Notes under the pieces: generated by a model
Databases searched by the model: none
Told to the model about the DNA's origin: nothing
The model's input: only the letters and a program-made list of their open reading frames with translations
Made by a program: the position numbers and the translations under genes
Source of the DNA: Acidisarcina polymorpha
Lineage (GTDB): Bacteria > Acidobacteriota > Terriglobia > Terriglobales > Acidobacteriaceae
Length of the DNA: 64,000 nt
NCBI RefSeq assembly: GCF_003330725.1
Contig: NZ_CP030842.1
Coordinates: 1 to 64,000 of the forward strand
Direction: 5' to 3'
Shown here: in pieces, positions 1 to 64,000 of the stretch
How the letters are laid out: every line of letters starts with the position of its first letter
Numbering within the stretch: the first letter of the stretch is position 1

Positions 1-189
1 TTTGGATGCTACTCGACCGCTTTTCAATGCCTTACGAGTGGGCGGAAGATTATTGATTGTAAAGCCTTCGCGCTCGGCTAAACGCTCTATCTGAACAGGA
101 GATGGTGCCTGTTGAGGTACCATCACTTGCTTCGGCGCAAACACATCCAAATCACCTGCGAGGTCCTTAAAGGTATTTGTGATTGTCAT
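1..189 (-). CDS. Small ParA-partner protein (partial, runs off the left edge)
   Basis: This reading frame starts with ATG at 187-189 and stays open to base 1, giving the first 63 residues. It begins MTITNTFKDLAGD and is rich in charged residues (IERLAEREGF, TRKALKSGR). The ATG overlaps the parA stop in an ATGA arrangement, so the two genes are almost certainly translationally coupled. In plasmid partition operons the gene downstream of parA normally encodes the centromere-binding partner. I see no recognisable HTH or RHH in the visible part, so the partner role is inferred from position. The C-terminal part, where an RHH or HTH would probably lie, is outside the window. Confidence 0.75.
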   Translation of the reverse strand, partial: MTITNTFKDLAGDLDVFAPKQVMVPQQAPSPVQIERLAEREGFTINNLPPTRKALKSGRVASK

Positions 190-863
190 GCGACAGCCTC
201 CATCTGTTTACGCAAAATTTGAACCATTTCTGCAGTCAATGAGACAGCGTTCTGTTGAGCGGCTTCGAGCCCGTTTGTCTCCTTCGGATTCAGTTCGCTC
301 AGTGAGCGTTTGTACGCAAAGATATGAGAGAACGCGGTTCTTTCGTTCAGGCTTGAGACGAAGCGAGGAACTCCGGCGGCCTCAATATTGAGACGTATTT
401 CCTTCTCTTCTCGGGTGGTGATGATTGGGCTTGTTCTCATGAAGACAATCGCATGGGGTATCTTGCGCTTGAAAAGATTTTCTTGGGAACGCAGTAGACC
501 AATTGCCCTGGTCGCCACCTCGGCATCAGCAGTTTTCGCCTGCATTGGGATCAACACCAGGTCAGCCCTCGACATTGCGGCAACCATCTCCTGGTTTGCG
601 GTTCCCTGAACGTCAATGAAGACGAACTGAAACTGCGACTGTAGCCGGTCAATCAACAACGGAAGATCTTCCGCTTGTGAGGGTGTCACTACAATCTCTC
701 GAAACTTGCTCTCGCCTTCAGCCCAACGGGCTAAAGTCCTCTGAGGATCGGCGTCGATGACTCTCACAGTGGCACCCTGAGCTGCCAACGTTGTTCCAAG
801 GATGATCGATGTTGTGGATTTCCCACTTCCACCTTTAGGGTTCGCTGCAACAATGACTGGCAT
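186..863 (-). CDS. parA: ParA-family partition ATPase
   Basis: This is a 225-residue Walker-type ATPase for plasmid partition. The deviant Walker A motif KGGSGKST is at residues 10-17, preceded by MPVIVAANP at the extreme N-terminus. There is therefore no N-terminal DNA-binding extension, which makes it a short type Ib (VirC1/ParF-like) ParA. A Walker B-like FVFIDVQG segment follows near residue 80. Type Ib systems normally have a small RHH partner and a repeat centromere upstream of the operon. Both fit here: a coupled small gene lies downstream and a 12-bp repeat array lies just upstream of the start. Family and role are secure; the exact partner is inferred. Confidence 0.93.
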   Translation of the reverse strand: MPVIVAANPKGGSGKSTTSIILGTTLAAQGATVRVIDADPQRTLARWAEGESKFREIVVTPSQAEDLPLLIDRLQSQFQFVFIDVQGTANQEMVAAMSRADLVLIPMQAKTADAEVATRAIGLLRSQENLFKRKIPHAIVFMRTSPIITTREEKEIRLNIEAAGVPRFVSSLNERTAFSHIFAYKRSLSELNPKETNGLEAAQQNAVSLTAEMVQILRKQMEAVA

Positions 864-891
864 GTGTCCCTTCCTTGATCTCTACACAATC

Positions 892-1090
892 TATTACGGA
901 ATACCTTACGTAACGCCTTACAAAGTGCAGTACGTAGTCAATTACGTAATAGCTTTCATACTCGTAATATGTTACACGGTGGCAACTTGTCACCCAAACA
1001 TAATACATTACGCATGACATTTCGAGCTACAGCTTCGAAACGTATTACGAAATGGATCACGCAATGAGTTACACGAACCTTAAGCGTAAC
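892..1090. promoter_or_regulatory. Centromere-like TTACG repeat array (candidate parS and parA operator)
   Basis: Five consecutive 12-bp units lie at 892-951 with cores at 894 (TTACG), 906 (TTACG), 918 (TTACA), 930 (GTACG) and 942 (TTACG). Two of them form perfect palindromes (TTACGTAA at 906-913, ATTACGTAAT at 941-950). More exact TTACG/CGTAA copies are at 963-967, 1008-1012, 1045-1049 and 1085-1089. There are nine exact 5-mers in about 200 bp, where under one is expected by chance. The array begins 29 bp upstream of the parA start. This layout is typical of type Ib centromeres bound by RHH proteins that also repress the operon. Confidence 0.7.
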
Positions 1091-1408
1091 TTCTTTACAA
1101 ACAAGTACGCCTACACCACCGGAGCGACCCGGAGATCGTAACAGCCCGCGCGGGGAAGTGGCATATTCCAGTCAACCTCCGTCTCATGATGGCTATGGGC
1201 CTCCGATCAAGAAACGTGAATGTTGTTCGGATATTTGATACGTACCGGGTAGTGAGGTAACTTCGTCGCACCTCGTATGCAAGGTTTGACGCTATGTACC
1301 TGGAATCTCAAATACCGGACAAGTACTCACTAGCTGCTTGATGCTGCGCACCGATGTATCTAAATCGTTACTGCTGAAACAGCCCGTGCTTTATCCGACT
1401 CTATTCGC

Positions 1409-1474
1409 GAAATGGTATCTGAAATGGTATCTTTAGCTACCGGGTACCCATATATCGGGTAGCCACGGTAGCTA
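1409..1474. promoter_or_regulatory. Direct and inverted repeats upstream of the RHH-like gene
   Basis: A 12-bp tandem repeat GAAATGGTATCT occurs at 1409-1420 and 1421-1432. It is followed directly by an 8-bp inverted repeat TAGCTACC (1434-1441) / GGTAGCTA (1467-1474), which encloses the palindrome GGGTACCC and a second CGGGTA. The segment lies about 120 bp upstream of the next gene and could be its operator. Function is inferred from the repeats only. Confidence 0.4.
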
Positions 1475-1590
1475 TATGGAAGCTAAGTCCCAATTTTCGC
1501 TTCAAGCAAAGGCGGGGTAGGGAATACTACCGCGCGCCAGATTCGAGACAATCTGATCGGAAACGCGTTCAAGCACCGAGGTACACGCAC

Positions 1591-1944
1591 ATGTCTAATA
1601 CTCGCCCCCCGATAAAATCTGATTTTATGGCTGGCTTTGATGAACTTTCCCCGCGCCCTGAGAAGGACGAAGAAACAACCCCGGCGCTACTGTCCGCAGG
1701 ACCAGAACTCAGCTCCAACACCCGCGTCAGCAGCAACCAGAAGCTCACGCGTCGAATCGACGGGCGTAAGCTCCGTAGTCGGGGCGCCAATATTCAGATG
1801 AATATCAAAGTGACCGCCGAGGAGAAGGAAATGATACTGAGAGAAGCGTCCAAACACATCCAAGATTTATCGACCGGCATTAAGAACATAGGCGAATTCG
1901 TAGTCCGCGCCGTGGAAAACTACAGGGCAACGGAACGGTGCTGA
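1591..1944 (+). CDS. Small RHH-like plasmid protein
   Basis: This is a 117-residue protein. The first 65 residues are polar and low in structure (LSPRPEKDEETTP), then a basic linker RRIDGRKLRSRG leads to a compact C-terminal part IQMNIKVTAEEKEMILREA followed by a helix ending in EFVVRAVENY. A short beta strand (IQMNIKV) followed by two helices is the pattern of ribbon-helix-helix DNA-binding proteins such as CopG/Arc and relaxosome or partition accessory proteins. It sits between the centromere-like array and the origin. Plausible roles are copy-number control, partition or mobilisation accessory. The family assignment rests on pattern only. ATG at 1591 follows a GCAC-rich stretch without a strong ribosome site. 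Confidence 0.6.
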   Translation: MSNTRPPIKSDFMAGFDELSPRPEKDEETTPALLSAGPELSSNTRVSSNQKLTRRIDGRKLRSRGANIQMNIKVTAEEKEMILREASKHIQDLSTGIKNIGEFVVRAVENYRATERC

Positions 1945-2028
1945 GAAAACTGTGCCTGCGTTGGTTTTCCAACCGACTGCGGGGAATTTGGACATGTGCC
2001 TCGTTCGCGACCTTAAACATGAATTATT

Positions 2029-2148
2029 CGCAGTCGGCTGGAAATCTCGGCGGCAAGTGAGCACTCAAGCAGCCCAAACCAGGGTACAACTACGAACGTT
2101 TCATTGAACTTCCAACCGACTGCGGAAATGACGTCCGGAGAACCGCCG
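2029..2148 (+). repeat. 120-bp direct repeat, copy 1
   Basis: This 120-bp block is repeated at 2245-2364 with only a few substitutions. It starts with an iteron in plus orientation (2029-2045) and contains one in minus orientation (2110-2125), so each copy is an inverted iteron pair. Confidence 0.85.
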
Positions 2149-2244
2149 CCGGATCAGCAAAGGCACTATGAAGATCGATATGCGGCAACTCGAAGGCTTT
2201 GTATGAGGGTCCCTAGCAAAGCAATCAATGCAGTAGTGTTACAC

Positions 2245-2364
2245 CGCAGTCGGCTGGAAATCTTGGCGGTAAGTGAGCACTCAAGCGGCCCAAAGCAGGG
2301 TACAACTACGAACGTTTCATCGAACTTCCAACCGACTGCGGAAATGATGTCCGGAGAACCGCCG
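2245..2364 (+). repeat. 120-bp direct repeat, copy 2
   Basis: This is the second copy of the block at 2029-2148, same length and offset by 216 bp, with iterons at 2244-2261 (plus) and 2326-2341 (minus). The 96 bp between the copies is not repeated. Confidence 0.85.
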
Positions 2365-2498
2365 ATAGCAGTACGGAAGCCCCCTTGCAGACCGATACGC
2401 GTCAACTCGAAATATTTAGTGGGGTTCCGCGCAAAATGGACGAGTCTTAGACCGCAGTCGGCTGAAGCCCATTCAGTTCTTACGACTAATTTAGCTAA

Positions 2499-2648
2499 CC
2501 GCAGTTGATTGGAAGATGACCCGCAGCTGGCTTGAAAAACTACCGCAGCTGTTTGGAAACACACCCGCAGTCGGCAAGAAAGTTGATCCGCAGCTGGTTG
2601 GATCTGAATCCGCAGTCAGCTGGAAATTATCCCGCAGTGCATTGGAAA
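2499..2648 (+). repeat. Seven-copy 22-bp phased iteron array
   Basis: CCGCAG-initiated units start at 2499, 2521, 2543, 2565, 2588, 2610 and 2632, a spacing of 22, 22, 22, 23, 22 and 22 bp. Each has the form CCGCAGnnnnnnnGGAA or a close variant. Twenty-two base pairs is two helical turns, so all seven lie on the same DNA face, as expected for binding sites of a replication initiator. Confidence 0.88.
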
Positions 2649-2926
2649 AATTATGTTCTTAAGTCTCATTTCTCTTTGCATTTACGATTCTCTAAAGCTC
2701 TTAAGCTGCTTTACAGTTTTGTATATTCAATGGAAATTACAGGCATCAGCAACGCAACTTGGGCAAAGACCAATATGACACAGCGCTCTAAGCAAATCGC
2801 GGCCACAATCATGACGATGCCTGATGCTGTTGATCTAATCAGGTTTGAAAAAACCTATTACAGATAGGATTTTTTGGCGCACATGAACGTCGTGGAAAAC
2901 TCGTCTCTAGTCGCCGAATTGAACAA

Positions 2927-4327
2927 ATGGTTAATCGCGACGGCAAAAAGATCAGAGTTTCCGCTGAGTTTCGTTCCTCCGAGACGCTAGGACTTCCATC
3001 GACATCCGATCGGGACAAGTACATGGCGTTCATGAAGCTCGCGATGGAAACAAAGCTCAAGATGGGCGTGATAAACAATCCTATTAGGTTTTCCGGCTAC
3101 AGTCTGCTGAACATATTGGGACAGTGCGATTCCGGAGAAAACTATGAGGCGCTAAACAGCTGGGGCATGCGAATGGCCGACACTACAATCACCTCAGAGC
3201 AGGTGATTTATTCGTCGGTCCGGAAGCGCTATATGAACAAAACTGTTCATGTATTTCGTAGTTTTACTCGCCTGGGCACCAGCGGACTAAATAATTTTGG
3301 TCGAGCCGATATGTTCGAGGTAGAGCTTGAAGATTGGCTCCTCGAGAACCTTAACGAGTCTTTTGTCGTACCCGAAGACTTCAATATGTACCGCAAACTG
3401 GTTCGACCTACGGCAAAAGGCATTTTTGTCTATTTGTATTTGTGGTTCTACGCCAGCCAGGGTAGACAAGTAGAGAAGGATTATGCGGAGCTCTGTGCTC
3501 TACTAAACATCCGTACCTACGACCACGTCTCCAAAATTCGAGAGACAATCGGACTGTCGCTTACAGACTTAGTGAACATAGGATATTTGAGGAGTTGGGA
3601 TGTCAGACCCATGATGTCTAAATCTGGGTATAAGTTGATTCTGACTCCGGGAAGAGCAATGAAGGATGTCCTCCTCCTCACTCAACGAAAACAGCTCGCT
3701 CTCGTGGGGCAAACTGATATGCCACTGTCCGATTCACGTGAAAGTGCCATGGCTGCTTTGATCGAAAAAGGAGTCAGCCCCACGAAGGCAAAGGATCTCG
3801 CCGGAAGACTTGAGCCCTCCGCCTTGCTTGACAGAATCGAATTTGTTAGCCACCAAGTTGAATCCGATACCAGGAAGAACATCAAGAATCCAGCCGGCTA
3901 CCTCATTAGCTTTCTTGAAAGTGACCAACTTGTTCCTAGTAACTTTCAGACCTCGAGGCAAAGAGTGGAACTCCAAGCCAAAAAAGCGCACGAAGATTCC
4001 CTACGGGCGCGCAACACTGCTAATGCTCTCAAGCAGTTGCACTTGCAAGAGGAATATGAAGCGTGGAAGCGCGTCGAAGCAGATAGCGTAATTGCACAGA
4101 GATTTCCCAAAGCTGCTTTGGTCGAAAAACTGAAAGGCGTTTCCAGCCAACTGCGGAGGGAACCAACAGTCGCATCATTCCTTGACAGATTATCCCAGGA
4201 ACAAAGGCGCCGCGAACTCATGAAGCACCTCCGTAATGAAGTGATCAGGGAGCTCGATTGGCCGTCTTTTGAAGAGTGGCAGCGCGCTGATCCTCAAAGG
4301 AGGCTTTTTCAAATGGGTGACGACTGA
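2927..4327 (+). CDS. repA: Replication initiator protein (RepA type)
   Basis: This 466-residue protein resembles the replication initiator protein A (RPA) family. The N-terminal part has the family pattern GLPSTSDRDKYMAF at about residues 24-37, then IRFSGYSLLNILG and a winged-helix-like core up to about residue 250 (WLLENLNESFVVPEDFN, GIFVYLYLWFYASQGR). The C-terminal half is helical and charged, with KNIKNPAGYLISFLE near residue 325. It lies directly downstream of the iteron array. ATG at 2927 has no clear ribosome site. The frame is open back to 2849, so a non-AUG upstream start adding about 10-20 residues is possible. A minus-orientation iteron lies inside the gene at 4141-4157. Confidence 0.85.
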   Translation: MVNRDGKKIRVSAEFRSSETLGLPSTSDRDKYMAFMKLAMETKLKMGVINNPIRFSGYSLLNILGQCDSGENYEALNSWGMRMADTTITSEQVIYSSVRKRYMNKTVHVFRSFTRLGTSGLNNFGRADMFEVELEDWLLENLNESFVVPEDFNMYRKLVRPTAKGIFVYLYLWFYASQGRQVEKDYAELCALLNIRTYDHVSKIRETIGLSLTDLVNIGYLRSWDVRPMMSKSGYKLILTPGRAMKDVLLLTQRKQLALVGQTDMPLSDSRESAMAALIEKGVSPTKAKDLAGRLEPSALLDRIEFVSHQVESDTRKNIKNPAGYLISFLESDQLVPSNFQTSRQRVELQAKKAHEDSLRARNTANALKQLHLQEEYEAWKRVEADSVIAQRFPKAALVEKLKGVSSQLRREPTVASFLDRLSQEQRRRELMKHLRNEVIRELDWPSFEEWQRADPQRRLFQMGDD

Positions 4328-4517
4328 ACTCTCTTCTATTCTGCGGGACTAGTGAAGCCTAATCCGCGTCGCAAGAAGCTTTACGTCTTTCAGCATGCGA
4401 CTTTCCATCCAACTGCGGAAAGGCATCAATTAATACATTTCAGGCTACCCTTGATGAAAGAACCTGCGGATACGAAGTCCGGGTACGAAGTATCCAGTAC
4501 AACCGGATCGCAAGCTT

Positions 4518-4556
4518 ACTTCACCGTCGCCACCTTGGCAACGGTGAAGTGTTTTT
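4518..4556 (+). terminator. Intrinsic terminator downstream of rep
   Basis: A perfect 10-bp inverted repeat, ACTTCACCGT at 4518-4527 and ACGGTGAAGT at 4541-4550, with a 13-nt loop is followed at once by GTTTTT. It lies 190 bp after the rep stop and has the shape of a rho-independent terminator for plus-strand transcription. Confidence 0.75.
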
Positions 4557-4557
4557 G

Positions 4558-4689
4558 ATGACAGCGGTGCAAATACGCAGAGCTCCTCGGCCGCCTCGAA
4601 GCCTCGAACGATCCCCGGTTGAACCCGCCCCGGAAGAGCTCGCCGCACGTCAGGCCGCGCAAGCCGATCTGGAGTACCTCAGAAACTAG
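4558..4689 (+). CDS. Small hypothetical ORF after the terminator
   Basis: This is a 43-residue ORF (MTAVQIRRAPRPPRSLE at the start, AAQADLEYLRN at the end). Its second half is Ala/Glu-rich and helical (VEPAPEELAARQ). Its ATG lies directly behind the terminator T-run, so it would need its own promoter or it is the 3' end of a lost gene. I do not recognise it. Confidence 0.3.
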   Translation: MTAVQIRRAPRPPRSLERSPVEPAPEELAARQAAQADLEYLRN

Positions 4690-4975
4690 CAGCCCTCCCC
4701 GCCCGGGCTTTCCAGCGCTATTTTCGATCTTGACTTCCGGCCCCGCGAAAGCCATCAAAAATAGGGCAGGGAAGCGGTGGGTCAAAACTTCCCCTTTGTG
4801 GGACTCCGGTAGCCTTCTATCTGGAGTTTCCAAATCGCCGTTTTTCGTTCGCTATCTGATATACAGACGTAGTGCCCGCTCTTTCAAAGTTCGCGACAAG
4901 CGCCGGTTTCTCATTGCCGCGTCACAAAAGCTTGCCGAATCGGAATTTGTTTCGTTCGAGGGTGATCTCAACTGA
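4619..4975 (+). CDS. Hypothetical protein, start uncertain
   Basis: The frame ends at 4975 with a TGATG overlap into the next gene, which supports translational coupling and so a real 3' end. The convincing part is the last 45 residues (FVRYLIYRRSARSFKVRDKR, then a short acidic tail). The first 60 residues are Pro/Ser-rich, overlap the ORF at 4558-4689, and may not be translated. A start inside the frame is likely. No family recognised. Confidence 0.35.
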   Translation: MNPPRKSSPHVRPRKPIWSTSETSSPPRPGFPALFSILTSGPAKAIKNRAGKRWVKTSPLWDSGSLLSGVSKSPFFVRYLIYRRSARSFKVRDKRRFLIAASQKLAESEFVSFEGDLN

Positions 4976-5196
4976 TGGGGCACAAGCAGAATAAGACGTG
5001 GGTCGCAATCCTTTCATTCTCGCTGTTCGTGTTTATAGCTTTCGACTGCTTGCTGATATACCTATCGGCTAGCGGCAACCTAGGGCCTCCAAGCAGAACT
5101 GTCATACACATTCTCATATTTTTATGGGGCACTTGGGCCGCATTCAGGGCGTTAAGGCGACGGATGACAACAAGGCCCTCTGCAGGCTCAAATTGA
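4975..5196 (+). CDS. Small two-helix membrane protein
   Basis: This is a 73-residue protein with two hydrophobic segments, WVAILSFSLFVFIAFDCLLI (about residues 9-28) and a second at about residues 43-58 (VIHILIFLWGTWAAF). A basic C-terminus RALRRRMTTR suggests both ends are cytoplasmic. The start codon overlaps the upstream stop (TGATG). I cannot assign a family; small membrane proteins are common next to plasmid maintenance loci, for example in entry exclusion, but nothing here proves a role. Confidence 0.5.
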   Translation: MGHKQNKTWVAILSFSLFVFIAFDCLLIYLSASGNLGPPSRTVIHILIFLWGTWAAFRALRRRMTTRPSAGSN

Positions 5197-5755
5197 CCAT
5201 TGCTAAAGTGTGGGACATCAACACCCGCAAAGTCAGGTTATCGGAAAGAGCGAACTCGGAAAGGCTGGCCTTCGTTCTGTTATTTAGCTTGCACGGGCTC
5301 GGCGTACATTTAGAACAATGGCTTCGCCCTTCATCAACGTAATAAGAGAGCTAATTCATCAGAATGATGCAAAAGGTAGATTCCGATCTTCCGGGCTACA
5401 CCGAGTTCATCGAATACCTTAATCGAAGGGGCCAGAGCACAACTCGGCGGGACTTTCTTCAGGGACATCCCGCTCGGCATGAATGAGAGTAAGCGGATCC
5501 GTGCAGTTGGCTTACTTCTTGAGCATGCGCAATCGGCTTTTCCCGACGACGCTGCATCTGTTCGAGCTCTTTAGCCGGTGCAACGGCCGCTCCAAATGCA
5601 GAAATCCCAGTCGAGTTGTGGGGAGAGGCTGAATCGATACCCTGGACGACATCGATGGTGCAATCATACTAGGCGAATTTAGGCAAATGTGAAAAGTACG
5701 TTTCACAATAGACGGTGGCCTCCAGATTGGAAGCAACCCCCTCGCCACCCCCCGA
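5197..5755. other. Gene-poor stretch with short coding remnants
   Basis: No intact gene is evident. On the plus strand a 40-codon frame starts at about 5363 (MMQKVDSDLPGYTEFIEYLN). On the minus strand, about 5650 to 5480, an ATG-less frame reads GAAVAPAKELEQMQRRREKP, which looks like former protein-coding sequence. Neither can be named. Confidence 0.3.
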
Positions 5756-6250
5756 TTACGACTCCTGGCGGCCTATAAATTCCGGGAGAGTGAAAACCTT
5801 CTTTTTTCGCTCTTCCTCCGCTTGACGATACAACTCCGCATCCCCCCGAGCCTTGGCCCGAATGCTTTCCCGCTGGGCTCGCCAGTCCATACTTTCTTGC
5901 ACAACGTGCCCTTCGATTCGCGAAACAATTGGTGCTGCTTGAGAATCAGCCGCAAGAGAGACAGGGAGGGGGAGTGAGGTTCTCGCTTCTACTTTTTCCG
6001 AGCTGCGCGCGAATAGCAAGTGAGTCATTCTCGTGAATTGGGTATATCGGCCGCGATACCCGCAGTTGACCAGTTCCATCCAGATTTCCTTCCACGTCAG
6101 GCCTAGTGCGCGCACAGCCGACAACTGAGGTGCCAACCCCTTGAGGGGACGAGCGCTGGTCCACTGTGCTCCGCTCCGGCTACGGTGGCAAACGAGATAA
6201 GTATGTTTTTCTAAGTTTAAGTATGCCAAAGTCTGATTATGTCTGCTCAA
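5756..6250 (-). CDS. TraK-like mobilisation accessory protein
   Basis: The distinctive part is RALGLTWKEIWMELVNCGY followed by YTQFTRM, at about residues 47-75. It matches the pattern of TraK-type oriT-binding proteins (a helix with a Trp, then GY-x-x-F-T-R). The C-terminus is a charged helix (RAKARGDAELYRQAEEERKK). The frame opens with TTG at 6250; no ATG precedes the conserved part, and the first 40 residues may not be native, so the true start could lie further in. It sits beside 20-bp repeats and a relaxase remnant, which fits a relaxosome role. The family call is by pattern and moderate in strength. Confidence 0.5.
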   Translation of the reverse strand: MSRHNQTLAYLNLEKHTYLVCHRSRSGAQWTSARPLKGLAPQLSAVRALGLTWKEIWMELVNCGYRGRYTQFTRMTHLLFARSSEKVEARTSLPLPVSLAADSQAAPIVSRIEGHVVQESMDWRAQRESIRAKARGDAELYRQAEEERKKKVFTLPEFIGRQES

Positions 6251-6264
6251 GTCTGATTATGTCT
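6229..6264. repeat. 20-bp-period direct repeat (AAGTCTGATTATGTCT x2)
   Basis: The 16-mer AAGTCTGATTATGTCT occurs at 6229-6244 and 6249-6264, a 20-bp period. It overlaps the putative start of the TraK-like gene, so it may be an operator or protein-binding site. Confidence 0.75.
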
Positions 6265-6324
6265 TAATGGCTACTTTTCGCGGCTTCTTGCCGCGGCGAG
6301 GTAGGGCTCTTTGAGCCTTCGTCT

Positions 6325-6364
6325 TTAAGGATAGAGAGGTAGTGTTAAGGATAGAGAGGTAGTG
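6325..6364. repeat. Perfect 20-bp tandem repeat
   Basis: TTAAGGATAGAGAGGTAGTG is present twice head to tail, 6325-6344 and 6345-6364, without mismatch. The period equals that of the nearby repeat at 6229-6264. Together they mark a candidate relaxosome or oriT region. No nic site could be identified by eye. Confidence 0.75.
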
Positions 6365-6707
6365 GAACATAAAGCCGCTGCCGCTCAAATTGTCTTTATC
6401 CTCTCCATCCTTCGCTTTCTGAAGTACTTGTATGCGCCGCTAGCGCCGAGTTCTGACGATCCTCGTGCCGCTCACTTGAAAAGTACTATGTACAACGCTT
6501 ACAGTCTTGTCATGGCGAAAAACAACCAACCATAGTGGTCTGCGCTATGCTCCGTATCTCTGGTCGAGATCCTCGCCAGCGTGTAAAAAGTGGAACAAAA
6601 GCTGAGACGAGTAAAAGCGCCAACAGAACCGGTCGCGCGTCGTATGGTTGACGCCAGCAAGGTTGTCCCGAATCACGCGAAATCCTGATCCGCATCTTTC
6701 GAGAACG

Positions 6708-7117
6708 ATGACCGCCGAGAGTACCGTCTTTCGTCAAGAGCAGCGCGAAATCACCAAAGGCGACCGCGTCCAGTTCACCCGCACGGACGCCGAGTTGGCA
6801 TCCGCAGAGGCGAACTGGGGACGGCGGTTACGGCGATCGACCCGAGCAATCTCGAAGTACGGCTCGACAAAGGTTCGCTCGCGAAGCTCACCGCCGACCA
6901 GGCCCGCCACATCGAACATGGCTACGCAATCGAGAGCGTTAAGGCCGGAGCTCCGGAGCGAGTACTCTTCACTCACGACACCGCGCCGGGCGACCGGGAG
7001 ATCGCCGTGCTCTCCCGAAAAGGCCGCGAGGTCAATCTCTACATCTCCGATAGCCCAGCGGTCAGGAACCAGGAAACCCAAGTCCGGGAATCACCAAGAC
7101 ACCCCCAGCCCGCATAA
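6708..7117 (+). pseudogene. Relaxase (MobF/TraA type) C-terminal remnant
   Basis: Two frames must be joined. The first, from ATG at 6708, reads FRQEQREITKGDRVQFTRTD. After a frameshift near 6820 the second reads AVTAIDPSNLEVRLDKGS, then ARHIEHGYAIES and REVNLYISDS, ending at 7115-7117. These are signature stretches of the helicase end of TraA/TrwC relaxases (GDRVQFT, HGYA-T-S, late N-x-Y-x-S). The segment between HGYA and REVNLY is shorter than usual. The relaxase domain itself is absent, so this is a fossil. The 3' end overlaps the end of the minus-strand Crp-like gene. A second fragment of the same type lies at 60.9 kb. Confidence 0.65.
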
Positions 7118-7520
7118 GGTCGGCTTGGGTTCGCATACTGCGGATTAGCAGAGCAGCGATGAACAGATCGGAAAAGGCACTTTGCTCATGCAGAACGCGG
7201 ATCATCTCCTCTCTTTCCACCTCGAGTGCGATACACGCGGTGACAGCTGTCGCGGTCGCCGGATGCGGCCCGGCGACCGCCGCAATGCACGCGTCTCCGA
7301 TGAAGTCGCCAGCCGTAAAAATGGTGATTGTGGCTTCTTTTCCTGCTGCGGAAACAACCGTGAGCTTGGCCCGGCCCTGCTGAAGGTAAAAGATCGAATC
7401 GCAGCGGCTTCCCTGCGAAAACAAGACATGGCCTTCCATGAATCGCACAATCTTGCGGCCGACTCCGGCAGTGGCAAGGTAGGCTTCGGGGTCAAATGCA
7501 GTTTGGGCCGGATTCTTCAT
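7062..7520 (-). CDS. Crp/Fnr-family sensor domain, DNA-binding end lost
   Basis: From ATG at 7518-7520 (good ribosome site GGAAGGGA) this encodes a cyclic-nucleotide-binding fold: VLFSQGSRCDSIFYLQQGRA, then KEATITIFTAGDFIGD and the dimerisation helix ending RSMRTQADL. In this acidobacterial subfamily the helix is followed by about 95 residues with a helix-turn-helix. Here the frame runs instead into unrelated sequence (RAGGVLVIPGLGFPGS) over the relaxase remnant and stops. It can no longer bind DNA as a normal Crp protein; it may be dead or act by dimerising with intact relatives. The N-terminal identification is firm. Confidence 0.75.
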   Translation of the reverse strand: MKNPAQTAFDPEAYLATAGVGRKIVRFMEGHVLFSQGSRCDSIFYLQQGRAKLTVVSAAGKEATITIFTAGDFIGDACIAAVAGPHPATATAVTACIALEVEREEMIRVLHEQSAFSDLFIAALLIRSMRTQADLMRAGGVLVIPGLGFPGS

Positions 7521-8009
7521 GAATCCCTTCCACACCCTCTCTCACGGTGTACCTCGCAAGCTTAGACTATGTCGGGTAGGAAACAAAGCTCTTACGGCCG
7601 CTAAACTAAGGAAGGTACAGTAGTCCTGGTCTCTAGTTCATGCCTCACTTTGGGTTGTTGATGGGGATCACAGTCGCCAGGTTGGTCCGGGAAGTGCTGT
7701 CGCGCATGAGGCGTTCAGACGTAAGCTTTGGCTCTTCTACGTGCCGGAACCTCGAAGACCTGGGGCATGGTTGCGCTTGAGTACGGCGAGAAGACCCGGC
7801 CAGCAATCGGCCCAGTTACCTAGAGAAGCTGGCCCCTCCCGTCGGGTTGCGGCGCAACGCCGCTTACCCAATAGGGTTAAAAGGCCCTAATCACATCAAT
7901 TAAACCGCCAAACCGGCAAAACACATGCAGACCCGAAGCGATCACTGCGCATCACAAGTGGGCAATTCGAGGCTCCACGTGAGTTTTGGATTGAACCCGG
8001 AGGTTCGAA
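7521..8009. other. Intergenic region, no gene seen
   Basis: No convincing ORF. It must contain the divergent promoters for the Crp-like gene (leftward) and the lipoprotein gene (rightward). A ribosome site GGAGG lies at about 7999-8003, just before the latter. Confidence 0.5.
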
Positions 8010-10280
8010 ATGCGCTCCCATTTTGGCGCCGCCACGGCGCTTTGCCTGTCGGCTGTCTGCCTAGGACTACTCTCCTGTAGCGGCTCTTCCCATCCCACAA
8101 CTCCACCTCCGGTTACACCTGCAACTCCCGATTTTTCCTTGGCCGCCACGCCGGCAACGGTGACGTTGACCTCTGGCGCAACGGGGACGGCGATTAGTGT
8201 CGCCGCCGCTGCGCTGAACGGCTTCACCGGGCCAGTGGCGGTAACCGCTTCGGGACTTCCTGCGGGCGTGACATTCACGCCTGCGACAGTGAGCTTGACT
8301 CCCGGTGCGGCCCAGACCATGACGCTCACGGCAGCCTCGACCGCAGGGGCCGGCGCAGCGACCATTACCTTGACCGGCACATCGGGGACGCTCAGCCATA
8401 CTGCAGCAATCGCCCTCACTGTCGCGGCGCCCCCGCCGGACTTCGCGCTCACCGTCTCGCCGGCTACGCTGAGCCTGACTGCTGGAGGCGCAGGCGCCCA
8501 GGTGAGCGTTCTGGCTACTCCTGCGAACTCATTCACCGGCGCGGTCACTGTGGCCATAACGGGCCTGCCAACCGGTGTAACGGCCAATCCTGCATCGTTG
8601 ACTCTTACCCCGGGAACCGCACAGAGTGTCACGCTGACGGCCGCCGCTGCGACTGCCGCGGGCGCTGCGACCGTCACCTTCACTGGCACCTCCGGCACTC
8701 TAAGCCACCCCGCCACCCTAGCCCTGACCGTACAGGCCGCCGTTCTGACAAATGCTCCGGACGTTCCGACCTATCACTATGACAATGCTCGCGATGGATT
8801 GAATGCCAGCGAGACCATCCTCAACCTGACCAACGTGAACGCAACCCAGTTCGGCAAAATCGGCTTTGACACGGTAGATGGCAAGGTTGACGCAGAGCCG
8901 CTCTACATCGCCAACATTACGGTTGGTGGCGCGCTGAGGAACGTTCTCTACGTCGCCACTGAGCACGACAGCGTCTACGCCTTCGACGCCGATACCGGGG
9001 CGCAGCTTTGGATGACTTCAATCCTGGGTAATGGCGAGACGACCAGCGATGACCACGGCTGCGACCAGATCACCCCGGAGATCGGTATTACCTCAACTCC
9101 AGTGATCGATCGTAAACAGGGACCGAACGGCACCTTGTTCACCGTTGGCATGACCAAGGACGCTAGTGGCGCATATCACCACCGGCTGCATGCTCTCGAT
9201 TTGACCACCGGGACAGAGATTAGCGGGAGTCCTACCGAGATTACCGGCACTTACCCCGGCACCGGCGCCAACTCTCAGGGCGGCAATGTGGTCTTCGATC
9301 CTGCGCAATATGCCGAGCGGGCGGCGCTCTTGCTGCTCAATGGAAATATTTACCTGGCATGGACCTCGCATTGCGACGTTCAGCCTTACACCGGTTGGAT
9401 CATGGGATACAGCGAATCGACCCTCCAACAAACTCAGATCCTGAATGTCACCCCGAACGGATCGGAAGGCTCCATCTGGATGAGTGGAGACGGATTGGCC
9501 GCCGATAGCAGCGGCAATATCTACTTCCTCGACGCCAACGGCACCTTCGACACTACCTTGACCAGCGGCGGCCTCCCGTCCGGCGGCGACTATGGCAACG
9601 CCATCATCAAGCTATCTACCTCGGGAACGCTTGCAGTTACCGACTACTTCAATGAATACAACACGGTGATGGAGAGCGGTGCAGACACGGATCTGGGTTC
9701 AGGCGGCGAGATCCTTTTGCCCGATCTGACCGACGCCACCGGAACTGTTCACCACCTGATCGTCGGGGCCGGCAAGGACATGAATATCTACCTCGCCGAC
9801 CGCGACAATATGGGCAAATACAACAGCACTGGCGACAGCAACATCTATCAACAGGTTAGTGGTCAACTCACCGGTAAGGTCTTCTCAACCCCGGCATACT
9901 TCAACAACACAATCTATTACGCGGCGATAGCAGACACCTTGAAAGCATTCCCGCTGACGAACGCGCAACTAGCGGCCGCTCCTTCGAGTCAATCTCCTAC
10001 CCCGTTCCCCTACCCTGGCGCGACACCCGGAATTTCGGCGAACGGCACAACCAACGGCATTGTATGGGCCCTCGAATCGACTCTCACTTCTCCCGGGGTA
10101 CTGCATGCCTATGATGCCACCAACCTGACGAGTGAGCTCTACAACAGCAATCAGGCTTCCGGTGGCCGTGACGCGTTTGGGGACGGTAATAAATTCGTCA
10201 CTCCTCTGATCGTGAATGGCAAGGTCTACGTCGGCACGCAAACCGGGGTTGCGGTCTTTGGATTGATCCCGAGTAGCTAA
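8010..10280 (+). CDS. Secreted Ig-repeat / PQQ-like propeller lipoprotein
   Basis: This 756-residue protein begins with a lipoprotein signal (ALCLSAVCLGLLSCSGS; lipobox LLSC at about residues 20-23). Two Ig-like repeats follow, about residues 40-135 and 140-235, each starting DFSLAATPATVTL or DFALTVSPATLSL. From about residue 245 on there is a beta-propeller with PQQ-type blades (VLYVATEHDSVYAFDADTG, KVYVGTQTGVAVFG). Such proteins are attached to the outer membrane or secreted and are typical of Acidobacteriaceae; the ligand is unknown. PQQ-dependent catalysis cannot be claimed. The start is supported by GGAGG 6 nt upstream. The repeats explain a long artefactual frame on the opposite strand. 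Confidence 0.85.
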   Translation: MRSHFGAATALCLSAVCLGLLSCSGSSHPTTPPPVTPATPDFSLAATPATVTLTSGATGTAISVAAAALNGFTGPVAVTASGLPAGVTFTPATVSLTPGAAQTMTLTAASTAGAGAATITLTGTSGTLSHTAAIALTVAAPPPDFALTVSPATLSLTAGGAGAQVSVLATPANSFTGAVTVAITGLPTGVTANPASLTLTPGTAQSVTLTAAAATAAGAATVTFTGTSGTLSHPATLALTVQAAVLTNAPDVPTYHYDNARDGLNASETILNLTNVNATQFGKIGFDTVDGKVDAEPLYIANITVGGALRNVLYVATEHDSVYAFDADTGAQLWMTSILGNGETTSDDHGCDQITPEIGITSTPVIDRKQGPNGTLFTVGMTKDASGAYHHRLHALDLTTGTEISGSPTEITGTYPGTGANSQGGNVVFDPAQYAERAALLLLNGNIYLAWTSHCDVQPYTGWIMGYSESTLQQTQILNVTPNGSEGSIWMSGDGLAADSSGNIYFLDANGTFDTTLTSGGLPSGGDYGNAIIKLSTSGTLAVTDYFNEYNTVMESGADTDLGSGGEILLPDLTDATGTVHHLIVGAGKDMNIYLADRDNMGKYNSTGDSNIYQQVSGQLTGKVFSTPAYFNNTIYYAAIADTLKAFPLTNAQLAAAPSSQSPTPFPYPGATPGISANGTTNGIVWALESTLTSPGVLHAYDATNLTSELYNSNQASGGRDAFGDGNKFVTPLIVNGKVYVGTQTGVAVFGLIPSS

Positions 10281-10646
10281 GTATCACGCTGAAATACGCC
10301 AGAGTTGAATTGAATGCTTGAGCTAACGTCGGTGCAAGCTGCCAACAGCAGATGAGGGCGGAGCCTCTACATCATTCGCAAAGCTTAAGTTGGGCGATCT
10401 TGAGAATATTGCTTTTGGGTCACGAAGTCTTTCAAATTCTCGATTAGGGACCTTAAGAATGAAACACTCTCAACGGAACGCCACCTATACGTTGAGCTAC
10501 AGGCTGGTTTGGTTAATCCCCAATTCCAGTAGCATAGGCAGCGGCAGATTTCGATGCGTCAGCCGGCAGTGCCTGTAATTGAACTCTGTAAATTTAGTAA
10601 AAGTACGAAGCTGTCTGCTTGCTGGCGATCAACGATCACTATGCCA
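10281..10646. other. Intergenic region between convergent genes
   Basis: No convincing gene or repeat seen. The two flanking genes converge here. No clear stem-loop with a T-run was found by eye. Confidence 0.4.
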
Positions 10647-11435
10647 TTACCAAACTGCGCTCGCCAGCTCGCTCGACCAAATCGGGCCGCCCTCATAAAG
10701 CGGCCCATCGACCCGGATGACGGTGGGAACCACTCCGCGTGTCACCCAAACATGGAAGTCTGGTGGCTGTTGTCCAATCATGGGAGCGACAGCTCCGGTG
10801 ACACCGCCCAGCTTAACCTTAATCACGTACTTCGTCGTTGTCTGAAAGAGGGTGCCAACCCTAAATTTATCTTCGCCTTCTGTTGAGATGGTTAGCTTCA
10901 CGATTCTCGGTTTTGATGAGATGGCCAAGTAAGGCATCTCAACTTCCTGAGTGTTAGGCGGCAGGTTCCTCATCGAGGTAAGAACAAGACCATTCGACAA
11001 ATCGTTGGGTAGATCCATGTGCTTTGTCTCCGCAGGTTTGCTCCCCTCCTGGATGATGACCTGCTGCGCCGTGGCATCGATCGTAGCGGTGTAAGGATGG
11101 GGAAACGACGGACCTTTTTTTGTGTGCCGATCCTGCACGAGGCGGAAGCTCCCGTCTTGCAGAAAAACCGTCGTCTCGTCATCAACCGATCCATCTCTGA
11201 AGTGGTAGACAATTCGTGAGGTAATCCGCTTCCCCCTAACTGTTTGAGTCAGTTCCCCAGAGGCGATAATTGTCCTTTTCACATCGCGTAAAACCAGGTA
11301 CCCGTGAGAAAAACCCTCCGGAATTCGAACACTTATACTGTGTCCGCTAAGCCGGGTTGGATAAGCCAGCATCACGAACACGATGATCCGGGCTGAAGTC
11401 CGCCAAAGTGGACCTGGAATGAGCATTCCTTCCAT
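10647..11435 (-). CDS. Exported hypothetical protein
   Basis: This is a 262-residue protein with an N-terminal hydrophobic segment (ARIIVFVMLAYPTRLSG, about residues 15-31) that looks like a signal peptide. The rest is beta-rich (ISVRIPEGFSHGYLVLRD, RIVYHFRDGSVDDETTVF). The phrase RDGSVDDETTVFLQDGSFRL near residue 80 is typical of a conserved acidobacterial family of unknown function, though I cannot give it a domain number with confidence. The likely location is periplasmic or outer membrane. It is followed upstream (11528-11686) by a small membrane ORF on the same strand. Coding status is well supported by codon pattern; function unknown. Confidence 0.65.
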   Translation of the reverse strand: MEGMLIPGPLWRTSARIIVFVMLAYPTRLSGHSISVRIPEGFSHGYLVLRDVKRTIIASGELTQTVRGKRITSRIVYHFRDGSVDDETTVFLQDGSFRLVQDRHTKKGPSFPHPYTATIDATAQQVIIQEGSKPAETKHMDLPNDLSNGLVLTSMRNLPPNTQEVEMPYLAISSKPRIVKLTISTEGEDKFRVGTLFQTTTKYVIKVKLGGVTGAVAPMIGQQPPDFHVWVTRGVVPTVIRVDGPLYEGGPIWSSELASAVW

Positions 11436-11527
11436 GACATCTCCGCTGTTTGGGGCACTACCAGAAGGATCTCCACTAAGGATCCGCTTTGTTGTCTCAC
11501 CATTTCGTTGCAGACTGGTACTATCGG

Positions 11528-11686
11528 TTAACTGCTTAGGCCGTGGTGTGATAATCCGCCCAGGCCCTGCTGCAGCTTGGCCGCAGCCTCTTTGGCAGAG
11601 ACCATCTTTGACGGATCCCCGCTTCTCGATGCCAGGAGCCAGGCCGCGGCTCCGGCGAACAAGCTAACAAATAAAAAACGATTCAT
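11528..11686 (-). CDS. Small single-helix membrane protein
   Basis: This 52-residue ORF starts with ATG at 11684-11686. It has one transmembrane segment, MNRFLFVSLFAGAAAWLLAS, followed by a short helical tail (SAKEAAAKLQQ) of the kind seen in YtxH-like or stress-related small proteins. It lies just upstream of the exported hypothetical gene on the same strand. Family not recognised. Confidence 0.45.
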   Translation of the reverse strand: MNRFLFVSLFAGAAAWLLASRSGDPSKMVSAKEAAAKLQQGLGGLSHHGLSS

Positions 11687-12069
11687 TCTGCTGTGGCCCC
11701 CTATATGCCTCAGTTGGTCTGGCTGATCATAATTCGACAGCCATCATGGCGGCACTCTTGATTAGCAAGATGCCCTGTGTAGAAGGATGCAAAAGGCCAC
11801 AGACAGGTTTAAACAAACTTGCTTGAATCTGGAGGTCATGCCTCAAATTACACTGGCTCTGAGTCATGCATTGTGCGTTGCGAGATGCTGGCGAAGCGTT
11901 GACCTGTAAGGGCAGCCATTGAGCCTCGAAAGCTTTAAAATTAGTTCAAGGTGCCGACGCCGCTAGGTCAAGGCTTGCTCGGGCGAACTCGGATCCGGCG
12001 AGAAGAGAGGGGCCGTGACCTTAGTCATGATGAGACCCAACGAGCATCAGAGTGTACAAAGGGGAATGT
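11687..12069. other. Intergenic region, nothing identified
   Basis: No ORF of convincing composition and no repeats were seen. It separates divergent transcription units and so should hold promoters. Confidence 0.4.
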
Positions 12070-12255
12070 ATGTCTTGTGAGCGCTATCGCCAGCTAGGTT
12101 CGTCTCTACGTAGTTCTCAAGAACGGTTTATACAGCTTGCCTACCAGGAGGACCTTTCCGCCTCTAGTGGCACCTCCGACGCCAAACGACGCGAAACCCG
12201 TGCGGAACTGAACAACGTTGGATCACTCTCGGAAGATAGGCGAAGACATCGGTAG
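12070..12255 (+). CDS. Small polar hypothetical protein
   Basis: From ATG at 12070 (preceded by AAAGGGGAATGT, a usable ribosome site) this gives 61 residues beginning MSCERYRQLGSSLRSSQERF, then IQLAYQEDLSASSG. It is helical and hydrophilic, without a signal peptide. I have no family for it. The next gene follows after 2 bases, suggesting cotranscription. Confidence 0.5.
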   Translation: MSCERYRQLGSSLRSSQERFIQLAYQEDLSASSGTSDAKRRETRAELNNVGSLSEDRRRHR

Positions 12256-12257
12256 AT

Positions 12258-12515
12258 GTGTCTTATATGTCAGTCCGAGATAGCCTCTTGAGGACCATGG
12301 TGCTCACCTCATGGCTTATTGCTGACTGGGTGAAACAAGCACTGTTGACAATGTCGTTTATCGTTGCTATTGGCGCAATCCTCTACGTAACAGAAAGAAT
12401 GAAGGTATGGTCGCTCCTCCATCCGAAAGAGAATCGGTCCCAGCTGGAGGCTGAGGCTCGGGAGGAGATCGCTGAGAGCAGCCAGAAACAACGTAGCTCC
12501 GTAGCCGAAAATTAA
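12258..12515 (+). CDS. Small membrane-anchored hypothetical protein
   Basis: This is an 85-residue frame from GTG at 12258 (an ATG alternative at 12267). A hydrophobic segment spans about residues 28-44 (ALLTMSFIVAIGAILYV), followed by a charged, Glu-rich cytoplasmic helix (QLEAEAREEIAESSQKQ). It forms a pair with the preceding small gene. No family recognised. Confidence 0.45.
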   Translation: MSYMSVRDSLLRTMVLTSWLIADWVKQALLTMSFIVAIGAILYVTERMKVWSLLHPKENRSQLEAEAREEIAESSQKQRSSVAEN

Positions 12516-12615
12516 AGTTTCCCGATTCAGTCTGCAGTCACATTGAGAGATGCCAGGAACAGAGGGGCGCTGCGATGTGCGTACGTAGAAAGATGCAGAA
12601 GCGATTCGCTTAGAT

Positions 12616-13023
12616 CTAAACGAACTTACTTAAGATTTGTGAGGCCATACCGCCAAACCCACTCTGTGGAGGGGAACTCTGTCCTCCTTGAGTGAAGTGA
12701 GCGATCACCATAGGAAGCACTGTAGCCATTGCAACTTGAGCAACCTGGGGCGAAACTCCGGCTTTTTCAGCGACGCGCTCGACCAGCCCTGTACCTCCTA
12801 GTCCTTGTTGCACCTGTTCCGGGGTTGCCGTTTGCTGTTGTCCAGTGGCCCAGCCCTGAACGTGATCTCCCATTCCATTTTGCTTAAAACTGTCTAGAAC
12901 TCCTGCTAACCCGCCGGGATGCTCGTCGAGCGCCCGCATCAATCCGCCCGCGACCTTAGACCGTGTTCCGCCGTCCGTGGCCACCTGTCCGGCCATACCT
13001 TCGATTGAATCGAGAAGTCCCAT
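12616..13023 (-). CDS. YidB family (DUF937) protein
   Basis: This 135-residue protein starts at ATG 13021-13023, preceded by AAGGAGGAACAA. A longer frame upstream is unlikely. It begins MGLLDSIEGMAGQV and contains GLAGVLDSFKQNGMGDHVQ and GWATGQQQTATPEQVQQGLG, the hallmarks of the YidB/DUF937 family. The C-terminus is Gly/Gln-rich and ends in ILSKF. The family is small, soluble and linked to stress conditions in proteobacteria; its biochemical role is unknown. It opens the stress-type gene cluster that extends to 21 kb. Confidence 0.85.
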   Translation of the reverse strand: MGLLDSIEGMAGQVATDGGTRSKVAGGLMRALDEHPGGLAGVLDSFKQNGMGDHVQGWATGQQQTATPEQVQQGLGGTGLVERVAEKAGVSPQVAQVAMATVLPMVIAHFTQGGQSSPPQSGFGGMASQILSKFV

Positions 13024-13152
13024 TTGTTCCTCCTTGGTTGTACGATGCCAAAATTGGGCTACCGCATCTTCACTCAATTCTTAAAGCCAAATTCACGTTA
13101 TGATTTCGATCTACGAGACGAGCTGGTTAGCGCACGACCTAAGAGGGAGAAA

Positions 13153-13662
13153 ATGAAACAACCCAGAACATTGATTGCCGGTTTAGCCGTGCTTTGTATG
13201 AGCTTTTTTGCACTTGCCCAAGCCCCGACAGGAGCCCCGACTGGAGCCACGGGACAATGCAATGACGGAACCTATTCGACGCAAGCTTCCAAACGCGGCG
13301 CGTGCAGAGGGCATCAGGGAGTTAAACAGTGGTTCGCCGCTGATACTGTGGCGTCCCAAAAGAGTGCGACAACGCAGACAAATGCAACGCCAACATCGAC
13401 TGGAACCCCGACCTCCACCTCATCGGCTCCTCCTCCTCAGGCGGCTTCCGCTCAGACCACCCCTCCCAAAACAAAATCGGCACCAGTCGCCACGCCTGCT
13501 CCTGGCGGGGGTCCAGGCATGGTATGGCTCAACTCGAGTACTCATGTGTATCACTGCTCTGGAGACCCTTATTACGGAAAGACGAAAAGCGGCAAATACG
13601 AGAGTGAAGCAGACGCCAAGGCTGCTGGTGCCCGTCCTTCTCACGGCAAGCCCTGTAGCTGA
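13153..13662 (+). CDS. Secreted DUF3761-type protein
   Basis: From ATG at 13153 (ribosome site GAGGGAGAAA) the protein has a signal peptide (LIAGLAVLCMSFFALAQA). It then has a short conserved block with CNDGTYSTQASKRGACRGHQ at about residues 35-54, which is the DUF3761 signature. A Thr/Pro/Ala-rich linker follows, and then a second module containing VWLNSSTHVYHCSGDPYYG and KYESEADAKAAGAR, a short cysteine-containing domain often found at the ends of acidobacterial exported proteins. It is exported to the periplasm or beyond. Function unknown; both modules are typical of small secreted proteins. Confidence 0.8.
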   Translation: MKQPRTLIAGLAVLCMSFFALAQAPTGAPTGATGQCNDGTYSTQASKRGACRGHQGVKQWFAADTVASQKSATTQTNATPTSTGTPTSTSSAPPPQAASAQTTPPKTKSAPVATPAPGGGPGMVWLNSSTHVYHCSGDPYYGKTKSGKYESEADAKAAGARPSHGKPCS

Positions 13663-13895
13663 CGCAGGGACCTTCACACTCACTCTTCAAGCGTACCTTC
13701 GGACACAACTGGCTGCCGGGTAGTTACTCCGGCGCAATCAAGTTCGACCAGGCGTACCTTACATTTGTCTATCAGTTGGGCCTGCCGAGTATCGGATAGC
13801 TTTCCGCCCAATACTGCCTTCAAGTTGGCCGAGTGGCTGGCGCTCAGTTTCGTTGTGGGTGATCCAGTTGCCCAGCGTCTGCTTCACCACGACAC

Positions 13896-14381
13896 TTAAC
13901 TATGAGGTAAATCTTTTGCTTCCCGAGCGGGGGATGCCGTTGCCTTGGTTCTCACAACCTTCGCTCTGCTGACAGCGACTAATTTGTGTTCGATCCGTTC
14001 CCTGAGAAGACTTAAGTTGTCTTCCACCCAACGAAGTTCCACCCACAAGCTGTCGCGCACTTCCGGCTCCTCGACTTTAGGAATAAAGGGCCGTATCCGC
14101 TGGCAGACCCTTTCAAGAACTCGGACTTCAGACTGGGCAAGGATCGGATGTCCGCGGTCTAGCTGAAGTCCACCAAATTCCAGCGCTGTCGAGCAGACCT
14201 TTAGGCCGGCCTCTATGAAGCCACGCATGACCTCTTGAGTTTGCGTGTGACACTCGGAAAACTGGGCTGCGGAATCCGTGTCAAGGTCAAACTTTGTTGC
14301 TGTTCGCTCGCTCGCCTCACCAAAGTCTCTTTGCGCCCTGTGTTGCTGATCTGCCAGAGGATTGAGAACTCTACTGTTCAT
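13896..14381 (-). CDS. Hypothetical helical protein
   Basis: From ATG at 14379-14381 (the longer frame starts with TTG and is less likely) this gives about 161 residues. It is mainly helical, with FDLDTDSAAQFSECHTQTQE near residue 30 and LERVCQRIRPFIPKVEEPEV in the second half; the C-terminus is basic (SRAKVVRTKATASP). No known domain. A degraded relative of the N-terminal half is found at 61195-61448 (TDTDSGDQFAELHAQTQKV), which shows that this is a real family. Confidence 0.6.
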   Translation of the reverse strand: MNSRVLNPLADQQHRAQRDFGEASERTATKFDLDTDSAAQFSECHTQTQEVMRGFIEAGLKVCSTALEFGGLQLDRGHPILAQSEVRVLERVCQRIRPFIPKVEEPEVRDSLWVELRWVEDNLSLLRERIEHKLVAVSRAKVVRTKATASPAREAKDLPHS

Positions 14382-14475
14382 TCGAACGCTCCGCGATTGC
14401 GATACCAATAGATCAATCTATGTAAAGGGATCAATTTCCTGTTTACTTTTACATTCTGAACGCGCTCAAAGTTGG

Positions 14476-14814
14476 TCAATTTTGACCGCATTCGTTTAGG
14501 TTGAGACGAGAATCGCGGCAGCCCTTGTTGAGCAGCTCCCCGATCTTTCTTAACAGTTCCTCAGGGCCGGTGAAATCAGATGTTCGAAGGACTCCGGTGG
14601 TTTCGGCTGCGGCCCGACAAATTGCGCCTAGTTCGTCCTCACTCCCCATCATAGAGAGAACGATGAGGTCGAAAACCTCTGATCGGATTCGATCAAGGGC
14701 GTCGTGAGCCATGGCCACGCTAGGTTCATACCCTGCCCGCTCAAGCAACAAACATTGCGATTCAAGGAGCCCGAGGTAGTCGCCGACACAGAGAATCTTT
14801 ATGGATCTGTTCAT
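14476..14814 (-). CDS. Pseudo-receiver domain protein
   Basis: This is a 112-residue stand-alone response-regulator-like fold: IKILCVGDYLGLLESQCLLL at the N-terminus, FDLIVLSMMGSEDEL at the third strand, then a conserved TG/TS strand and a helical end. In active receivers the third strand ends in the phosphorylated Asp (LxD). Here it is LIVLSMM, with Ser at that place, and the N-terminal acidic pair is reduced to GD. It should not be phosphorylated normally. It may be a protein-interaction module. It is transcribed away from the kinase at 15.2 kb. Confidence 0.65.
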   Translation of the reverse strand: MNRSIKILCVGDYLGLLESQCLLLERAGYEPSVAMAHDALDRIRSEVFDLIVLSMMGSEDELGAICRAAAETTGVLRTSDFTGPEELLRKIGELLNKGCRDSRLNLNECGQN

Positions 14815-14917
14815 GCAATCGCCCCTCAGGGCAGTTCCTTTGCTCCGCGATTATTGATCATCACGCGAAAGTCTTAGGAAAAGCAATCTCCTTCACTGCG
14901 AGCGCAACCGGCGCCGG

Positions 14918-15141
14918 ATGACTCAACATCCTAGGGCTATGAACAAGGAAAAGCCTCATGGGGAGGACCGATCAGCAGGCGAGCTTGCCCAGATGCTAGT
15001 TCAGCATTTAGAGGCGATCGCCCACTACACTATTTGCGGGACTGGTATCTCACCAACCCCGAAAGGCTGCATGCACTCCGCGAGATGGAAGACAAGGTGT
15101 TTGCAGACATCCTGGCACTTGTCCAGCGACACATGACGTGA
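14918..15141 (+). pseudogene. Frameshifted hypothetical gene upstream of the kinase
   Basis: The first frame, from 14918, reads GELAQMLVQHLEAIAHYTI. Protein-like sequence then continues in another frame as DWYLTNPERLHALREMEDK and VFADILALVQRHM, ending with TGA at 15139-15141. One base change near 15045 would join the two. It lies in the same direction as the histidine kinase 75 bp further on. No family recognised. Confidence 0.45.
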
Positions 15142-15216
15142 AATTAGGGACATTCGGAACAGGGACATTCGAACTTCAAGGCCAACCTTTATTTGCGCAA
15201 TCTGCTCAGATAATTT

Positions 15217-15957
15217 ATGTTCTCGCGCCCTGCTGATCGCGAGTACTTTGAGGACCAAGGTCAGAAGCTCAAAGCCTGCGAGGAAAATCTTCGACGGTAT
15301 CACCAACTCGCGTTGGCAGGGAGGCTCGTTGGCGCGACCATGCACGAGGTCAATAATCGCCTCGAAGCCCTCATGAATCTGATTTTTCTCGCAAAGAGTG
15401 ACCCCCTTAGCACAGAGTACCTCGACGAGGCGAGTCATCAGTTGAGTAGCCTCGGAGAGATTACAAGCAGAAGCCTTAGCTTCATACGACGTGACACTCA
15501 AGCAACAGAGATAGACTTGGTCGAGTTGGCCGACTCCGCCCTCCGTTTGCACCATCACCAGATTACGGAGAAGAAGATCAGCGTTCAGACACGATTTTCC
15601 GGGAAGGCTTTGGCCTTTGTGAGAAGGGGCGAAATTTTTCAGGTGGTCACAAATCTGTTGCTCAATGCCATTGAAGTACTACCGCAATCCGGGAATCTAC
15701 ATGTACGAGTAGCCATGCGTCAGCGGATGGCCATTATCACTATTGCCGACAATGGAGCTGGCATCCCGGAGTCGATGCGAAAGACGTTGTTCCATTCCTT
15801 CAAGAGCAACAAGCCTGAAGGAAATGGTCTTGGCCTCTGGATAGTAAAAGAGCTTGTTCACGGGCATCGCGGGACTATTCAATGGAGGACCGGTAATGTG
15901 GTCGGGAGGAGCGGGACGATCTTCCGCATTTCGCTGCCAATTCAACAATCGGCTTAA
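15217..15957 (+). CDS. Soluble sensor histidine kinase
   Basis: This is a 246-residue kinase core without membrane segments. The HisKA-like helix carries the phosphoacceptor in GATMHEVNNRLEAL (His near residue 43). The HATPase domain follows with N-box NLLLNAIEVLP (about residue 150), G1 DNGAGIPES, F-box-like HSFKSNKPEG and G2 NGLGLWIV. The input domain is only about 25 residues, so the signal must come from a partner or a short N-terminal helix. The HEVNNxLEA motif is typical of acidobacterial and proteobacterial PAS kinases. No cognate regulator is adjacent; the nearest is the pseudo-receiver at 14.5 kb. A fragment of a related kinase is seen at 60.4 kb. Confidence 0.85.
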   Translation: MFSRPADREYFEDQGQKLKACEENLRRYHQLALAGRLVGATMHEVNNRLEALMNLIFLAKSDPLSTEYLDEASHQLSSLGEITSRSLSFIRRDTQATEIDLVELADSALRLHHHQITEKKISVQTRFSGKALAFVRRGEIFQVVTNLLLNAIEVLPQSGNLHVRVAMRQRMAIITIADNGAGIPESMRKTLFHSFKSNKPEGNGLGLWIVKELVHGHRGTIQWRTGNVVGRSGTIFRISLPIQQSA

Positions 15958-16123
15958 GAGAATTTCGCAAGTGGGCTGGCGAGCGCTCTCTCATTGAGGT
16001 GAATCCTCCTCCTGCAGGCCCAACCGCGCTTGGCGAGCACGCGCAGACTTCTCCGAGCCTGGCATGGAATGTTTTGGTATCTTACGGACTGAAGCTAAGG
16101 AAGAAAGACAGGAGAACGACCCT

Positions 16124-16717
16124 ATGGCACTGAAGTCCGTTTTGATCGATGAACTGCGGGATCTATACAGCGCTGAAAATCAGCTGGTAAAAGCTCTGCC
16201 GAATTTAGCGAAAGGCTCCAAGAACCCCAAGCTGAAGTCAATATTTACAGATCATCTTGCCGAGACTAAGGGGCAAGTCGAGCGATTGAAAAAGGTGTTC
16301 GCCGAGCTAGGAGAAAAGCCGACAGGGCAGCACTGTAATGGCATGGAAGGTGTGATCGAAGAGGGTAAGGACGCTCTCGAGAAGGACGAAGAGGGTTCCT
16401 CCTTCGAGGCCGGCCTCATCGGGGCTGCCCTGCGCACGGAACATTATGAGATCGCAGGCTATGAAGCGTCTATTTCAATGGCGACCGCGTTGGGGATGCC
16501 AAAGATCGTAAAGCTTCTTAATTCCACTCTCAAGGAAGAGGTCTCTGCGGCCAAAAAGATCACCGCCGCTGGTGCGCCGATTATGAAGCTAAGCGCGAAG
16601 GAGCCGGAGGCGCCCAAGCAGCCGAAGACAGGAAAAGAGAAATATTCCGCCAAGAAGAGCAAAGAAGACGAGTCGCACGCGGCCCCAGAACTAGGCACTT
16701 CCACTACGGTGAGTTAG
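16124..16717 (+). CDS. YciE/YciF-type ferritin-like protein (DUF892)
   Basis: The start at ATG 16124 follows AGGAGAACGACCCT. The N-terminus SVLIDELRDLYSAENQLVKA, with KKVFAELGEKPTGQHCNGME and GALRTEHYEIAGYE-like segments (ALRTEHYEIAGYEASISMA), is diagnostic of the DUF892/YciE ferritin-like four-helix family. About 160 residues cover the bundle; the last 40 are a Lys/Glu/Pro-rich tail (KQPKTGKEKYSAKKSKED) typical of the acidobacterial versions. The family is linked to osmotic and other stress responses and may bind metals in a di-iron-like site. Cytoplasmic. A stem-loop follows the stop. Confidence 0.88.
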   Translation: MALKSVLIDELRDLYSAENQLVKALPNLAKGSKNPKLKSIFTDHLAETKGQVERLKKVFAELGEKPTGQHCNGMEGVIEEGKDALEKDEEGSSFEAGLIGAALRTEHYEIAGYEASISMATALGMPKIVKLLNSTLKEEVSAAKKITAAGAPIMKLSAKEPEAPKQPKTGKEKYSAKKSKEDESHAAPELGTSTTVS

Positions 16718-16729
16718 TTCAAGGCGAGC

Positions 16730-16757
16730 CCCTGCCGGCTCCAGCCTGTCGGCAGGG
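16730..16757. terminator. Stem-loop between convergent genes
   Basis: CCCTGCCGGC at 16730-16739 pairs with GTCGGCAGGG at 16748-16757 (one G-T pair) over an 8-nt loop. It lies between two convergent stops and may end both transcripts, but there is no good T-run on either side. Confidence 0.4.
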
Positions 16758-16809
16758 CCCTTGCCATTCCTCCGGTTGTTCAATGCATGCATTGGCGAAG
16801 GCGGCCAGC

Positions 16810-17394
16810 TCAGCTGTCCAACTCATCCTGTTGCAATTCTCTGTTCTGTAACTCAGAACGTTCCACGATCACATCCTCGACACGAATCTTCATCACTTGA
16901 GGATTGCGCGTGGTGACGGTCTGTCTAGTGACTCGCACCTCTTCACGAAGCAGCAGCTTTTTGTGCACTACCACAACCTCTTCCACGACCGGATAGATAG
17001 TGGTCTCGCCTTCCTGACGGATTCCGGGTGCCACTGCAATCTCCAGGTTTAAAGGGACACGCTCAATGGCGTACGTTGTGGCTTCCAGAGGCTCATCGAC
17101 AAGCACCTCGCGCTCCTCGACCACCTTCTGCAATCGAACTGTTCCGGTAACCACCTCTCGCTTCTGGACATCAAGTTGCTCTTCAAGGACCGGAATAACC
17201 AGAACGTCCGCCTGGGCGGAAACATTCGGCTCGGGGAGAATGTCGTCGTTGAGATAAGAAAGGAGCACGTCGGTTGGAAGACGGATCGCCTCGCCGGTAT
17301 CGAGCGTGAGCACAGTTTCAAGATTAGCTGGATCGAGCCTGCCGAAGACTGTGCCCAGATTCGTCGTACCATTGATGGGAAGAGAAGCACTCAT
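16810..17394 (-). CDS. DUF2382 (YsnF/AvaK) stress protein
   Basis: This is a 194-residue protein. Residues 1-60 form a PRC-barrel-like or regulatory N-domain (TVLTLDTGEAIRLPTDVLLS). The rest is a DUF2382 domain: IPVLEEQLDVQKREVVTGTV, EEREVLVDEPLEATTYAIER and a second set of VVEEVVVVHKKLLLREEVRV. DUF2382 proteins are cytoplasmic or wall-associated and respond to stress; the molecular role is unknown. It is the first of three such genes on this strand within 3 kb, all around an OmpA protein. The stop sits in a convergent junction with the ferritin-like gene. Confidence 0.85.
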   Translation of the reverse strand: MSASLPINGTTNLGTVFGRLDPANLETVLTLDTGEAIRLPTDVLLSYLNDDILPEPNVSAQADVLVIPVLEEQLDVQKREVVTGTVRLQKVVEEREVLVDEPLEATTYAIERVPLNLEIAVAPGIRQEGETTIYPVVEEVVVVHKKLLLREEVRVTRQTVTTRNPQVMKIRVEDVIVERSELQNRELQQDELDS

Positions 17395-17449
17395 TCATAG
17401 CTCCGCATTACAAGGTGAAGGGCAGCGTGACTTCGCCTGCCCTTCTAGA

Positions 17450-18244
17450 TTATCGGTCGTACTTTGTCGTGGTTTCAGTGCCAGGAATTTGTTCGACCTC
17501 GACTTCGGTATGCCGGACGGTATCCCGAACCGCTTCCGTATGTTCCGTACTTTCCTTGCCGACAAGCACTTCTTCGACGACACGGCTAGTCTTGCCCACC
17601 ACAGCTTCTTCCACCGTCTCGTTGAGCTCAATAACATCGCCGTTGACATTGCTAAAATCCGCAGCTGTTGCAGCTCTATTGACGGGCCGACGTGACACAA
17701 CAACATGCTCTTCACGGAGAGCCACTTCAGCCTCAACCGGCCGTTCGGTGATACGGGAGTAAACGCGTACACCTCCACGCTCTACCTCCCGCTTGCCTAC
17801 CACCAAGTGCTCTTCGACGATAGGGATCGCACTGAGTTCTCCGCTATCCGCGACGCCCGAGGTTCTCGCAAGGCTACCCCTGCCGGCTGCGGCATTACTC
17901 TCATCCACGTTGTGGGCGCCATGTTCCTCTAGAAGCTCGGCGACCTCATCCGCTTCTTCGTCCTCCACCGTGACGGCCACCAGAGCGCCGCCTTCGGTTA
18001 CGCTCTTCGCATAATAAGCGTGTTCCTTGTCATCACCGCCCCCCAGATAATGAAAGAAGCTGCTGATCTTCTCGCCGATATTCTTTCCTGCGGCATGAAA
18101 ACTTGAGGTCGAGGACGCGGATCCGCGTTCCTCATTCGCCAGGACCTCGATGCTCTGCGAGCTCAGCCCGCCCTCAATCAAGGCCTGCTTCACGCTTTCC
18201 GCCTTACCGAAGTTCGCAAATAATCCGACTACTGTCTTCGCCAT
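17450..18244 (-). CDS. Stress protein, 17M-like N-domain plus DUF2382
   Basis: This is a 264-residue protein. Residues 1-115 resemble the general-stress-protein 17M fold (TVVGLFANFGKAESVKQALI, then VTEGGALVAVTVEDEEADEV). A Gly/Ser linker leads to DUF2382 (IPIVEEHLVVGKREVERGGV, RPVEAEVALREEHVVVSRRP, VGKTSRVVEEVLVGKESTEH). It shares this domain order with the gene at 18818-19564, so the two are paralogues. It is likely cytoplasmic. Expression together with the OmpA gene (36 bp away) is likely. Confidence 0.85.
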   Translation of the reverse strand: MAKTVVGLFANFGKAESVKQALIEGGLSSQSIEVLANEERGSASSTSSFHAAGKNIGEKISSFFHYLGGGDDKEHAYYAKSVTEGGALVAVTVEDEEADEVAELLEEHGAHNVDESNAAAGRGSLARTSGVADSGELSAIPIVEEHLVVGKREVERGGVRVYSRITERPVEAEVALREEHVVVSRRPVNRAATAADFSNVNGDVIELNETVEEAVVGKTSRVVEEVLVGKESTEHTEAVRDTVRHTEVEVEQIPGTETTTKYDR

Positions 18245-18280
18245 ATAAATCTCCTATGAAGCATGTATTTGTGATGTGGT

Positions 18281-18787
18281 TTACTGCTGCTGAAAGAGCT
18301 CGACCCGGCGATTATCAGCCTTGCCGCTCTCCGTCGAGTTCGGCGCAACTGGTTTTACCTCTCCAAACCCGGCTCCCGTTAGCCTGGATCGCGGGATGCC
18401 TTGCCCTATAAGAAAATTCTCGACAGCCGCCGTTCGCTGCTGCGATAGAACATCGTTGTGCTCGGAATTACCGGTGCTGTCGGTAAATCCCTCGACGCGG
18501 AGGTGGAGATTTGACTGCTGCTTCATCACAGCCGCCGCTTGGGTGAGTGTCGCCTGCGCCGCCGGGGTCAGCATTGCGCTATTCGTATCGAAGTGAATGG
18601 CTTCGAGATTCGGAGGGGTAACGGGAGCCGTGACGACTGGTTCCTGAGTGGTGGCTACTGGCTCATCATGGTGACGGGTGAAGAAGTAGGCGAGGATTAC
18701 TAGCAAGAGAAGAAGAGGCAAGAGCCAGTACCAGAAGGGCACGCCTTTTTTCTGTTCTTCATAGACTTTCACGCGTTCTGTAGCCAT
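18281..18787 (-). CDS. OmpA-family peptidoglycan-binding membrane protein
   Basis: This is a 168-residue protein. After a short basic start it has one membrane segment (FWYWLLPLLLLLVILAYFF, about residues 18-36), a Pro/Thr linker and a C-terminal OmpA domain from about residue 60: IHFDTNSAMLTPAAQATL, LRVEGFTDSTGNSEHND, LSQQRTAAVENFL, and the final NRRVEL. The pattern of a TM anchor plus OmpA is that of inner-membrane proteins that bind peptidoglycan, not a porin. It lies between two DUF2382 genes, suggesting an envelope stress function for the set. Confidence 0.9.
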   Translation of the reverse strand: MATERVKVYEEQKKGVPFWYWLLPLLLLLVILAYFFTRHHDEPVATTQEPVVTAPVTPPNLEAIHFDTNSAMLTPAAQATLTQAAAVMKQQSNLHLRVEGFTDSTGNSEHNDVLSQQRTAAVENFLIGQGIPRSRLTGAGFGEVKPVAPNSTESGKADNRRVELFQQQ

Positions 18788-18817
18788 CTTGGACTCCCTA
18801 AGACAATCTTGACGAAG

Positions 18818-19564
18818 CTAAATATCGCGCGGATCCGAGCTGCGAGCTGTTCCGAGTCGCTCAACCTCCACCTCGGTCTTCCGCAGCGTGTCGTGAACGC
18901 GCTCGGTGCGCTCAGTCGTCTCTTTTCCAACCAGGACTTCTTCAACGACATGGGCAGTTTTGCCAACCACAGGAACTTCCGCCATCCCAGTCCGCTCAAT
19001 TGTTTCTAGGGTTTTGAAGTCGGCTTCCGTTGCCGGGCGCCCGACCGGGCGATGTTCGATCACGACATGCTCTTCGCGAAGTTCCACCGTTTGAGAGACC
19101 GGTGTCTCGACAAGATGACGAAAGACGCGCACGCCCCCACGCTCGATCTCGCGTTTGCCGACCAGCAGGTCTTCCTCAATCACGGGAACGACCGCAGTGC
19201 CTGAGGAAGTCCCAAGTGTTGCGCTTGGCGATACTACTTTCTCATCGACCTGAGAAGCGGCGTGCTTTCGAAAGACGGCTTCGATCTTGCCGCTCAGGGA
19301 TTCTCCCGCCTTAACCCCGACGACGGTACCGCCGTGATTGAGGCCGGTGGTGAGCATCCGCACGTCGCTCTCGGGGACTTTGAGCTCGGCAAAAAAGATT
19401 TGGTTCGTGGCTGCGCTACCTTCGTTGCGTGCCGTAGCCCCACCCATCACGGAGATGGCGCTTTGTGGGACACCGGCCTCGATAAGATCGCGCACCGCTG
19501 CGCGTGCATTTTCATTGTCGTGAAAAAGGCACACTAGAATCGTCTGTTCGGAAAATTCTGCCAT
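18818..19564 (-). CDS. Stress protein, 17M-like N-domain plus DUF2382 (paralogue)
   Basis: The start is placed at ATG 19562-19564 (ribosome site CAGGAGCAGAT), not at the longer frame. It has 248 residues. The N-domain TILVCLFHDNENARAAVRDL and GLNHGGTVVGVKAGESLSGK is followed by DUF2382 from about residue 130: VIEEDLLVGKREIERGGVRV, ELREEHVVIEHRPVGRPATE, and VGKTAHVVEEVLVGKETTER. Most of the DUF2382 part can be aligned residue by residue with the product of 17450-18244. The duplication is old, since N-domains differ strongly. Confidence 0.85.
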   Translation of the reverse strand: MAEFSEQTILVCLFHDNENARAAVRDLIEAGVPQSAISVMGGATARNEGSAATNQIFFAELKVPESDVRMLTTGLNHGGTVVGVKAGESLSGKIEAVFRKHAASQVDEKVVSPSATLGTSSGTAVVPVIEEDLLVGKREIERGGVRVFRHLVETPVSQTVELREEHVVIEHRPVGRPATEADFKTLETIERTGMAEVPVVGKTAHVVEEVLVGKETTERTERVHDTLRKTEVEVERLGTARSSDPRDI

Positions 19565-19701
19565 ATCTGCTCCTGATGCAAATTGCACCGGTCCTGATGG
19601 ATTGGGAATACTTTTTCTGTCTGCTTACGTGCAGGATAAAAGGCCATTACTGAAGGGACCGCGGGGAAGGTGTCTGGAAAAGATCAGGAGAGGGTGGAAT
19701 T

Positions 19702-19854
19702 ATGGCGTTCGGTTCGATACCTGCGGCTCATATTCCCGTACAACCAATAAGAAGCAGCACCCTAGATAAGGTTGCTAGGGTGACACCTAAATTGATTTCG
19801 GCAGGTTGGTCTGGATGGAGCAATGAAGCGTCGCTGGGCCAACAGGAGGGGTAA
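19702..19854 (+). CDS. Small hypothetical ORF
   Basis: This is a 50-residue frame starting MAFGSIPAAHIPVQPIRSST, with a good ribosome site (GGAGAGGGTGGAATT). It lies between two minus-strand blocks. No family or motif seen; it could be a leader or chance ORF. Confidence 0.3.
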   Translation: MAFGSIPAAHIPVQPIRSSTLDKVARVTPKLISAGWSGWSNEASLGQQEG

Positions 19855-19920
19855 GGTTAGAGCTATTTGAGCAGATACGCCGGTCTGGCCACCCGATCGC
19901 GCTTCGCGAAAGGCTGGCAT

Positions 19921-20337
19921 CTACAGTCGCCTTCGAAGCCACCACAGACCCGTGCTCACAGAAAACCAACAAACCAGGGCAACGACCAGAACAAGCCAAG
20001 TCTGACCGCGCGGGAGCCATTTCCAGACGCAAAAAGCGAAAGCAGCCAAACCGAACGTCCCCAGCGCGGCGCCCCCAGCATCGACGCCGGCCACCATCCT
20101 GCCGCGTTTTCCGGGCGGCAGACCCGCATGCTGTTTCTTCTCGCGCTCATGCTTTTCTAACATGGTCGCCGCGGCTGGGAAAATAGCAGGAAACGCCATA
20201 AATAGTCCGCCGGGGACAGGTCCAAACTGGTCTGCGATCAAGCCTGCGCCTGCAGTTACCAAGCCACCAAGCAGGAAACGCAGAAGATATTCATGCGCCT
20301 TCGTTCCTTTAAGCGAGCTAAAGCGTATCTTAATCAT
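19921..20337 (-). CDS. DUF3147-type membrane protein, second of pair
   Basis: From ATG at 20335-20337 this gives 138 residues with about four membrane segments (YLLRFLLGGLVTAGAGLIAD, GGLFMAFPAIFPAAATM, LGTFGLAAFAFCVWKWL, LVLVVALVCWFSVSTGLWWL). The FxxGGLxTxxAG start and GGLFxAFPAIFPA motif fit DUF3147. The start overlaps the stop of the upstream gene in an ATGA arrangement, so the pair are coupled and probably form a heteromeric inner-membrane complex. Confidence 0.8.
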   Translation of the reverse strand: MIKIRFSSLKGTKAHEYLLRFLLGGLVTAGAGLIADQFGPVPGGLFMAFPAIFPAAATMLEKHEREKKQHAGLPPGKRGRMVAGVDAGGAALGTFGLAAFAFCVWKWLPRGQTWLVLVVALVCWFSVSTGLWWLRRRL

Positions 20338-20675
20338 CGAAGGCAACAGTACCATAAGCCAAAGGAAGTGATGAACCACACGGGCATAAGCGCCATCGTG
20401 ATGACCGGCGACCTGGCCTCCCGATGCAGCAGCGTAGCCGAAGCTAGCCACGCGTAGACGCAAAAGGCAATAGAGCCTATCACCATCGACCTAGCCTCAA
20501 CGGCAACATAGGCTTTTCCGTGCCGGGCGATGGTCAAGCCGATAGTTGCGAGTGCAATGGACGGAGCAGCACCAAACAGGCCAGCAAAACTCTTCGGGCG
20601 CAGAATATCTCCAATCACGGAAAAAGAGCTTACTATGGCGCCCCCGATCACGAATCGAAGCAGTAGATCATTCAT
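20334..20675 (-). CDS. DUF3147-type membrane protein, first of pair
   Basis: This is a 113-residue, four-helix membrane protein (LLLRFVIGGAIVSSFSVIGD, GLFGAAPSIALATIGLTI, VIGSIAFCVYAWLASATLL, PVWFITSFGLWYCCL). The layout is the same as the downstream partner, with GLFGAAPSIA replacing GLFMAFPAIF. It starts 5 bases after the pyrophosphatase stop. Pairs of short DUF3147 genes are seen in many soil bacteria; the transported substrate, if any, is unknown. Confidence 0.8.
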   Translation of the reverse strand: MNDLLLRFVIGGAIVSSFSVIGDILRPKSFAGLFGAAPSIALATIGLTIARHGKAYVAVEARSMVIGSIAFCVYAWLASATLLHREARSPVITMALMPVWFITSFGLWYCCLR

Positions 20676-20679
20676 CGAG

Positions 20680-21219
20680 TTACGTCTTCGCTTCGTTGAT
20701 GAGGTTCATTGCAACCGACGTTCCCCTGCATCCCAACAAGCGGTACTCCTTGCCTTCAAGGCGGTGATAGTTTACGAAGAACTCCTCCAGCTCCTTGAGG
20801 AGCCGTTTCGGCAACTGGGAGAGCTTTCTCAGGTGAGCGTACTCATGGCTCATCTCAGCGACCGCGACAAGCCTGTCATTGCGGATCTTTTCCTTACCGT
20901 CAATCTGCTCCCCTTCAATGACGCCGATCAACCGAGCCGGAACCAAACAACCAGTAAATGCCGGTTCGTCCATGAGCAGCAACACATCGATGGCGTCGCC
21001 ATCTCCGGCCAGGGTCTTTGGCAGGAAGCCGAAATCATAAGGAAACGCCATCCCCGCTGGAAGTACCTTTTTCAAAGAAAAAATCTTTTGTTCTGGATCG
21101 AATGCGAACTTGTTTCGACAGCCCCTTGGCGTTTCGACAATGACTTGAACGTCACCGTCTGTCTTTCGGAGTGGTTTCAAACGCATAGGATCTGTCATGC
21201 TTTTCGACTTCTTAGCCAT
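20680..21219 (-). CDS. ppa: Inorganic pyrophosphatase (family I)
   Basis: This enzyme hydrolyses pyrophosphate to two phosphates in the cytoplasm. The protein (179 residues from ATG 21217-21219, ribosome site GAGG) has the family I signatures: ETPRGCRNKFAFDPE with the substrate-binding Arg/Lys, LPAGMAFPYDFGFLPKTL, and the metal-binding run DGDAIDVLLLMDEPAF. The usual D-x-D-P-x-D has Ala for Pro, a change tolerated in the fold. The C-terminal FFVNYHRLEGKEY matches the conserved Y-x-x-L-E-x-K end. It heads an operon with two DUF3147 membrane genes. As a plasmid-borne copy it is probably an accessory enzyme. Confidence 0.92.
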   Translation of the reverse strand: MAKKSKSMTDPMRLKPLRKTDGDVQVIVETPRGCRNKFAFDPEQKIFSLKKVLPAGMAFPYDFGFLPKTLAGDGDAIDVLLLMDEPAFTGCLVPARLIGVIEGEQIDGKEKIRNDRLVAVAEMSHEYAHLRKLSQLPKRLLKELEEFFVNYHRLEGKEYRLLGCRGTSVAMNLINEAKT

Positions 21220-21923
21220 CGGCAGCCTCAATTGTTAACGCAGTGTTACAACTCTGTGATTAGCACAATTCGAGGTAAGTTGCATTGGATGGCGAGAATT
21301 CGTGTGCCGACGGATCTTTCAATTCCCTGTTCGGCTCGGTCAACACGAACTCTGGTGTACCGTGCGTCATCCTCGGGTTTGCTTTGCTTCTGAAGATGGG
21401 ACCAAACTTTTCCCGCACCGGAACCAAAATTACCGCTCTGCTTCAGGCAGTCGGGATCGGCTTTCTCTTACCTCTACCCGGCTTCCTGCTTCTTGTGCTT
21501 GGCGAGTTGCCGTCGGCTCGTTTATTGATGGAAGGCGTCCGACCGGAGAAGGCCAAAGGCTCAGTCAAACTTTCGCCAGGCCCGTACGTTCTCGCAGACG
21601 TTCCGATGGAGAGACGCTCTGGTCACACGCCGGCCTCTGCTGTGCATTCTTCTCTATGATTGTCTTCAGCATTGTGCTGATTGATCGCGTTGCCGATGTG
21701 CTGTTTGCAATGACAGCTTTGGTCTCCATCGGTGCGAGCTCCCGAGATGTTCTGCGTAGAATAGCTCGCGAACCCTAGCTAAGGAATGCACCTTGAGCTG
21801 TCCTCGCATAGCTCGTGATACTTTTAGACGACCGGAGCGCGGTGTAGTTTCGACCTCGCAACACCTTGTGACAGAAGCGCGATGCGCAAGGGATCGAAGT
21901 AGTAGATTTCAAGAGGACACGGC
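21220..21923. other. Region with degenerate coding traces
   Basis: Two overlapping plus-strand frames end at 21659 and 21778. One contains a hydrophobic stretch (ALLQAVGIGFLLPLPGFLLL), the other a second one (MIVFSIVLIDRVADVLFAM) further on. A frameshifted small membrane protein gene is possible, but I cannot establish a family. Confidence 0.25.
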
Positions 21924-22121
21924 GTGGCCGACCTCAACCTGGTCCGGCAGTGTGAAGGCTCTGCGTGCGTCCTTTGGTTCCACGACAGAACGAAAGCCCA
22001 TCGTAGAAGATGGTGCAGCATGACTACCTGCGGCAATCGCCACAAGGTGGAAGTGTTTCGAAGCCGAATTCAGATCCCCGAAAAGAAGCCGCCCCAAAAA
22101 CGGCCAAAACCAAAGCTGTAG
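21924..22121 (+). CDS. CGNR zinc-finger fragment
   Basis: This 65-residue frame from GTG (AAGAGGA upstream) contains ADLNLVRQCEGSACVLWFHD, then RRRWCSMTTCGNRHKVEVFR. This is the CGNR zinc finger: two Cys in the first half, W-C-S-M and the C-G-N-R quartet in the second. In full-length regulators it is the C-terminal DNA-binding part behind an ABATE domain of about 120 residues. That domain is missing here, so this is a truncated gene or a free zinc finger. The C-terminus is Pro/Lys-rich (EKKPPQKRPKPKL). Confidence 0.7.
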   Translation: MADLNLVRQCEGSACVLWFHDRTKAHRRRWCSMTTCGNRHKVEVFRSRIQIPEKKPPQKRPKPKL

Positions 22122-22260
22122 CTGGAGTGAGACGCCTTCGCGATCCCAAGCGCTCGGCTGCGTCGGCAGGCGCAATCGACCGCCACTCCAGTTGCTGGCG
22201 TACTTCGCAAGTCAGTGCAGCATCAACAGGTTCTTGTATATAGAATCGCTTCGCAAGGCA

Positions 22261-22635
22261 CTAGACTAAAGCAGAAACTCCTTTGTGTGTTTTGCCAGAT
22301 GCTGCGCCAGCCGACAGCTTTTCTGGTTTCGGCTTTGTAAGCCTGATCTGCGCTCCGAGGTTCAGTTTACCGGCGAATTTGATGAGCTTGCCGACGCTGA
22401 ACTTGGATACGCGACCGTTCAGGAGATTGCTCACGTCCGGCTGATGAATGCCCAAGAGCGTACCAAGCTGTTGCTGTGCAAACCCGCGTTCTTTGATGTA
22501 CCGGAGCAGATCGTGATAAATCTCTGCCTTCACCTTGATCTCTAGCGCTTCGGAAGAACTAAAACCGAGATCATCGAGCACGCTTCCTCGCGTCAGGTGG
22601 GGGGATCTTTCCTCGCTGTTGCTTTTGTTTTTCAT
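22261..22635 (-). CDS. higA: HigA-type antitoxin (XRE HTH)
   Basis: This is a 124-residue protein. After about 25 polar residues, SSSEALEIKVKAEIYHDLLR leads into an HTH_XRE/HigA-2 domain: FAQQQLGTLLGIHQPDVSNL, then LNGRVSKFSVGKLIKFAGKL. The helix-turn-helix spans about residues 54-75. The 5' end overlaps the 3' end of the toxin gene by 65 bp in a different frame, which guarantees coupled expression. Toxin-first order is typical of HigBA. It neutralises the toxin and should repress the operon. Confidence 0.85.
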   Translation of the reverse strand: MKNKSNSEERSPHLTRGSVLDDLGFSSSEALEIKVKAEIYHDLLRYIKERGFAQQQLGTLLGIHQPDVSNLLNGRVSKFSVGKLIKFAGKLNLGAQIRLTKPKPEKLSAGAASGKTHKGVSALV

Positions 22636-22999
22636 TACTTTGCTCCTCCCTGAGCCTTTGCTGCACCTGTTTCCACCGCTGTTCGGCTGTCGCCAGATCC
22701 CTCTTCTCCGTTTTGGATGTGTTCTTTGTGAAGCAGTGCAGAACGTAGATGGTGTCTTTCACACGCGCCAGGTAGATCAGGCGATACCACTTGCCCTCAT
22801 CCGAATCCTTGAGCTCAAAAACTCCAGCCGCAATCGACGGCATCGGTCTGACTGGAAGGGCGGCCGTGTTCCCTTCCTGCATTTCCCCGAGCGCTACGCC
22901 AAAGTCTTCCCGGATGGGCTTTGGCCAAGTACGGAGAATCTCTCTCGAGTCGCCCTCCCAAGAAATTACCGCCTGGCGAGTTTTGGCGGATACTGCCAT
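22571..22999 (-). CDS. higB: HigB/RelE-type toxin (Gp49-like, DUF891)
   Basis: This is a 142-residue protein with the Gp49-like fold: WPKPIREDFGVALGEMQEG, RPMPSIAAGVFELKDSDEGK, WYRLIYLARVKDTIYVLHCF and TKNTSKTEKRDLATAEQR. The core ELKxxDxGxWYRxIYxARxxxxIYVLHxFxKKTxK is the signature of this mRNA-interferase group. The last 35 residues are a charged Gln/Lys/Arg extension that overlaps the antitoxin start. ATG at 22997-22999 is preceded by GCTATATTTGTAAA, which suggests a leaderless or weakly translated message. It lies directly beside the broken resolvase. Confidence 0.85.
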   Translation of the reverse strand: MAVSAKTRQAVISWEGDSREILRTWPKPIREDFGVALGEMQEGNTAALPVRPMPSIAAGVFELKDSDEGKWYRLIYLARVKDTIYVLHCFTKNTSKTEKRDLATAEQRWKQVQQRLREEQSNEKQKQQRGKIPPPDARKRAR

Positions 23000-23400
23000 T
23001 TTACAAATATAGCATTTTTTCTATATCGGCTGGTTGGTTTGGCTCTTCTTGATGTGACGCCGGTTAGGGTCAGGTCACGCTCGAACTCAGCGATGCCGGC
23101 TAAGATGGTCATGATCATCTTGCCCGCATGGGTCGTGAAATCTGCCAATGGTTCGGAGATGGACTGGAAGCGGGCACTCGCGTTACTGATAGATTCCAGA
23201 TCTCAAGTAGATTGCGGGTAGAACGTGCGAGGCGATCAAGCTTCCAGACGATGACCACATCTCCTTGGCGCAATTGGTCGAGCATCCGGTTAAGCTCCGG
23301 CCTTTCGCGGTAGGCTCCTGAGACCTTCTCGCGGAAAATAGGTGTACTGCCCGCTTTCTTGAGGGCTTCGAGTTGAAGAGATAGGCTGGCAACTTCGTGA
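23000..23400 (-). pseudogene. Serine recombinase (resolvase) remnant, frameshifted
   Basis: The first frame reads LSLQLEALKKAG, KVSGAYRERPELNRMLDQLR and GDVVIVWKLDRLARSTRNLL, which is the middle of a Tn3/Hin-type resolvase. After LLEI the frame must shift by one base (near 23199) to continue as ESISNASARFQSISEPLADF and GKMIMTILAGIAEFERDL. One missing base accounts for it. The start with the catalytic Ser and the C-terminal HTH are both absent. It is truncated at both ends and dead. Confidence 0.8.
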
Positions 23401-23555
23401 TGCGGAGGGGGCGCTACCCTGCTATCTCAATTCCCGCCGGGTGATAGGCCGAGGTCAGCCTCGAACTCTCCCATCGGCCCGAACCGATCACCCCTCCCCC
23501 TGCCACAGAACGGCCTAGAGGGGGTAAACCCAATCTTGGATAAAATAATGATGCT

Positions 23556-24653
23556 ATGCCTTCACTCATTCATCTCGAAGACTTCGAGGCGGCAGCGCGC
23601 TCCATTCTTCCACAAGCTACATTTGAATATATTGCCGGAGGATCGGGGGACGATTGTACGCTGCGAAAGAACCGCGCTGCTTTCGGTCACCTTGAGATAA
23701 TGCCGGCACTGCCGCGCGATGTCAGTAAACTCGATACGACGGTAAGGCTCTTTGGTCGAGAACATTCGTCTCCAATCCTCCTATCGCCTGTAGGATTTCA
23801 TCAGTTGTTTCATCCCAATGGAGAGCGAGAGACGGTTGAAGGCGCGAATCAAAGTGACATCACGCTCATAGCGTCCTGCTTCTCGACAGTGACCTTTGAA
23901 GAGATGCAAAGGGCATCCAGCAAACCTCTGTGGTTTCAGCTCTATGTTCAAAATGATCGCGGGTTTACCCGGGAACTTTTAGAACGAGTTGTGGCTGCCG
24001 GGGCTGAAGCGATTTGCGTGACGGTGGATTTGCCAACCAACGCTGCGAGGGATCGAGAGCGCCGTGCCGACTTTGACATTCCCTCCTGGATGGGACGCGC
24101 TAACCTTGAGGGAATGAGCTCTGCACTTGCGCATGCCTCCCACGCCAGCGTAGGCAATCTTTACAACGAGGCCCGTGCGGCAGATGTTACCTGGCAGGAC
24201 TTCACGTGGATGCGCTCATTCTTGAAGGTGCCGCTGCTCGTCAAAGGCATACTCAGGGCAGAGGATGCGGAAGCAGCCAAAGATGCGGGATGCGACGGGG
24301 TCATCATCTCAAATCATGGTGGACGGGCGCTAGACGGCGTCCCTGCCTCCATCACCGTTCTTCCTGAAATTGCAGAGCGCATTGGAGGCTCGATGGCTGT
24401 TCTTTTGGACGGAGGCGTCAGACGTGGAATCGATGTATTTAAGGCGATTGCCTGCGGAGCGCACGCGGTGACAATTGGAAGACCTTACATCTATGGGTTG
24501 TCTACCGGTGGAGCATCCGGAGTGGCAACGATTGTTGAGATTCTGCGCAGAGAATTTGCCATGGCGATGAGCTTGAGCGGGTGTGCCTCAATCAAGAGTC
24601 TGAAGAGGGATTTTGTTCGCGCCTGCCATACGGCAGGAAATTCGCATGGCTAG
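23556..24653 (+). CDS. FMN-dependent alpha-hydroxy-acid oxidase/dehydrogenase
   Basis: This is a 365-residue TIM-barrel flavoprotein that oxidises an L-2-hydroxy acid (lactate or glycolate type) to the keto acid. Family marks are FEYIAGGSGDDCTLRKNR near residue 24, SPILLSPVGFHQLFHPNGE near residue 72, LVKGILRAEDAEAAKDAGCD, the catalytic-base block SNHGGRALDG with the active-site His and Arg, and the FMN phosphate-binding VLLDGGVRRGIDVFKAIACG and IGRPYIYGL. The length and order are normal. No signal peptide, so it is cytoplasmic. A GntR-type regulator lies just downstream on the other strand and may once have controlled it. Confidence 0.88.
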   Translation: MPSLIHLEDFEAAARSILPQATFEYIAGGSGDDCTLRKNRAAFGHLEIMPALPRDVSKLDTTVRLFGREHSSPILLSPVGFHQLFHPNGERETVEGANQSDITLIASCFSTVTFEEMQRASSKPLWFQLYVQNDRGFTRELLERVVAAGAEAICVTVDLPTNAARDRERRADFDIPSWMGRANLEGMSSALAHASHASVGNLYNEARAADVTWQDFTWMRSFLKVPLLVKGILRAEDAEAAKDAGCDGVIISNHGGRALDGVPASITVLPEIAERIGGSMAVLLDGGVRRGIDVFKAIACGAHAVTIGRPYIYGLSTGGASGVATIVEILRREFAMAMSLSGCASIKSLKRDFVRACHTAGNSHG

Positions 24654-24691
24654 ACTGTCCCTGTGGGGCCTTGTCGTATTCGTTTCTTGCG

Positions 24692-25339
24692 TCACGGGTT
24701 GGCGTCGCGGACAAGGTCGATATGAAATTTGCTGCGATCTCCGCGATGTTTCGCGACAAAGTATTCGAGAGGTCTGCCATCCTCGAGCAGGCCAATGCTC
24801 TTTAGCAGGAGCGCGGGGCTGTTGGGCGGTAGCTTTAGCAGCTTGGCGTCTGCGCGGTCGAGCGCAATCGCTTCTACAGTGCGGTGCCCTCGAGAGATTG
24901 CCAGTTTGTACTTTTCCGCCAAGACTCCATAAAGAGATTGCTGCGTGAAGTCTTCTCGAACCAATTCGGGGCATCTTGCCTCAGGAATATAAGTGACTAC
25001 AAGAACCTCCGGTTCACCATCGAGGAAGCGAAGCCGGTTCAGTCTGATAACCCGATCCCCCTCATTCAAAGCGAGTGCCTCGGCATAGTCGCCTTTAGCG
25101 TCGATAACATCCAGGTCAAGCACACGCGTAGTCGGCTTCTGTCCTTTCGATACAGCATCCTCATAGAAACCACGCAGATTCTGCATGAGGCTACCGTTAT
25201 ATTTCGGATAGGAAATGGCGCTGCGCTTTCCACTTTGTTTGGTGATGAAGCCGCGCCGCTCGAGGCCCGCCATCGCCTGGCGAACAACCGTCCGGCTGAC
25301 GCCCAGCTTTTCGCAGATCTCCTGCTCGCTCGGCATCAA
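24692..25339 (-). CDS. GntR/UTRA-family regulator, 5' end removed by IS
   Basis: The winged HTH is recognisable from PSEQEICEKLGVSRTVVRQA to ALAGLERRGFITKQSGKRSA-like sequence (MAGLERRGFITKQSGKR). A UTRA ligand domain follows from about residue 65 (VIRLNRLRFLDGEPEVLVVT, SPALLLKSIGLLEDGRPLEY). The native frame continues upstream of the first ATG (25336): FQLSSFIEQEIKAKR is read up to the IS end at 25407-25408, so only about 10-15 native residues are lost, replaced by IS DNA. Initiation inside the HTH would yield a protein without its first helix. It is most likely inactive, or transcribed from the IS. Confidence 0.75.
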   Translation of the reverse strand: MMPSEQEICEKLGVSRTVVRQAMAGLERRGFITKQSGKRSAISYPKYNGSLMQNLRGFYEDAVSKGQKPTTRVLDLDVIDAKGDYAEALALNEGDRVIRLNRLRFLDGEPEVLVVTYIPEARCPELVREDFTQQSLYGVLAEKYKLAISRGHRTVEAIALDRADAKLLKLPPNSPALLLKSIGLLEDGRPLEYFVAKHRGDRSKFHIDLVRDANP

Positions 25340-25407
25340 CCATCCGGGGGAAATGCGTTTTGCCTTAATCTCCTGTTCGATGAAGCTGGATAGCTGGAAA
25401 TAAAAAG

Positions 25408-26225
25408 GGTTCTGTCGCGATAAGGATATATGAACGATGAAATGCCGATGGGGTGGGGCTACTTATACTGCTAAGGAGTAGAACTGCTGTGCAGGGGTTT
25501 GTCCGCTGCGGCCAGTTTTCATTTGTCCTTTGCTGATCATGCGCATGAGTTCAATGCCGGAAAGAAGGATGCGAGCGCAGCGAACATCCTTGAAGCCGAG
25601 CATCGGTCTGGTTCGACGTTTCACCCCACGATGGTCTTGCTCAACGATGTTGTTTAGATACTTGGACTGGAGCACGAGGATCTGCTTCCCTCGTTCGGCG
25701 TTGATGGTTTCCAAAGCCGCCACATTCGAGCCACTCTTATCGATGGTTACTTTTTCTGGTGCGCCATTCCGTTCGATCGCCTGTTCAAAGAACCTGCGTG
25801 CCGCCGCCTTGTCGCGATGCGCCCGCAGCAAGAAATCGACGGTCTTGCCTGCCTTATCAACGGCGCGGTATAGATACTGCCATTCGCCCTTCACCTTGAT
25901 GTAGGTCTCGTCCATCCGCCAACTCCTCCCCACCTTGCGCTTGACGCGCCGGAACGCCTTCTCCAGCACTGGCAACAATTTGATCGCCCAACGGTGCACG
26001 GTCGAGTGATCGACAGAGGTCCCACGCTCGGCCATCATTTCCTCTAGATGGCGGAGGCTCAACGGATACGCGCTATACCAGCGAACACAAAGCAGAATCA
26101 CATCCAGTGGATAATGCAACCGCTTTAATACCTTTGTCACCATCGGATTCATCGTCTGCTTCATGGCTCTTCAACACCTCTCCGTCCGTCCAAAGAATAA
26201 CAAGTCGCCTTATTGCGACAGAACC
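25408..26225 (-). mobile_element. IS6-family insertion sequence, 818 bp
   Basis: The terminal inverted repeats are GGTTCTGTCGCGATAAG at 25408-25424 and CTTATTGCGACAGAACC at 26209-26225 (16 of 17 matching). The length matches the 820 bp of IS26-like elements. The 8 bp outside each end (ATAAAAAG and CACACAAG) differ, so there is no target duplication, pointing to IS-mediated recombination or deletion at this site. Its left end cuts the GntR gene. Confidence 0.88.
25463..26164 (-). CDS. IS6-family transposase
   Basis: This is a 233-residue DDE transposase. The N-terminal HTH-like part is LKRLHYPLDVILLCVRWYSA with SLRHLEEMMAERGTSVDHST. The catalytic Asp residues lie in WRMDETYIKVKGEWQYLYRA and VTIDKSG, and the Glu follows in VEQDHRGVKRRTRPMLGFK. 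It looks intact. A divergent, decayed relative of the first 65 residues is present at 43714-43965. Confidence 0.92.
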   Translation of the reverse strand: MKQTMNPMVTKVLKRLHYPLDVILLCVRWYSAYPLSLRHLEEMMAERGTSVDHSTVHRWAIKLLPVLEKAFRRVKRKVGRSWRMDETYIKVKGEWQYLYRAVDKAGKTVDFLLRAHRDKAAARRFFEQAIERNGAPEKVTIDKSGSNVAALETINAERGKQILVLQSKYLNNIVEQDHRGVKRRTRPMLGFKDVRCARILLSGIELMRMISKGQMKTGRSGQTPAQQFYSLAV

Positions 26226-26235
26226 CACACAAGAG

Positions 26236-26538
26236 ATGAGAGTCTTGAAAGCCGAGTTCAAGTCCAAAATGAATCAACTCCACGTCGAAGAGTCTGCTCT
26301 CTTTCACATTAAGACTGGAGACCTGCTGCAACTGGAAGAAGGAACCTATGGCCATTCCAAATGCGTGGTGTACATGGTGAGTAGGATCCTGTTCCCCTTG
26401 CGTGGGAAATCGATTCTATTCGGCCATAAGCGCGTGAAGGATAAAAGGTCGTTCTATCGCCGGGAGGTAAGAGTCTGTGTAGATTTCGAGGAGCCCAGGG
26501 TGATTGGGCATGTAGAGGACTGGCGACGGAATGTGTGA
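26236..26538 (+). CDS. Uncharacterised small protein beside IS6 (family A, copy 1)
   Basis: This is a 100-residue protein starting 11 bp beyond the IS end. It reads SALFHIKTGDLLQLEEGTYG, KCVVYMVSRILFPLRGKSIL, FGHKRVKDKRSFYRREVRVC and ends IGHVEDWRRNV. It is homologous over this length to the product at 43851-44381 (FHLKAGDLLLKKEGEYGNPK, VKVYMISKLVF, IGHVDYW). Beta-rich, cytoplasmic. I do not recognise the family. ATG at 26236 follows AAGAG weakly; the native N-terminus may have been lost to the IS. Confidence 0.55.
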   Translation: MRVLKAEFKSKMNQLHVEESALFHIKTGDLLQLEEGTYGHSKCVVYMVSRILFPLRGKSILFGHKRVKDKRSFYRREVRVCVDFEEPRVIGHVEDWRRNV

Positions 26539-27140
26539 CCGTCGAGATCCGGACGGCGGACATTCCCGTGCTCTACTCTTAAAGACACCTCTCGCCGCTC
26601 GGAAAACGTACGGTAAAAGAACGATGGGAACAATGCCGGCCACACCTCCCAAAACGCTCCTAGAGCCTCCATTCGGGACTATCTCGGACACCGGAACATT
26701 CAGTACACCGTTAAATACACCGCGACGAATCCGATGAGGTTCCAATGGCTCTGGCGGTGATTGCCACGTTAAGATTGCTGCCATGACGGACGAAGACCAT
26801 CCTCTCGTCGCCTTCGGCGCTTCTGCCAACAACAAAGCGGCGCTGCGCCAGGCCTCGGCCGCCGACTACCCGCTGAGATGGTTCGGTGAGCGCAATCCCG
26901 AGTGTTGGATCAATTGTGACCATCCCCCAGCAGATTTGAGGCGTACAAAGATCACGCAGGCAAATGCATTTCTGAAGTAATCGATCTCTATCGGGTGCGG
27001 CAGTTGGAAGATGTGAGCGAACGTTAGGTCCCTGCTTGATAATGGCAGGTTCCGCCCTACTTTGTGGATTTCTGAAACCCAGGTCTACTCTTCAAAGCAC
27101 ATCCTCGCCTCAGAAACATATGGGCAAAGAACGGAGAGCT
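26539..27140. other. Gene-poor stretch with a 53-bp dispersed repeat
   Basis: No gene can be supported. Several overlapping frames on both strands are of unremarkable composition. The stretch contains one copy of the 53-bp dispersed element (26891-26943). Confidence 0.4.
26891..26943. repeat. 53-bp dispersed repeat, copy 1
   Basis: This segment, with core TGACCATCCCCCAGCAGATT, is nearly the same as 61945-61997 and 63948-64000. The copies share the same length and start with (A)TCCCG. It could be an IS end (the IS21 family has ends with TTGACC) or a small non-autonomous element; no ORF is attached. Confidence 0.75.
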
Positions 27141-27314
27141 ATGCCCCGGTCCAGTTCGAACCCCATCAAAGTTTTTGCCCGGAGCTTGAACAAAAACGGA
27201 ATGTCTGATTCGATTTGCCTCTTCTGCTTTTCCACGGTTGCCTCTATGCCGACGGAGCAAGAACTTGAAGCGAAGGAAAACGACCACCTCTGCTGGCAGG
27301 CAATGGAAGCTTAA
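27141..27314 (+). CDS. Small Cys-pair protein
   Basis: From ATG at 27141 (GGAGAG upstream) this gives 57 residues. The second half, DSICLFCFSTVASMPTEQEL with a following HLCW, has Cys-x2-Cys and His-x-Cys, a possible zinc ribbon. Short proteins of this form (xxICxxCFxTVA..ExELxxxExxHxC) are common in Acidobacteria as stand-alone ORFs. Function unknown. Confidence 0.55.
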   Translation: MPRSSSNPIKVFARSLNKNGMSDSICLFCFSTVASMPTEQELEAKENDHLCWQAMEA

Positions 27315-27464
27315 AGAAGACCAAGGCCTTTCTTGTCGCCAGGCATACATCTGACATCATGCCATTCCCTGATATCTTTTCGTTCACGACCAGCTAGATT
27401 GCCTGCGGTTCTTTAGAAGGCCGGAAAAAATCGGCCGTCATGTTCAGTATTGAACATACAAGCG

Positions 27465-27484
27465 CCCATTAAGTTGACGATGCC
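27465..27484. repeat. Solitary IS terminal repeat
   Basis: CCCATTAAGTTGACGATGCC is the exact reverse complement of the left end of the IS6-type element at 44918. No transposase sequence adjoins it, so this is an isolated IS end left by deletion. Confidence 0.65.
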
Positions 27485-27654
27485 GGCGTGGGGGCTTCGT
27501 CGGCTTTCGCTCGCAAGATCACCAGACAGGCGATCTGCAGCCGCTTGGGCGCCGCTCTGTGCGTTGCTACACAGACGCTTGTGTAGATCCCTATATTTGC
27601 TTTCGGTGAGCCCTGTTGTAAGGTGCGGCTAGACGGTGGCCTCAGAGGAAACAA

Positions 27655-27900
27655 GTGACCTATACCTTGCGCAAGCCTTCGCTTCTGACATCTATTTGCT
27701 TCATCGTAGCCCTTACCGGTCGCGGGCATGCTGCTCTCATAAACCAAGAGCAGAATGTGGGTGAGCCTTTATCGGCCTCAAGCGTTCCGCCGTCGCTGGC
27801 GCCCTTTAGCACTGCGCAACTGGACGCGATGGTAGCGCCGATCGCTCTCTACCCGGACGCGCTGATCGCGAGCACAGTGACCAGCGTGCGACGCCTCTGA
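27655..27900 (+). CDS. DUF3300 protein, truncated
   Basis: This 81-residue frame starts with GTG at 27655 (AGAGGAAACA upstream) and has a signal peptide (LLTSICFIVALTGRGHA). It then has FSTAQLDAMVAPIALYPDAL IAS, the start of DUF3300. In full proteins the sequence goes on for several hundred residues after ALIAQVLxAS. Here it changes to TVTSVRRL and stops, so more than 75% is missing. Only 19 bp separate it from the DUF4239 gene. It is a broken exported protein. Confidence 0.7.
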   Translation: MTYTLRKPSLLTSICFIVALTGRGHAALINQEQNVGEPLSASSVPPSLAPFSTAQLDAMVAPIALYPDALIASTVTSVRRL

Positions 27901-27919
27901 CAAAAGGCTTATAGCAACC

Positions 27920-28681
27920 ATGTTAAGCACATTAGACAATCTGGCTGTCGTCGCTCTCTCGGTCGCTGCGTCTCTCTTCTTCATGTGGATCGTTAACCGA
28001 TTCTGGCCGCATGATATACGCAGAGCTCACAACGACCTGATCGGGTGGCAGCTCTCGGTTCTCGGTACCACCTATGCCGTGATCGTAGGGTTCATGCTCT
28101 ATACGGTGTGGATAGATTTTGGGACAGCAGAGCTGAACGCCGGGCAGGAAGCGAATGCCTTGGTAAATGTCTACCGCCAGGCGGCAGGTCTGCCTGCTTC
28201 AGAGGAAGAACAACTTCGGTTACTGGCCCGCAAATACGCTGATGTCGTCGTCAATCAAGAATGGGATGAAATGAACCGGAATATCTTACCGGTGGCGAGT
28301 GACAAAATCTGCAATGAGATGTGGCGGCTACTGGAGCAGACACCTACGTCAAACCCCTCCGAAATAGGTGCTAAGAATCATATACTCACCGAGATCAGTT
28401 CGCTGACGGGGTATCGCCGCACTCGGCTCGTGCAATTTGCTTCTCGTATTCCCGGGGTTCTTTGGTGGGTTCTGCTGGTAGGAGCCGTGATCACCATCGC
28501 CTCTACATGCATGTTCGGCGCTGCCAGCAGAGTTCTTCATGCGATCCAGGTGTCTGCATTATCGCTGCTCCTCTCGCTTGTGCTGGTAGCGATCGCAGAT
28601 ATCAACCGTCCCTTTCAGGGCGGAGTGCATGTAGACGATTTCGCCTTCCGCCGCGCTCAGATCAACATGAGCGATGAATAG
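27920..28681 (+). CDS. DUF4239 membrane protein
   Basis: This is a 253-residue protein with the bestrophin-like DUF4239 layout. There are two N-terminal membrane helices (NLAVVALSVAASLFFMWIVN, and LSVLGTTYAVIVGFMLYTVW at about residues 45-64), a central soluble part with NAGQEANALVNVYRQAAGLP, and two C-terminal helices (WWVLLVGAVITIASTCMF, SALSLLLSLVLVAIADINRP). The ADINRPFQGG-x-V end is characteristic. Inner membrane; the family is related in shape to bestrophin channels but not functionally proven. The ATG at 27920 lies 19 bp after the truncated DUF3300 frame. Confidence 0.85.
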   Translation: MLSTLDNLAVVALSVAASLFFMWIVNRFWPHDIRRAHNDLIGWQLSVLGTTYAVIVGFMLYTVWIDFGTAELNAGQEANALVNVYRQAAGLPASEEEQLRLLARKYADVVVNQEWDEMNRNILPVASDKICNEMWRLLEQTPTSNPSEIGAKNHILTEISSLTGYRRTRLVQFASRIPGVLWWVLLVGAVITIASTCMFGAASRVLHAIQVSALSLLLSLVLVAIADINRPFQGGVHVDDFAFRRAQINMSDE

Positions 28682-28697
28682 GAGCGCCTCGCGGGCG

Positions 28698-30092
28698 TCA
28701 CTTGTGCGCTTTAGGCCGGATGTTCGCCAGGGTGAGCCAGCCATCTAACGTAGCGTCCTGGCTGATGTTCGCGAAACGCACAGGGCGCATGCCGGGCAGC
28801 GGCGTCACGATGCGCATCAGCAGGTGGGCGCCGTCGATCCCTCCCGCGTTTGCAAGCTTAGCAGAGAACACGTGAGAACTTCCCGGCAAAATGGTAGCGA
28901 GAGGCCAATGCTCGATGACGCGGCTACCCAAGTGTCCCTTGCTATCAACAGTGCTGATCTCCATTGGCCATCTTCCATAAAAGGGCGCGATGCCATGGTT
29001 CTCGAGTCTGACTTCGACTGCAAGATCGTTCTGTGCATCCGGTGAAAGAGAAACCGCGCTCACCGAAAGCTGATATCCAGTCAAACGATCTGCCTTCAAC
29101 ACGTCATCCTTTTTCATGGGGGACGGCATGCCCTTGGCGTCGAAAATATCGGGAGCCACCAGCCAACTCAGGTGTGTCGTTCGAATGCACTCCAGCACCT
29201 TTTTCCCTTCTGTTGTTGCTTTGTCAGTGAATACGCCCGTTTTATCAAACCCGAGAGGCGAAAGACCGGCCGTCATGGGTTGCGTTTGCCACAGATCTGT
29301 CATGTCCGAACTCTGCACCTGCTGCCAGAAGTTCCAGGCATGACTGCCCAACGTAAGCTCTACGAACGCTGCATCGTAGAGTCCGAATTTGCGGATCAGA
29401 TCGTGGTCAGCCGAGTCAGATGGGTGGCGAAGCTGCAACATGGTTTTTTTGAAAGACCGCTCCATGGTCGATACCAGCAGATCTTTATCAAAAGGGAACA
29501 TCTCCCAACTGGAATGTTGCCCAACCTGCCAGTCTCCGCGAAAGCCGTACAAGCCAGGCACAATGGATGCAATTCTGGGGTCTCCGTCATAGCGAGCGCC
29601 AAGAGCAATCAAGAACGCGGTGAATGCCTGCACGATCCGTTGGTCACGGTAGTCAGGACAGATGCTCTTCCCGTTATTTTTGAGGTCGCCGTAAGTAAAA
29701 GTCTGAAGGCCTTCATCCAGCAGAAACTGAGGAATGCCTGTCGAGTACCCCGGGTAGTCGACGTAGAAATGAAGAACGGTTTGGTACCCAAGGGAACGCA
29801 CATGATTAAGCGCCTCTTCGACAGACGTCCAATCGAAGGAAGAAGGCCCCGTCATGATCGGCCGCAAAGGCAAATTGATCCAAACCATGCTGTGCGGGAA
29901 AGTGCTATCGGCCTGATCGACTCCGTCCGGCATAAACCCTCGAAGCGGGTTCCAATCGAGTGCGGGCGCGCTCCCGTCATAGGTGAGTAATTCCCATTCC
30001 TGCGGAGAACGGCCCGTTGCGCGGGCGCTAAGTAGAATCGAAGACATGAGCAGGTGAACTACCAGCAAATGTCGCCCCCTGCGCCGGCTCAC
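28698..30092 (-). CDS. Secreted glycoside-hydrolase-like DUF4832 protein
   Basis: This is a 464-residue protein starting at GTG 30090-30092, overlapping the upstream stop (GTGA). A signal peptide spans about residues 8-24 (LLVVHLLMSSILLSARA). The core is a TIM-barrel-like domain with NPLRGFMPDGVDQADSTFPH, VLHFYVDYPGYSTGIPQFLL, GLYGFRGDWQVGQHSSWEMF and FGLYDAAFVELTLGSHAWNF. The C-terminal 130 residues form the beta-domain DUF4832 (LAVEVRLENHGIAPFYGRWP). The fold suggests a carbohydrate-active role, but catalytic acids are not established. It is the last gene of the PLD-DUF481-hydrolase operon. Confidence 0.8.
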   Translation of the reverse strand: MSRRRGRHLLVVHLLMSSILLSARATGRSPQEWELLTYDGSAPALDWNPLRGFMPDGVDQADSTFPHSMVWINLPLRPIMTGPSSFDWTSVEEALNHVRSLGYQTVLHFYVDYPGYSTGIPQFLLDEGLQTFTYGDLKNNGKSICPDYRDQRIVQAFTAFLIALGARYDGDPRIASIVPGLYGFRGDWQVGQHSSWEMFPFDKDLLVSTMERSFKKTMLQLRHPSDSADHDLIRKFGLYDAAFVELTLGSHAWNFWQQVQSSDMTDLWQTQPMTAGLSPLGFDKTGVFTDKATTEGKKVLECIRTTHLSWLVAPDIFDAKGMPSPMKKDDVLKADRLTGYQLSVSAVSLSPDAQNDLAVEVRLENHGIAPFYGRWPMEISTVDSKGHLGSRVIEHWPLATILPGSSHVFSAKLANAGGIDGAHLLMRIVTPLPGMRPVRFANISQDATLDGWLTLANIRPKAHK

Positions 30093-31381
30093 TCGGGTAT
30101 CAGCCTGTTGGAGTTTACCTGTTTTTCGGAGTTTTCAGAAGGCGTTTCCGTTTTCGCCTGGCGAGGATCAGGGTAGCAATCGACCGTCGTTTGCAGTGGC
30201 GAGATACTGCTGCTCTGGCAGGTGGGAGCGGGCGGAGCCGGAAGCATGTTGAGAGCAGGGTTAAATGCGGCGGCGATTGCCTGCGCCATCTCCGTGGCAT
30301 GGTCGGGACCATCCTTATCGGATTGGCGATTGGTCAAGACGATCACGGTTACACCCGTGTCGACAAAACGAAGGAAAGCACTGTTGAATCCCCAACCCCC
30401 GCCGCTATGCCAAACCACCTTCTGCTTATTCTGGAGTTCGGCAATTGCCCATCCCAGGCCGTAGTTGACAGGCGTCTTGTCGCTCAACGCGGCAGGCGTC
30501 CACATCTGCTGCTTGCTTTTCTCGCTCAGAATGCTGGTAGAGCGTAATGCGATGTCCCATTTCACCAGGTCGCCCACGGTCGACTGTAAGGCGCCGGCGG
30601 CCAGCGGCTGATAGCCTTCCTCGTGCTGCGTCCAGGTGTTCTTGGTCGCGTCATAATCGTATCCGCGGGCTCCATGGCGGGGCGCGCCACCGCGATCGTT
30701 GACCGCCGTGTTCGTCATATCCAGCGGACGAAAAACGTGTTGCTGCAGAAAGGCATACAAAGGCACACCACTCACTTTCCCCACGATGGCTCCGAGGGCT
30801 ACATATCCCGCATTACTGTATCTGTACTTGTCTCCCGCCTCGGTTGCGAGCGCCTGGTTGAAGATGAAATGTTTCAGAACGCTGTCGGGGTGTTCAGCCT
30901 GGTCTCGCACGGAGGAGTAACCCCATTTCGAGTCTCTTGGCAAGCCAGAGGTGTGATTCAGAAGATGGCGCAAGGTGATTTTGTCCCAGCTACTGGGAGC
31001 GTATGAAACATACGTCTTGATCGGCACGTCAAGGTCGAGCTTACCTTGTTGCACCAGGAGCATGACGGCCGCGGCTGTGAATTGCTTGGTCAGCGAGTCC
31101 AACAGGTAAGCTGTCGACACGTTGGCCACGGTGTCCGGGCTCACTCGCTCTAGACCGTAGGCGCCGGAGTGCACCAGGCAGCCCTTGTCGACAACCGCCA
31201 CAGTTACAGATGGAATGCCGTTTTCCAGAATCTCGGCGTTCACAATCTCATCCACGGCTGCAGAAAAGGCGGTGCTGTGGTCAGGCACGAGGATCTTGCT
31301 GGCGGTATCAGCGGGCGTTGCTGCCCCGCAGGCATTCACAAGGACCGCTGCAAGACAGACCATGAACAGCGTGCGTCGCAT
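30089..31381 (-). CDS. Class C beta-lactamase-type serine hydrolase, lipoprotein
   Basis: The start at ATG 31379-31381 (GGCGGA upstream) gives a signal MRRTLFMVCLAAVLVNACG with a lipobox-like VNAC; a longer GTG frame exists. The serine-hydrolase motifs are SLTK (SxxK nucleophile) in LLDSLTKQFTAAAVMLL, YSN in YRYSNAGYVALG, and HSGG in VWHSGGGWGFNS near the end. These match the beta-lactamase/D-Ala-D-Ala carboxypeptidase/esterase superfamily; the true substrate is unknown. Membrane-anchored in the periplasm. The stop overlaps the next start (GTGA). Confidence 0.88.
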   Translation of the reverse strand: MRRTLFMVCLAAVLVNACGAATPADTASKILVPDHSTAFSAAVDEIVNAEILENGIPSVTVAVVDKGCLVHSGAYGLERVSPDTVANVSTAYLLDSLTKQFTAAAVMLLVQQGKLDLDVPIKTYVSYAPSSWDKITLRHLLNHTSGLPRDSKWGYSSVRDQAEHPDSVLKHFIFNQALATEAGDKYRYSNAGYVALGAIVGKVSGVPLYAFLQQHVFRPLDMTNTAVNDRGGAPRHGARGYDYDATKNTWTQHEEGYQPLAAGALQSTVGDLVKWDIALRSTSILSEKSKQQMWTPAALSDKTPVNYGLGWAIAELQNKQKVVWHSGGGWGFNSAFLRFVDTGVTVIVLTNRQSDKDGPDHATEMAQAIAAAFNPALNMLPAPPAPTCQSSSISPLQTTVDCYPDPRQAKTETPSENSEKQVNSNRLIPE

Positions 31382-31400
31382 TCCGCCTTTCCCAGGCTCG

Positions 31401-32537
31401 CTAGAAGGCACTTAATTTAACTCCCACTCCGCCGGAGTATCGCAGCCGGCTGTGCTCAGCCTGGTACGCAGTACGAGAGTCGTAGTCGTCGAAGACCCTG
31501 GCGTCTACGTAAAGCCAGCTATTTAACATGTGACGTACGGTGAACAAAGCTGTGGCCTCAAAGGAGTGGCCGCTGTCTACTCCCTGGTTGAATGTAAAAT
31601 CCTGCTTGATTACGGTATTCGCCGGGAGATCGAGCTCTGCGTTATAGCCAATTTGCGCCGCGCCGAACTGCAGGCCCTGGGTGGGCACGCCGTCGTTCGG
31701 AAGAAATGCGTAATCAAGCCACGACGGGCCTCCAAACAGGGTGACCTTGATGCTATCGCTCCGTACTAGTTTGTAGCGCAAACCGCCGCTTGCCGTGAAT
31801 GCATGATCGATAAGATTGGTCTGGTCTGAAGTGCCCCTGAAGTCAAGGTACGCTGACGTTCGCGGTCCAATGCTCTTGGTGTACTGGGCTTCCCCATGCG
31901 TTTCGTCGTCATCCGTATTGTGCTTCCCGGTCTTAGGATTGCTCGACGTGCTATAGATGCGGTCTCCGCTGAAGGTCAGATGCCCTTTGTTCGTCACCTC
32001 TTCGAGCTTGCCGGTCCAGTTGAGGAGCCTTCGGTCCTTGGTGGCCTGGACGCCAGTGAAGGAGAAAGCGGATTCCAGATTCCAGGCGCCCGTCACCGAG
32101 GGCTTGTTGGTCGCGCCTTCCCACGAGTTCTCGCGAGTCTCGGTGGGAGCTACTTCCTTGCTGCTGAAACTTGCCGCTGGAGTAAGCCGCAAGCTGACGA
32201 TCTGCTCTGGAGTAATGCTCGCCTCCTGAACGCCCCCGTTCACCAGCAAAGTCCATCTCGGCCCACTGTCCGGTCGCATCAATCCCACCAGTTTCCTACC
32301 ATCTGTGCTCTCAATGGTGATGAGCCCGTCGATGCTAATGGTCAGGTCCGGGGTGACGTTAAAGTGGAGCAATCCCAGGTGATCGGAGCGAAAGGTTATG
32401 CTGCCCCGGTTCACGCTTACTACCTGCCCGGTAACAGCTTCCTGCTCGCCGAAGCGAATCACATCCGCACGGCACGTCATGCATCCCAGGAGAACAATCC
32501 AAAAGTAACAAACAGGCCGCAGCCCGAAGCGGTGCAT
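31401..32537 (-). CDS. DUF481 outer-membrane protein
   Basis: The start is placed at ATG 32535-32537 (GAGGGG upstream), since the longer frame begins with TTG. A signal peptide (VCYFWIVLLGCMTCRA) is followed by a small SH3-like part (EQEAVTGQVVSVNRGSITFR), then from about residue 150 a DUF481/YdiY beta-barrel. This includes WNLESAFSFTGVQATKDRRL, LTFSGDRIYSTSSN, and a C-terminal aromatic end (YSGGVGVKLSAF) typical of outer-membrane barrels. It lies 13 bp downstream of the PLD gene and 19 bp upstream of the serine hydrolase. Confidence 0.82.
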   Translation of the reverse strand: MHRFGLRPVCYFWIVLLGCMTCRADVIRFGEQEAVTGQVVSVNRGSITFRSDHLGLLHFNVTPDLTISIDGLITIESTDGRKLVGLMRPDSGPRWTLLVNGGVQEASITPEQIVSLRLTPAASFSSKEVAPTETRENSWEGATNKPSVTGAWNLESAFSFTGVQATKDRRLLNWTGKLEEVTNKGHLTFSGDRIYSTSSNPKTGKHNTDDDETHGEAQYTKSIGPRTSAYLDFRGTSDQTNLIDHAFTASGGLRYKLVRSDSIKVTLFGGPSWLDYAFLPNDGVPTQGLQFGAAQIGYNAELDLPANTVIKQDFTFNQGVDSGHSFEATALFTVRHMLNSWLYVDARVFDDYDSRTAYQAEHSRLRYSGGVGVKLSAF

Positions 32538-32550
32538 ATCCCCTCTATCG

Positions 32551-33537
32551 CTAACGGCCCGGTGCACAATCAAGCGCCAGGCCGCATGGGTCCAGGCGGC
32601 CCTTCAGATCCTCAAGGATCGCTTGATCACTAAGGTCGAGTGGTCGCGAATGTTCCCAGTCGTGCGCGGCGACCTGATGCAGACGATTGACTACATGTTT
32701 GTCCGTGACTTCGATGGCTAACTCTCGCCGGCTATCGAAGCTTCCGGGCGTAAGGTTGATTGACCCGATGATCGCCCGTTCTCCATCCGCCAGCAACATC
32801 TTGGCATGCAGTTTAAGGTGCTTTACGGTATGGATCTTGATCCCAACATCGTCCATGATGCGCAGACCTTCCAGGCCTTCGACCAGCTTTTCCTGCTTGA
32901 GCATGTGAGGTGCGCGGGCGAACATATGCACCTTCACGCCTCGCCTACGTGCCCGCACCAGGCGCTCAATGATCACCGGATCCTGATATCGCTCGTTTTG
33001 CACGATGAGCGAGTGCCGGGCAGCATCGATTATGTGCGCGATGCGCTCGCGCGCGTTTCCCTTGCACCAGAGCAGATCGCCACTTCCAGGTGCAAACGGG
33101 GCTCGGTGCCAGTCTGCTTCAAAGCAGGCGACGATCTCAGCCACTTCATTTTTATGGGTTGTCATCACAGCATAATCACGAACCTTTTCAAAGTTCTTTG
33201 ATTCCCAGTTCAGTGACTGGATCAGCGCAGCGCGCCCGTCAATGACGACAGACTTCTCGTGAGTGATGTCATAGGCAGGGTTACTGTCCAACACCTCAAT
33301 GCCCGCTCGTTCCAGTAGTCCGCGCGTGCCCAGATTATCCTCCTGGCCACTGCGTCTTGCCGGGTTCAACATCACTCGGACTTTTACTTTTCGCTGGTGC
33401 GCCGTTAGCACGGAATGAACCAGGGCTGCATCGGAGAACACAAACATCTTGATATGCAGAGATGTTTTGGCTTGTTGAATGGCGTTCAGAATGGGCGCGG
33501 CAGAATCATCTGGCAGAACAATCAGAGAGCGGGCCAT
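32551..33537 (-). CDS. Phospholipase D / cardiolipin-synthase-like protein
   Basis: This is a 328-residue protein with both HKD motifs: HEKSVVID near residue 93 and HAKMLLAD near residue 243, the latter followed by GERAIIGSINLTPGSFDSRR. Two PLD domains in one chain make one active site. There is no signal peptide or TM helix, unlike ClsA. The start has AAGGAGTTT just upstream. Substrate unknown: phospholipid head-group exchange or a nuclease-type phosphodiester. It is the first gene of a four-gene operon with envelope proteins, which favours a membrane-lipid role. Confidence 0.88.
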   Translation of the reverse strand: MARSLIVLPDDSAAPILNAIQQAKTSLHIKMFVFSDAALVHSVLTAHQRKVKVRVMLNPARRSGQEDNLGTRGLLERAGIEVLDSNPAYDITHEKSVVIDGRAALIQSLNWESKNFEKVRDYAVMTTHKNEVAEIVACFEADWHRAPFAPGSGDLLWCKGNARERIAHIIDAARHSLIVQNERYQDPVIIERLVRARRRGVKVHMFARAPHMLKQEKLVEGLEGLRIMDDVGIKIHTVKHLKLHAKMLLADGERAIIGSINLTPGSFDSRRELAIEVTDKHVVNRLHQVAAHDWEHSRPLDLSDQAILEDLKGRLDPCGLALDCAPGR

Positions 33538-33625
33538 AAACTCCTTCTGTGTGCGTAAGCAACTTCCACTTGCGACCTTTGATCGCGACCGTCAGCCGAA
33601 GCTCGCTTACGCCATGGACACACGG

Positions 33626-35485
33626 TTAACTTCCGACGGCCGCTATTTCGGCCGATTCCTTCACGTCGCAGTAAATGGGAACAGCGGCAGCGGGCGCCGG
33701 GGCTGTCCTACCCATCTGCAAGTTGTGCAACCCGTGATAAATTCCCCTTACGGACATGAGCTCCTCGTGCGTGCCTTGTTCAGCCACAACCCCTCCCTTG
33801 AGCACCACAATCTTGTCGGCGCAACGAATTGTGCTGAGCCGATGCGCAATCGTGATGACGGTACGTCCCTTCATAAGCCTCTCCAGTGCCTCGATCACGA
33901 GCGTTTCAGACTCCGTGTCTAGGGCGGCTGTCGGCTCATCTAGTATTAGTATGGGACTGTTGCGGACGATCGCACGAGCGATCCCGATTCGCTGACGTTG
34001 CCCACCGGAAAGCGTCAGGCCTCGCTCCCCTACGATCGTGTCGTAGCCGCGCGGCATGCGGAGGATAAACTCTTCGGCATTCGCCATGCGGGCAGCCTCG
34101 CGAATCTCCTCCTCGGTTGCGGATGGGCGCCCGTACGCAATGTTGTCACGAACCGAGCCGCGAAACAGAACGGTGTCCTGCAATACAAATCCAAGTTGGT
34201 TGCGTAATCCACGCAACTTGTAGTTCCGGATGTCGACGCCATCGAGCGACACTCCCCCGCACGTCGGATCGTAAAAACGCGCAATAAGGCTCACAACCGT
34301 CGATTTGCCTCCGCCCGTGGGACCGACGATGCCGCAGAATTGGCCTGGTTCGACTGTGAAATGTACATCCTGCAGAACTGGCGACTGCTTGTCGTAGCCA
34401 AAACCAACGTGATCGAAGACTATCTCGCCCCGGACTGCCTGCGGCTCCTGCGCATCTGCCCGCTCAGCAATGGTCACATCCGTCTCGAGAATCGCCTGCA
34501 CACGCTCGACAGCCACGCCGACCTGCGCAATGTTGTTTGTCATCTTCGCGATGTCCTGCACAGGCTTGAAGAAGCGAGTTAGATAAGCCAGGAACACGAT
34601 GAGCGTGCCTGCCGTCATAGAACCGTGTACGATCAGCGCTGCACCACGCCACAATACGAAGCCGGTACAGAGCGCAACAATCATGTTCGTAAGTGGAGAC
34701 ATCAGCGCTTTGACCCGCCTCGCACTTAAAGCCGCATCGACGCTGGCGCGGCTGGCTCCCTCGAGTTTTTTCTCCTCCAGTTCTTCGAGACCGAAGGCCT
34801 GGACCACGCGTTCAGACTCCAGGCCCTCCTGCACGATCGACAGGATATCCGACTCCTTTTGTCTTACGTTCCGCGTAGCTTGTCGGACCGCCTTCTTGAA
34901 GCGAGCCATAAAGAAGAGCAGAAATGGAGTGACCCCGACAGCAATCAGCGCGAAGTCCCAGTCAAGCAGGAACATGAGCACCAGCATTTCGACAATGGTC
35001 AGAATGTCGACCAACATGGCCAGCGTGGAAGACGATGCGAAATTCTCAATCGTCAGGATGTCGTTGGTAATCGTGCTTAGCAGGGCTCCGGTTTGATGGG
35101 TGTCGTAGAAGGAAAGCGAAAGTCGCTGCAAGTGATCGTAGGTCCGTAGCCGCAGGTCGTGCGCGATCCACTGCCCAACGCTTTCGGTCTGGTAATCCTC
35201 AACATAAGACGCGATTGAACCGATGAGTGCGATGAGCACTACCAGCAAACCTGCGAACCCGGCCACCCTTAAGTTGCCGGTTCCGAGGGTATGCATCAAG
35301 GCGGGAAAGTATCGTTCAGCGTCCGCGAAAATAGCGAGCCGGTGATTGCCTGCCACATTATCAATAATGATCTTGATGGGCCACGGCGCAGCCAACCCCA
35401 TGAGAGTTTCGATCACCATGGCCAGGAAGATGATCACTAGGCCGGCGCGATAGGGCTTGACCAGTTGGCGTAGCAGTTTATTCAT
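33626..35485 (-). CDS. MsbA-type ABC exporter (fused TMD-NBD)
   Basis: This is a 619-residue half-transporter from ATG 35483-35485. The membrane domain of six helices covers about residues 1-310 (LVIIFLAMVIETLMGLAAPW, VLIALIGSIASYVEDYQTES). The NBD has Walker A GPTGGGKSTV, signature LSGGQRQRIGIARA, Walker B ILILDEPTAALD and switch IAHRLSTI. The order matches MsbA/lipid A or multidrug exporters. It dimerises in the inner membrane and exports lipids or drugs; the substrate is not apparent. A small frame (35478-35705) overlaps its start. Confidence 0.93.
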   Translation of the reverse strand: MNKLLRQLVKPYRAGLVIIFLAMVIETLMGLAAPWPIKIIIDNVAGNHRLAIFADAERYFPALMHTLGTGNLRVAGFAGLLVVLIALIGSIASYVEDYQTESVGQWIAHDLRLRTYDHLQRLSLSFYDTHQTGALLSTITNDILTIENFASSSTLAMLVDILTIVEMLVLMFLLDWDFALIAVGVTPFLLFFMARFKKAVRQATRNVRQKESDILSIVQEGLESERVVQAFGLEELEEKKLEGASRASVDAALSARRVKALMSPLTNMIVALCTGFVLWRGAALIVHGSMTAGTLIVFLAYLTRFFKPVQDIAKMTNNIAQVGVAVERVQAILETDVTIAERADAQEPQAVRGEIVFDHVGFGYDKQSPVLQDVHFTVEPGQFCGIVGPTGGGKSTVVSLIARFYDPTCGGVSLDGVDIRNYKLRGLRNQLGFVLQDTVLFRGSVRDNIAYGRPSATEEEIREAARMANAEEFILRMPRGYDTIVGERGLTLSGGQRQRIGIARAIVRNSPILILDEPTAALDTESETLVIEALERLMKGRTVITIAHRLSTIRCADKIVVLKGGVVAEQGTHEELMSVRGIYHGLHNLQMGRTAPAPAAAVPIYCDVKESAEIAAVGS

Positions 35486-35705
35486 CGGAAGAGGCCTCGG
35501 TGTGTTCAATCCTTGCCGCTGATCGCGCAAGCGGGGAACAGAAACGGATTAGCGCTTGCTGCGTGCCAGATCCGCCTTTCATCAAGCCGCCGTTGAAGAA
35601 GCCCGATGCTTGCGCATTGCTTCTGGGTCCTTCACGGGCGGTGCGGCGCTCCTCCCGCCCCAGGGCGCCGTGCAGATCGAGTACTTGTGGCATCTTAAGA
35701 GACAA
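35478..35705 (-). CDS. Possible small leader ORF before the exporter
   Basis: This is a 75-residue frame (MSLKMPQVLDLHGALGREER at the start) whose TAA lies inside ATGAATAA, overlapping the ABC gene start by 8 bp. The overlap would fit translational coupling. Composition is mixed and no family is recognised. Confidence 0.35.
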   Translation of the reverse strand: MSLKMPQVLDLHGALGREERRTAREGPRSNAQASGFFNGGLMKGGSGTQQALIRFCSPLARSAARIEHTEASSDE

Positions 35706-36101
35706 CCATCGGGGAAGAAATAGGGGTTGCTACACGGTAGCCTGTGCGTTGTCACACAAGGTCTAGGGTTCTTGGAAGGGGTAGTCTGGTTTAAGTGTGG
35801 TCACGCATAATCGGTATGTGGCCACACTCATTTCCAATGTGTTTTTAGCTCGTCTAGACTCAGTATATTGACGCATGTGATTTCGCCTCGTCAGGCTGAG
35901 TTCTGGAAGACAAATGCCCTATCAGGGTCCCAAATGATTGCGTCAGAAGATGCGGGGTAATCCATTTTCAACCGTCATCAGGCCTGGACGGTGGAACCGA
36001 TCTTCGAACTCAGTTGCCCTGTTATTTGAAACCCGCGCACGCGGCGGTTCTGCATTCGCTCCAACGCGCAGAGATTTTTTGCTGAGACCATAAATCGCAC
36101 G
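35706..36101. other. Intergenic region, divergent
   Basis: No gene seen. It separates the minus-strand exporter block from a plus-strand regulator. A 12-mer TAAGTGTGGTCA (35792-35803) recurs at 45809-45820 near an IS remnant. Confidence 0.35.
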
Positions 36102-36455
36102 ATGACGATCTTGATAGTAGACGACAATGCGGGCATAAGAAAACTGCTGCGGCGAGCCCTAAGAAAAATCGCATCGAACATCTTTGAATGTGCCGATGGA
36201 TCACAAGCACTCGCGATGTATACGGAGTGCCTTCCAGACATAGTTTTAATGGATATCAAGATGCAACATCTTGACGGCCTGGCGGCCACGCAACAGCTTC
36301 GCGAATGCTATCCCTTCGCCCGGGTCGTTATCTTGACCGACTACGATGACGACCAACTTCGGGCTGCAGCGCAAAAGGCAGGTGCGTGCGCCTACGTGAC
36401 CAAGCAGGATCTTACCGGGTTGGATTCGATCGTCGTACGCTTCGCCGCCCTGTAA
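36102..36455 (+). CDS. Single-domain response regulator
   Basis: This is a 117-residue CheY-like receiver without an output domain. The acidic pair is in TILIVDDNAGIRKLLRRALR, the phosphorylated Asp in IVLMDIKMQHLDGLAATQQL (near residue 50), Thr/Ser in VVILTDYDDD and Lys in AYVTKQDLTGLD. All key residues are present. It converges with the large propeller kinase (31 bp apart at the stops) and could be an extra phosphate acceptor or a signalling shunt for it. The start lies after a short leader. Confidence 0.88.
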   Translation: MTILIVDDNAGIRKLLRRALRKIASNIFECADGSQALAMYTECLPDIVLMDIKMQHLDGLAATQQLRECYPFARVVILTDYDDDQLRAAAQKAGACAYVTKQDLTGLDSIVVRFAAL

Positions 36456-36485
36456 TACCAGGGTGGTAGGCAAACCATGCCATTT

Positions 36486-39434
36486 TCATACAGCCGCCTG
36501 TTTGCTCAAAACAAATTCCGCAGTGACCGTCGTTCCTTGATTCAGTTCGGACCGGGTGGTTATGGTTCCACCCAAAAGGGTAGCCCGCTCCGCCATCCCA
36601 ATCGCTCCGAACCCGCCCAGCGCCGCGGCTGACCGATTCGATTCGGCAGGGTAGCCATGGCCGTTGTCTTGTACCACCAGTGTTATTCGATCGGGATCTC
36701 GTACGGCCTTGACCATCACGCAGGTGGCTTCTGCATGCTTCATTATGTTCGTCAGCGCTTCCTGAACGATCCGGTAGAAGTTGATCCGCAGTTCCTCAGG
36801 AAACGCTTGATCGATGTCCCCAATCTCCACGATTACTTTGAAGCGGCCGGCGATCGAAGCCTTATGAGCCAACGCCTCGACAGCTTTGGCAAGACCCAGG
36901 CGATCCAACTGGAAAGGCCTTAAGTTGTAGGAAATCTGCCGGGTTTCGTCAAGGGCGATCTGCGCCTCGGCGCTGATCTCTTCCATGGGGTCCGGCTCTT
37001 CGCCTTCATCCGCACGTGCGCGTCGCTCAAGCAGTGTCATCAGCGCTAAATTGTTGATTACGATCAAGCGTTGTCCCAGGGAGTCGTGAAGTTCCGCTGC
37101 GATCCGCTTCCGCTCGCGCTCCTGGGAAGCGATCAATTCTTGCGAAAATGTACGCTGTTGGCGTTCCGCGCGCTGCAGCATCGATACTCGCCGTCTCCAC
37201 ATATAAATCGTGAGCAGGACCACGCCAAGCAGAAGCGTCATCATGAACCACTCCGTGCGATAAAAGGGGGCGAGCACATGGATGCTCAGCTCTTGTGGGT
37301 CCGTATTCCATACCCCGTCAATGTTCGCTGCGATTAACTGCAAAGTGTATTTACCGGGCTGCAGGTGAGAGAAGTACAACCTCCTCCTGGTACCCATGTC
37401 GGTCCACGTCGGGTCGAGCCCCAGCAGCTTGTAACGAAATGTAATCTGATCGGACTTGATCAAGCTGGGTGACGTGTAATCGATCTCGAGGTTATGCTGA
37501 TCGGGCGCGAGACAAACGAATCTGGCATTGGACGTTTGCACCTGGTCAACCAGCACTGATTCAATCACCACTTTGGGGGCCGGTGGACCGGGAGAGACAC
37601 TCGCAGGATCGATGACGGCGATGCCATTTTGCGTCGGGAACCACAACCTTCCGGCATTGTCTTTCGCACTGGCTGGAGCGATACCGCCATTGCATTCTAT
37701 GTTGAGCATGCCGTCTCGCTTGCCGTAGACAATGGACGTAATGCGGCTTCGTTTTCCGGCAGCAACGTCGTTCAGCTCCTGCTTTTTTACCCTGTAAATC
37801 CCATGATGCGAACTGATCCATAGATTCCCGCGATCGTCTTCCTGAATTGCAAAGGCTCCATTATCGAAAAGCCCATTGCGCGTGCTGAAGTGAGTCACCT
37901 GCTCGTTCTGAAGGCGCAACAACCCATTGTCATAGGTGCCAATCCAGAGGATACCTTGGGGATCCTCGTACAAAGCCCAGACCGCACCCCTGGCTAAAAA
38001 CTCACCTCGGCTTAAGGAGGTGAAACGGCCGTGATCGTATCTCGCCAGAAATTGGTATCCGCCAAACCACAGAGATCCCGAAGCACTTTGCGTGATGACG
38101 TTTAGGTCTCTTGTAGAAACACCTTCGGTCCCACTGTACGTATGACTTTTGCCATCGCGGTATGACACGAGGCCGCCATTGGTCCCAAACCACAACGTTC
38201 CTTCCCTGTCTTGATACATCGTCTGCACGATCGAGTGTTCTGGCAACACAAGGCCGGTGGGCGGCCGCTGAAATTTACCTTCTGTCAGCACTCGAAGGCC
38301 GCCATGGGTTCCGACCCAAAGTTTGCCTGAACTGTCTTCCAGCAAGGCAGTAATCAGGTTCCCTGGTGCGAAATCATTCACTGTGTAGTTGGTAAAACGC
38401 CCTTCATCGTAAAGAATGAGATTCGGCCAGCCTCCAATCCACATCCCGCCTGCCCTACTCTTCAGGAGCGAATAGATATCGGCTGTTTCAAGCCCTTGCT
38501 CCCTTGACAGAGTGCGCACCTGCTGTCTTTCCATTTGGTACAAGCCCACTCCGTCTCTGGCAAACCAGAGTGTTCCCTCCCTGTCTTCAAACATCATCCC
38601 GAACGATAGCGACTGCTCACCTTTGGCAGAGGAGTAGCGCACTGAACGGAAGAAATCGGATCCTAGCTGGACCTGCCAGATATTCCCATGGCTGTCCTTG
38701 TGCGGGATGAAGATCTCGCCGGAGTGTAAAACAAAGACTCCATCACGCGAACTGACGTACCGGCCATCCTTCCTTCTAAGCCAGAAGGTTCCATCATCAT
38801 CCGCGGCTATGGCTGCAACTGCATCGCGCGGGAGCCATTTTGGCAGGGCGTATATATGAAATTGTCCCTTGAAGAAAACATAAAGTTGGGACGCGACGAC
38901 TCCCCACGCCCCTCCTGCCCATTTGATGTCCTTGTAGGGAATTCTCATGTCCTTCGGGGTTATATCGATGAATCGCTGCGTTCGCTCGTCCCATTGCAGA
39001 ATGCGATCTTTCAACTGAATCCAGATGTGACCGTGCTCATCCCCCATCTCGGAGAAAATGATACTGTTGTAGTCCTTGCGAGGGTTGTAGATCGTTTGAA
39101 ACGAACCTTGGTGATACCGGGTTACACCGGCCTCAGAAATCATCCATAGGTCGTCCCCAACGCCTCTGCGCAGGCCGGTAAACCGGTTCGATTCGATGCC
39201 TGGGCTATTCTCGCGGTCAAAAAGAAAAAAGCGGATGCCATCGAAGCGCGCCAGGCCGTCAAGAGTTGAGAGCCACAGGTAGCCATCGGAAGTTTGCGCA
39301 ACGCCGCGGAACGCACCCTGGGGCAAGCCTTCGTCCGCAGTCCACAGGTTCGCCCGGTATTGCGCATGGGCGAGAAAAGAGCTGCAAACCAGGAACAGAA
39401 GGAAAGCTGCAGCCGTGCGCGTGCCTGAACCCAT
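36486..39434 (-). CDS. Two-component ligand-propeller histidine kinase
   Basis: The start is ATG 39432-39434 (GGAGAGGTCGA upstream), giving 982 residues. A signal peptide (FLLFLVCSSFLAHAQ) precedes two periplasmic propellers of about 650 residues, with the repeated blade VAQTSDGYLWLSTLDGLARF, TLWFGTNGGLVSYRDGK, LWIGTYDNGLLRL. A Y_Y_Y domain is next (YKLLGLDPTWTDM, LQPGKYTLQLIAAN), then one TM helix (WFMMTLLLGVVLLTIYMW). The cytoplasmic HisKA_3 has RERKRIAAELHDSLGQRLIV and the HATPase has VQDNGHGY and GGFGAIGMAERA. It is a NarX/BtuR-type sensor of an extracellular ligand, probably a carbohydrate, paired with the NarL regulator just upstream. Confidence 0.92.
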   Translation of the reverse strand: MGSGTRTAAAFLLFLVCSSFLAHAQYRANLWTADEGLPQGAFRGVAQTSDGYLWLSTLDGLARFDGIRFFLFDRENSPGIESNRFTGLRRGVGDDLWMISEAGVTRYHQGSFQTIYNPRKDYNSIIFSEMGDEHGHIWIQLKDRILQWDERTQRFIDITPKDMRIPYKDIKWAGGAWGVVASQLYVFFKGQFHIYALPKWLPRDAVAAIAADDDGTFWLRRKDGRYVSSRDGVFVLHSGEIFIPHKDSHGNIWQVQLGSDFFRSVRYSSAKGEQSLSFGMMFEDREGTLWFARDGVGLYQMERQQVRTLSREQGLETADIYSLLKSRAGGMWIGGWPNLILYDEGRFTNYTVNDFAPGNLITALLEDSSGKLWVGTHGGLRVLTEGKFQRPPTGLVLPEHSIVQTMYQDREGTLWFGTNGGLVSYRDGKSHTYSGTEGVSTRDLNVITQSASGSLWFGGYQFLARYDHGRFTSLSRGEFLARGAVWALYEDPQGILWIGTYDNGLLRLQNEQVTHFSTRNGLFDNGAFAIQEDDRGNLWISSHHGIYRVKKQELNDVAAGKRSRITSIVYGKRDGMLNIECNGGIAPASAKDNAGRLWFPTQNGIAVIDPASVSPGPPAPKVVIESVLVDQVQTSNARFVCLAPDQHNLEIDYTSPSLIKSDQITFRYKLLGLDPTWTDMGTRRRLYFSHLQPGKYTLQLIAANIDGVWNTDPQELSIHVLAPFYRTEWFMMTLLLGVVLLTIYMWRRRVSMLQRAERQQRTFSQELIASQERERKRIAAELHDSLGQRLIVINNLALMTLLERRARADEGEEPDPMEEISAEAQIALDETRQISYNLRPFQLDRLGLAKAVEALAHKASIAGRFKVIVEIGDIDQAFPEELRINFYRIVQEALTNIMKHAEATCVMVKAVRDPDRITLVVQDNGHGYPAESNRSAAALGGFGAIGMAERATLLGGTITTRSELNQGTTVTAEFVLSKQAAV

Positions 39435-39529
39435 TCGACCTCTCCGTGCTCTTCGCAGCGGCTGAAGCCGTTCCCTAATAAGACCTTTCACTGCGATCCC
39501 CTCAATAGCTGGTCGGCTGTTGATGCGGT

Positions 39530-40180
39530 TTACGTCGTCAGTTTGTCTTTGTACTGCAGGGCGAAGCGGGGTAATGCGTTCGAGCCCATGATCCCCAGCT
39601 TGCGTGAGATGTTCGTTCGGTGGTTTTCGACCGTGCGGTAGTGGATAGATAAGTCTGCGCCTATCTCCTTGCTCGATTTGCCTTCTGCGATGAGCTTAAG
39701 AATTCGGCGTTCCGCCGGTGTAAGATCGCGCAGCAAACCGGCGTCTGACGGAACTGGTTCCTGAGGAAGCATGAACTGATCGACAATACCCGAGCTGACA
39801 TAGCGGCGCCCGGCCATAACCGTCTTGATAGCTACGGCGATCTCTGCCAAAGCGCTGTCTTTTACCAGGAAGGCGCCGCCCCCCGCCTCCATCGCCGCAT
39901 GGAACAGGTCTCGTTCTTTATGCAGGGTGAGAAAGATGATCCTTGTTTCCCAATTGTTCTGCTTCACCGTTCGAGCGATGGTGAGGCCGTCTTTCCTGGG
40001 CATCTCGACATCGATAATCGCCACATCGGGGCGTAACTGCTCGATCATAGCAAGCGCCTGTGCTCCATCATGGGCTTGGGCCACCACTAAAAACGCTTCG
40101 TCCCGCTGAATGTTCATGACCAGTCCGCTCACTACAATCGGGTGGTCATCCGCCACCAAGATTCGAATTTTGTCGGACAT
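39530..40180 (-). CDS. NarL/FixJ-type response regulator
   Basis: This is a 216-residue protein. The receiver (IRILVADDHPIVVSGLVMNI, PDVAIIDVEMPRKDGLTIAR with Asp near residue 56, and FLVKDSALAEI with Lys) is followed by a LuxR-type HTH (LTPAERRILKLIAEGKSSKE, IHYRTVENHRTNISRKLG). It is transcribed immediately ahead of the propeller kinase on the same strand (95 bp gap), so the two form a cognate pair. The adjacent GH28-like gene at 40.5 kb is divergent and a likely target. Confidence 0.93.
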   Translation of the reverse strand: MSDKIRILVADDHPIVVSGLVMNIQRDEAFLVVAQAHDGAQALAMIEQLRPDVAIIDVEMPRKDGLTIARTVKQNNWETRIIFLTLHKERDLFHAAMEAGGGAFLVKDSALAEIAVAIKTVMAGRRYVSSGIVDQFMLPQEPVPSDAGLLRDLTPAERRILKLIAEGKSSKEIGADLSIHYRTVENHRTNISRKLGIMGSNALPRFALQYKDKLTT

Positions 40181-40459
40181 CGGCCCCTCGCTTCATCTGC
40201 TCATCGCCCTGCGATCTTCGGGGATTGACGGCTAATCAACGATCTGGAACTTAGCCCATTAAAGCATGCCTGGTGAGAGAGGGCTGCATCGCATTGTCTC
40301 CGGTTGTAGCTCATGCGGCAACTCCCGGGGCCGGGACTGTCTCCCCCTTAGACCGTGTGGTGACACATATAGGCACTGCTCACGATACGCAGTACCCTTT
40401 TTTCGGATACACAACCAGTCACTCTAATCGATTGCGGTGGACCTAAAGGAAGGCTCCCA

Positions 40460-42613
40460 ATGTTTAACCGGTTTTTTGCATTACCTATAATTTTCTTGTT
40501 GTGCGGTGTTTTCTCCCTTGCAGCAGCCCAGGATTCCCGGGTAGTGAACGAACCTTCGTTCCCGCAGACATGTTCGGTGTTTCGCGCGGTCCTTCACGCG
40601 AATGCGGACGAGGGCCCGCTCCCAAGGGCGAGTGTTGAGGATCAGGATGATGAGTCTAACGTAGAAACAGCAGAGCTTCAGCAGAAACTCGACCGTTGTG
40701 AGCAAGGGAAGGCGGTTGAGCTGTCACTGGGCACGGACCCGCGGCGCAATGCCTTCCTTATCAGTCCGATCAATGTTCCGGTCGGTGTTTCGCTCATACT
40801 GGATGGTGGTGTTACCTTGTACGCCTCGAGAGACCCTGCTCTTTATCAGCAGCAAACGCCCGGCGTGACCTGCGGTGATCTTGGTCCGAAAGATATCTAC
40901 AAAGTGGGCGTTGGCTGTAATTCCCTGATCACCCTTACAGCGAATAGCGGAATCTACGGCTACGGAGTCATCGACGGACAAGGAGGCAAGCTCCTCCTTT
41001 CCGGGCCTTATGCGCATGACTGCACGTGGTGGGATTTGACTAACTTTAAGAACCGGCCGTCGCAGCCGGGCGCGTCTTGTGTCATTCCATACAACGGCAT
41101 GGTCAACGGGCAGGCAAGCCCGATACTCATTTCAGCAGGCAATGCAGAAACCCCAGTAGATCAGCCGGCGGACTGCGATAAAGGGCGCAACAGCCTCAAC
41201 TGCGATCTCACTCTTTATAAGGTCACAGTGCGCAACCCGCCCTATCACTCCATGAGGTTTGGTGGCCAAAACGTAACTATCTGGGGTATCAGAGTCCAGT
41301 CCCCCTGGAACATTCCGAATACAGACGGCATGGATATTCATGCCTCGAACGTCACTGTGTATGACGCCACCGTCGCCAATGGCGACCAGGAGGTTACTCT
41401 GGTATCGAACGAATACCCTTCGACCAACATAACCATCGACCACTTTCACGGCTATGGAAAAGCTGGCATCACGACCCTGGGCGCTGGAGTCGCTACCTCG
41501 AATATTCTGGTTACCAATGCTTACATCACCGGCGACCTGCCAAGCGTGAATCTCGCGGAGCAGACAGTTAACGGACAAACGTTTGCCTGGATGCAAAAGA
41601 AGTTCCAAATCACAGGCCTTGGGCAGGCGTTGATGAATGCCGTCGACGTCGACGCTTTGGCGATCAACAACACCACCCAATCACGCGGAATAGGATCAAA
41701 AATCTCGAACGTGGCCTTCCAATCCATTTGCGTTGCGGACGTGCGCAGCCCCATCAACCTTGAGCTCGACGCAACGGACTCTCCGCTACCTAGCGCGAAA
41801 GGCATCACTTTCAGAGACGTTCACGTACTTGCACCTTCCGACCAGAAGCAGACGGTCCGCCACCCCGATGGTTCGCTTTCTGGCATAGGCACCTACGACC
41901 TTGAATTCATAGCGCCCGGAACAGTTAGCGGCGGAGAAACGTCCACCAACGAGTTCACCCTTGACAATGTTGTCCTTGACAACTTCGCCGATGGAACCAC
42001 ATCTCTGGGGCTCGTCACTGCCTCGAACAATCTCATTACAACGACAACGAACATCTACCCGGCAGTTTTGAACGGTCTGCACGCGGATTCAAAGGGCGTT
42101 AGTAAGAAGGTTGACGGTACCAAATTGATGCTCACGTCCAACGACTACCAGAGCACTACTGAGGTCAACGATCCTACCTTAGCGTATCAATGCCCTGCCC
42201 CGCCCTCATTCCTGACGGGAGACTTGTTTGTGTCGCTCGGTGAGGGGCCGGCCTACGGTCAATCGACAAATCTGCAGCAAGCCTATATCAACAGTGGGGA
42301 CTCGATTACGCTGAGCGCGGTTGTCCAACCTGCTATGTCGCAGACGACCCTGTTCACCTACATGGGCTACGCGTATAATCCCGGCCTGCTTTCGATAGGC
42401 TCTCCTGCGCTCACCAACCAGGTTCGCTTCTATGAAGAAGATCGCTACCTTGGGTCTGCCAGCCTTCGTGCCAACGGAACCTTGGCATCGTTGGTGCTGG
42501 AGCATGTCTCCCCTGGGCACCATAAGTACAGGGCTGAGTATCCCGCGGACAAGTTCTATAAAACTTTCTCCTTCGGACAGGTTACGGTTGCCGCTGCTGC
42601 CAAGGGCTGGTAA
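40460..42613 (+). CDS. GH28-like (polygalacturonase-type) secreted protein, altered active site
   Basis: This is a 717-residue protein with a signal peptide (LPIIFLLCGVFSLAAAQ). A right-handed beta-helix of the GH28 type covers about residues 90-500 (NSGIYGYGVIDGQGG, SPWNIPNTDGMDIHASNVTV), followed by an Ig-like C-domain (SGDSITLSAVVQPAMSQTTL). In GH28 enzymes the catalytic acids lie in NTDGxD, GDD and the His in GHG. Here NTDGMD is kept, but GDD reads GDQ and the GHG site reads HGYGKAG. Typical galacturonan hydrolysis is therefore doubtful. The start has AAAGGAAGG 9 nt upstream. It is divergent from the NarL/propeller kinase pair. Confidence 0.82.
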   Translation: MFNRFFALPIIFLLCGVFSLAAAQDSRVVNEPSFPQTCSVFRAVLHANADEGPLPRASVEDQDDESNVETAELQQKLDRCEQGKAVELSLGTDPRRNAFLISPINVPVGVSLILDGGVTLYASRDPALYQQQTPGVTCGDLGPKDIYKVGVGCNSLITLTANSGIYGYGVIDGQGGKLLLSGPYAHDCTWWDLTNFKNRPSQPGASCVIPYNGMVNGQASPILISAGNAETPVDQPADCDKGRNSLNCDLTLYKVTVRNPPYHSMRFGGQNVTIWGIRVQSPWNIPNTDGMDIHASNVTVYDATVANGDQEVTLVSNEYPSTNITIDHFHGYGKAGITTLGAGVATSNILVTNAYITGDLPSVNLAEQTVNGQTFAWMQKKFQITGLGQALMNAVDVDALAINNTTQSRGIGSKISNVAFQSICVADVRSPINLELDATDSPLPSAKGITFRDVHVLAPSDQKQTVRHPDGSLSGIGTYDLEFIAPGTVSGGETSTNEFTLDNVVLDNFADGTTSLGLVTASNNLITTTTNIYPAVLNGLHADSKGVSKKVDGTKLMLTSNDYQSTTEVNDPTLAYQCPAPPSFLTGDLFVSLGEGPAYGQSTNLQQAYINSGDSITLSAVVQPAMSQTTLFTYMGYAYNPGLLSIGSPALTNQVRFYEEDRYLGSASLRANGTLASLVLEHVSPGHHKYRAEYPADKFYKTFSFGQVTVAAAAKGW

Positions 42614-42964
42614 GTTCCAATCGCTGACGAAAGTTTACAGCCTAAAGATTTGTGTCTGAGGGTAAAGATTAGGAAGAAGCGCAGGTGTAACAGCGGTTCG
42701 CTGGAGGCGGGCTGATGTCCACTCTGGACTGTAGAGTCGTAGCTTGTGAAATGGTTAGACAGGTAGGGAGTCCTCACACCCGAGTGTAGTACTCCTTGCT
42801 GCATTAACGTCATCCTTTTGCACCTTCTTCGCACGAAGGAAATTCTACTTGTAATTTGTAAAGGGACGATGTGTTCAGGGCCATGGGCCCTGGTGGGGAC
42901 CGAGTCGTCATCGCGTATATCGAGGCGATGGATTTGTCCAAACTCGATCCAACGACTTCAAAGT
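42614..42964. other. Intergenic region, nothing identified
   Basis: No gene can be supported. The region ends in the hairpin that encloses the next start codon. Confidence 0.35.
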
Positions 42965-42995
42965 CTTATCCATCGAGAAACTCTCGATGGATAAG
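42965..42995. promoter_or_regulatory. Perfect 14-bp hairpin enclosing a start codon
   Basis: CTTATCCATCGAGA at 42965-42978 and TCTCGATGGATAAG at 42982-42995 are exact complements separated by AAC. The ATG of the 44-codon ORF (42987-42989) lies in the 3' arm. In RNA this would hide the start. Confidence 0.65.
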
Positions 42996-43121
42996 AAGAC
43001 GTTGGAGAAGATGCACGCGAAAGATTGCATGGCTCATGACAAATTGAAGGAAGACATCGAGGGTTTTCGAAGGCCTTTGGAGGAATTAGAACAGCTCCTT
43101 GCTAAACGCCTCAGTGAGTGA
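42987..43121 (+). CDS. Small coiled-coil hypothetical ORF
   Basis: This 44-residue frame (MDKKTLEKMHAKDCMAHDKL, then LEELEQLLAKRLSE) is strongly helical with a heptad-like Leu pattern. There is no ribosome site outside the hairpin. It could be a real small protein or the remains of a larger helical one. Confidence 0.4.
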   Translation: MDKKTLEKMHAKDCMAHDKLKEDIEGFRRPLEELEQLLAKRLSE

Positions 43122-43236
43122 CGAATTCGCCCCGTCGCATCGGCCCACGAAGCTCATTTTTCGAGCAGTCTACACTGCTGATGAGGCCGATTGCCATTTC
43201 GATTGGGAGCGATCAATGTAGCCGGAGGGGAAGCAG

Positions 43237-43695
43237 ATGGCCGATGAAGCCGATCTTGTAAAACGTATCGAGGAGACGCTGCGCGCTGTCATCGATACAC
43301 TCATCGATGGCGAAGAAGGATTTCGCCTGCTAGGTCAAGCTCTTAAAGATGACAGCCTTAAAGCTTTATTTCTTGCTGAGGCCGAGACACGGGCGGATTT
43401 CCACCGAACGCTGGAGGAGGCGCTTCATCAAATCGGCGTGGCGGATGCGACTGAAACCGGGACTGTAATTGGAATGATCCACAGAAGCTGGGGCGACATC
43501 AAGGCAAAGCTCGGAAGCACCGATCGAGACCTGCTGGAGACCGCCTGCCAAGGCGAGGAGTCTGCGCTACAAAGCTATAAGCTCGCGCTTGAAAAGGAGC
43601 TTCTCATGCCGATCCGTCAAGTCCTGATAAAACAGCAATCACACGTCGGGGAAACATTGAAATATCTCCAGCTAGCTGCGGAAGGCGTTGTTTAG
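43237..43695 (+). CDS. PA2169-type four-helix bundle (DUF2383)
   Basis: The start has GGAGGGGAAGCAG just upstream. The 152-residue protein contains RAVIDTLIDGEEGFRLLGQA, FLAEAETRADFHRTLEEALH, and GEESALQSYKLALEKE, the pattern of the DUF2383/PA2169 ferritin-like family. The conserved Glu and His residues of a possible metal site are present (DGEEGF, E-E-S). Cytoplasmic. The function is unknown; relatives are stress-linked, like the YciE-type protein at 16.1 kb. It stands alone; the relic IS follows 19 bp after it. Confidence 0.82.
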   Translation: MADEADLVKRIEETLRAVIDTLIDGEEGFRLLGQALKDDSLKALFLAEAETRADFHRTLEEALHQIGVADATETGTVIGMIHRSWGDIKAKLGSTDRDLLETACQGEESALQSYKLALEKELLMPIRQVLIKQQSHVGETLKYLQLAAEGVV

Positions 43696-43713
43696 CTTTC
43701 CGGGCTTTCATTT

Positions 43714-43965
43714 GGTGCTGTCGCAGTAGGACGATTTGCTATTCTTTGCACTGACTGCGAGGAGTTGGCGAGCGATGAGACAGGCATTGAATCCATTGAT
43801 GGCGAAGGTGTTAAAGCGCTTGCACTATCCCTTGGATGTGATCCTGCTTTGTGTCCGCTGGTACAGCGTATCTGTTGAGTCTTCGGCATCTGGAAGAGAT
43901 GATGGCCGATCGCGGGATCTCTGTCGATCACTCGACGGTACACCGCAGGGCGATCAAGTCATTGT
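43714..43965 (+). mobile_element. IS6-family relic (5' part only)
   Basis: GGTGCTGTCGCAGTAGGA at 43714 matches the end of the element at 26225 (GGTTCTGTCGCAATAAGG on its minus strand). The first 65 residues of a related transposase follow: LKRLHYPLDVILLCVRWYS, then in a second frame SLRHLEEMMADRGISVDHST. A short deletion at about 43869 shifts the frame. The remaining two-thirds of the element are gone. Confidence 0.8.
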
Positions 43966-44381
43966 GCTTAGACTTTGAGGAAGGCGTCGAGAAATTGAAG
44001 ATGGAGGAGCTCCACGCCGCAGAGTCCGACGGATTCCACCTGAAGGCCGGAGACCTTCTCTTAAAGAAGGAAGGCGAATATGGGAACCCAAAAGTTAAGG
44101 TCTATATGATTTCAAAGCTGGTATTTCGTCCAGACCAATCACCCATAATATACGGGAGACAGCGCTTAAAGGACGGGATATCCTTCCACTCGACGCAGAC
44201 AGTCCTGTGTTTCCGCGCCGACGAGGTACCGACGGCAATCGGGCATGTTGATTACTGGCAGCAGCTTGCCCAGGCGACACCTCAGATTCACCGAGGCAGC
44301 TGGATCAAGCCCGCAGTAGCACGTTCGCCCTACCTGGTGTACAAGCCTCTTCCACAGATGAGTAATTCAGCTCAGCGATAA
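43851..44381 (+). CDS. Uncharacterised protein fused to IS6 remnant (family A, copy 2)
   Basis: The frame has 176 residues. The first 40 are IS-derived (LEEMMADRGISVDHSTVHRR). From EGVEKLKMEELHAAESDG on it is homologous to the product of 26236-26538: FHLKAGDLLLKKEGEYGNPK, VKVYMISKLVF, GISFHSTQTVLCF and IGHVDYWQQ. The C-terminal 40 residues (RGSWIKPAVARSPYLVYKPL) have no counterpart there. The native start is lost, probably removed at the IS junction. Function unknown. Confidence 0.5.
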   Translation: MSAGTAYLLSLRHLEEMMADRGISVDHSTVHRRAIKSLCLDFEEGVEKLKMEELHAAESDGFHLKAGDLLLKKEGEYGNPKVKVYMISKLVFRPDQSPIIYGRQRLKDGISFHSTQTVLCFRADEVPTAIGHVDYWQQLAQATPQIHRGSWIKPAVARSPYLVYKPLPQMSNSAQR

Positions 44382-44917
44382 CGGTATGTGGTGTCGAGGC
44401 TGCCAATGTCGAACCACGCCAAGCATCTCTACGTGTGCGAAGTGGCAAAGTTTCTTGTCTCGGATCCATCCTAAGCGCGCCCTGAAGTCCGCATGACTTC
44501 TTCACCTTCGCAAGCTCGGCAGGCAGGGGAAGGTCGGGATCGCCCGAGCCGAAGAAGACCGCCGTTCCTCCAAGACCGCCGTCATAGTTCATCTCCATCC
44601 CAGAGGTCCTGGGTAAGCCTGGGTTACGTGTCAACGTACCCAGACTTGTTCCAGGTAGAGCTGCTTCCTGACTTGAATTGGCTAGTCTTGTCCGGTCAAA
44701 GTCGGTCAGGGGCGGGAAAAGTTCGGTACTGTCCCAGAAACATGTTGAGAGGGTAAAGAACATTCAATCATGGCGCTTGGCTTGGCCTCGTCCGCCCTTG
44801 TCACTATAAATCCGCTTCAGGGTTTACTCGTGCAAACTCCACTCCATAGCTGCTCACCGAGCGTGTCTGGAGCCACGACGCTCCACTCTCCACCTGAGCC
44901 GGAATAACTTATGGGAT
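44382..44917. other. Gene-poor stretch upstream of an IS
   Basis: No gene can be supported; the frames seen on both strands overlap and are of poor composition. The stretch ends at the left terminal repeat of the following element. Confidence 0.35.
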
Positions 44918-45660
44918 GGCATCGTCAACTTAATGGGTGTGAGAAGCTGAGGTGGTGAGCAGCGCCGAGCGGTATCATCGTCATCGTTTTCCGATCGAAG
45001 TAGTGGAGCACTGCGTCTGGCTGTATTACCGCTTCTGCCTGAGCTACCGCAATATCGAAGAGATGATGGCTGTTCGCGGTGTTCGAGTGACGTATGAGAC
45101 GGTTCGGGAATGGTGCCGGAAGTTTGGCGCCCTCTATGCGGCGCAGCTTCGAAAGAGTCGCCCTCGCATCGGTTCAAAGTGGTATCTGGATGAAGTCTTC
45201 CTCAAAATGAACGGCGTTCAGCATTATCTATGGCGGGGTGTGGATCAGAACGGCGTCACTATCGACATCCTGGTACAGCCGAAGCGGGATCGCTGGGCCG
45301 CACTGCGCTTCTTTCGCAAGCTACTGCACTCCGCAGGAGGTGTTCCCCGCGTCATCGTCACGGACAAACTTCGAAGCTATGCTGCAGCGAAAAAGCTAAT
45401 CTTCCTGAGATAGAACACCGGCAGAGCCGCTATCTGAACAATCGGTGTGAGAACTCCCATCAGCCCACACGCACACGAGAAAGACAGATGAAACGCTTCC
45501 AGAACCCTGAACAGGCACAACGTTTTCTTTCCAGCTTCGAATCGATCAACGCTCTATTCCGCCTTCGCCGACATTTACTCTCAGCAGCTAGCTATCGACG
45601 TCGCCTCACCCATGCACTTCAACTCTGGCGTGCTACCGTCCTTGCCGTTGTAAGACTCGG
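44918..45660 (+). mobile_element. IS6-family element with left end only
   Basis: The left terminal repeat GGCATCGTCAACTTAATGGG is at 44918-44937. No matching right end was found after the transposase. A lone copy of the same end lies at 27465-27484. The right border given here is the approximate end of transposase homology. Confidence 0.6.
44952..45660 (+). pseudogene. IS6-family transposase, frameshifted
   Basis: The first frame (GTG at 44952) reads RFPIEVVEHCVWLYYRFCLS, IEEMMAVRGVRVTYETVREW, SKWYLDEVFLKMNGVQHYLW (first catalytic Asp) and VPRVIVTDKLRSYAAAKK (second Asp), then stops at 45413. The remaining third, with EHRQSRYLNNRCENSHQPTR (catalytic Glu) and RFLSSFESINALFRLRRHLL, is in another frame. 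One base missing in an A5 run at 45390-45394 accounts for it. It is of a different subgroup from the element at 25.4 kb. Confidence 0.85.
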
Positions 45661-46110
45661 CACCCCCACGACAAATAATTCCACAAAGAAGCAACGCAGT
45701 ATTGTCATACCGACATCGGTCGCCCAGTCCTCTTCGCAGACGCTGACCGAACGATCTCGATCAAATCTACAACTTTCGTGGTAAAGACAGTTTTGCGGTT
45801 GTCGAATATAAGTGTGGTCATGCGTTAGCCCTTTGTACCTCGCACGGAACACCAATGGTACGCTAAGTTGCTCTCCAGGTTCGTCAGATTACCGGCAGCG
45901 TGACAGATCTCGCTGCTAGGCCTCACGCGATCACTGCACCAACGATTCACCTGACTCCGCCCTCAACACGGTCGGCATTGTTTGGTCGTTGGGATAGGGA
46001 CACGAAATGACCTGCCAATCCTCCCCATCCTTAACCCTAACCTTTGGCGAAAGCAACCAGCAGCCGTTTCCGAAAGATGACGGCACTCCCTCATCCCAAG
46101 AGGAGCAACC
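45661..46110. other. Intergenic region
   Basis: No gene seen. It contains the recurrent TAAGTGTGGTCA (45809-45820). The downstream part must hold the promoter of the SBBP gene, whose ribosome site is AAGAGGAGCAACC. Confidence 0.4.
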
Positions 46111-49100
46111 ATGAAGAGCTTCCTGCCCGTCGCACTTTCCTTATTGGCCATGAGCCCAATGGTCGTCAATGCTCAAGAACTTAACCCCTCGGTCGCAGCC
46201 GCGAACCAGAACCTCGCGCCCTCGAAGCTTGTCTCTCCAATGAAGGCCGTGTCGCCCGCGATCACAGCCGCATACGGCAAGCTGCCGCTAAGCTTTGAAG
46301 CGAACCAAGGCCAGAGCGATCCGCAGGTGAAGTTCCTCTCCCGCGGACAAGGCTATTCACTTTTCCTAACCGACACCTCCGCAGTGTTATCGCTTTCGAA
46401 GGGCATACCTTCGCAGCCGAAGACCAGTGCAATGGCCGGCAACGCTGCTCATCAAAGACCCGCCAAGATCAAGACGGATGTCGTGCGCATGGAGCTTGCT
46501 GGCGCAGCGCGCGGCATGCAGGTGAGCGGGGCCGACCCTCTGCCCGGCAAAGCCAACTACTTACTCGGCAAAGACTCATCGCAGTGGCACTCGAATGTGC
46601 CCACTTATGCCAAGGTGAAGTACAGCAACGTCTATCCCGGCATTGACCTGGTTTATTACGGCAACCAGCGGCAGTTGGAGTATGACTTCGTCGTCGCGCC
46701 CAATGCCGACCCGAATCAGGCACGGCTGCACTTCGCCGGAGCCGGCAAACTAAAGCTGAATAGCGGCGGCGACCTTGAAATCATCGTCGAGGACGGCGAA
46801 ATAGCCTTCCATAAACCGGTCATCTATCAGATGAAGGATGGGGAGCGTCAGCCGGTTGAAGGCAGCTTCCAGCTGATGGCGAAGAACAGTGTAGGGTTCC
46901 GGTTAGCGAGCTATGACCATAGCCGAGAGTTGGTGGTGGATCCGATTTTGGCCTACTCCACCTACTTGGGCGGAACTGGCAATCCGAATCTCGCATACGA
47001 CTCTGTCGCGGGCGTTGGTGTAGACGCGGCTGGCAATGCGTACATAGCAGGTTATACGATCTCCACTGACTTCCCGGTGACCACCGGCGCTATTTCTTCT
47101 AATCCGGATCACCACTCATCGGCCCCACGTGGCTACGTGACTGAGTTCGACCCGACGCTCTCCACTTTGGTCTACTCCACCTACTTTGGTGGGGACCAGA
47201 CTCACCCAGGTGGAGGAGACACTTACCCAGCTGCACTCTTTGTAGACGGCAGCGGCGCCGTCTATCTCACCGGCATGACCTATAACTCCCACTTTCCCGC
47301 TACCCGCGGACCTTTCGGGGTCATCAACAGCCAGGAGAATGCATTCGTCACCAAACTGGCCCCGGGCGGGTCGGCGCTGGTGTATTCCTTCCTCATTGCA
47401 AGCTCTCTTCCGGGCCCAACAGCGATCACCGTCGACCGCTACGGAAGCGCATACTTAACCGGAGGCGTCAACGCTTTTTATGATCCGCAAGCGAACGGCA
47501 CCTACCCGACGCCCCCCGGAGCTTACCAGGCATCAAGCACAGCCACGGTAGACACCGGCTATGCCTTTGTCACCAAGATAAATCCCGAGGGAACCGCCTT
47601 CGACTACTCGACTTACCTTGGCGGACCATCGATTCCTGACATCCTCCCCCCTCCGGAAACAACTGGGCTTGCCATCGCCGTTAACGACGCCGGCGAAGCC
47701 TATGTGGCTGGAAGAACGGGCTTCGTGAGTTTCCCCACCACTCCGGGCGCGTTCCAATCGGTCAATAAAACCACTGCAACGTCCGGTGGGTCGAATGGGT
47801 TTATTGCCAAGCTGAATGCTGCCGGTAGCGGACTCATCTATTCGACCTACCTGGGAGGCGCCTCCTCCGCGGGCCCGTACTATGGCGACGAAATCACCTC
47901 CATCGCGCTGGACCACGAAGGCGAAGCCTATGTCGCCGGTCAAGCGTCATCGCTCGACTTTCCGACGACCGCCGGCGCTTATCAGAGGGACACAAGTGGA
48001 CCCCAGTTCTACGCCGGCTTCATCAGCAAGATGAATCCGACCGGTACTGCTCTGGTGTACTCCACTTACCTAGGGGGAACGACCATCCAGGATGTTGCCC
48101 CTCAGCAGGGCACGACCATTGCTGGTCTGGCCATCGACGAATCGAAACATGTATTCATAACTGGGGCAACCTCGTCCAATAACTTTCCTGTGACCCCAGA
48201 TGCCTTTCAGAGGACGACCAACGTCCTACCGGGCTCCTGGGACGCGAATAACGCGTTCTTCGCCGAGCTAAATGCCACCGGGTCGTCCCTGCTCTACTCC
48301 ACTTATCTCGGCGGGCACCCTCCCCCACAGGACGTACCGTCGGGTGACGCTGCAGCCGGCATCGCCCTCGACGGTAGCGGACATGCTTTTATCGTGGGCC
48401 TGGCATCTTCCGTGGACTTCCCCGTCACCTCGAAGGCGCATCAGCAAGAGAATAATGCTGGAGAAACTCTTCACTATGCCGGCCAGGTCAACGATTTTGT
48501 AACCAGGTTCGATCTCGGGGCAATGCCAGCCGCTTCCGCGACTCTCACCGGGGTCTACGTCGACGACGGTAGCTTTCAATACGAAGGAGGGCTGCCCCTG
48601 ACGTTCACTGCCGTGGTTAGGCCCTACGATGGGTACAGTATTCCGACCGGAACGGTAGACTTCATGGTCGATGGGGTGATGGTGAAGAGCGTTCCGCTAG
48701 GATTTGGCGGCTTTGCCGTGTACAACGAAAATGACCTGAGCCTAGTTACCCATATCGTCACAGCGAGATATGAGGGAAGCGCCCTGAATGACCCATCCAC
48801 TAGCGATCTCACGACAGTGAGTGTCGATGGCGGCGCGGCGCCCCCCACCTATCCTCAGCCTGGAGGCACCTACAACCGCCCGGTAAAGGTGGCAATTGAA
48901 AGCGCCACTTCGGAGGCCACTATCCACTACACAACCGACGGAACCTTTCCGACCGTGGCCTCGGCGAAGTACGTCGGGCCGATCACCATCTCCGCCACCA
49001 GGACTGTTCACGCTATTGCGGTGAAGAGCGGTTTCACCAGCGCGTCTACGGCCGCGATCTATACCATCGTTCCGTCCGCCATCCCCACCAAGACTGCAAT

Positions 49101-49368
49101 TACCTCTGATGTGAACCCGTCTGCGTTCAACGAAAGGGTGACGTTTACTGCTAGGGTGACCGCATCTTCCGGAGCGACCCCGACGGGTACGGTGATGTTC
49201 AAGGATGGCAGCCAACTGCTGGGCACGGCCCCACTGGTTAAGGGGGTAGCCAAATTCACCATCCCCACTTCCCTCACGTTATACGGACACACCATCTCGG
49301 CGCTCTATACCGGGAGCGCCACCAATGTCGAAAGCGGAGCGAGCCTCACCCAGGTAGTTGTTCCGTGA
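46111..49368 (+). CDS. Large secreted SBBP/Ig-repeat protein
   Basis: This is a 1085-residue protein with a signal peptide (FLPVALSLLAMSPMVVNAQ). The N-domain (YGKLPLSFEANQGQSDPQVK) is followed by about eight SBBP blades repeating the theme FATKLNPxGxALVYSTYLGG (LAPGGSALVYSFLI, LNAAGSGLIYSTYLGGASSA, AVNDAGEAYVAGRTGF). After residue 800 come an Ig-like domain, a chitobiase-type beta-domain (ATIHYTTDGTFPTVASAKYV) and a final Ig-like Big_3 domain (TPTGTVMFKDGSQLLGTAPL). Such proteins are exported to the surface; the role is probably adhesion or binding of a polymer. No anchor is visible. Confidence 0.88.
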   Translation: MKSFLPVALSLLAMSPMVVNAQELNPSVAAANQNLAPSKLVSPMKAVSPAITAAYGKLPLSFEANQGQSDPQVKFLSRGQGYSLFLTDTSAVLSLSKGIPSQPKTSAMAGNAAHQRPAKIKTDVVRMELAGAARGMQVSGADPLPGKANYLLGKDSSQWHSNVPTYAKVKYSNVYPGIDLVYYGNQRQLEYDFVVAPNADPNQARLHFAGAGKLKLNSGGDLEIIVEDGEIAFHKPVIYQMKDGERQPVEGSFQLMAKNSVGFRLASYDHSRELVVDPILAYSTYLGGTGNPNLAYDSVAGVGVDAAGNAYIAGYTISTDFPVTTGAISSNPDHHSSAPRGYVTEFDPTLSTLVYSTYFGGDQTHPGGGDTYPAALFVDGSGAVYLTGMTYNSHFPATRGPFGVINSQENAFVTKLAPGGSALVYSFLIASSLPGPTAITVDRYGSAYLTGGVNAFYDPQANGTYPTPPGAYQASSTATVDTGYAFVTKINPEGTAFDYSTYLGGPSIPDILPPPETTGLAIAVNDAGEAYVAGRTGFVSFPTTPGAFQSVNKTTATSGGSNGFIAKLNAAGSGLIYSTYLGGASSAGPYYGDEITSIALDHEGEAYVAGQASSLDFPTTAGAYQRDTSGPQFYAGFISKMNPTGTALVYSTYLGGTTIQDVAPQQGTTIAGLAIDESKHVFITGATSSNNFPVTPDAFQRTTNVLPGSWDANNAFFAELNATGSSLLYSTYLGGHPPPQDVPSGDAAAGIALDGSGHAFIVGLASSVDFPVTSKAHQQENNAGETLHYAGQVNDFVTRFDLGAMPAASATLTGVYVDDGSFQYEGGLPLTFTAVVRPYDGYSIPTGTVDFMVDGVMVKSVPLGFGGFAVYNENDLSLVTHIVTARYEGSALNDPSTSDLTTVSVDGGAAPPTYPQPGGTYNRPVKVAIESATSEATIHYTTDGTFPTVASAKYVGPITISATRTVHAIAVKSGFTSASTAAIYTIVPSAIPTKTAITSDVNPSAFNERVTFTARVTASSGATPTGTVMFKDGSQLLGTAPLVKGVAKFTIPTSLTLYGHTISALYTGSATNVESGASLTQVVVP

Positions 49369-49654
49369 CCCGTCGGAGGAAAAGATGGCGATGGAACCGC
49401 CTTGGAAAACGCTGCGCGTTTCCCACTTTCCCTCCGCACGGCTGCGGCTGGGTTTTCTCTGAAAAGAGATCCGTCTTCAAGCCTGTTGCCCGGCGCCCGT
49501 CCCGATCCAGAACCACTTCGCGCAACCCGCCGTAATACTCTTCGTCCTGGCGTTTCATCGAGTAGCATGACGAGCATAGTCCGAGAGCGAGGATCTCCGA
49601 GCGCCCACATGGACAGAAGATTCCTCGCTGTTTCATGGGCCGCTTATGCTTCAT
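49346..49654 (-). pseudogene. HNH-endonuclease-type gene, N-terminal remnant
   Basis: The start (ATG 49652-49654) overlaps the resolvase stop (ATGA). The first 50 residues (KQRGIFCPCGRSEILALGLC, then SSCYSMKRQDEEYYGGLREV, VLDRDG) match the Cys-rich lead-in of an HNH family common in Acidobacteria, in which RDGxxCRVC and the catalytic His follow. Here the frame departs into unrelated sequence after RDGRR. The nuclease core is missing. Confidence 0.6.
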
Positions 49655-50046
49655 GCTTCCCTGCCCCGACCGAAGTACATATAGACCGTGTTTCTTGACA
49701 CTCCCAGCTCTTTCGCGAGCTTCGTCTTCGACTCGCCCGCCGAGATTCGGTGGAGAAGAACGGTGGCCTGTGCCGCCGTCAGGATCCTCTTGCGGCCATG
49801 GTAAGCACCTCGTTTCTTTGCGAGGACGATCCCCTCTCTCTGGCGCTCCTTGATCAGCTCCCTTTCAAACTCCGCAATCGCGCCCATCACGCTCAGGAGC
49901 AGGTTCGCCATCGGGGAGTCTTCCCCCGTGAATGTCAGGCTCTCCTTCACAAAGCAAACCTTGACGCCCTTGGCGGTTAGCTTTTTCACAAGCAGCCGCA
50001 GATCATCAAGGTTCCGAGCAAGCCTGTCCATCGAGTGACAGAAAAC
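49651..50046 (-). CDS. Serine recombinase, N-terminus removed by IS
   Basis: This 126-residue frame (first ATG at 50031) has HSMDRLARNLDDLRLLVKKL, SPMANLLLSVMGAIAEFERE, LIKERQREGIVLAKKRGAYH and an HTH end (AGESKTKLAKELGVSRNTVY). It is the second two-thirds of a Hin/Tn3-type resolvase. The catalytic Ser region is cut off exactly at the IS end at 50046/50047, where the native frame still reads VFCHSMDRLARN. It should be inactive as a recombinase but keeps its DNA-binding HTH. Confidence 0.8.
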   Translation of the reverse strand, partial: VFCHSMDRLARNLDDLRLLVKKLTAKGVKVCFVKESLTFTGEDSPMANLLLSVMGAIAEFERELIKERQREGIVLAKKRGAYHGRKRILTAAQATVLLHRISAGESKTKLAKELGVSRNTVYMYFGRGREA

Positions 50047-50937
50047 GGCTCTTTTGCAAGATTGAAGTCATGGGCGGAAAGAGTCTGAGGCGTTTTCACA
50101 TCCGTAGGTCAAGCAGTTTGAACTAGAAGTCTTTCATCGATGAGCGCTACCGCCTCTGCAAGAGCACAAGGGCCAATGCCGAAAGCGCGTTCGACGATGC
50201 GTGCCTCACCCAAGATGTCACGCGTGAGATTGAAGACTGCCGCCTGACCCTTCCGTAAAGCACGCATCACCTCAAAACCTTTGATCGTCGCATAGGCAGT
50301 CTTCAGCGTCTTGAAGCCCCGCACTGGACGGATGAGTTGTTTCAGCTTGCCATGATCGGCCTCGATGACGTTGTTCAAGTACTTGACCTGTCGATGCATC
50401 GTTGTCTGGGGACATTTGCCTTCGGCCTTCAGTTCTGCAATCGCAATACCATAGGCCGGCGCTTTATCCGTGTTGATGACCTCCGGCTTCTCCAAGCCCT
50501 TCAAGCTGCGTAATGCCTTGCCAAGGAAGCGTTTTGCCGCTTGGGCGTTCCGTGTTGGGGAGAGATAGAAGTCGATCGTCTCCCCATGCTTGCCGAGCGC
50601 CCGGTATAGGTAGGTCCATCGACCGCGAACTTTTACGTACGTTTCGTCGACTCGCCAGCTCGTCGATTGCGGGCGTCGCCACTGCCAGCGCAGCCGCTTC
50701 TCCATCTCAGGCGCATATCTTTGAACCCAGCGGTAGATCGTGGAATGATCAACGCTCACGCCGCGTTCGCCCATCATCTGCTTGATATCCCGATAACTGA
50801 TGCCATAGCGACAGTACCAACGCACCGCCCAAAGGATGACCGCTCCTTCAAATTGACGCCATTTGAAATCTGACATGTCTCGCTCCGCTCGCCTTCAGCT
50901 CATTCTCACGACACATCCCCAACTTTGCAACAGAGCC
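50047..50937 (-). mobile_element. IS6-family insertion sequence, about 891 bp
   Basis: Ends: GGCTCTTTTGCAAGATTGAAG at 50047 on the plus strand and, on the minus strand, GGCTCTGTTGCAAAGTTGGG from 50937. The 14-bp core GGCTCTGTTGCAAA is the IS26 group end. The flanking 8-mers (CAGAAAAC, CATGGAAC) differ, so there is no target duplication. The element removed the 5' half of the resolvase. Confidence 0.85.
50109..50876 (-). CDS. IS6-family transposase (IS26-like)
   Basis: This is a 255-residue transposase: FEGAVILWAVRWYCRYGISY, MGERGVSVDHSTIYRWVQRY, then the DDE residues in SWRVDETYVKVRGRWTYLYR, VINTDKAPAYG and NVIEADHGKLKQLIRPVRGF. The gene looks intact. It is clearly different from the two other IS6-type transposases in this window, so three lineages are present. 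Confidence 0.92.
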   Translation of the reverse strand: MSDFKWRQFEGAVILWAVRWYCRYGISYRDIKQMMGERGVSVDHSTIYRWVQRYAPEMEKRLRWQWRRPQSTSWRVDETYVKVRGRWTYLYRALGKHGETIDFYLSPTRNAQAAKRFLGKALRSLKGLEKPEVINTDKAPAYGIAIAELKAEGKCPQTTMHRQVKYLNNVIEADHGKLKQLIRPVRGFKTLKTAYATIKGFEVMRALRKGQAAVFNLTRDILGEARIVERAFGIGPCALAEAVALIDERLLVQTA

Positions 50938-51226
50938 CATGGAACTCCGCGATCTCCTTTCAGACGCTGAATACTTAGGTCGCAACAAGAATCCACGCCA
51001 AAGCGCGAATCCGCTACGCTACGTCGCGTCGCCGGGTCTTAACGGAAACTCGAGGTGATTTGCAAGAGCTTGTAAACCTAACGGTGGAGTTCTGTGGCAC
51101 CGATAGTGGCCGGAGGATGAAGGATTTGGCGCACGCGAGCTGAGGCTCGTCCTCATCGGAGGCGATTACAGATGGGCTGGCGCGAGCTCTCGATGTCGAT
51201 CCCTCATAGCCGCCGCTACTCCGGCA

Positions 51227-52231
51227 CTAGTGGGAATTGACACAACAGCTGCACTCCGGCACAATAACTGCAATTTCGTCCTGCTTGTTTGGCGTCATAC
51301 ATCGCTTGGTCAGCCGTGGCCAGCCAATGTTGTACAGAAACCGTTTGAGGATTAAGGGGGCGATCCCAAAGCTAGCGGTGACCTGAATGAACGGATCGTG
51401 TTGAACTGGAACGGACTGGAGGTGCAAGCGCAAACGCTCCGCCGTTTCACCCGCCTGTGTGATGCTTGTTTCCTGCAGGAGGATCCCGAATTCTTCGCCT
51501 CCTAATCTGCCCAAGATGTCACCATGTCTTAGCTGGCTTGCGAGCTCTCGAGAGGCGGTTTGGAGAACGAGATCACCCGTCGGGTGGCCATAAACGTCAT
51601 TCACTCGCTTGAAGTCATCGAGGTCTAACAAGAGGAGGGCAGCGGGACGTCCCCATCGCCTGTATCTCGATAGAATTTTCTCCATTTCGAGCGTAAAGCC
51701 CCGCCGCGTTACTGCCCCGGTGAGGTGATCTGTCTCGGCGATCCGCCGCAATTCGAGTTCATTCCCTGCAAGAGTTGCGAAGCTCTTCAGGATTTCGATC
51801 TCATTCGGGCTATAGCTTCGAGGAACGACGTCTATGACGCAGAGTGAACCTACGTTATAGCCGTCGGGGGTCGATAGAGGAAAACCAAGGTAGCTCCGAA
51901 TGAAAGGGTCACCGGTTACGAGAGGGTTTGCTAGAAAGCGCGTATCCAGCTTTGCATCCGGAACACACAAAGGCTCTCGTTCCATGATTGTGTGAGTGCA
52001 AAAGGATTCATCACGCCGGGTTTCAGAAACCGATAGACCTACACAGGACTTGAACCACTGTCTGTCGGCGTCAATAAGCGACACGTTGCATATTGGGACT
52101 TTCAACACCCTTTTGACTAGGGCCGTGATACGGTCGAAGGCAGGCTCTCTCGGAGTGTCCAGAACCTCATAGCGGCGAAGGGCTGCGAGCCGTCCTGCTT
52201 CGTCTTGTAGTTTCGCCTCCGCCGAGCTCAC
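51227..52231 (-). CDS. GAF-GGDEF diguanylate cyclase, late frameshift
   Basis: The start is GTG 52229-52231 (AAGAGGATGACAAC upstream). A GAF domain spans about residues 25-160 (VPICNVSLIDADRQWFKSCV, ESFCTHTIM, YLGFPLSTPDGYNVGSLCVI). The GGDEF domain follows (DHLTGAVTRRGFTLEMEKIL, LLLDLDDFKRVNDVYGHPTG, LGRLGGEEFGILLQE; active-site GGEEF). After FGIAPL the frame ends in nonsense sequence. In the next frame the correct C-terminus ADQAMYDAKQAGRN continues to a stop at 51216. A missing base in the G5 run at 51356-51360 explains this. It would synthesise cyclic-di-GMP if intact. No I-site RxxD is visible. Confidence 0.82.
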   Translation of the reverse strand: MSSAEAKLQDEAGRLAALRRYEVLDTPREPAFDRITALVKRVLKVPICNVSLIDADRQWFKSCVGLSVSETRRDESFCTHTIMEREPLCVPDAKLDTRFLANPLVTGDPFIRSYLGFPLSTPDGYNVGSLCVIDVVPRSYSPNEIEILKSFATLAGNELELRRIAETDHLTGAVTRRGFTLEMEKILSRYRRWGRPAALLLLDLDDFKRVNDVYGHPTGDLVLQTASRELASQLRHGDILGRLGGEEFGILLQETSITQAGETAERLRLHLQSVPVQHDPFIQVTASFGIAPLILKRFLYNIGWPRLTKRCMTPNKQDEIAVIVPECSCCVNSH

Positions 52232-52373
52232 GTTGTCATCCTCTTGTTGTGCAAATGTTCGATCTTGTTCGATTCGATCGATGACCGCTATACGAGCTTT
52301 ATGCGCTCAGGAGGGCTGCATGAACAGCCACAAATTCGCACCTACTCTCATAGTTCTTTCTGGCAATAGGGAT

Positions 52374-53711
52374 CTAACCCACGAAGCCGAGATTGGCTTT
52401 GGGGAAATTGCCAATGTTGGGAAAGATGTTGGCTAGCTCAGCGGCCGGTACGCCGAACCAGGAAGCCAGTGTGGCGGCGTACTGCACGGAGGCCGTGGTG
52501 GGGACCCACCGTCCGTTGCTGCCGGAGTCGTCCGGGCCGCCGAGAGCTAGCGTGGGCATGGTTCCGTAGACCTTTCCGCCTTTCACAGCGCCGCCAAGCA
52601 CGAAGAGATTGCTTCCCCAGGCGTGATCGCTGCCGTTATTTCCATTGGGTTGATAGGCGCGGTTGAAGTCCGACATGGTGAACGTCGTCACTTGGTTCGC
52701 CACTCCCAGTTCCTGGGTGGCCGCGTAGAAAGCTCCGATCGCTGGGCTGATCATGGCGAGCAGGCTGCTCTGGACGGAGAGCTGGGCGGCATGGGTGTCA
52801 AAGTTGCCTACACCGGCAAAGAAGATCTGCCGGTTGATGCCCAGTGACGGTCCGATCTTAATCATCTGCGCAATCTGTTGAAGCTGCGATCCGAGCGCTC
52901 CGTCGTTCGGAAATTTCGTCTGGAGAGTAACCGATTGCAGGGCAGTGGCCAGAATGCCGTCATATTTGTAGGCATTGGCGGTGATGTCGTTGTCGGCCTG
53001 GACGAGCGAAACGCCGCTCTCAAAGGTGAGGATCTGTTGGGCTGTCGCCTGCCTGCTTTGGCAGGTCGATGACGACTCCGAGCACTTACCCGCTTGGACG
53101 CTTCCCGGAATGACCGCCACCGGCGAAGTGGATGCGCCATCGCAGAACAACGTGTCCCCGTCACAGGAGGTGACCATCGGAACTTGCCCATTCGGATTGT
53201 AGATGGGGGTCATGTAGTCGGCGATGCGGCCGGCCCAGCCGGTGGGCGTCGCCCCCGACTGAGGATAGTTCTGCCACTGCAATTGCTGGTCGGGATGCGA
53301 GAACAGGCTGCTCGGGGCAAGCGACTGTGAGGCCAGGTATTGGGCGCGGGTCAGCGGCTGCACCAGGGTGCCGACGTTGGCTACGATCGCGGCCTTTCCG
53401 TTATTGAAGAGCGACTGGATATCGGGCAGATTCGGATTGAGGGCGTAGTTCGGCAGGGGCGTCAGCGGCAGCAGCGTGTTCTGGGCAAGCGCCAGGGGGC
53501 CGCGAATTTTCGCATAGCTGGCATAGTCGGCGGTGTCGAAGGGGATGATGGTATTGTTGGCGTCATTTCCCCCGAACAGGAAGATGCAGACGAGCGCCTT
53601 GTAGTCGGAGGAGCCTTGAGCGAAAGCGTTCATCATGCCGAAGGGACGTAAGCCGGCGGCGTGTCCGGCGGCTGCTAACGATGCGGTGCGAATAAAGCTG
53701 CGACGATTCAT
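52374..53711 (-). CDS. DUF1501 secreted protein
   Basis: This is a 445-residue protein from ATG 53709-53711 (GAGGAATTACGACC upstream). It starts with a twin-arginine signal (RRSFIRTASLAAAGHAAG). DUF1501 features are ALVCIFLFGGNDANNTIIPF, SLLAMISPAIGAFYAATQEL, MSDFNRAYQPNGNNGSDHAW and GGAVKGGKVYGTMPTLALGG. The alkaline-phosphatase-like fold is predicted for the family; the substrate is unknown. It is exported folded by Tat. It is always paired with DUF1800, which is upstream here at 84 bp. Confidence 0.9.
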   Translation of the reverse strand: MNRRSFIRTASLAAAGHAAGLRPFGMMNAFAQGSSDYKALVCIFLFGGNDANNTIIPFDTADYASYAKIRGPLALAQNTLLPLTPLPNYALNPNLPDIQSLFNNGKAAIVANVGTLVQPLTRAQYLASQSLAPSSLFSHPDQQLQWQNYPQSGATPTGWAGRIADYMTPIYNPNGQVPMVTSCDGDTLFCDGASTSPVAVIPGSVQAGKCSESSSTCQSRQATAQQILTFESGVSLVQADNDITANAYKYDGILATALQSVTLQTKFPNDGALGSQLQQIAQMIKIGPSLGINRQIFFAGVGNFDTHAAQLSVQSSLLAMISPAIGAFYAATQELGVANQVTTFTMSDFNRAYQPNGNNGSDHAWGSNLFVLGGAVKGGKVYGTMPTLALGGPDDSGSNGRWVPTTASVQYAATLASWFGVPAAELANIFPNIGNFPKANLGFVG

Positions 53712-53795
53712 GGTCGTAATTCCTCTCTGGATGAAGCACAATTCGGACTGCTGCTGCCCGGCCGTGGAAGGCACGAGCAGCAGGACTGATGCGGG

Positions 53796-56700
53796 TTAGT
53801 GGGAGACCTTGTACTGCGACGCGGTGATGACCAGGTAGACAGCCAGCCTGACGCGTTGCCCTAAATCGGTCACCGAGCTGACTTCGCTGATGATCGATGC
53901 GCGGATATTCGGATCCATCTCCGCATGCATGAAGAGGGTGCCGAGAGCATCGACCAGAACCGAGGGGGTGGACGCCATCTGTCCCCAAGAACTGGTGGCG
54001 CTCAGGTCCACATTGAAGCTGACGAACTTGTTCATCATCAGCCTGTCGGCCAGAGTGAGCAGGGTGGCGACACTGGCGGTGTTCTCGATCCCGAACTCCG
54101 GCGCGTTCAAGGTGGTTCCCGGAATCACGTAGCTGGGCGAGAAGAAATTGAAGACGCTCGACGCGGCAAACGGCCGTTCCCCAAGCGGCACCAGATAGGT
54201 GGACAACTGATCGTAATAGTCGTGGGGGTCGACATTCGTGACGCTCAGGCCGCGCATGACCGCCGTCAGCCAGAGAATCGGCTCGCGCAGTTTCCCTACG
54301 TCGGCGGAAGCATCCGTGTCCCCGGCCCTGGCTTCAGGATCGGTAAAGATAGCGTTCAACACCGCGGTCATATCTCCGCGGACGCCATTGCCGTCGTTGG
54401 TAAACACCGAAGCCACGCGGGAGACATAGCCGGGGCTCGGCATGCTGGTGACCAGGTGTTGAATGAGCTGCTTGGAGACGAAAGGAGGAACGTTGGGATG
54501 GTTGAAGACGTTGGTGATCGCGTCCTGCACGTCGTGCTCCGCCGTCTGGCCGGCAGACAAGGTAGTCCCTTTGTACGACGTGGGATCCGTATCGTTCAAC
54601 AGTGTCTTGGGATTCGTATCATGGTCGGCCTCGACGGCCACCATGGGATGAAAGTAGTTGGGTACCCCGATCAAGGAAGACGGAGTGGAACCATCCGCGT
54701 TGGCATAAGTCCAGCCGGTATAGGCCCGGGCAAAGGCCTCCACCTGGGCTTCCGTATAAGCAGGGATGGGATTCCCCTTGCCGTCCAGCTGCAGGGTGCC
54801 ATCCTGATTCAGAAGGTAGATTCCCATGTTGAATAACTGCATGAACTCCCGCGCGTAGTTCTCGTCGGCTATCTCAGTTCCGGTCGGCGAGTGGCTGTCC
54901 AGCATGTCCAGGTAAATGCCCATGGCCGGCGACAACGTCACGTCGGTCATGATCTGGTGCCAGTTAGTGAAGGAATCTTTAGCCAGCATGTTGATGTATG
55001 GAGTGACCCCGACTCCGGTAATCGGAAAAGCCGAGATCACATACAGTTCGCTGAGCGCGAAAGCCACCCTCTGCCGGAGCTGATCATTGCCAGTCAGTCC
55101 TGCCTTATACCATTCGGACTCCGTGCAGTAGATCGCCGCACTGCAATAGGAAGGATGGTTTGCATACACCGGCGCCAACACCGTCTGCGGAGCCTTGAAC
55201 TGTTCTGACAGCCAGGCCTCGATCCCCTCTTGTTGAACATGCTGGATCAGCGAGTCTGTTGGTCCAAATGTCGTCTGATCGAGGATCCGGGCAGCTGCCC
55301 TGACCCCCAGCGAGGCCGAGATCGACTCCAGATAGAAGAGGCTTGTTCCACCCCCGGGTGCGGGATTTCGAGCCGTGATCGAGAGATTTTCGGTCTCATT
55401 CGCCGCTACCGTCACTTCTGCAACCACCGATGTCGCCGACTGATAGGTCGTCGGCACGGGGGTGTTGTTCACCAGGACCACCGTGCTTGGGACAAATCCG
55501 GTACCGGTGAAGGTGATGGCCGTCGACTTTCCTGCTGGTGTCAACGACGGATTGGAGCCCTCGATCACCGCGACAGGATTGATGACATCCAGGCGATAGC
55601 TCGCCTTGATCGTCGAGTTTGAAGCCAATACAGCCGTGATGGTCACCGCTCTATTGGTTGGAAGCGTCGCCGGCGCGGTATAAACCCCGCTGCTCGAGAT
55701 AGAGCCGGCTCCAGATACGCTCCAAGTCACAGTCTCCTGGGCCGAACCGTTCACATTGGAAACCATGGTGACCTTCGTGCGCAGCTCGGCCGTGCCGGTA
55801 TTGGTTCCGTTGGCATCGGTGGCTGTGAGAGTGATAGAACTTGGCGCAACCGATTCGGTGAAAGTGTTTCCCGTGCCCCCTCCAGGTGTCGGGTTTCGAA
55901 CCTGTAGGTCGAGCGTTCCCGTCGCAGTTGACGATACCGGCACTTTCATCGTCGCTGCGTTGTAGGTGACATACGAGATAGGAAGTGAAGCCCCATTGAA
56001 GAGCACTATCGTGCCAGGAACGAATCCGGATCCTGCTAAGGTGATTTGCTGCGTTCCGCCACTCAATAGGTGGGCCGGGCTAGCCGAGACGACCGCCGGA
56101 ATGGGATTGGTCACATCAAGCGTATAGGTCGTAGCCAATGCTGGGTAGGAAGACATGTAGGCCGTGATTTTCACGCCGGTGCTGAGAGAACCGGAAGATA
56201 GAGGTGTGTAAGTCGCATATTGGCCAGTATCGCCGGAAGGCACGAGCTTACCCGGACCTTGCAACTTCCAGCTAATTGAACCGTACTGAGAATTCGCTAC
56301 GGTCGCTGTCAAGCGGACCGGCACGCCCAGTCGCGCCGTTCCAGTATCTTTTCCATCTGGATTGCTTGCAGTAATGTGCAAGGTCGAGAGTCCCGACTGC
56401 AAAGCTGCTCCCAGGCCGCCGCCAGGAGTGGGGTTCTTCGCCTGCAACGACAGAGTGCCCGATGCCGAGGCAGGCAGTGACAACTGAACGACCACGGAAG
56501 TGGCCGACTTATAAGTTGTGCTCGCAACTGTACCGACGTTCGAGATAACCGCAGTCCCTGGAACAAAGCCCTGGCCGGTGAGCGTCACTGAAGTTGTCGC
56601 ACCAACTGGCACATTCAGCGGGCTCATGTTTTCGATTACCGGTCTCGGATTCACCAGGGTAAGGTGATAGGAGCTTGATACCGCTGAATTGGAACTCAGA

Positions 56701-57563
56701 GTTGCTCTCACTACAACGGCTGTACTGCCCAGCATCGTCGCGGGCGGCGTGTAGACGCCACTGCTGGAGATCTTTCCGGTTCCGGTCACACTCCAGTCGA
56801 TGGTTTTGGCGACGGATCCGGTCACGACCGCAGCCATGTTGACGTTCACGCCTAGTCTGGCTGTTCCGGTGTTAGTGCCGTCCACATCCGTGGCTGTAAG
56901 TGCGATCGTTGTGGGTTGAACGGGCTGATCGTAGCTTGCCCCCGCACCTCCTCCGGGTGTTGGATTCGTAGCCTTCAAAAGTAGGGATCCGCTCGCCTTG
57001 CCCGGAACCGGAAGCGTGACCGATAGATCGTTCCAGTCCTTATAAGCCGTCTTTAAGGCAATCCCGTTGGCGCTCACCATCGTTCCCGAAACAAACCCCG
57101 CGCCCCTTACATTGGTGTTGGTGTAGGTGAATCCCGCCTCTGCCTGAGGAATGGCTGTCGAAGAGATCGTTGGCACCGGATAGATCAGCGACACCACATA
57201 GGAGTGCGTCACCGAAGGCGCTGCATGCAGGTAAGCCTTTATAGTTACGCTCCGGCTTGATGGCATGGCCAGTGGTGGAGTGTATCTAGCGCTATTGTTG
57301 GTTAAAGCGGAAACACTGCCTTCGCCGACAACACTCCACTTAACCACTTGATCAGGTCCCGCAGAGACCTTTGCTGTCAGGCTCACGGGCGTGTTGAGGC
57401 GGGCACTCCCCGTATCCGTCCCGTCCGAATTCGTCCCGGTGATCTCAATGGTCTGCTGACCTTGTGAATAAGCTGAGCTTAGTGCCACTACGACCACAGT
57501 GGTAATGACAATCTGCTTCTTCACTATATAAGTAAGAGTAGATAACACTTTATCCGTGAACAT
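53796..57563 (-). CDS. DUF1800 protein with six Ig/IPT repeat modules
   Basis: This is a 1255-residue exported protein (signal IVITTVVVVALSSAYSQGQ). Residues 40-750 hold alternating Ig-like blocks and IPT/TIG-like blocks, each with ITxTNxDGTDTGTARLxxxV and later GTMVSANGIALKTAYKDW-type IPT sequence, ending NPTPGGGxG. The DUF1800 domain starts near residue 757 (RILDQTTFGPTDSLIQHVQQ) and includes QRVAFALSELYVISAFPITG, NYAREFMQLFNMGIYLL, FVSKQLIQHLVTSMPSP and EPILWLTAVMRGL. The pairing with DUF1501 suggests a secreted complex. Function unknown; the long repeats suggest surface binding. Confidence 0.9.
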   Translation of the reverse strand: MFTDKVLSTLTYIVKKQIVITTVVVVALSSAYSQGQQTIEITGTNSDGTDTGSARLNTPVSLTAKVSAGPDQVVKWSVVGEGSVSALTNNSARYTPPLAMPSSRSVTIKAYLHAAPSVTHSYVVSLIYPVPTISSTAIPQAEAGFTYTNTNVRGAGFVSGTMVSANGIALKTAYKDWNDLSVTLPVPGKASGSLLLKATNPTPGGGAGASYDQPVQPTTIALTATDVDGTNTGTARLGVNVNMAAVVTGSVAKTIDWSVTGTGKISSSGVYTPPATMLGSTAVVVRATLSSNSAVSSSYHLTLVNPRPVIENMSPLNVPVGATTSVTLTGQGFVPGTAVISNVGTVASTTYKSATSVVVQLSLPASASGTLSLQAKNPTPGGGLGAALQSGLSTLHITASNPDGKDTGTARLGVPVRLTATVANSQYGSISWKLQGPGKLVPSGDTGQYATYTPLSSGSLSTGVKITAYMSSYPALATTYTLDVTNPIPAVVSASPAHLLSGGTQQITLAGSGFVPGTIVLFNGASLPISYVTYNAATMKVPVSSTATGTLDLQVRNPTPGGGTGNTFTESVAPSSITLTATDANGTNTGTAELRTKVTMVSNVNGSAQETVTWSVSGAGSISSSGVYTAPATLPTNRAVTITAVLASNSTIKASYRLDVINPVAVIEGSNPSLTPAGKSTAITFTGTGFVPSTVVLVNNTPVPTTYQSATSVVAEVTVAANETENLSITARNPAPGGGTSLFYLESISASLGVRAAARILDQTTFGPTDSLIQHVQQEGIEAWLSEQFKAPQTVLAPVYANHPSYCSAAIYCTESEWYKAGLTGNDQLRQRVAFALSELYVISAFPITGVGVTPYINMLAKDSFTNWHQIMTDVTLSPAMGIYLDMLDSHSPTGTEIADENYAREFMQLFNMGIYLLNQDGTLQLDGKGNPIPAYTEAQVEAFARAYTGWTYANADGSTPSSLIGVPNYFHPMVAVEADHDTNPKTLLNDTDPTSYKGTTLSAGQTAEHDVQDAITNVFNHPNVPPFVSKQLIQHLVTSMPSPGYVSRVASVFTNDGNGVRGDMTAVLNAIFTDPEARAGDTDASADVGKLREPILWLTAVMRGLSVTNVDPHDYYDQLSTYLVPLGERPFAASSVFNFFSPSYVIPGTTLNAPEFGIENTASVATLLTLADRLMMNKFVSFNVDLSATSSWGQMASTPSVLVDALGTLFMHAEMDPNIRASIISEVSSVTDLGQRVRLAVYLVITASQYKVSH

Positions 57564-58644
57564 GGTGATACACCTAATCTCTCTAACTTGTTATGAAGCA
57601 CGCGTCAGCGCTGCGCCCCACAGGAACAGCGCAGCTGATGCACGCTCATAGCTGAGTTTGGAGTATGTTAACTAGCGAGATGGACGGGGCTATGTACAAA
57701 CGATCACATGACTGTGTGATCTCCCGCTAACTTCGTTTAGCCATCTTCACTAACTAGTATGATGCTTTGCCATAGCCTCGTCCGGCCGCTATCTCACGGA
57801 TGTTGGTACTAAGGTACCATTGGCCAACGCCACGTTCACTTATCCTCGAGCAATCGCACATTCTGTCTCGAAGCTTTGTGCTCACCGTAAGTTCGTTCAG
57901 AGGCTAGAGTGACCGTAGGCCCCCTTAAACCTTGGCTTTTACGTCGCAAGTGTCCCGACTTCGGCACAGTGCGCTTGTCCTGTCTGGCAGGCAGGGCAGA
58001 TCGATCGCCTGAAATCTGTTCATTGTCGAGTTGGCCGATGCCTTCTTCGGATCAGCTCAGAATATTGAAGACAGGTCGACAGTTACATCCGTTGGTATTG
58101 AGCGGGGCTGAACGATACTGCGGAGCATCGAGGAGGTGCTTGTTTGCGTCGTTGCCTAAAGTGCCAAGCAGCGATTTGCAAAATCATCGACCCAGAGCCA
58201 ATTGGTCGGTATTTCCTGGCAACGTGATGGGGCTGATCCGGAGCTTCCCCTTCCGCGAGGGCCCGCATTTAGAGCGCTCGAAGTAAACTGGCGAGAAAGT
58301 CGGTGTGCATGTAGGGTGCGGAGGCAATGAAGCTTTGGGACCGCGGGGGCCGCGCTTCATGAGAAAAGAATTGGGGGGAATTGATTGTCACAAATCATAT
58401 TGCCATCTCGTGCGTCAGGACAAACGCATTCCTTGCTGTGGCATCGAGGAGTCTCAGTCGTGGCTTACGTCTTTGCTAATGCACATGACGGCCGTTGAGG
58501 GGTAGGTAGGCTGACGCGGCTAGCCGTACGTAACGTCCGCATATCCGAGCGGCCGACCCGGAATCGACAAGCGTCATCAGCTTACCTACGAGCACCATAT
58601 TAGCACCGCTCAGAGCGGGTTGTGAGCTTATGTAGCTTAAAGCA
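57564..58644. other. 1-kb gene-poor stretch
   Basis: No gene can be supported. Both strands hold frames of 60-125 codons with no family pattern (for example 57909-58286 plus). The first 300 bp must hold the promoter of the DUF1800/DUF1501 operon. Confidence 0.4.
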
Positions 58645-59001
58645 CTAGAGATGTGAGTCGGGTGCAACACGGAGGTAACTGCCTCGGACAAGATCGGACA
58701 CCTCGCCCCAATCCACGGCTGGTCGATCTAAGCGAAGACCGACCCAGCCATTCAACGCTACGCTGGTAGGGGTGAACCACGGCGAGTGGGCGCTTAGTGT
58801 GAGCCTCGGCGTATTTCCAGAACGTGGCCTGCAACACACCCCACTGATTCCATCGCCTCGGTAGTCGGAGAGATAGCAGGCAAAGGTCCGCCCGTCTACA
58901 AGAAAGGCTTCATGCTTACCGGTGGTCGCAATCGTTACGTACGGAAGCCTTAGGCAGATTTTCCTGAGCCTGGCCAGGCGAATCAATCGTAAGTCAACCA
59001 T
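58645..59001 (-). CDS. MmcQ/YjbR family protein
   Basis: From ATG 58999-59001 this gives 118 residues (a longer frame begins at 59082). ARLRKICLRLPYVTIATTGK HEAFLVDGRTFACY is the N-terminal half of the MmcQ/YjbR fold. The C-terminal NGWVGLRLDRPAVDWGEVSD LVRGSYLRVAP is the second half, with the characteristic Gly-Trp-Val-Gly-x-R-L and D-W-x-E. The protein is a small CyaY-like DNA-binding-type fold of unknown cellular role. Intact. Confidence 0.8.
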   Translation of the reverse strand: MVDLRLIRLARLRKICLRLPYVTIATTGKHEAFLVDGRTFACYLSDYRGDGISGVCCRPRSGNTPRLTLSAHSPWFTPTSVALNGWVGLRLDRPAVDWGEVSDLVRGSYLRVAPDSHL

Positions 59002-59237
59002 CGCCGAAGGCGTCTTCTCTTCCGCGTTTGATGGTTGTGGTTCGGTCGCACTGTGTAGCGTCGTGTGTGCAAAATAGCTCATAGTAAGTCCTGCCTTCCG
59101 TCATCAATGCTGTCTGAACCTGCTACCAGTGTCGTTTTATCCATATCGCGGGAGCCTCCGAGTCAATTACCATCCTCGCCTCTGCGCCATCCCGCGACAA
59201 GACCCCGCGAGGAGAAGAGCAATTGTCGTGTTCACGG

Positions 59238-59663
59238 TCACACAGGTATTTGTCCGACTGCTGACTCATTTGCCTTTCCGTTTTCGACTAGACTGCCGAT
59301 TTCAGCGAGGAGGTCTGCTGGATGTACCGGCTTTGTCAGCAATGCGAAATCATGCCCTTTGTCCCTCGCGGCGCGGAGAAGGTTCGCTGTTTGTGCCTGG
59401 CCGGAGAACAGCAGGATCTTGCATCGAGGGCACGCAGCTCTAATGTGGATTGCAAGATCGACTCCCGACATTTCAGGCATCACAACGTCAGAGATGAGCA
59501 AATCAGGGGAATCAGCCTCAACTCGGGCCAGAGCTTCAAAAGGGTTCGTAAAGTATGTCGCGGCGTAACCGCTCCGTTTAAGGATCGTTGCCAGCGTGGC
59601 CGCGATTACATACTCGTCGTCAACAATAAAAACTCGGACCGGAAGCGAATTGGGCACAAGCAT
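59238..59663 (-). CDS. Response regulator, receiver only
   Basis: From ATG 59661-59663 this gives 141 residues. The receiver has VRVFIVDDEYVIAATLATIL (acidic pair), DLLISDVVMPEMSGVDLAIH (phosphorylated Asp), ILLFSGQAQTANLLRAARDK (Ser) and FALLTKPVHPADLLAEIG (Lys). All catalytic residues are kept. The C-terminal 15 residues are not a domain. No kinase is adjacent. Other starts at 59711 or 59936 would add non-conserved sequence. Confidence 0.85.
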   Translation of the reverse strand: MLVPNSLPVRVFIVDDEYVIAATLATILKRSGYAATYFTNPFEALARVEADSPDLLISDVVMPEMSGVDLAIHIRAACPRCKILLFSGQAQTANLLRAARDKGHDFALLTKPVHPADLLAEIGSLVENGKANESAVGQIPV

Positions 59664-59866
59664 TCCTCTTTCGAAAACGTTATGTGTGGGCGGGAACACG
59701 AGGTGGACCATTGCTTGTAAGTTCCCGTTTGTGGCGCATAAGTGCTGTCTAACTTCGTAGCATAGTGAACATGAAACCAGATGTCTGTCATGTAGGCTAC
59801 AAGGACCTAGGCTTCGGCGGTTGGGACGGAACTCCGCGCTTATGCTATGGAATGGCGAGGAATTGA

Positions 59867-60491
59867 GATGGCCGCTATTACGATCAAGAACACACTCCTG
59901 AAAAGCCTGACTCCTGAGATTATTGCGCGCCTTCATCTACGTCCCGTTGCCTTCGAGCTGGAGCATAAAAGTGAGTTTCCCGGGAGGCCAATTGAACACC
60001 TCTTCTTTGTGGCAATGGGAATGGCCTCTATGACCACTACTTTCCGGGACGGGTCGCAGGGTGAAGTTGGGATGTTCGGATAAGAGTCCGTCATTGGTGT
60101 GTCCGCCCTGATGGGAACTAAGCACAGCCTCAATCGCGTCTATACCCAAATTGCAGGAAAAGGCTACTCTTGCACAGTCGAGGATGCCAGGAGAGAATTC
60201 CGACGGGGCGGCATGTTTCAGGAAATGGCGCTCCGCTATGTCCAGGCGCAGCGTGTCCAAGTCATTCAGTCTGCAATGCAACGCACAACTTTGAGCAAAG
60301 GCTTGCCCGATGGTTACTGATCTGCGCGGATCGAGCCCATAGCGACACCTTCGAGATGGCGCGTGAATATCTGGCACAGATGTTGGGAGCGAGCAGGCCA
60401 ACCGTCTCGATACGGCCTTCATTTTGAAAGGACGGTAGCTCATTGAGTACAACCATGGACTCATCCACATCCTCGACGTTGCCGGACCTTG
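59867..60491 (+). pseudogene. Crp/Fnr-family regulator, dead copy 1
   Basis: Frame 1 (ATG at 59867) reads LKSLTPEIIARLHLRPVAFE, GRPIEHLFFVAMGMASMTT and GEVGMFG, then TAA at 60081. It continues ESVIGVSALMGTKHSLNRVY. A shift near 60285 leads to EQRLARWLLICADRAHSDTF and EYLAQMLGASRPTVS. A further shift and a TAG yield ILKGR*LIEYNHGLIHILD. At least three inactivating lesions affect one full-length gene, so the loss is old. Confidence 0.8.
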
Positions 60492-60808
60492 AAAAGGTGC
60501 CATCCAAGCATTTGCCACAGAAACCGCCACGGAAGAGCGCAACCACGTCAGCTTTTTGCGCGGGGCTCGCGCTTCTTGAGCCAGCGCAGCGCGGCGGGGT
60601 TGATCCCGGTGAATCGGGATCAGACGACGACCATAATATTGCCCATGGTGCCGTCGAGGCGCTCTGCAACGTTCTGTATTTGATAGAGCAACACATCAAC
60701 GAACCAGACTCGATCCGGACGCTTCTCAGGCTAGCGGAACCGTCCGTGGAAACGATGAAGCGGGCGGCGGCTTCGGGAATATCAAAACAGGTCGCTCCCA
60801 GAGCCTAG
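60443..60808 (+). pseudogene. Histidine-kinase HisKA fragment
   Basis: The frame has 121 residues. The later part, NIAHGAVEALCNVLYLIEQH, INEPDSIRTLLRLAEPSVE, matches the HisKA helices of acidobacterial kinases (HEVNNPLEALTNLLYLIEQN-like), with the NNP residues missing after His. No ATPase domain follows. The first half overlaps the Crp remnant and has no homology. It is either a fragment or a small unknown protein; the kinase link is by pattern. Confidence 0.45.
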
Positions 60809-60859
60809 CCACGTCTCTCCCGATGGGCAAGTGGCATAGGCTGCACACCCCGTGAAACC

Positions 60860-61156
60860 TTCACCGACGACACCGCGCCGTCCGAACGCGGTCGCTTTAC
60901 TCTCCCGCAAAGTCGGGAGGTGAATCTCTATACCTCCGATGGCTCAGTAGCAACGAAGCCAGAGGTGCAGAGCTACACAGTTCAAAATCAAGCGATCCAA
61001 AACCCTGTCGCTCCCTCAACAACCGCAGTTCGAGGGCCCAGCCGCGGCCATCGCGCCGCAGCCTCCCCAGCCCGCAATCCGCATTCGCATGGGACGGTAG
61101 CAACGAACCCCTCACCTTTAACCATTTCACTAACCTTAGAGCGAAAGGATTTATAA
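60860..61156 (+). pseudogene. Relaxase C-terminal fragment, second copy
   Basis: ETFTDDTAPSERGRFTLPQS then REVNLYTSDGSVATKPEVQS corresponds to FTHDTAPGDREIAVLSRKG and REVNLYISDS in the remnant at 6708-7117. After that the frame continues with about 60 Ala/Pro/Ser-rich residues to 61156. Only the extreme C-terminal part of the relaxase is left. Confidence 0.55.
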
Positions 61157-61194
61157 GATGCTCACCATTTCATGTTCCCGGCATCTATGCGGAC

Positions 61195-61448
61195 ATGGCG
61201 AACACCCAAAATGACATCGTGAACACGCCTGTTTTGCGCCTAAATCGACGACTTTGGAGCGAACAGCAAATGGCGCGCCTGCAACAGTATTTTACACAGA
61301 CACCGATTCCGGGGACCAATTTGCCGAACTTCACGCGCAAACTCAAAAGGTCCTGCGGAGGATGGAAGGCTGTGCAACCGGAAAGAATTGTTGCAGGAAG
61401 TCACCACAGTCGGGTCTGCTACGTACTTTTACCTCTACTCCAACGTAG
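61195..61448 (+). pseudogene. Remnant of the gene family at 13.9 kb
   Basis: The frame from ATG 61195 reads NTPVLRLNRRLWSEQQMARL. It then continues in a second frame as TDTDSGDQFAELHAQTQKVL. The joined product resembles the N-terminal half of the protein at 13896-14381 (NSRVLNPLADQQHRAQ; LDTDSAAQFSECHTQTQEVM). One frameshift near 61290. The 3' half is absent or unrecognisable. Confidence 0.5.
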
Positions 61449-62326
61449 GAATGCTAATGGTCCACAAACATACTTTAGACGGATTGACAGCTCGGGTGCC
61501 CAGCGTAAGCTATTCCAAATGCATTGCTGATTGAGACGGCATATTGCTGTCTCCTATGTGCGGAGCTGAGTGCCGTAACCTCTTCTCGGTCGCGGCACTT
61601 GGAGGTACACTCGACCTACCCTAGGCCCCGAAACCGGCTACCTAGAAACTGTGGGACTTTAGAGGAGACCCTACGCACATTAGGAGTAATCAGCAGCATA
61701 GCATTTACTTTGCTAAGCAGTTACCTCCACGTTGCCCCCTCCAGTAAGCTGTGACCTAAATCGCTCACACGGTTAGCTAGGACGTCCGTGACAGTGAGTG
61801 GCAGTCAGGTACACCGTTCGGCTTCAAGAAGTGCGATTTACTAATCCGGTCGCACTAAAATCGGCACCCCGATATCATCCGTTGCTATCAGCCACTTTCC
61901 CTCTACCTTGGAAGCTCAGTCACGACAGCGTATCTATTAAACGGCGCAATCCCGCATGTTTGATCAATATTGACCATTCCTAAGCAGATAGTGGGCGTAT
62001 AAGGATCACTCTGGGTGAGACAAATTCTTGAAGCAAGAACTTCGATCATCCGTATTTGGTTCTCAAGGGCGCCACGAAGTCTATAGGTCTAAGAACTACT
62101 TCGAACACTGAACCGACTTTAATCAATGTCGGATGTCCGACATTCCGCATCCAATAAATGATTAGGAGGTTCGACAATCTGCCCATCCTCATCAGGCGTA
62201 ACCTGCTACCGTTGATCCAGACGGCGGTTTTTTGCGATCTGAAGCAAAGGCCTGAATCATGTCAATCTCCTCCTTTCTTCGCTTACTTCCAAATCACGGG
62301 ACGAGTTACTCGGGCACTGCGCTGTC
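61449..62326. other. Gene-poor stretch with second 53-bp repeat
   Basis: No gene can be supported. The dispersed 53-bp element lies at 61945-61997. The end of the stretch leads into the Crp remnant, whose N-terminal part may lie in decayed form from about 62158. Confidence 0.4.
61945..61997. repeat. 53-bp dispersed repeat, copy 2
   Basis: This copy shares TTTGATCAATATTGACCATY with the copy at 63948 and has the same length as both others. It contains the perfect 10-bp palindrome TCAATATTGA. Confidence 0.75.
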
Positions 62327-62976
62327 GTGTCGCTACCTATCAAGACTCCACTTTATAATGCAAACAGGGAGCGGGCGTACGCCTACTTCATGACCTCGGG
62401 AATGGCTTCCGTGGTCGCTTCCACGCAGAGTGGTGCCATTGTCGAAGTGGGCGTGATTGGGCACGAAGGCATAGTGGGAAGCTTCCACATCCTCAGATCG
62501 GCACCGGTTTCAACAGAATCCTTCATTCACCTGGAAGGAACCGGCCTCAAAATTCCCTTGATCGAATTGTGAAAAGCATTTCGTTCCTCCGGAGACACTC
62601 GGAACCGTATCCTCGAATTCGTTCAAGAGCAGGCACTCACGATAAGCCAGATTGCAGGCTGCAATCGTCTCCACGAATCCGAACAGCGGTTGGCTCGTTG
62701 GCTGCTGAGGCCCAGGATCGCACCGAATCGAGCGCTCTCAACTTTACACAAGAGTTTCTGGCGATGATGTTAAGCGCCCAGCGTACGACGGTCACATTCG
62801 TAGCCGGTGCCTTGCAGGAGCGTGGGCTCATCGAGTACTGGAGAGGACACGGTCGAATTCTGGGTCGCGACAAGCTCGAGGTGGCCGCCTGTGACTGTTA
62901 ACAAATCACCAAAACACTGCATGCCAATCTCTTGCAGAGGGCCGTGCCATACCGCGGGATATGCATGCATGGATGA
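62327..62976 (+). pseudogene. Crp/Fnr-family regulator, dead copy 2
   Basis: The frame 62327 reads SLPIKTPLYNANRERAYAYF, MTSGMASVVASTQSGAIVEV and FIHLEGTGLKIPLIEL, then TGA (62570-62572). It continues KAFRSSGDTRNRILEFVQEQ and NRLHESEQRLARWLL. A shift near 62700 gives AQDRTESSALNFTQEFLAMM (HTH), GALQERGLIEYWRGHGRILG and a second stop (TAA at 62899-62901). Three lesions. It is a different subgroup from copy 1, and is close to the truncated gene at 7.1 kb. Confidence 0.82.
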
Positions 62977-63069
62977 GACCTTCCACCAAAAAGATAAAAC
63001 AGGCTGGAGGCTCCGGAGTGTGTCGAACGTCCTTCCGCGCTGTTGCTTCAGAGGTCAGGAAAGGGCCCC

Positions 63070-63525
63070 ATGTTACCGATTATCAAACGATTCCATGACA
63101 CCGCTGAGAACGACGCGAACCTCTTGCAGGCGGTCCGCCGCAAAGACCAGCAAGCGATGGTCACCATCTTTGACCGCTACGCGTCAGTAGTTTATACAGT
63201 GGCTCTTGGAATCATGGAGGATCACGCGGCGGCGGAAGATGTGATGCAGGAGGTCCTTTTTCAGGTTTGGACTGGATCGCAAACTATGAATGCGCACGGC
63301 GTTCCATTTGGGGTTTGGCTGGTATGCGTGACTCGCAGTCGGGCTCTTGATGCCTCTCGTAAGTGTCGTCGTTCTATTCCGAGAGAACAAGGGGTCCCGG
63401 GGTCAGCGGTGAACCCAGCTGAAGAAGTTGCATATAACTCGCCCGATTTCACGAGTCGGCAGGTCAACAAGAAATCTAGCGCCGTGTTGATCGAACTGGT
63501 GACCAATGATGATGCGTCTCGATGA
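63070..63525 (+). CDS. ECF sigma factor, C-terminally truncated
   Basis: From ATG 63070 this gives 151 residues. Region 2 is clear: DANLLQAVRRKDQQAMVTIF, DRYASVVYTVALGIMEDHAA and AEDVMQEVLFQVW. After ALDASRKCRRSIPREQGVPG a region-4 helix-turn-helix should follow; instead about 40 unrelated residues lead to the stop. Without region 4 it cannot recognise -35 elements. It is probably a truncated gene. The stop overlaps the next tiny ORF. Confidence 0.75.
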   Translation: MLPIIKRFHDTAENDANLLQAVRRKDQQAMVTIFDRYASVVYTVALGIMEDHAAAEDVMQEVLFQVWTGSQTMNAHGVPFGVWLVCVTRSRALDASRKCRRSIPREQGVPGSAVNPAEEVAYNSPDFTSRQVNKKSSAVLIELVTNDDASR

Positions 63526-63581
63526 GCGCGTTGGTCTACCTGCTACTGATAGTGTCACTGCTGTTCGGGGTCTACTTCTGA
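63522..63581 (+). CDS. 19-residue hydrophobic peptide ORF
   Basis: MSALVYLLLIVSLLFGVYF starts at ATG 63522, overlapping the sigma stop (ATGA). It is one membrane segment, like a KdpF-type small peptide, but no transport genes follow. It may be the end of a deleted gene. Confidence 0.3.
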   Translation: MSALVYLLLIVSLLFGVYF

Positions 63582-64000
63582 CCTTGCCCTCAGAATGCGT
63601 ACCCCGTATTCGGTAATCAGAACTGGTGGCAGAGTTGCTTGTTTCGAGATATGACGAACCATGCCTTCATAGGGCGCTCTGGCCTTATCTCATTTGGCCC
63701 AAGGTCCCGAAGCCGGTGCACTTTAACCTCAACGACCTCTAAGTGAGGGCGACGGCAGCAAAGGCGAAAGGTCAAAGAGCTTCCTCAACTATTCGAGGCG
63801 AGTTGAAGGTCAATGGCGTTTAAGCTGCCGATCTCAAATTGCGGCGCTACACTCCAGCGATCTCCCTTAACAATTCATCGAAGCTGGTGGAGCCTTCTTT
63901 CGAAGGATTCAGTGGCTTGCCCGGCCAGGTACATAGCTCAACCGGGACAGCATCCCGGATGTTTGATCAATATTGACCATCCCCCAGCAGATTTAGAGCG
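63582..64000. other. Gene-poor end of the window
   Basis: No gene seen. The third 53-bp repeat occupies the last bases. Confidence 0.4.
63948..64000. repeat. 53-bp dispersed repeat, copy 3
   Basis: This is the third copy. From TTTGATC onward it agrees with copy 2, and from the C-run onward with copy 1. It ends at the window edge, so it may continue into a larger element. Confidence 0.75.

Follow-up and report, generated by a model that had tools for sequence, protein, structure and literature searches.

An iteron-type candidate origin with putative dispersed control sites on a plasmid of Acidisarcina polymorpha, and its relatives in Acidobacteria

The repeats surrounding a rep gene on a plasmid of the acidobacterium Acidisarcina polymorpha very likely represent an iteron-type origin of vegetative replication (oriV), together with a region controlling copy number, presumably kept low. 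Rep binding, DNA melting, replication, copy control and the low copy number itself are predictions, which we infer from comparative analyses of DNA, protein families and a structural model. According to the scenario favored here, drawn by analogy with characterised iteron plasmids, Rep, a protein of the RPA family plausibly made of two winged-helix domains, would bind side by side the seven phased units found at 2499-2648, open the AT-rich leader at 2649-2774, and recruit the host replisome. The same protein would also bind dispersed copies of the unit located upstream of rep, within it and beyond its end. Many of the dispersed sites, above all those of the class hereafter called B, appear to face each other at whole helical turns, and Rep would most likely bridge them by looping or handcuffing. 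Bridging, together with the titration of free Rep, would keep the copy number low; at high copy, Rep would tie the array to the dispersed sites.

The window, i.e. the whole stretch of 64,000 nucleotides analysed, very probably belongs to a plasmid of A. polymorpha SBC82. It makes up the initial 64,000 bases of contig C3 (108,812 bp), within a genome of 7.6 Mb made of five contigs. The SBC82 genome report (PMC6252331) lists, besides the chromosome, four circular plasmids (62,450, 108,812, 196,405 and 121,048 bp), and names 454 and MinION as the sequencing platforms. A search limited to the RPA family identified no second RPA gene on the 108,812-bp plasmid. Two neighboring genes lie outside the origin. 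The first, at 186-863 on the minus strand, encodes a ParA-family partition ATPase, the second, at 1591-1944 on the plus strand, a small protein of 117 aa which is probably the partition partner. Many TTACG(T)AA-like repeats can be spotted by eye between the two genes, at 870-1085, and may be regarded as a candidate partition site or operator array.

The main array spans 2499-2648 on the plus strand, and includes seven units sharing the 16-bp core CCGCAGnnnnnTGGAA. CCGCAG-type units start at 2499, 2521, 2543, 2565, 2588, 2610 and 2632. All seven units, and all the steps of 22, 22, 22, 23, 22 and 22 bp listed in an earlier note on this DNA, are confirmed by these positions. The same note interpreted phasing as the outcome of selection rather than accident, and the array is indeed beyond chance expectation. 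A detector blind to the motif, which chains units at steps of 20-25 bp and counts chains of four or more units, scored 96.2 at the array, and found no such chain either in 240 first-order Markov shuffles (12 for each of 20 regions) or in 230 real 900-bp tiles from the rest of the plasmid. When a looser detector was used (minimum of two units, steps of 19-25 bp), the top score in 60 shuffles of this part of the window was 13.4. The exact CCGCAGnnnnnTGGAA pattern occurs 20 times genome-wide, ten of which within the 2.5-kb origin region. Helical phasing of iterons is described as usual and functional, and phased iterons as needed for origin function, in the part of PMC5043065 dealing with the subject.

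Similar phased motifs lie beside homologous rep genes. Arrays with a period of about 22 bp precede rep in all the 20 loci compared, which are the window, 17 loci obtained by scanning a genome collection, plasmid pACIX901 of Granulicella tundricola, and contig C4 of the same genome as the window. One step, the third from the end, is longer (23 or 24 bp) in 17 of the 20 loci; L009 and L010 have no longer step, and in L019 this is found one unit later. The last unit starts 293-303 bp before a common Rep position in 18 loci, and 314 and 326 bp before it in L011 and L012, respectively; these distances are accurate to within about 3 bp, alignment starts varying by at most one residue and the C4 anchor being one base low. 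RPA reps of this kind are uncommon, since they were found in 17 of 398 genomes of the family. An initial sample of 60 other genomes contained no relative, and none was confirmed among 116 candidate stretches in viral contigs. A search of the phylum retrieved 18 more distant acidobacterial RPA loci, some of which are related to one another: 16 feature arrays with periods of 19-23 bp and other unit sequences, four of which are weak (L033, L045, L046, L048), and L032 and L036, the latter with a short upstream part, yielded none. Later searches at the family, genus and class level gave arrays in 19 of 21 loci examined, four of which (L077, L078, L079, L092) repeat earlier ones; L089 and L093 have none, and the “array” of L095, counted among the 19, is a 7-bp repeat and not an iteron array. 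A RPA rep, flanked by a full array and a ParA homologue, resides also in a chromosome-sized record (5.2 Mb) of Terriglobus roseus DSM 18391 (L008), and is a candidate for an integrated plasmid or a second origin.

The leader separating the array from rep (2649-2774) is 65% AT, against 45% for the window, in line with the succession of array, AT-rich stretch and rep reported earlier. The region is a candidate to host both the unwinding element and the rep promoter, and a block at about 2690-2740 (CTTA...CTTTACAG) is partly conserved. A consensus search found no sigma-70-type promoter close to rep. Similarly, no site differing by at most one mismatch from TTATCCACA, which we take to be the E. 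coli-type DnaA box consensus and which may not be the one used by the host, was found by this origin; at the same threshold such sites are missing in 14 of the 20 loci, including the window, and present in six. One may thus wonder whether the array is mainly the operator through which Rep represses its own gene, the true origin lying elsewhere on the plasmid. The position of the array upstream of the rep start, and the lack of a DnaA box by consensus, would fit. Yet one or two operators usually suffice for autorepression, whereas here seven units are kept in phase across families, and the leader beyond the array exceeds the array itself in AT content at all the 20 loci, though weakly so in L003. 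Operator and origin roles can moreover coexist, and an array serving mainly as operator seems very unlikely to us.

The rep gene (Pfam RPA, PF10134) covers 2775-4327 on the plus strand. The open reading frame as recorded extends from 2927 to 4327 (466 aa), but homology starts upstream, the Reps of relatives beginning about 50 residues before it. The earlier note was right in locating rep downstream of the array, but let the preceding feature run to 2926; judging from the alignment with relatives, the gene probably starts near 2775 and not at 2927. Compared to 19 of 19 relatives, which are in frame, the window lacks one base in the A run at 2848-2853, and the frame is consequently broken. The break may be a read error, a slippage site or a real loss. 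Taken at face value, the missing base would suggest that the replicon has decayed, and that the plasmid relies on another initiator. We consider this unlikely. Both 454 and MinION reads are prone to errors in homopolymers, the remainder of the frame is open, and array and intragenic site are kept as well as in relatives; in addition, translation might begin at the internal start at 2927, or slippage might occur at the A run.

The frame of the window Rep scores over the Pfam RPA cut-off (28.3 versus 27 bits), and all 17 aligned Reps match RPA at E ≤ 0.1. Weak matches to Pfam TrfA were found in 6 of these 17 (best E 0.029), RPA being the family over threshold. Searching solved structures by sequence retrieved no plasmid initiator, the best hits (E 0.1) being unrelated molecules. 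An AlphaFold2 model was made of the Rep of L006, which is 69% identical to that of the window. The model, of mediocre quality (mean pLDDT 64.8, low in the N-terminal part), can be structurally aligned with RctB (Z 12.2), pi (Z 10.7) and RepE (Z 10.6), and Foldseek ranked RctB first (E 6.7e-07), with RepE and pi near E 0.01. These alignments suggest that Rep shares, at the fold level and as far as the model shows, the two-winged-helix architecture of iteron initiators. The earlier reading of the array as a candidate iteron origin before a RepA-type gene is supported by the assignment of Rep to the RPA family, by the conservation of the array and by the match of a relative's model to RctB, pi and RepE.

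Array units fall into two classes. Class A units (CCGnAs...TGGAA) were found in 9 loci (62 units), class B units (GAGAGGT...TGGCA) in 11 loci (73 units). Unit class divides a tree of 17 Reps, which leaves out L009, L020 and L021, at a single 100/100 branch. This partition bears on the hypothesis that the repeats are a centromere, i.e. a parS array bound by the partner protein of ParA, and not by Rep. Gene order lends some credit to the idea, as the small gene at 1591-1944 ends just ahead of the first site, its homologues are found upstream of the array in L006, L007 and L022, and L003 has a small partner gene overlapping parA, with repeats immediately after it. However, the units co-vary with Rep and not with partition proteins. 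The partition proteins of L003 (class A) are similar to those of L017 (class B) (ParA 81%, small partner 60% identical), yet the two loci have different units, and their Reps are 44% identical; units therefore follow Rep. In turn, the window and L003 both have class A units, but a comparison of their small proteins gives no significant match (best E 2.6). Furthermore, a parA homologue is located behind rep in L008, L012, L015, L016, L018 and L019. The centromere was rejected on these grounds, and we deem it most improbable. Since unit class tracks the Rep tree and not the partition proteins, Rep is the likely reader of the units. In each of A. polymorpha, G. rosea and G. aggregans, a class A replicon is accompanied by a class B replicon, which is what compatible plasmids would show. 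Units differing by eye were observed in genomes carrying two RPA arrays (G772, G773, G994, G076, G123, G272); in G076, one unit half is common to the two arrays. Such differences would be expected if unit sequence sets incompatibility.

Eight further copies of the unit, five of which on the minus strand, reside beyond the array at this locus, and had escaped the earlier note. Upstream of the array are found a minus-strand iteron at 1967-1982 (25.5 bits), two pairs of facing iterons, and a weak plus-strand unit at 2452-2467 (10.9 bits). In the first pair, the iteron at 2028-2043 (plus, 20.0 bits) faces that at 2110-2125 (minus, 25.5 bits), in the second, the iteron at 2244-2259 (plus, 24.9 bits) faces that at 2326-2341 (minus, 25.5 bits); the distance is 82 bp start to start in both. 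The two pairs are copies within a 120-bp duplication (2029-2148 and 2245-2364, 95% identical). The remaining iterons, both on the minus strand, map in the 3' end of rep (4141-4156, 25.6 bits), at a position kept in most class A relatives, and just downstream of the gene (4403-4418, 21.5 bits). Dispersed sites beyond the array were found in 20 of 20 loci, and look like copy-control sites, acting through looping or handcuffing. Isolated iteron-like matches are also found far from the origin, at 29950 and 43666 in the window, and at 81829 and 96030 in C3 (15.9-21.5 bits). Four matches over 15 bits on about 104 kb of plasmid compare with none or one per shuffle in ten shuffles, and these remote sequences are possible Rep titration sites.

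The geometry of the dispersed sites is best defined in class B. Pairs of facing sites (plus then minus) are spaced 83-85 bp in 15 of 17 cases, 6 of which come from internal repeats of L004; the other two spacings are 63 and 115 bp. When counted by locus, a facing pair at 83-85 bp occurs in 10 of 11 class B loci, L021 being the exception. Taking one pair per locus, among pairs pre-chosen at 80-87 bp, the spread is 0.83 bp, versus 34 bp for the distance from pair to array. The DNA between facing sites has a median identity of 0.57, versus 0.56 in shuffles (45 pairs). A conserved element lying between the sites, either a promoter or a small RNA, was considered and discarded, since spacers are at shuffle level, only those of L014 and L016 are related, and the window pairs are duplication copies. 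In the reverse order (minus then plus), 25 of 27 class B spacings measure 40-41, 51-55 or 62-63 bp, and the other two 27 and 29 bp; eight come from L004 repeats. Opposite-strand spacings in class B are in register with the helical repeat (n=26; R 0.69 at 10.5 bp; p 0.00005, the lowest value that 20,000 jitter trials can return), in a test leaving out L004 and L014, pairs over 160 bp and sites under 13 bits. Phasing of opposite-strand sites is not significant in class A (n=14, p 0.09). Spacings between plus-strand sites are weakly phased (p 0.013), and no helical phasing was found between minus-strand sites. As to L004, located on contig C4, a sister plasmid, eighteen dispersed sites of at least 16 bits crowd the region 4920-6290 upstream of the class B array, mostly alternating in strand, in a repeat of about 136 bp.

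Facing pairs of class A are less uniform, 3 of 7 being spaced 82-83 bp (82 bp twice in the window, 83 bp in L006), the others 28, 55, 58 and 95 bp. The intragenic site is at an identical place in 6 of 9 class A reps. The distance from the site to the end of the stop codon is exactly 172 nt in L003, L006, L007, L009 and L022, and 187 nt in the window, whose Rep carries five extra C-terminal residues; in L003 the site is on the opposite strand. L010 has an intragenic site elsewhere, L008 and L011 have none. Upon synonymous shuffling of the seven site-bearing genes (2,000 trials each), an equally good site arose between 0 and 5 times per gene. No comparable site was found in the eight class B reps tested (L012-L019). 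It is tempting to imagine that Terriglobia RPA plasmids share a copy-control cassette of facing iterons spaced precisely to the base pair (83-85 bp, eight turns, next to back-to-back intervals of about 41, 52 and 63 bp), which, along with a rep iteron locked in position but free to flip in orientation, would form a rigid Rep-DNA loop switching the origin off. We put forward this idea tentatively, as a possibility somewhat short of even chances. We know of no characterised iteron plasmid featuring a similar arrangement, and a literature search on inverted iterons and helical spacing found none.

The expected pattern was set down before the result of the family search was seen. The search returned mostly loci already compared, or near copies of L016, but also a new class A locus, L065, which has no 40-mer in common with the 20 loci. 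The steps of its array (22, 22, 22, 23, 22 and 22 bp), and an intragenic site at the same 172-nt distance from the stop codon end, are both as predicted. Among minus-plus spacings, that of 63 bp fits the prediction, that of 136 bp was not foreseen. L065 has also a facing pair at 85 bp (83 bp in the 18-bp register), although such a pair had been predicted for class B only. L080, L081 and L082, which are also new but made of different units, have arrays, though no facing pairs at 83-85 bp. It follows that the array is general, and that the fixed pair belongs to class B and to part of class A. Two more loci on contig C6 of genome G730, L075 and L076, are fragments of a second RPA rep beside the intact class A rep of L065; they hint at a decaying replicon, and are uninformative for the predicted pattern. 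The plus-strand array of L080, made of a third kind of unit, is preceded by dispersed units, ten of which are on the minus strand and one on the plus strand.

The kind of origin is already known, because R6K too has seven iterons of 22 bp, according to the section of PMC4980987 which gives 17 bp as the length of RK2 iterons. What seems new is its occurrence in Acidobacteria, along with the conservation of the longer step, facing pairs at a fixed distance and a site locked in position inside rep. The resemblance to the R6K gamma origin extends to the fold of pi, though the search of solved structures revealed no sequence relation. DnaA sites bound the R6K origin in the account of PMC5043065, whereas none is found here by the E. 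coli-type consensus, and the Acidisarcina locus differs also for the presence of opposite-strand units and an intragenic unit. RK2 shares outlying iterons, and deletion of the region containing its iteron 10 raises copy number, as mentioned in PMC11983097. The weak TrfA matches described above go in the same direction, but the Acidisarcina Rep belongs to the RPA family, and the seven-unit array adjoins rep and has a conserved longer step. The same text places the control iterons of FIB plasmids away from the origin block, and presents handcuffing as their presumed mode of action. Mini-F and FIB are thus comparable both for the fold of RepE and for control iterons beyond the origin block; in contrast, control units are here mostly upstream, on both strands, and in class B at fixed helical distances. 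In Vibrio cholerae ori2, an origin array, an adjoining regulatory block and distant titrating sites are described in the relevant part of PMC6090056. RctB is the best fold match, and array plus outlying sites are found in both systems; however, the 39-mer control sites of RctB differ from its iterons, while one motif serves here for dispersed and array units.

A named relative is found in the same phylum. The Rep of G. tundricola pACIX901 is 58% identical to that of the window, and is preceded by seven units with steps of 21, 22, 22, 23, 22 and 22 bp. Dispersed, intragenic and downstream units are also present, but the six dispersed units upstream and the intragenic unit are all on the plus strand. 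In the PLSDB table, which covers genes only, the protein is annotated as “replication initiator protein A”, and no repeat feature is given. Searches of open-licence PMC papers found no iteron origin described for Acidobacteria, work on the host range of PromA plasmids being all that was retrieved, and nothing combining iterons and PF10134. This fits the earlier remark that acidobacterial plasmid origins are poorly described.

The locus offers a well-defined candidate origin, open to testing, for the plasmids of a soil phylum both abundant and little studied, and hence a starting point for acidobacterial vectors. Spacing kept while the intervening sequence is lost would be a natural gauge of the contact between initiators bound to separate sites, and such contact is an old question about handcuffing.
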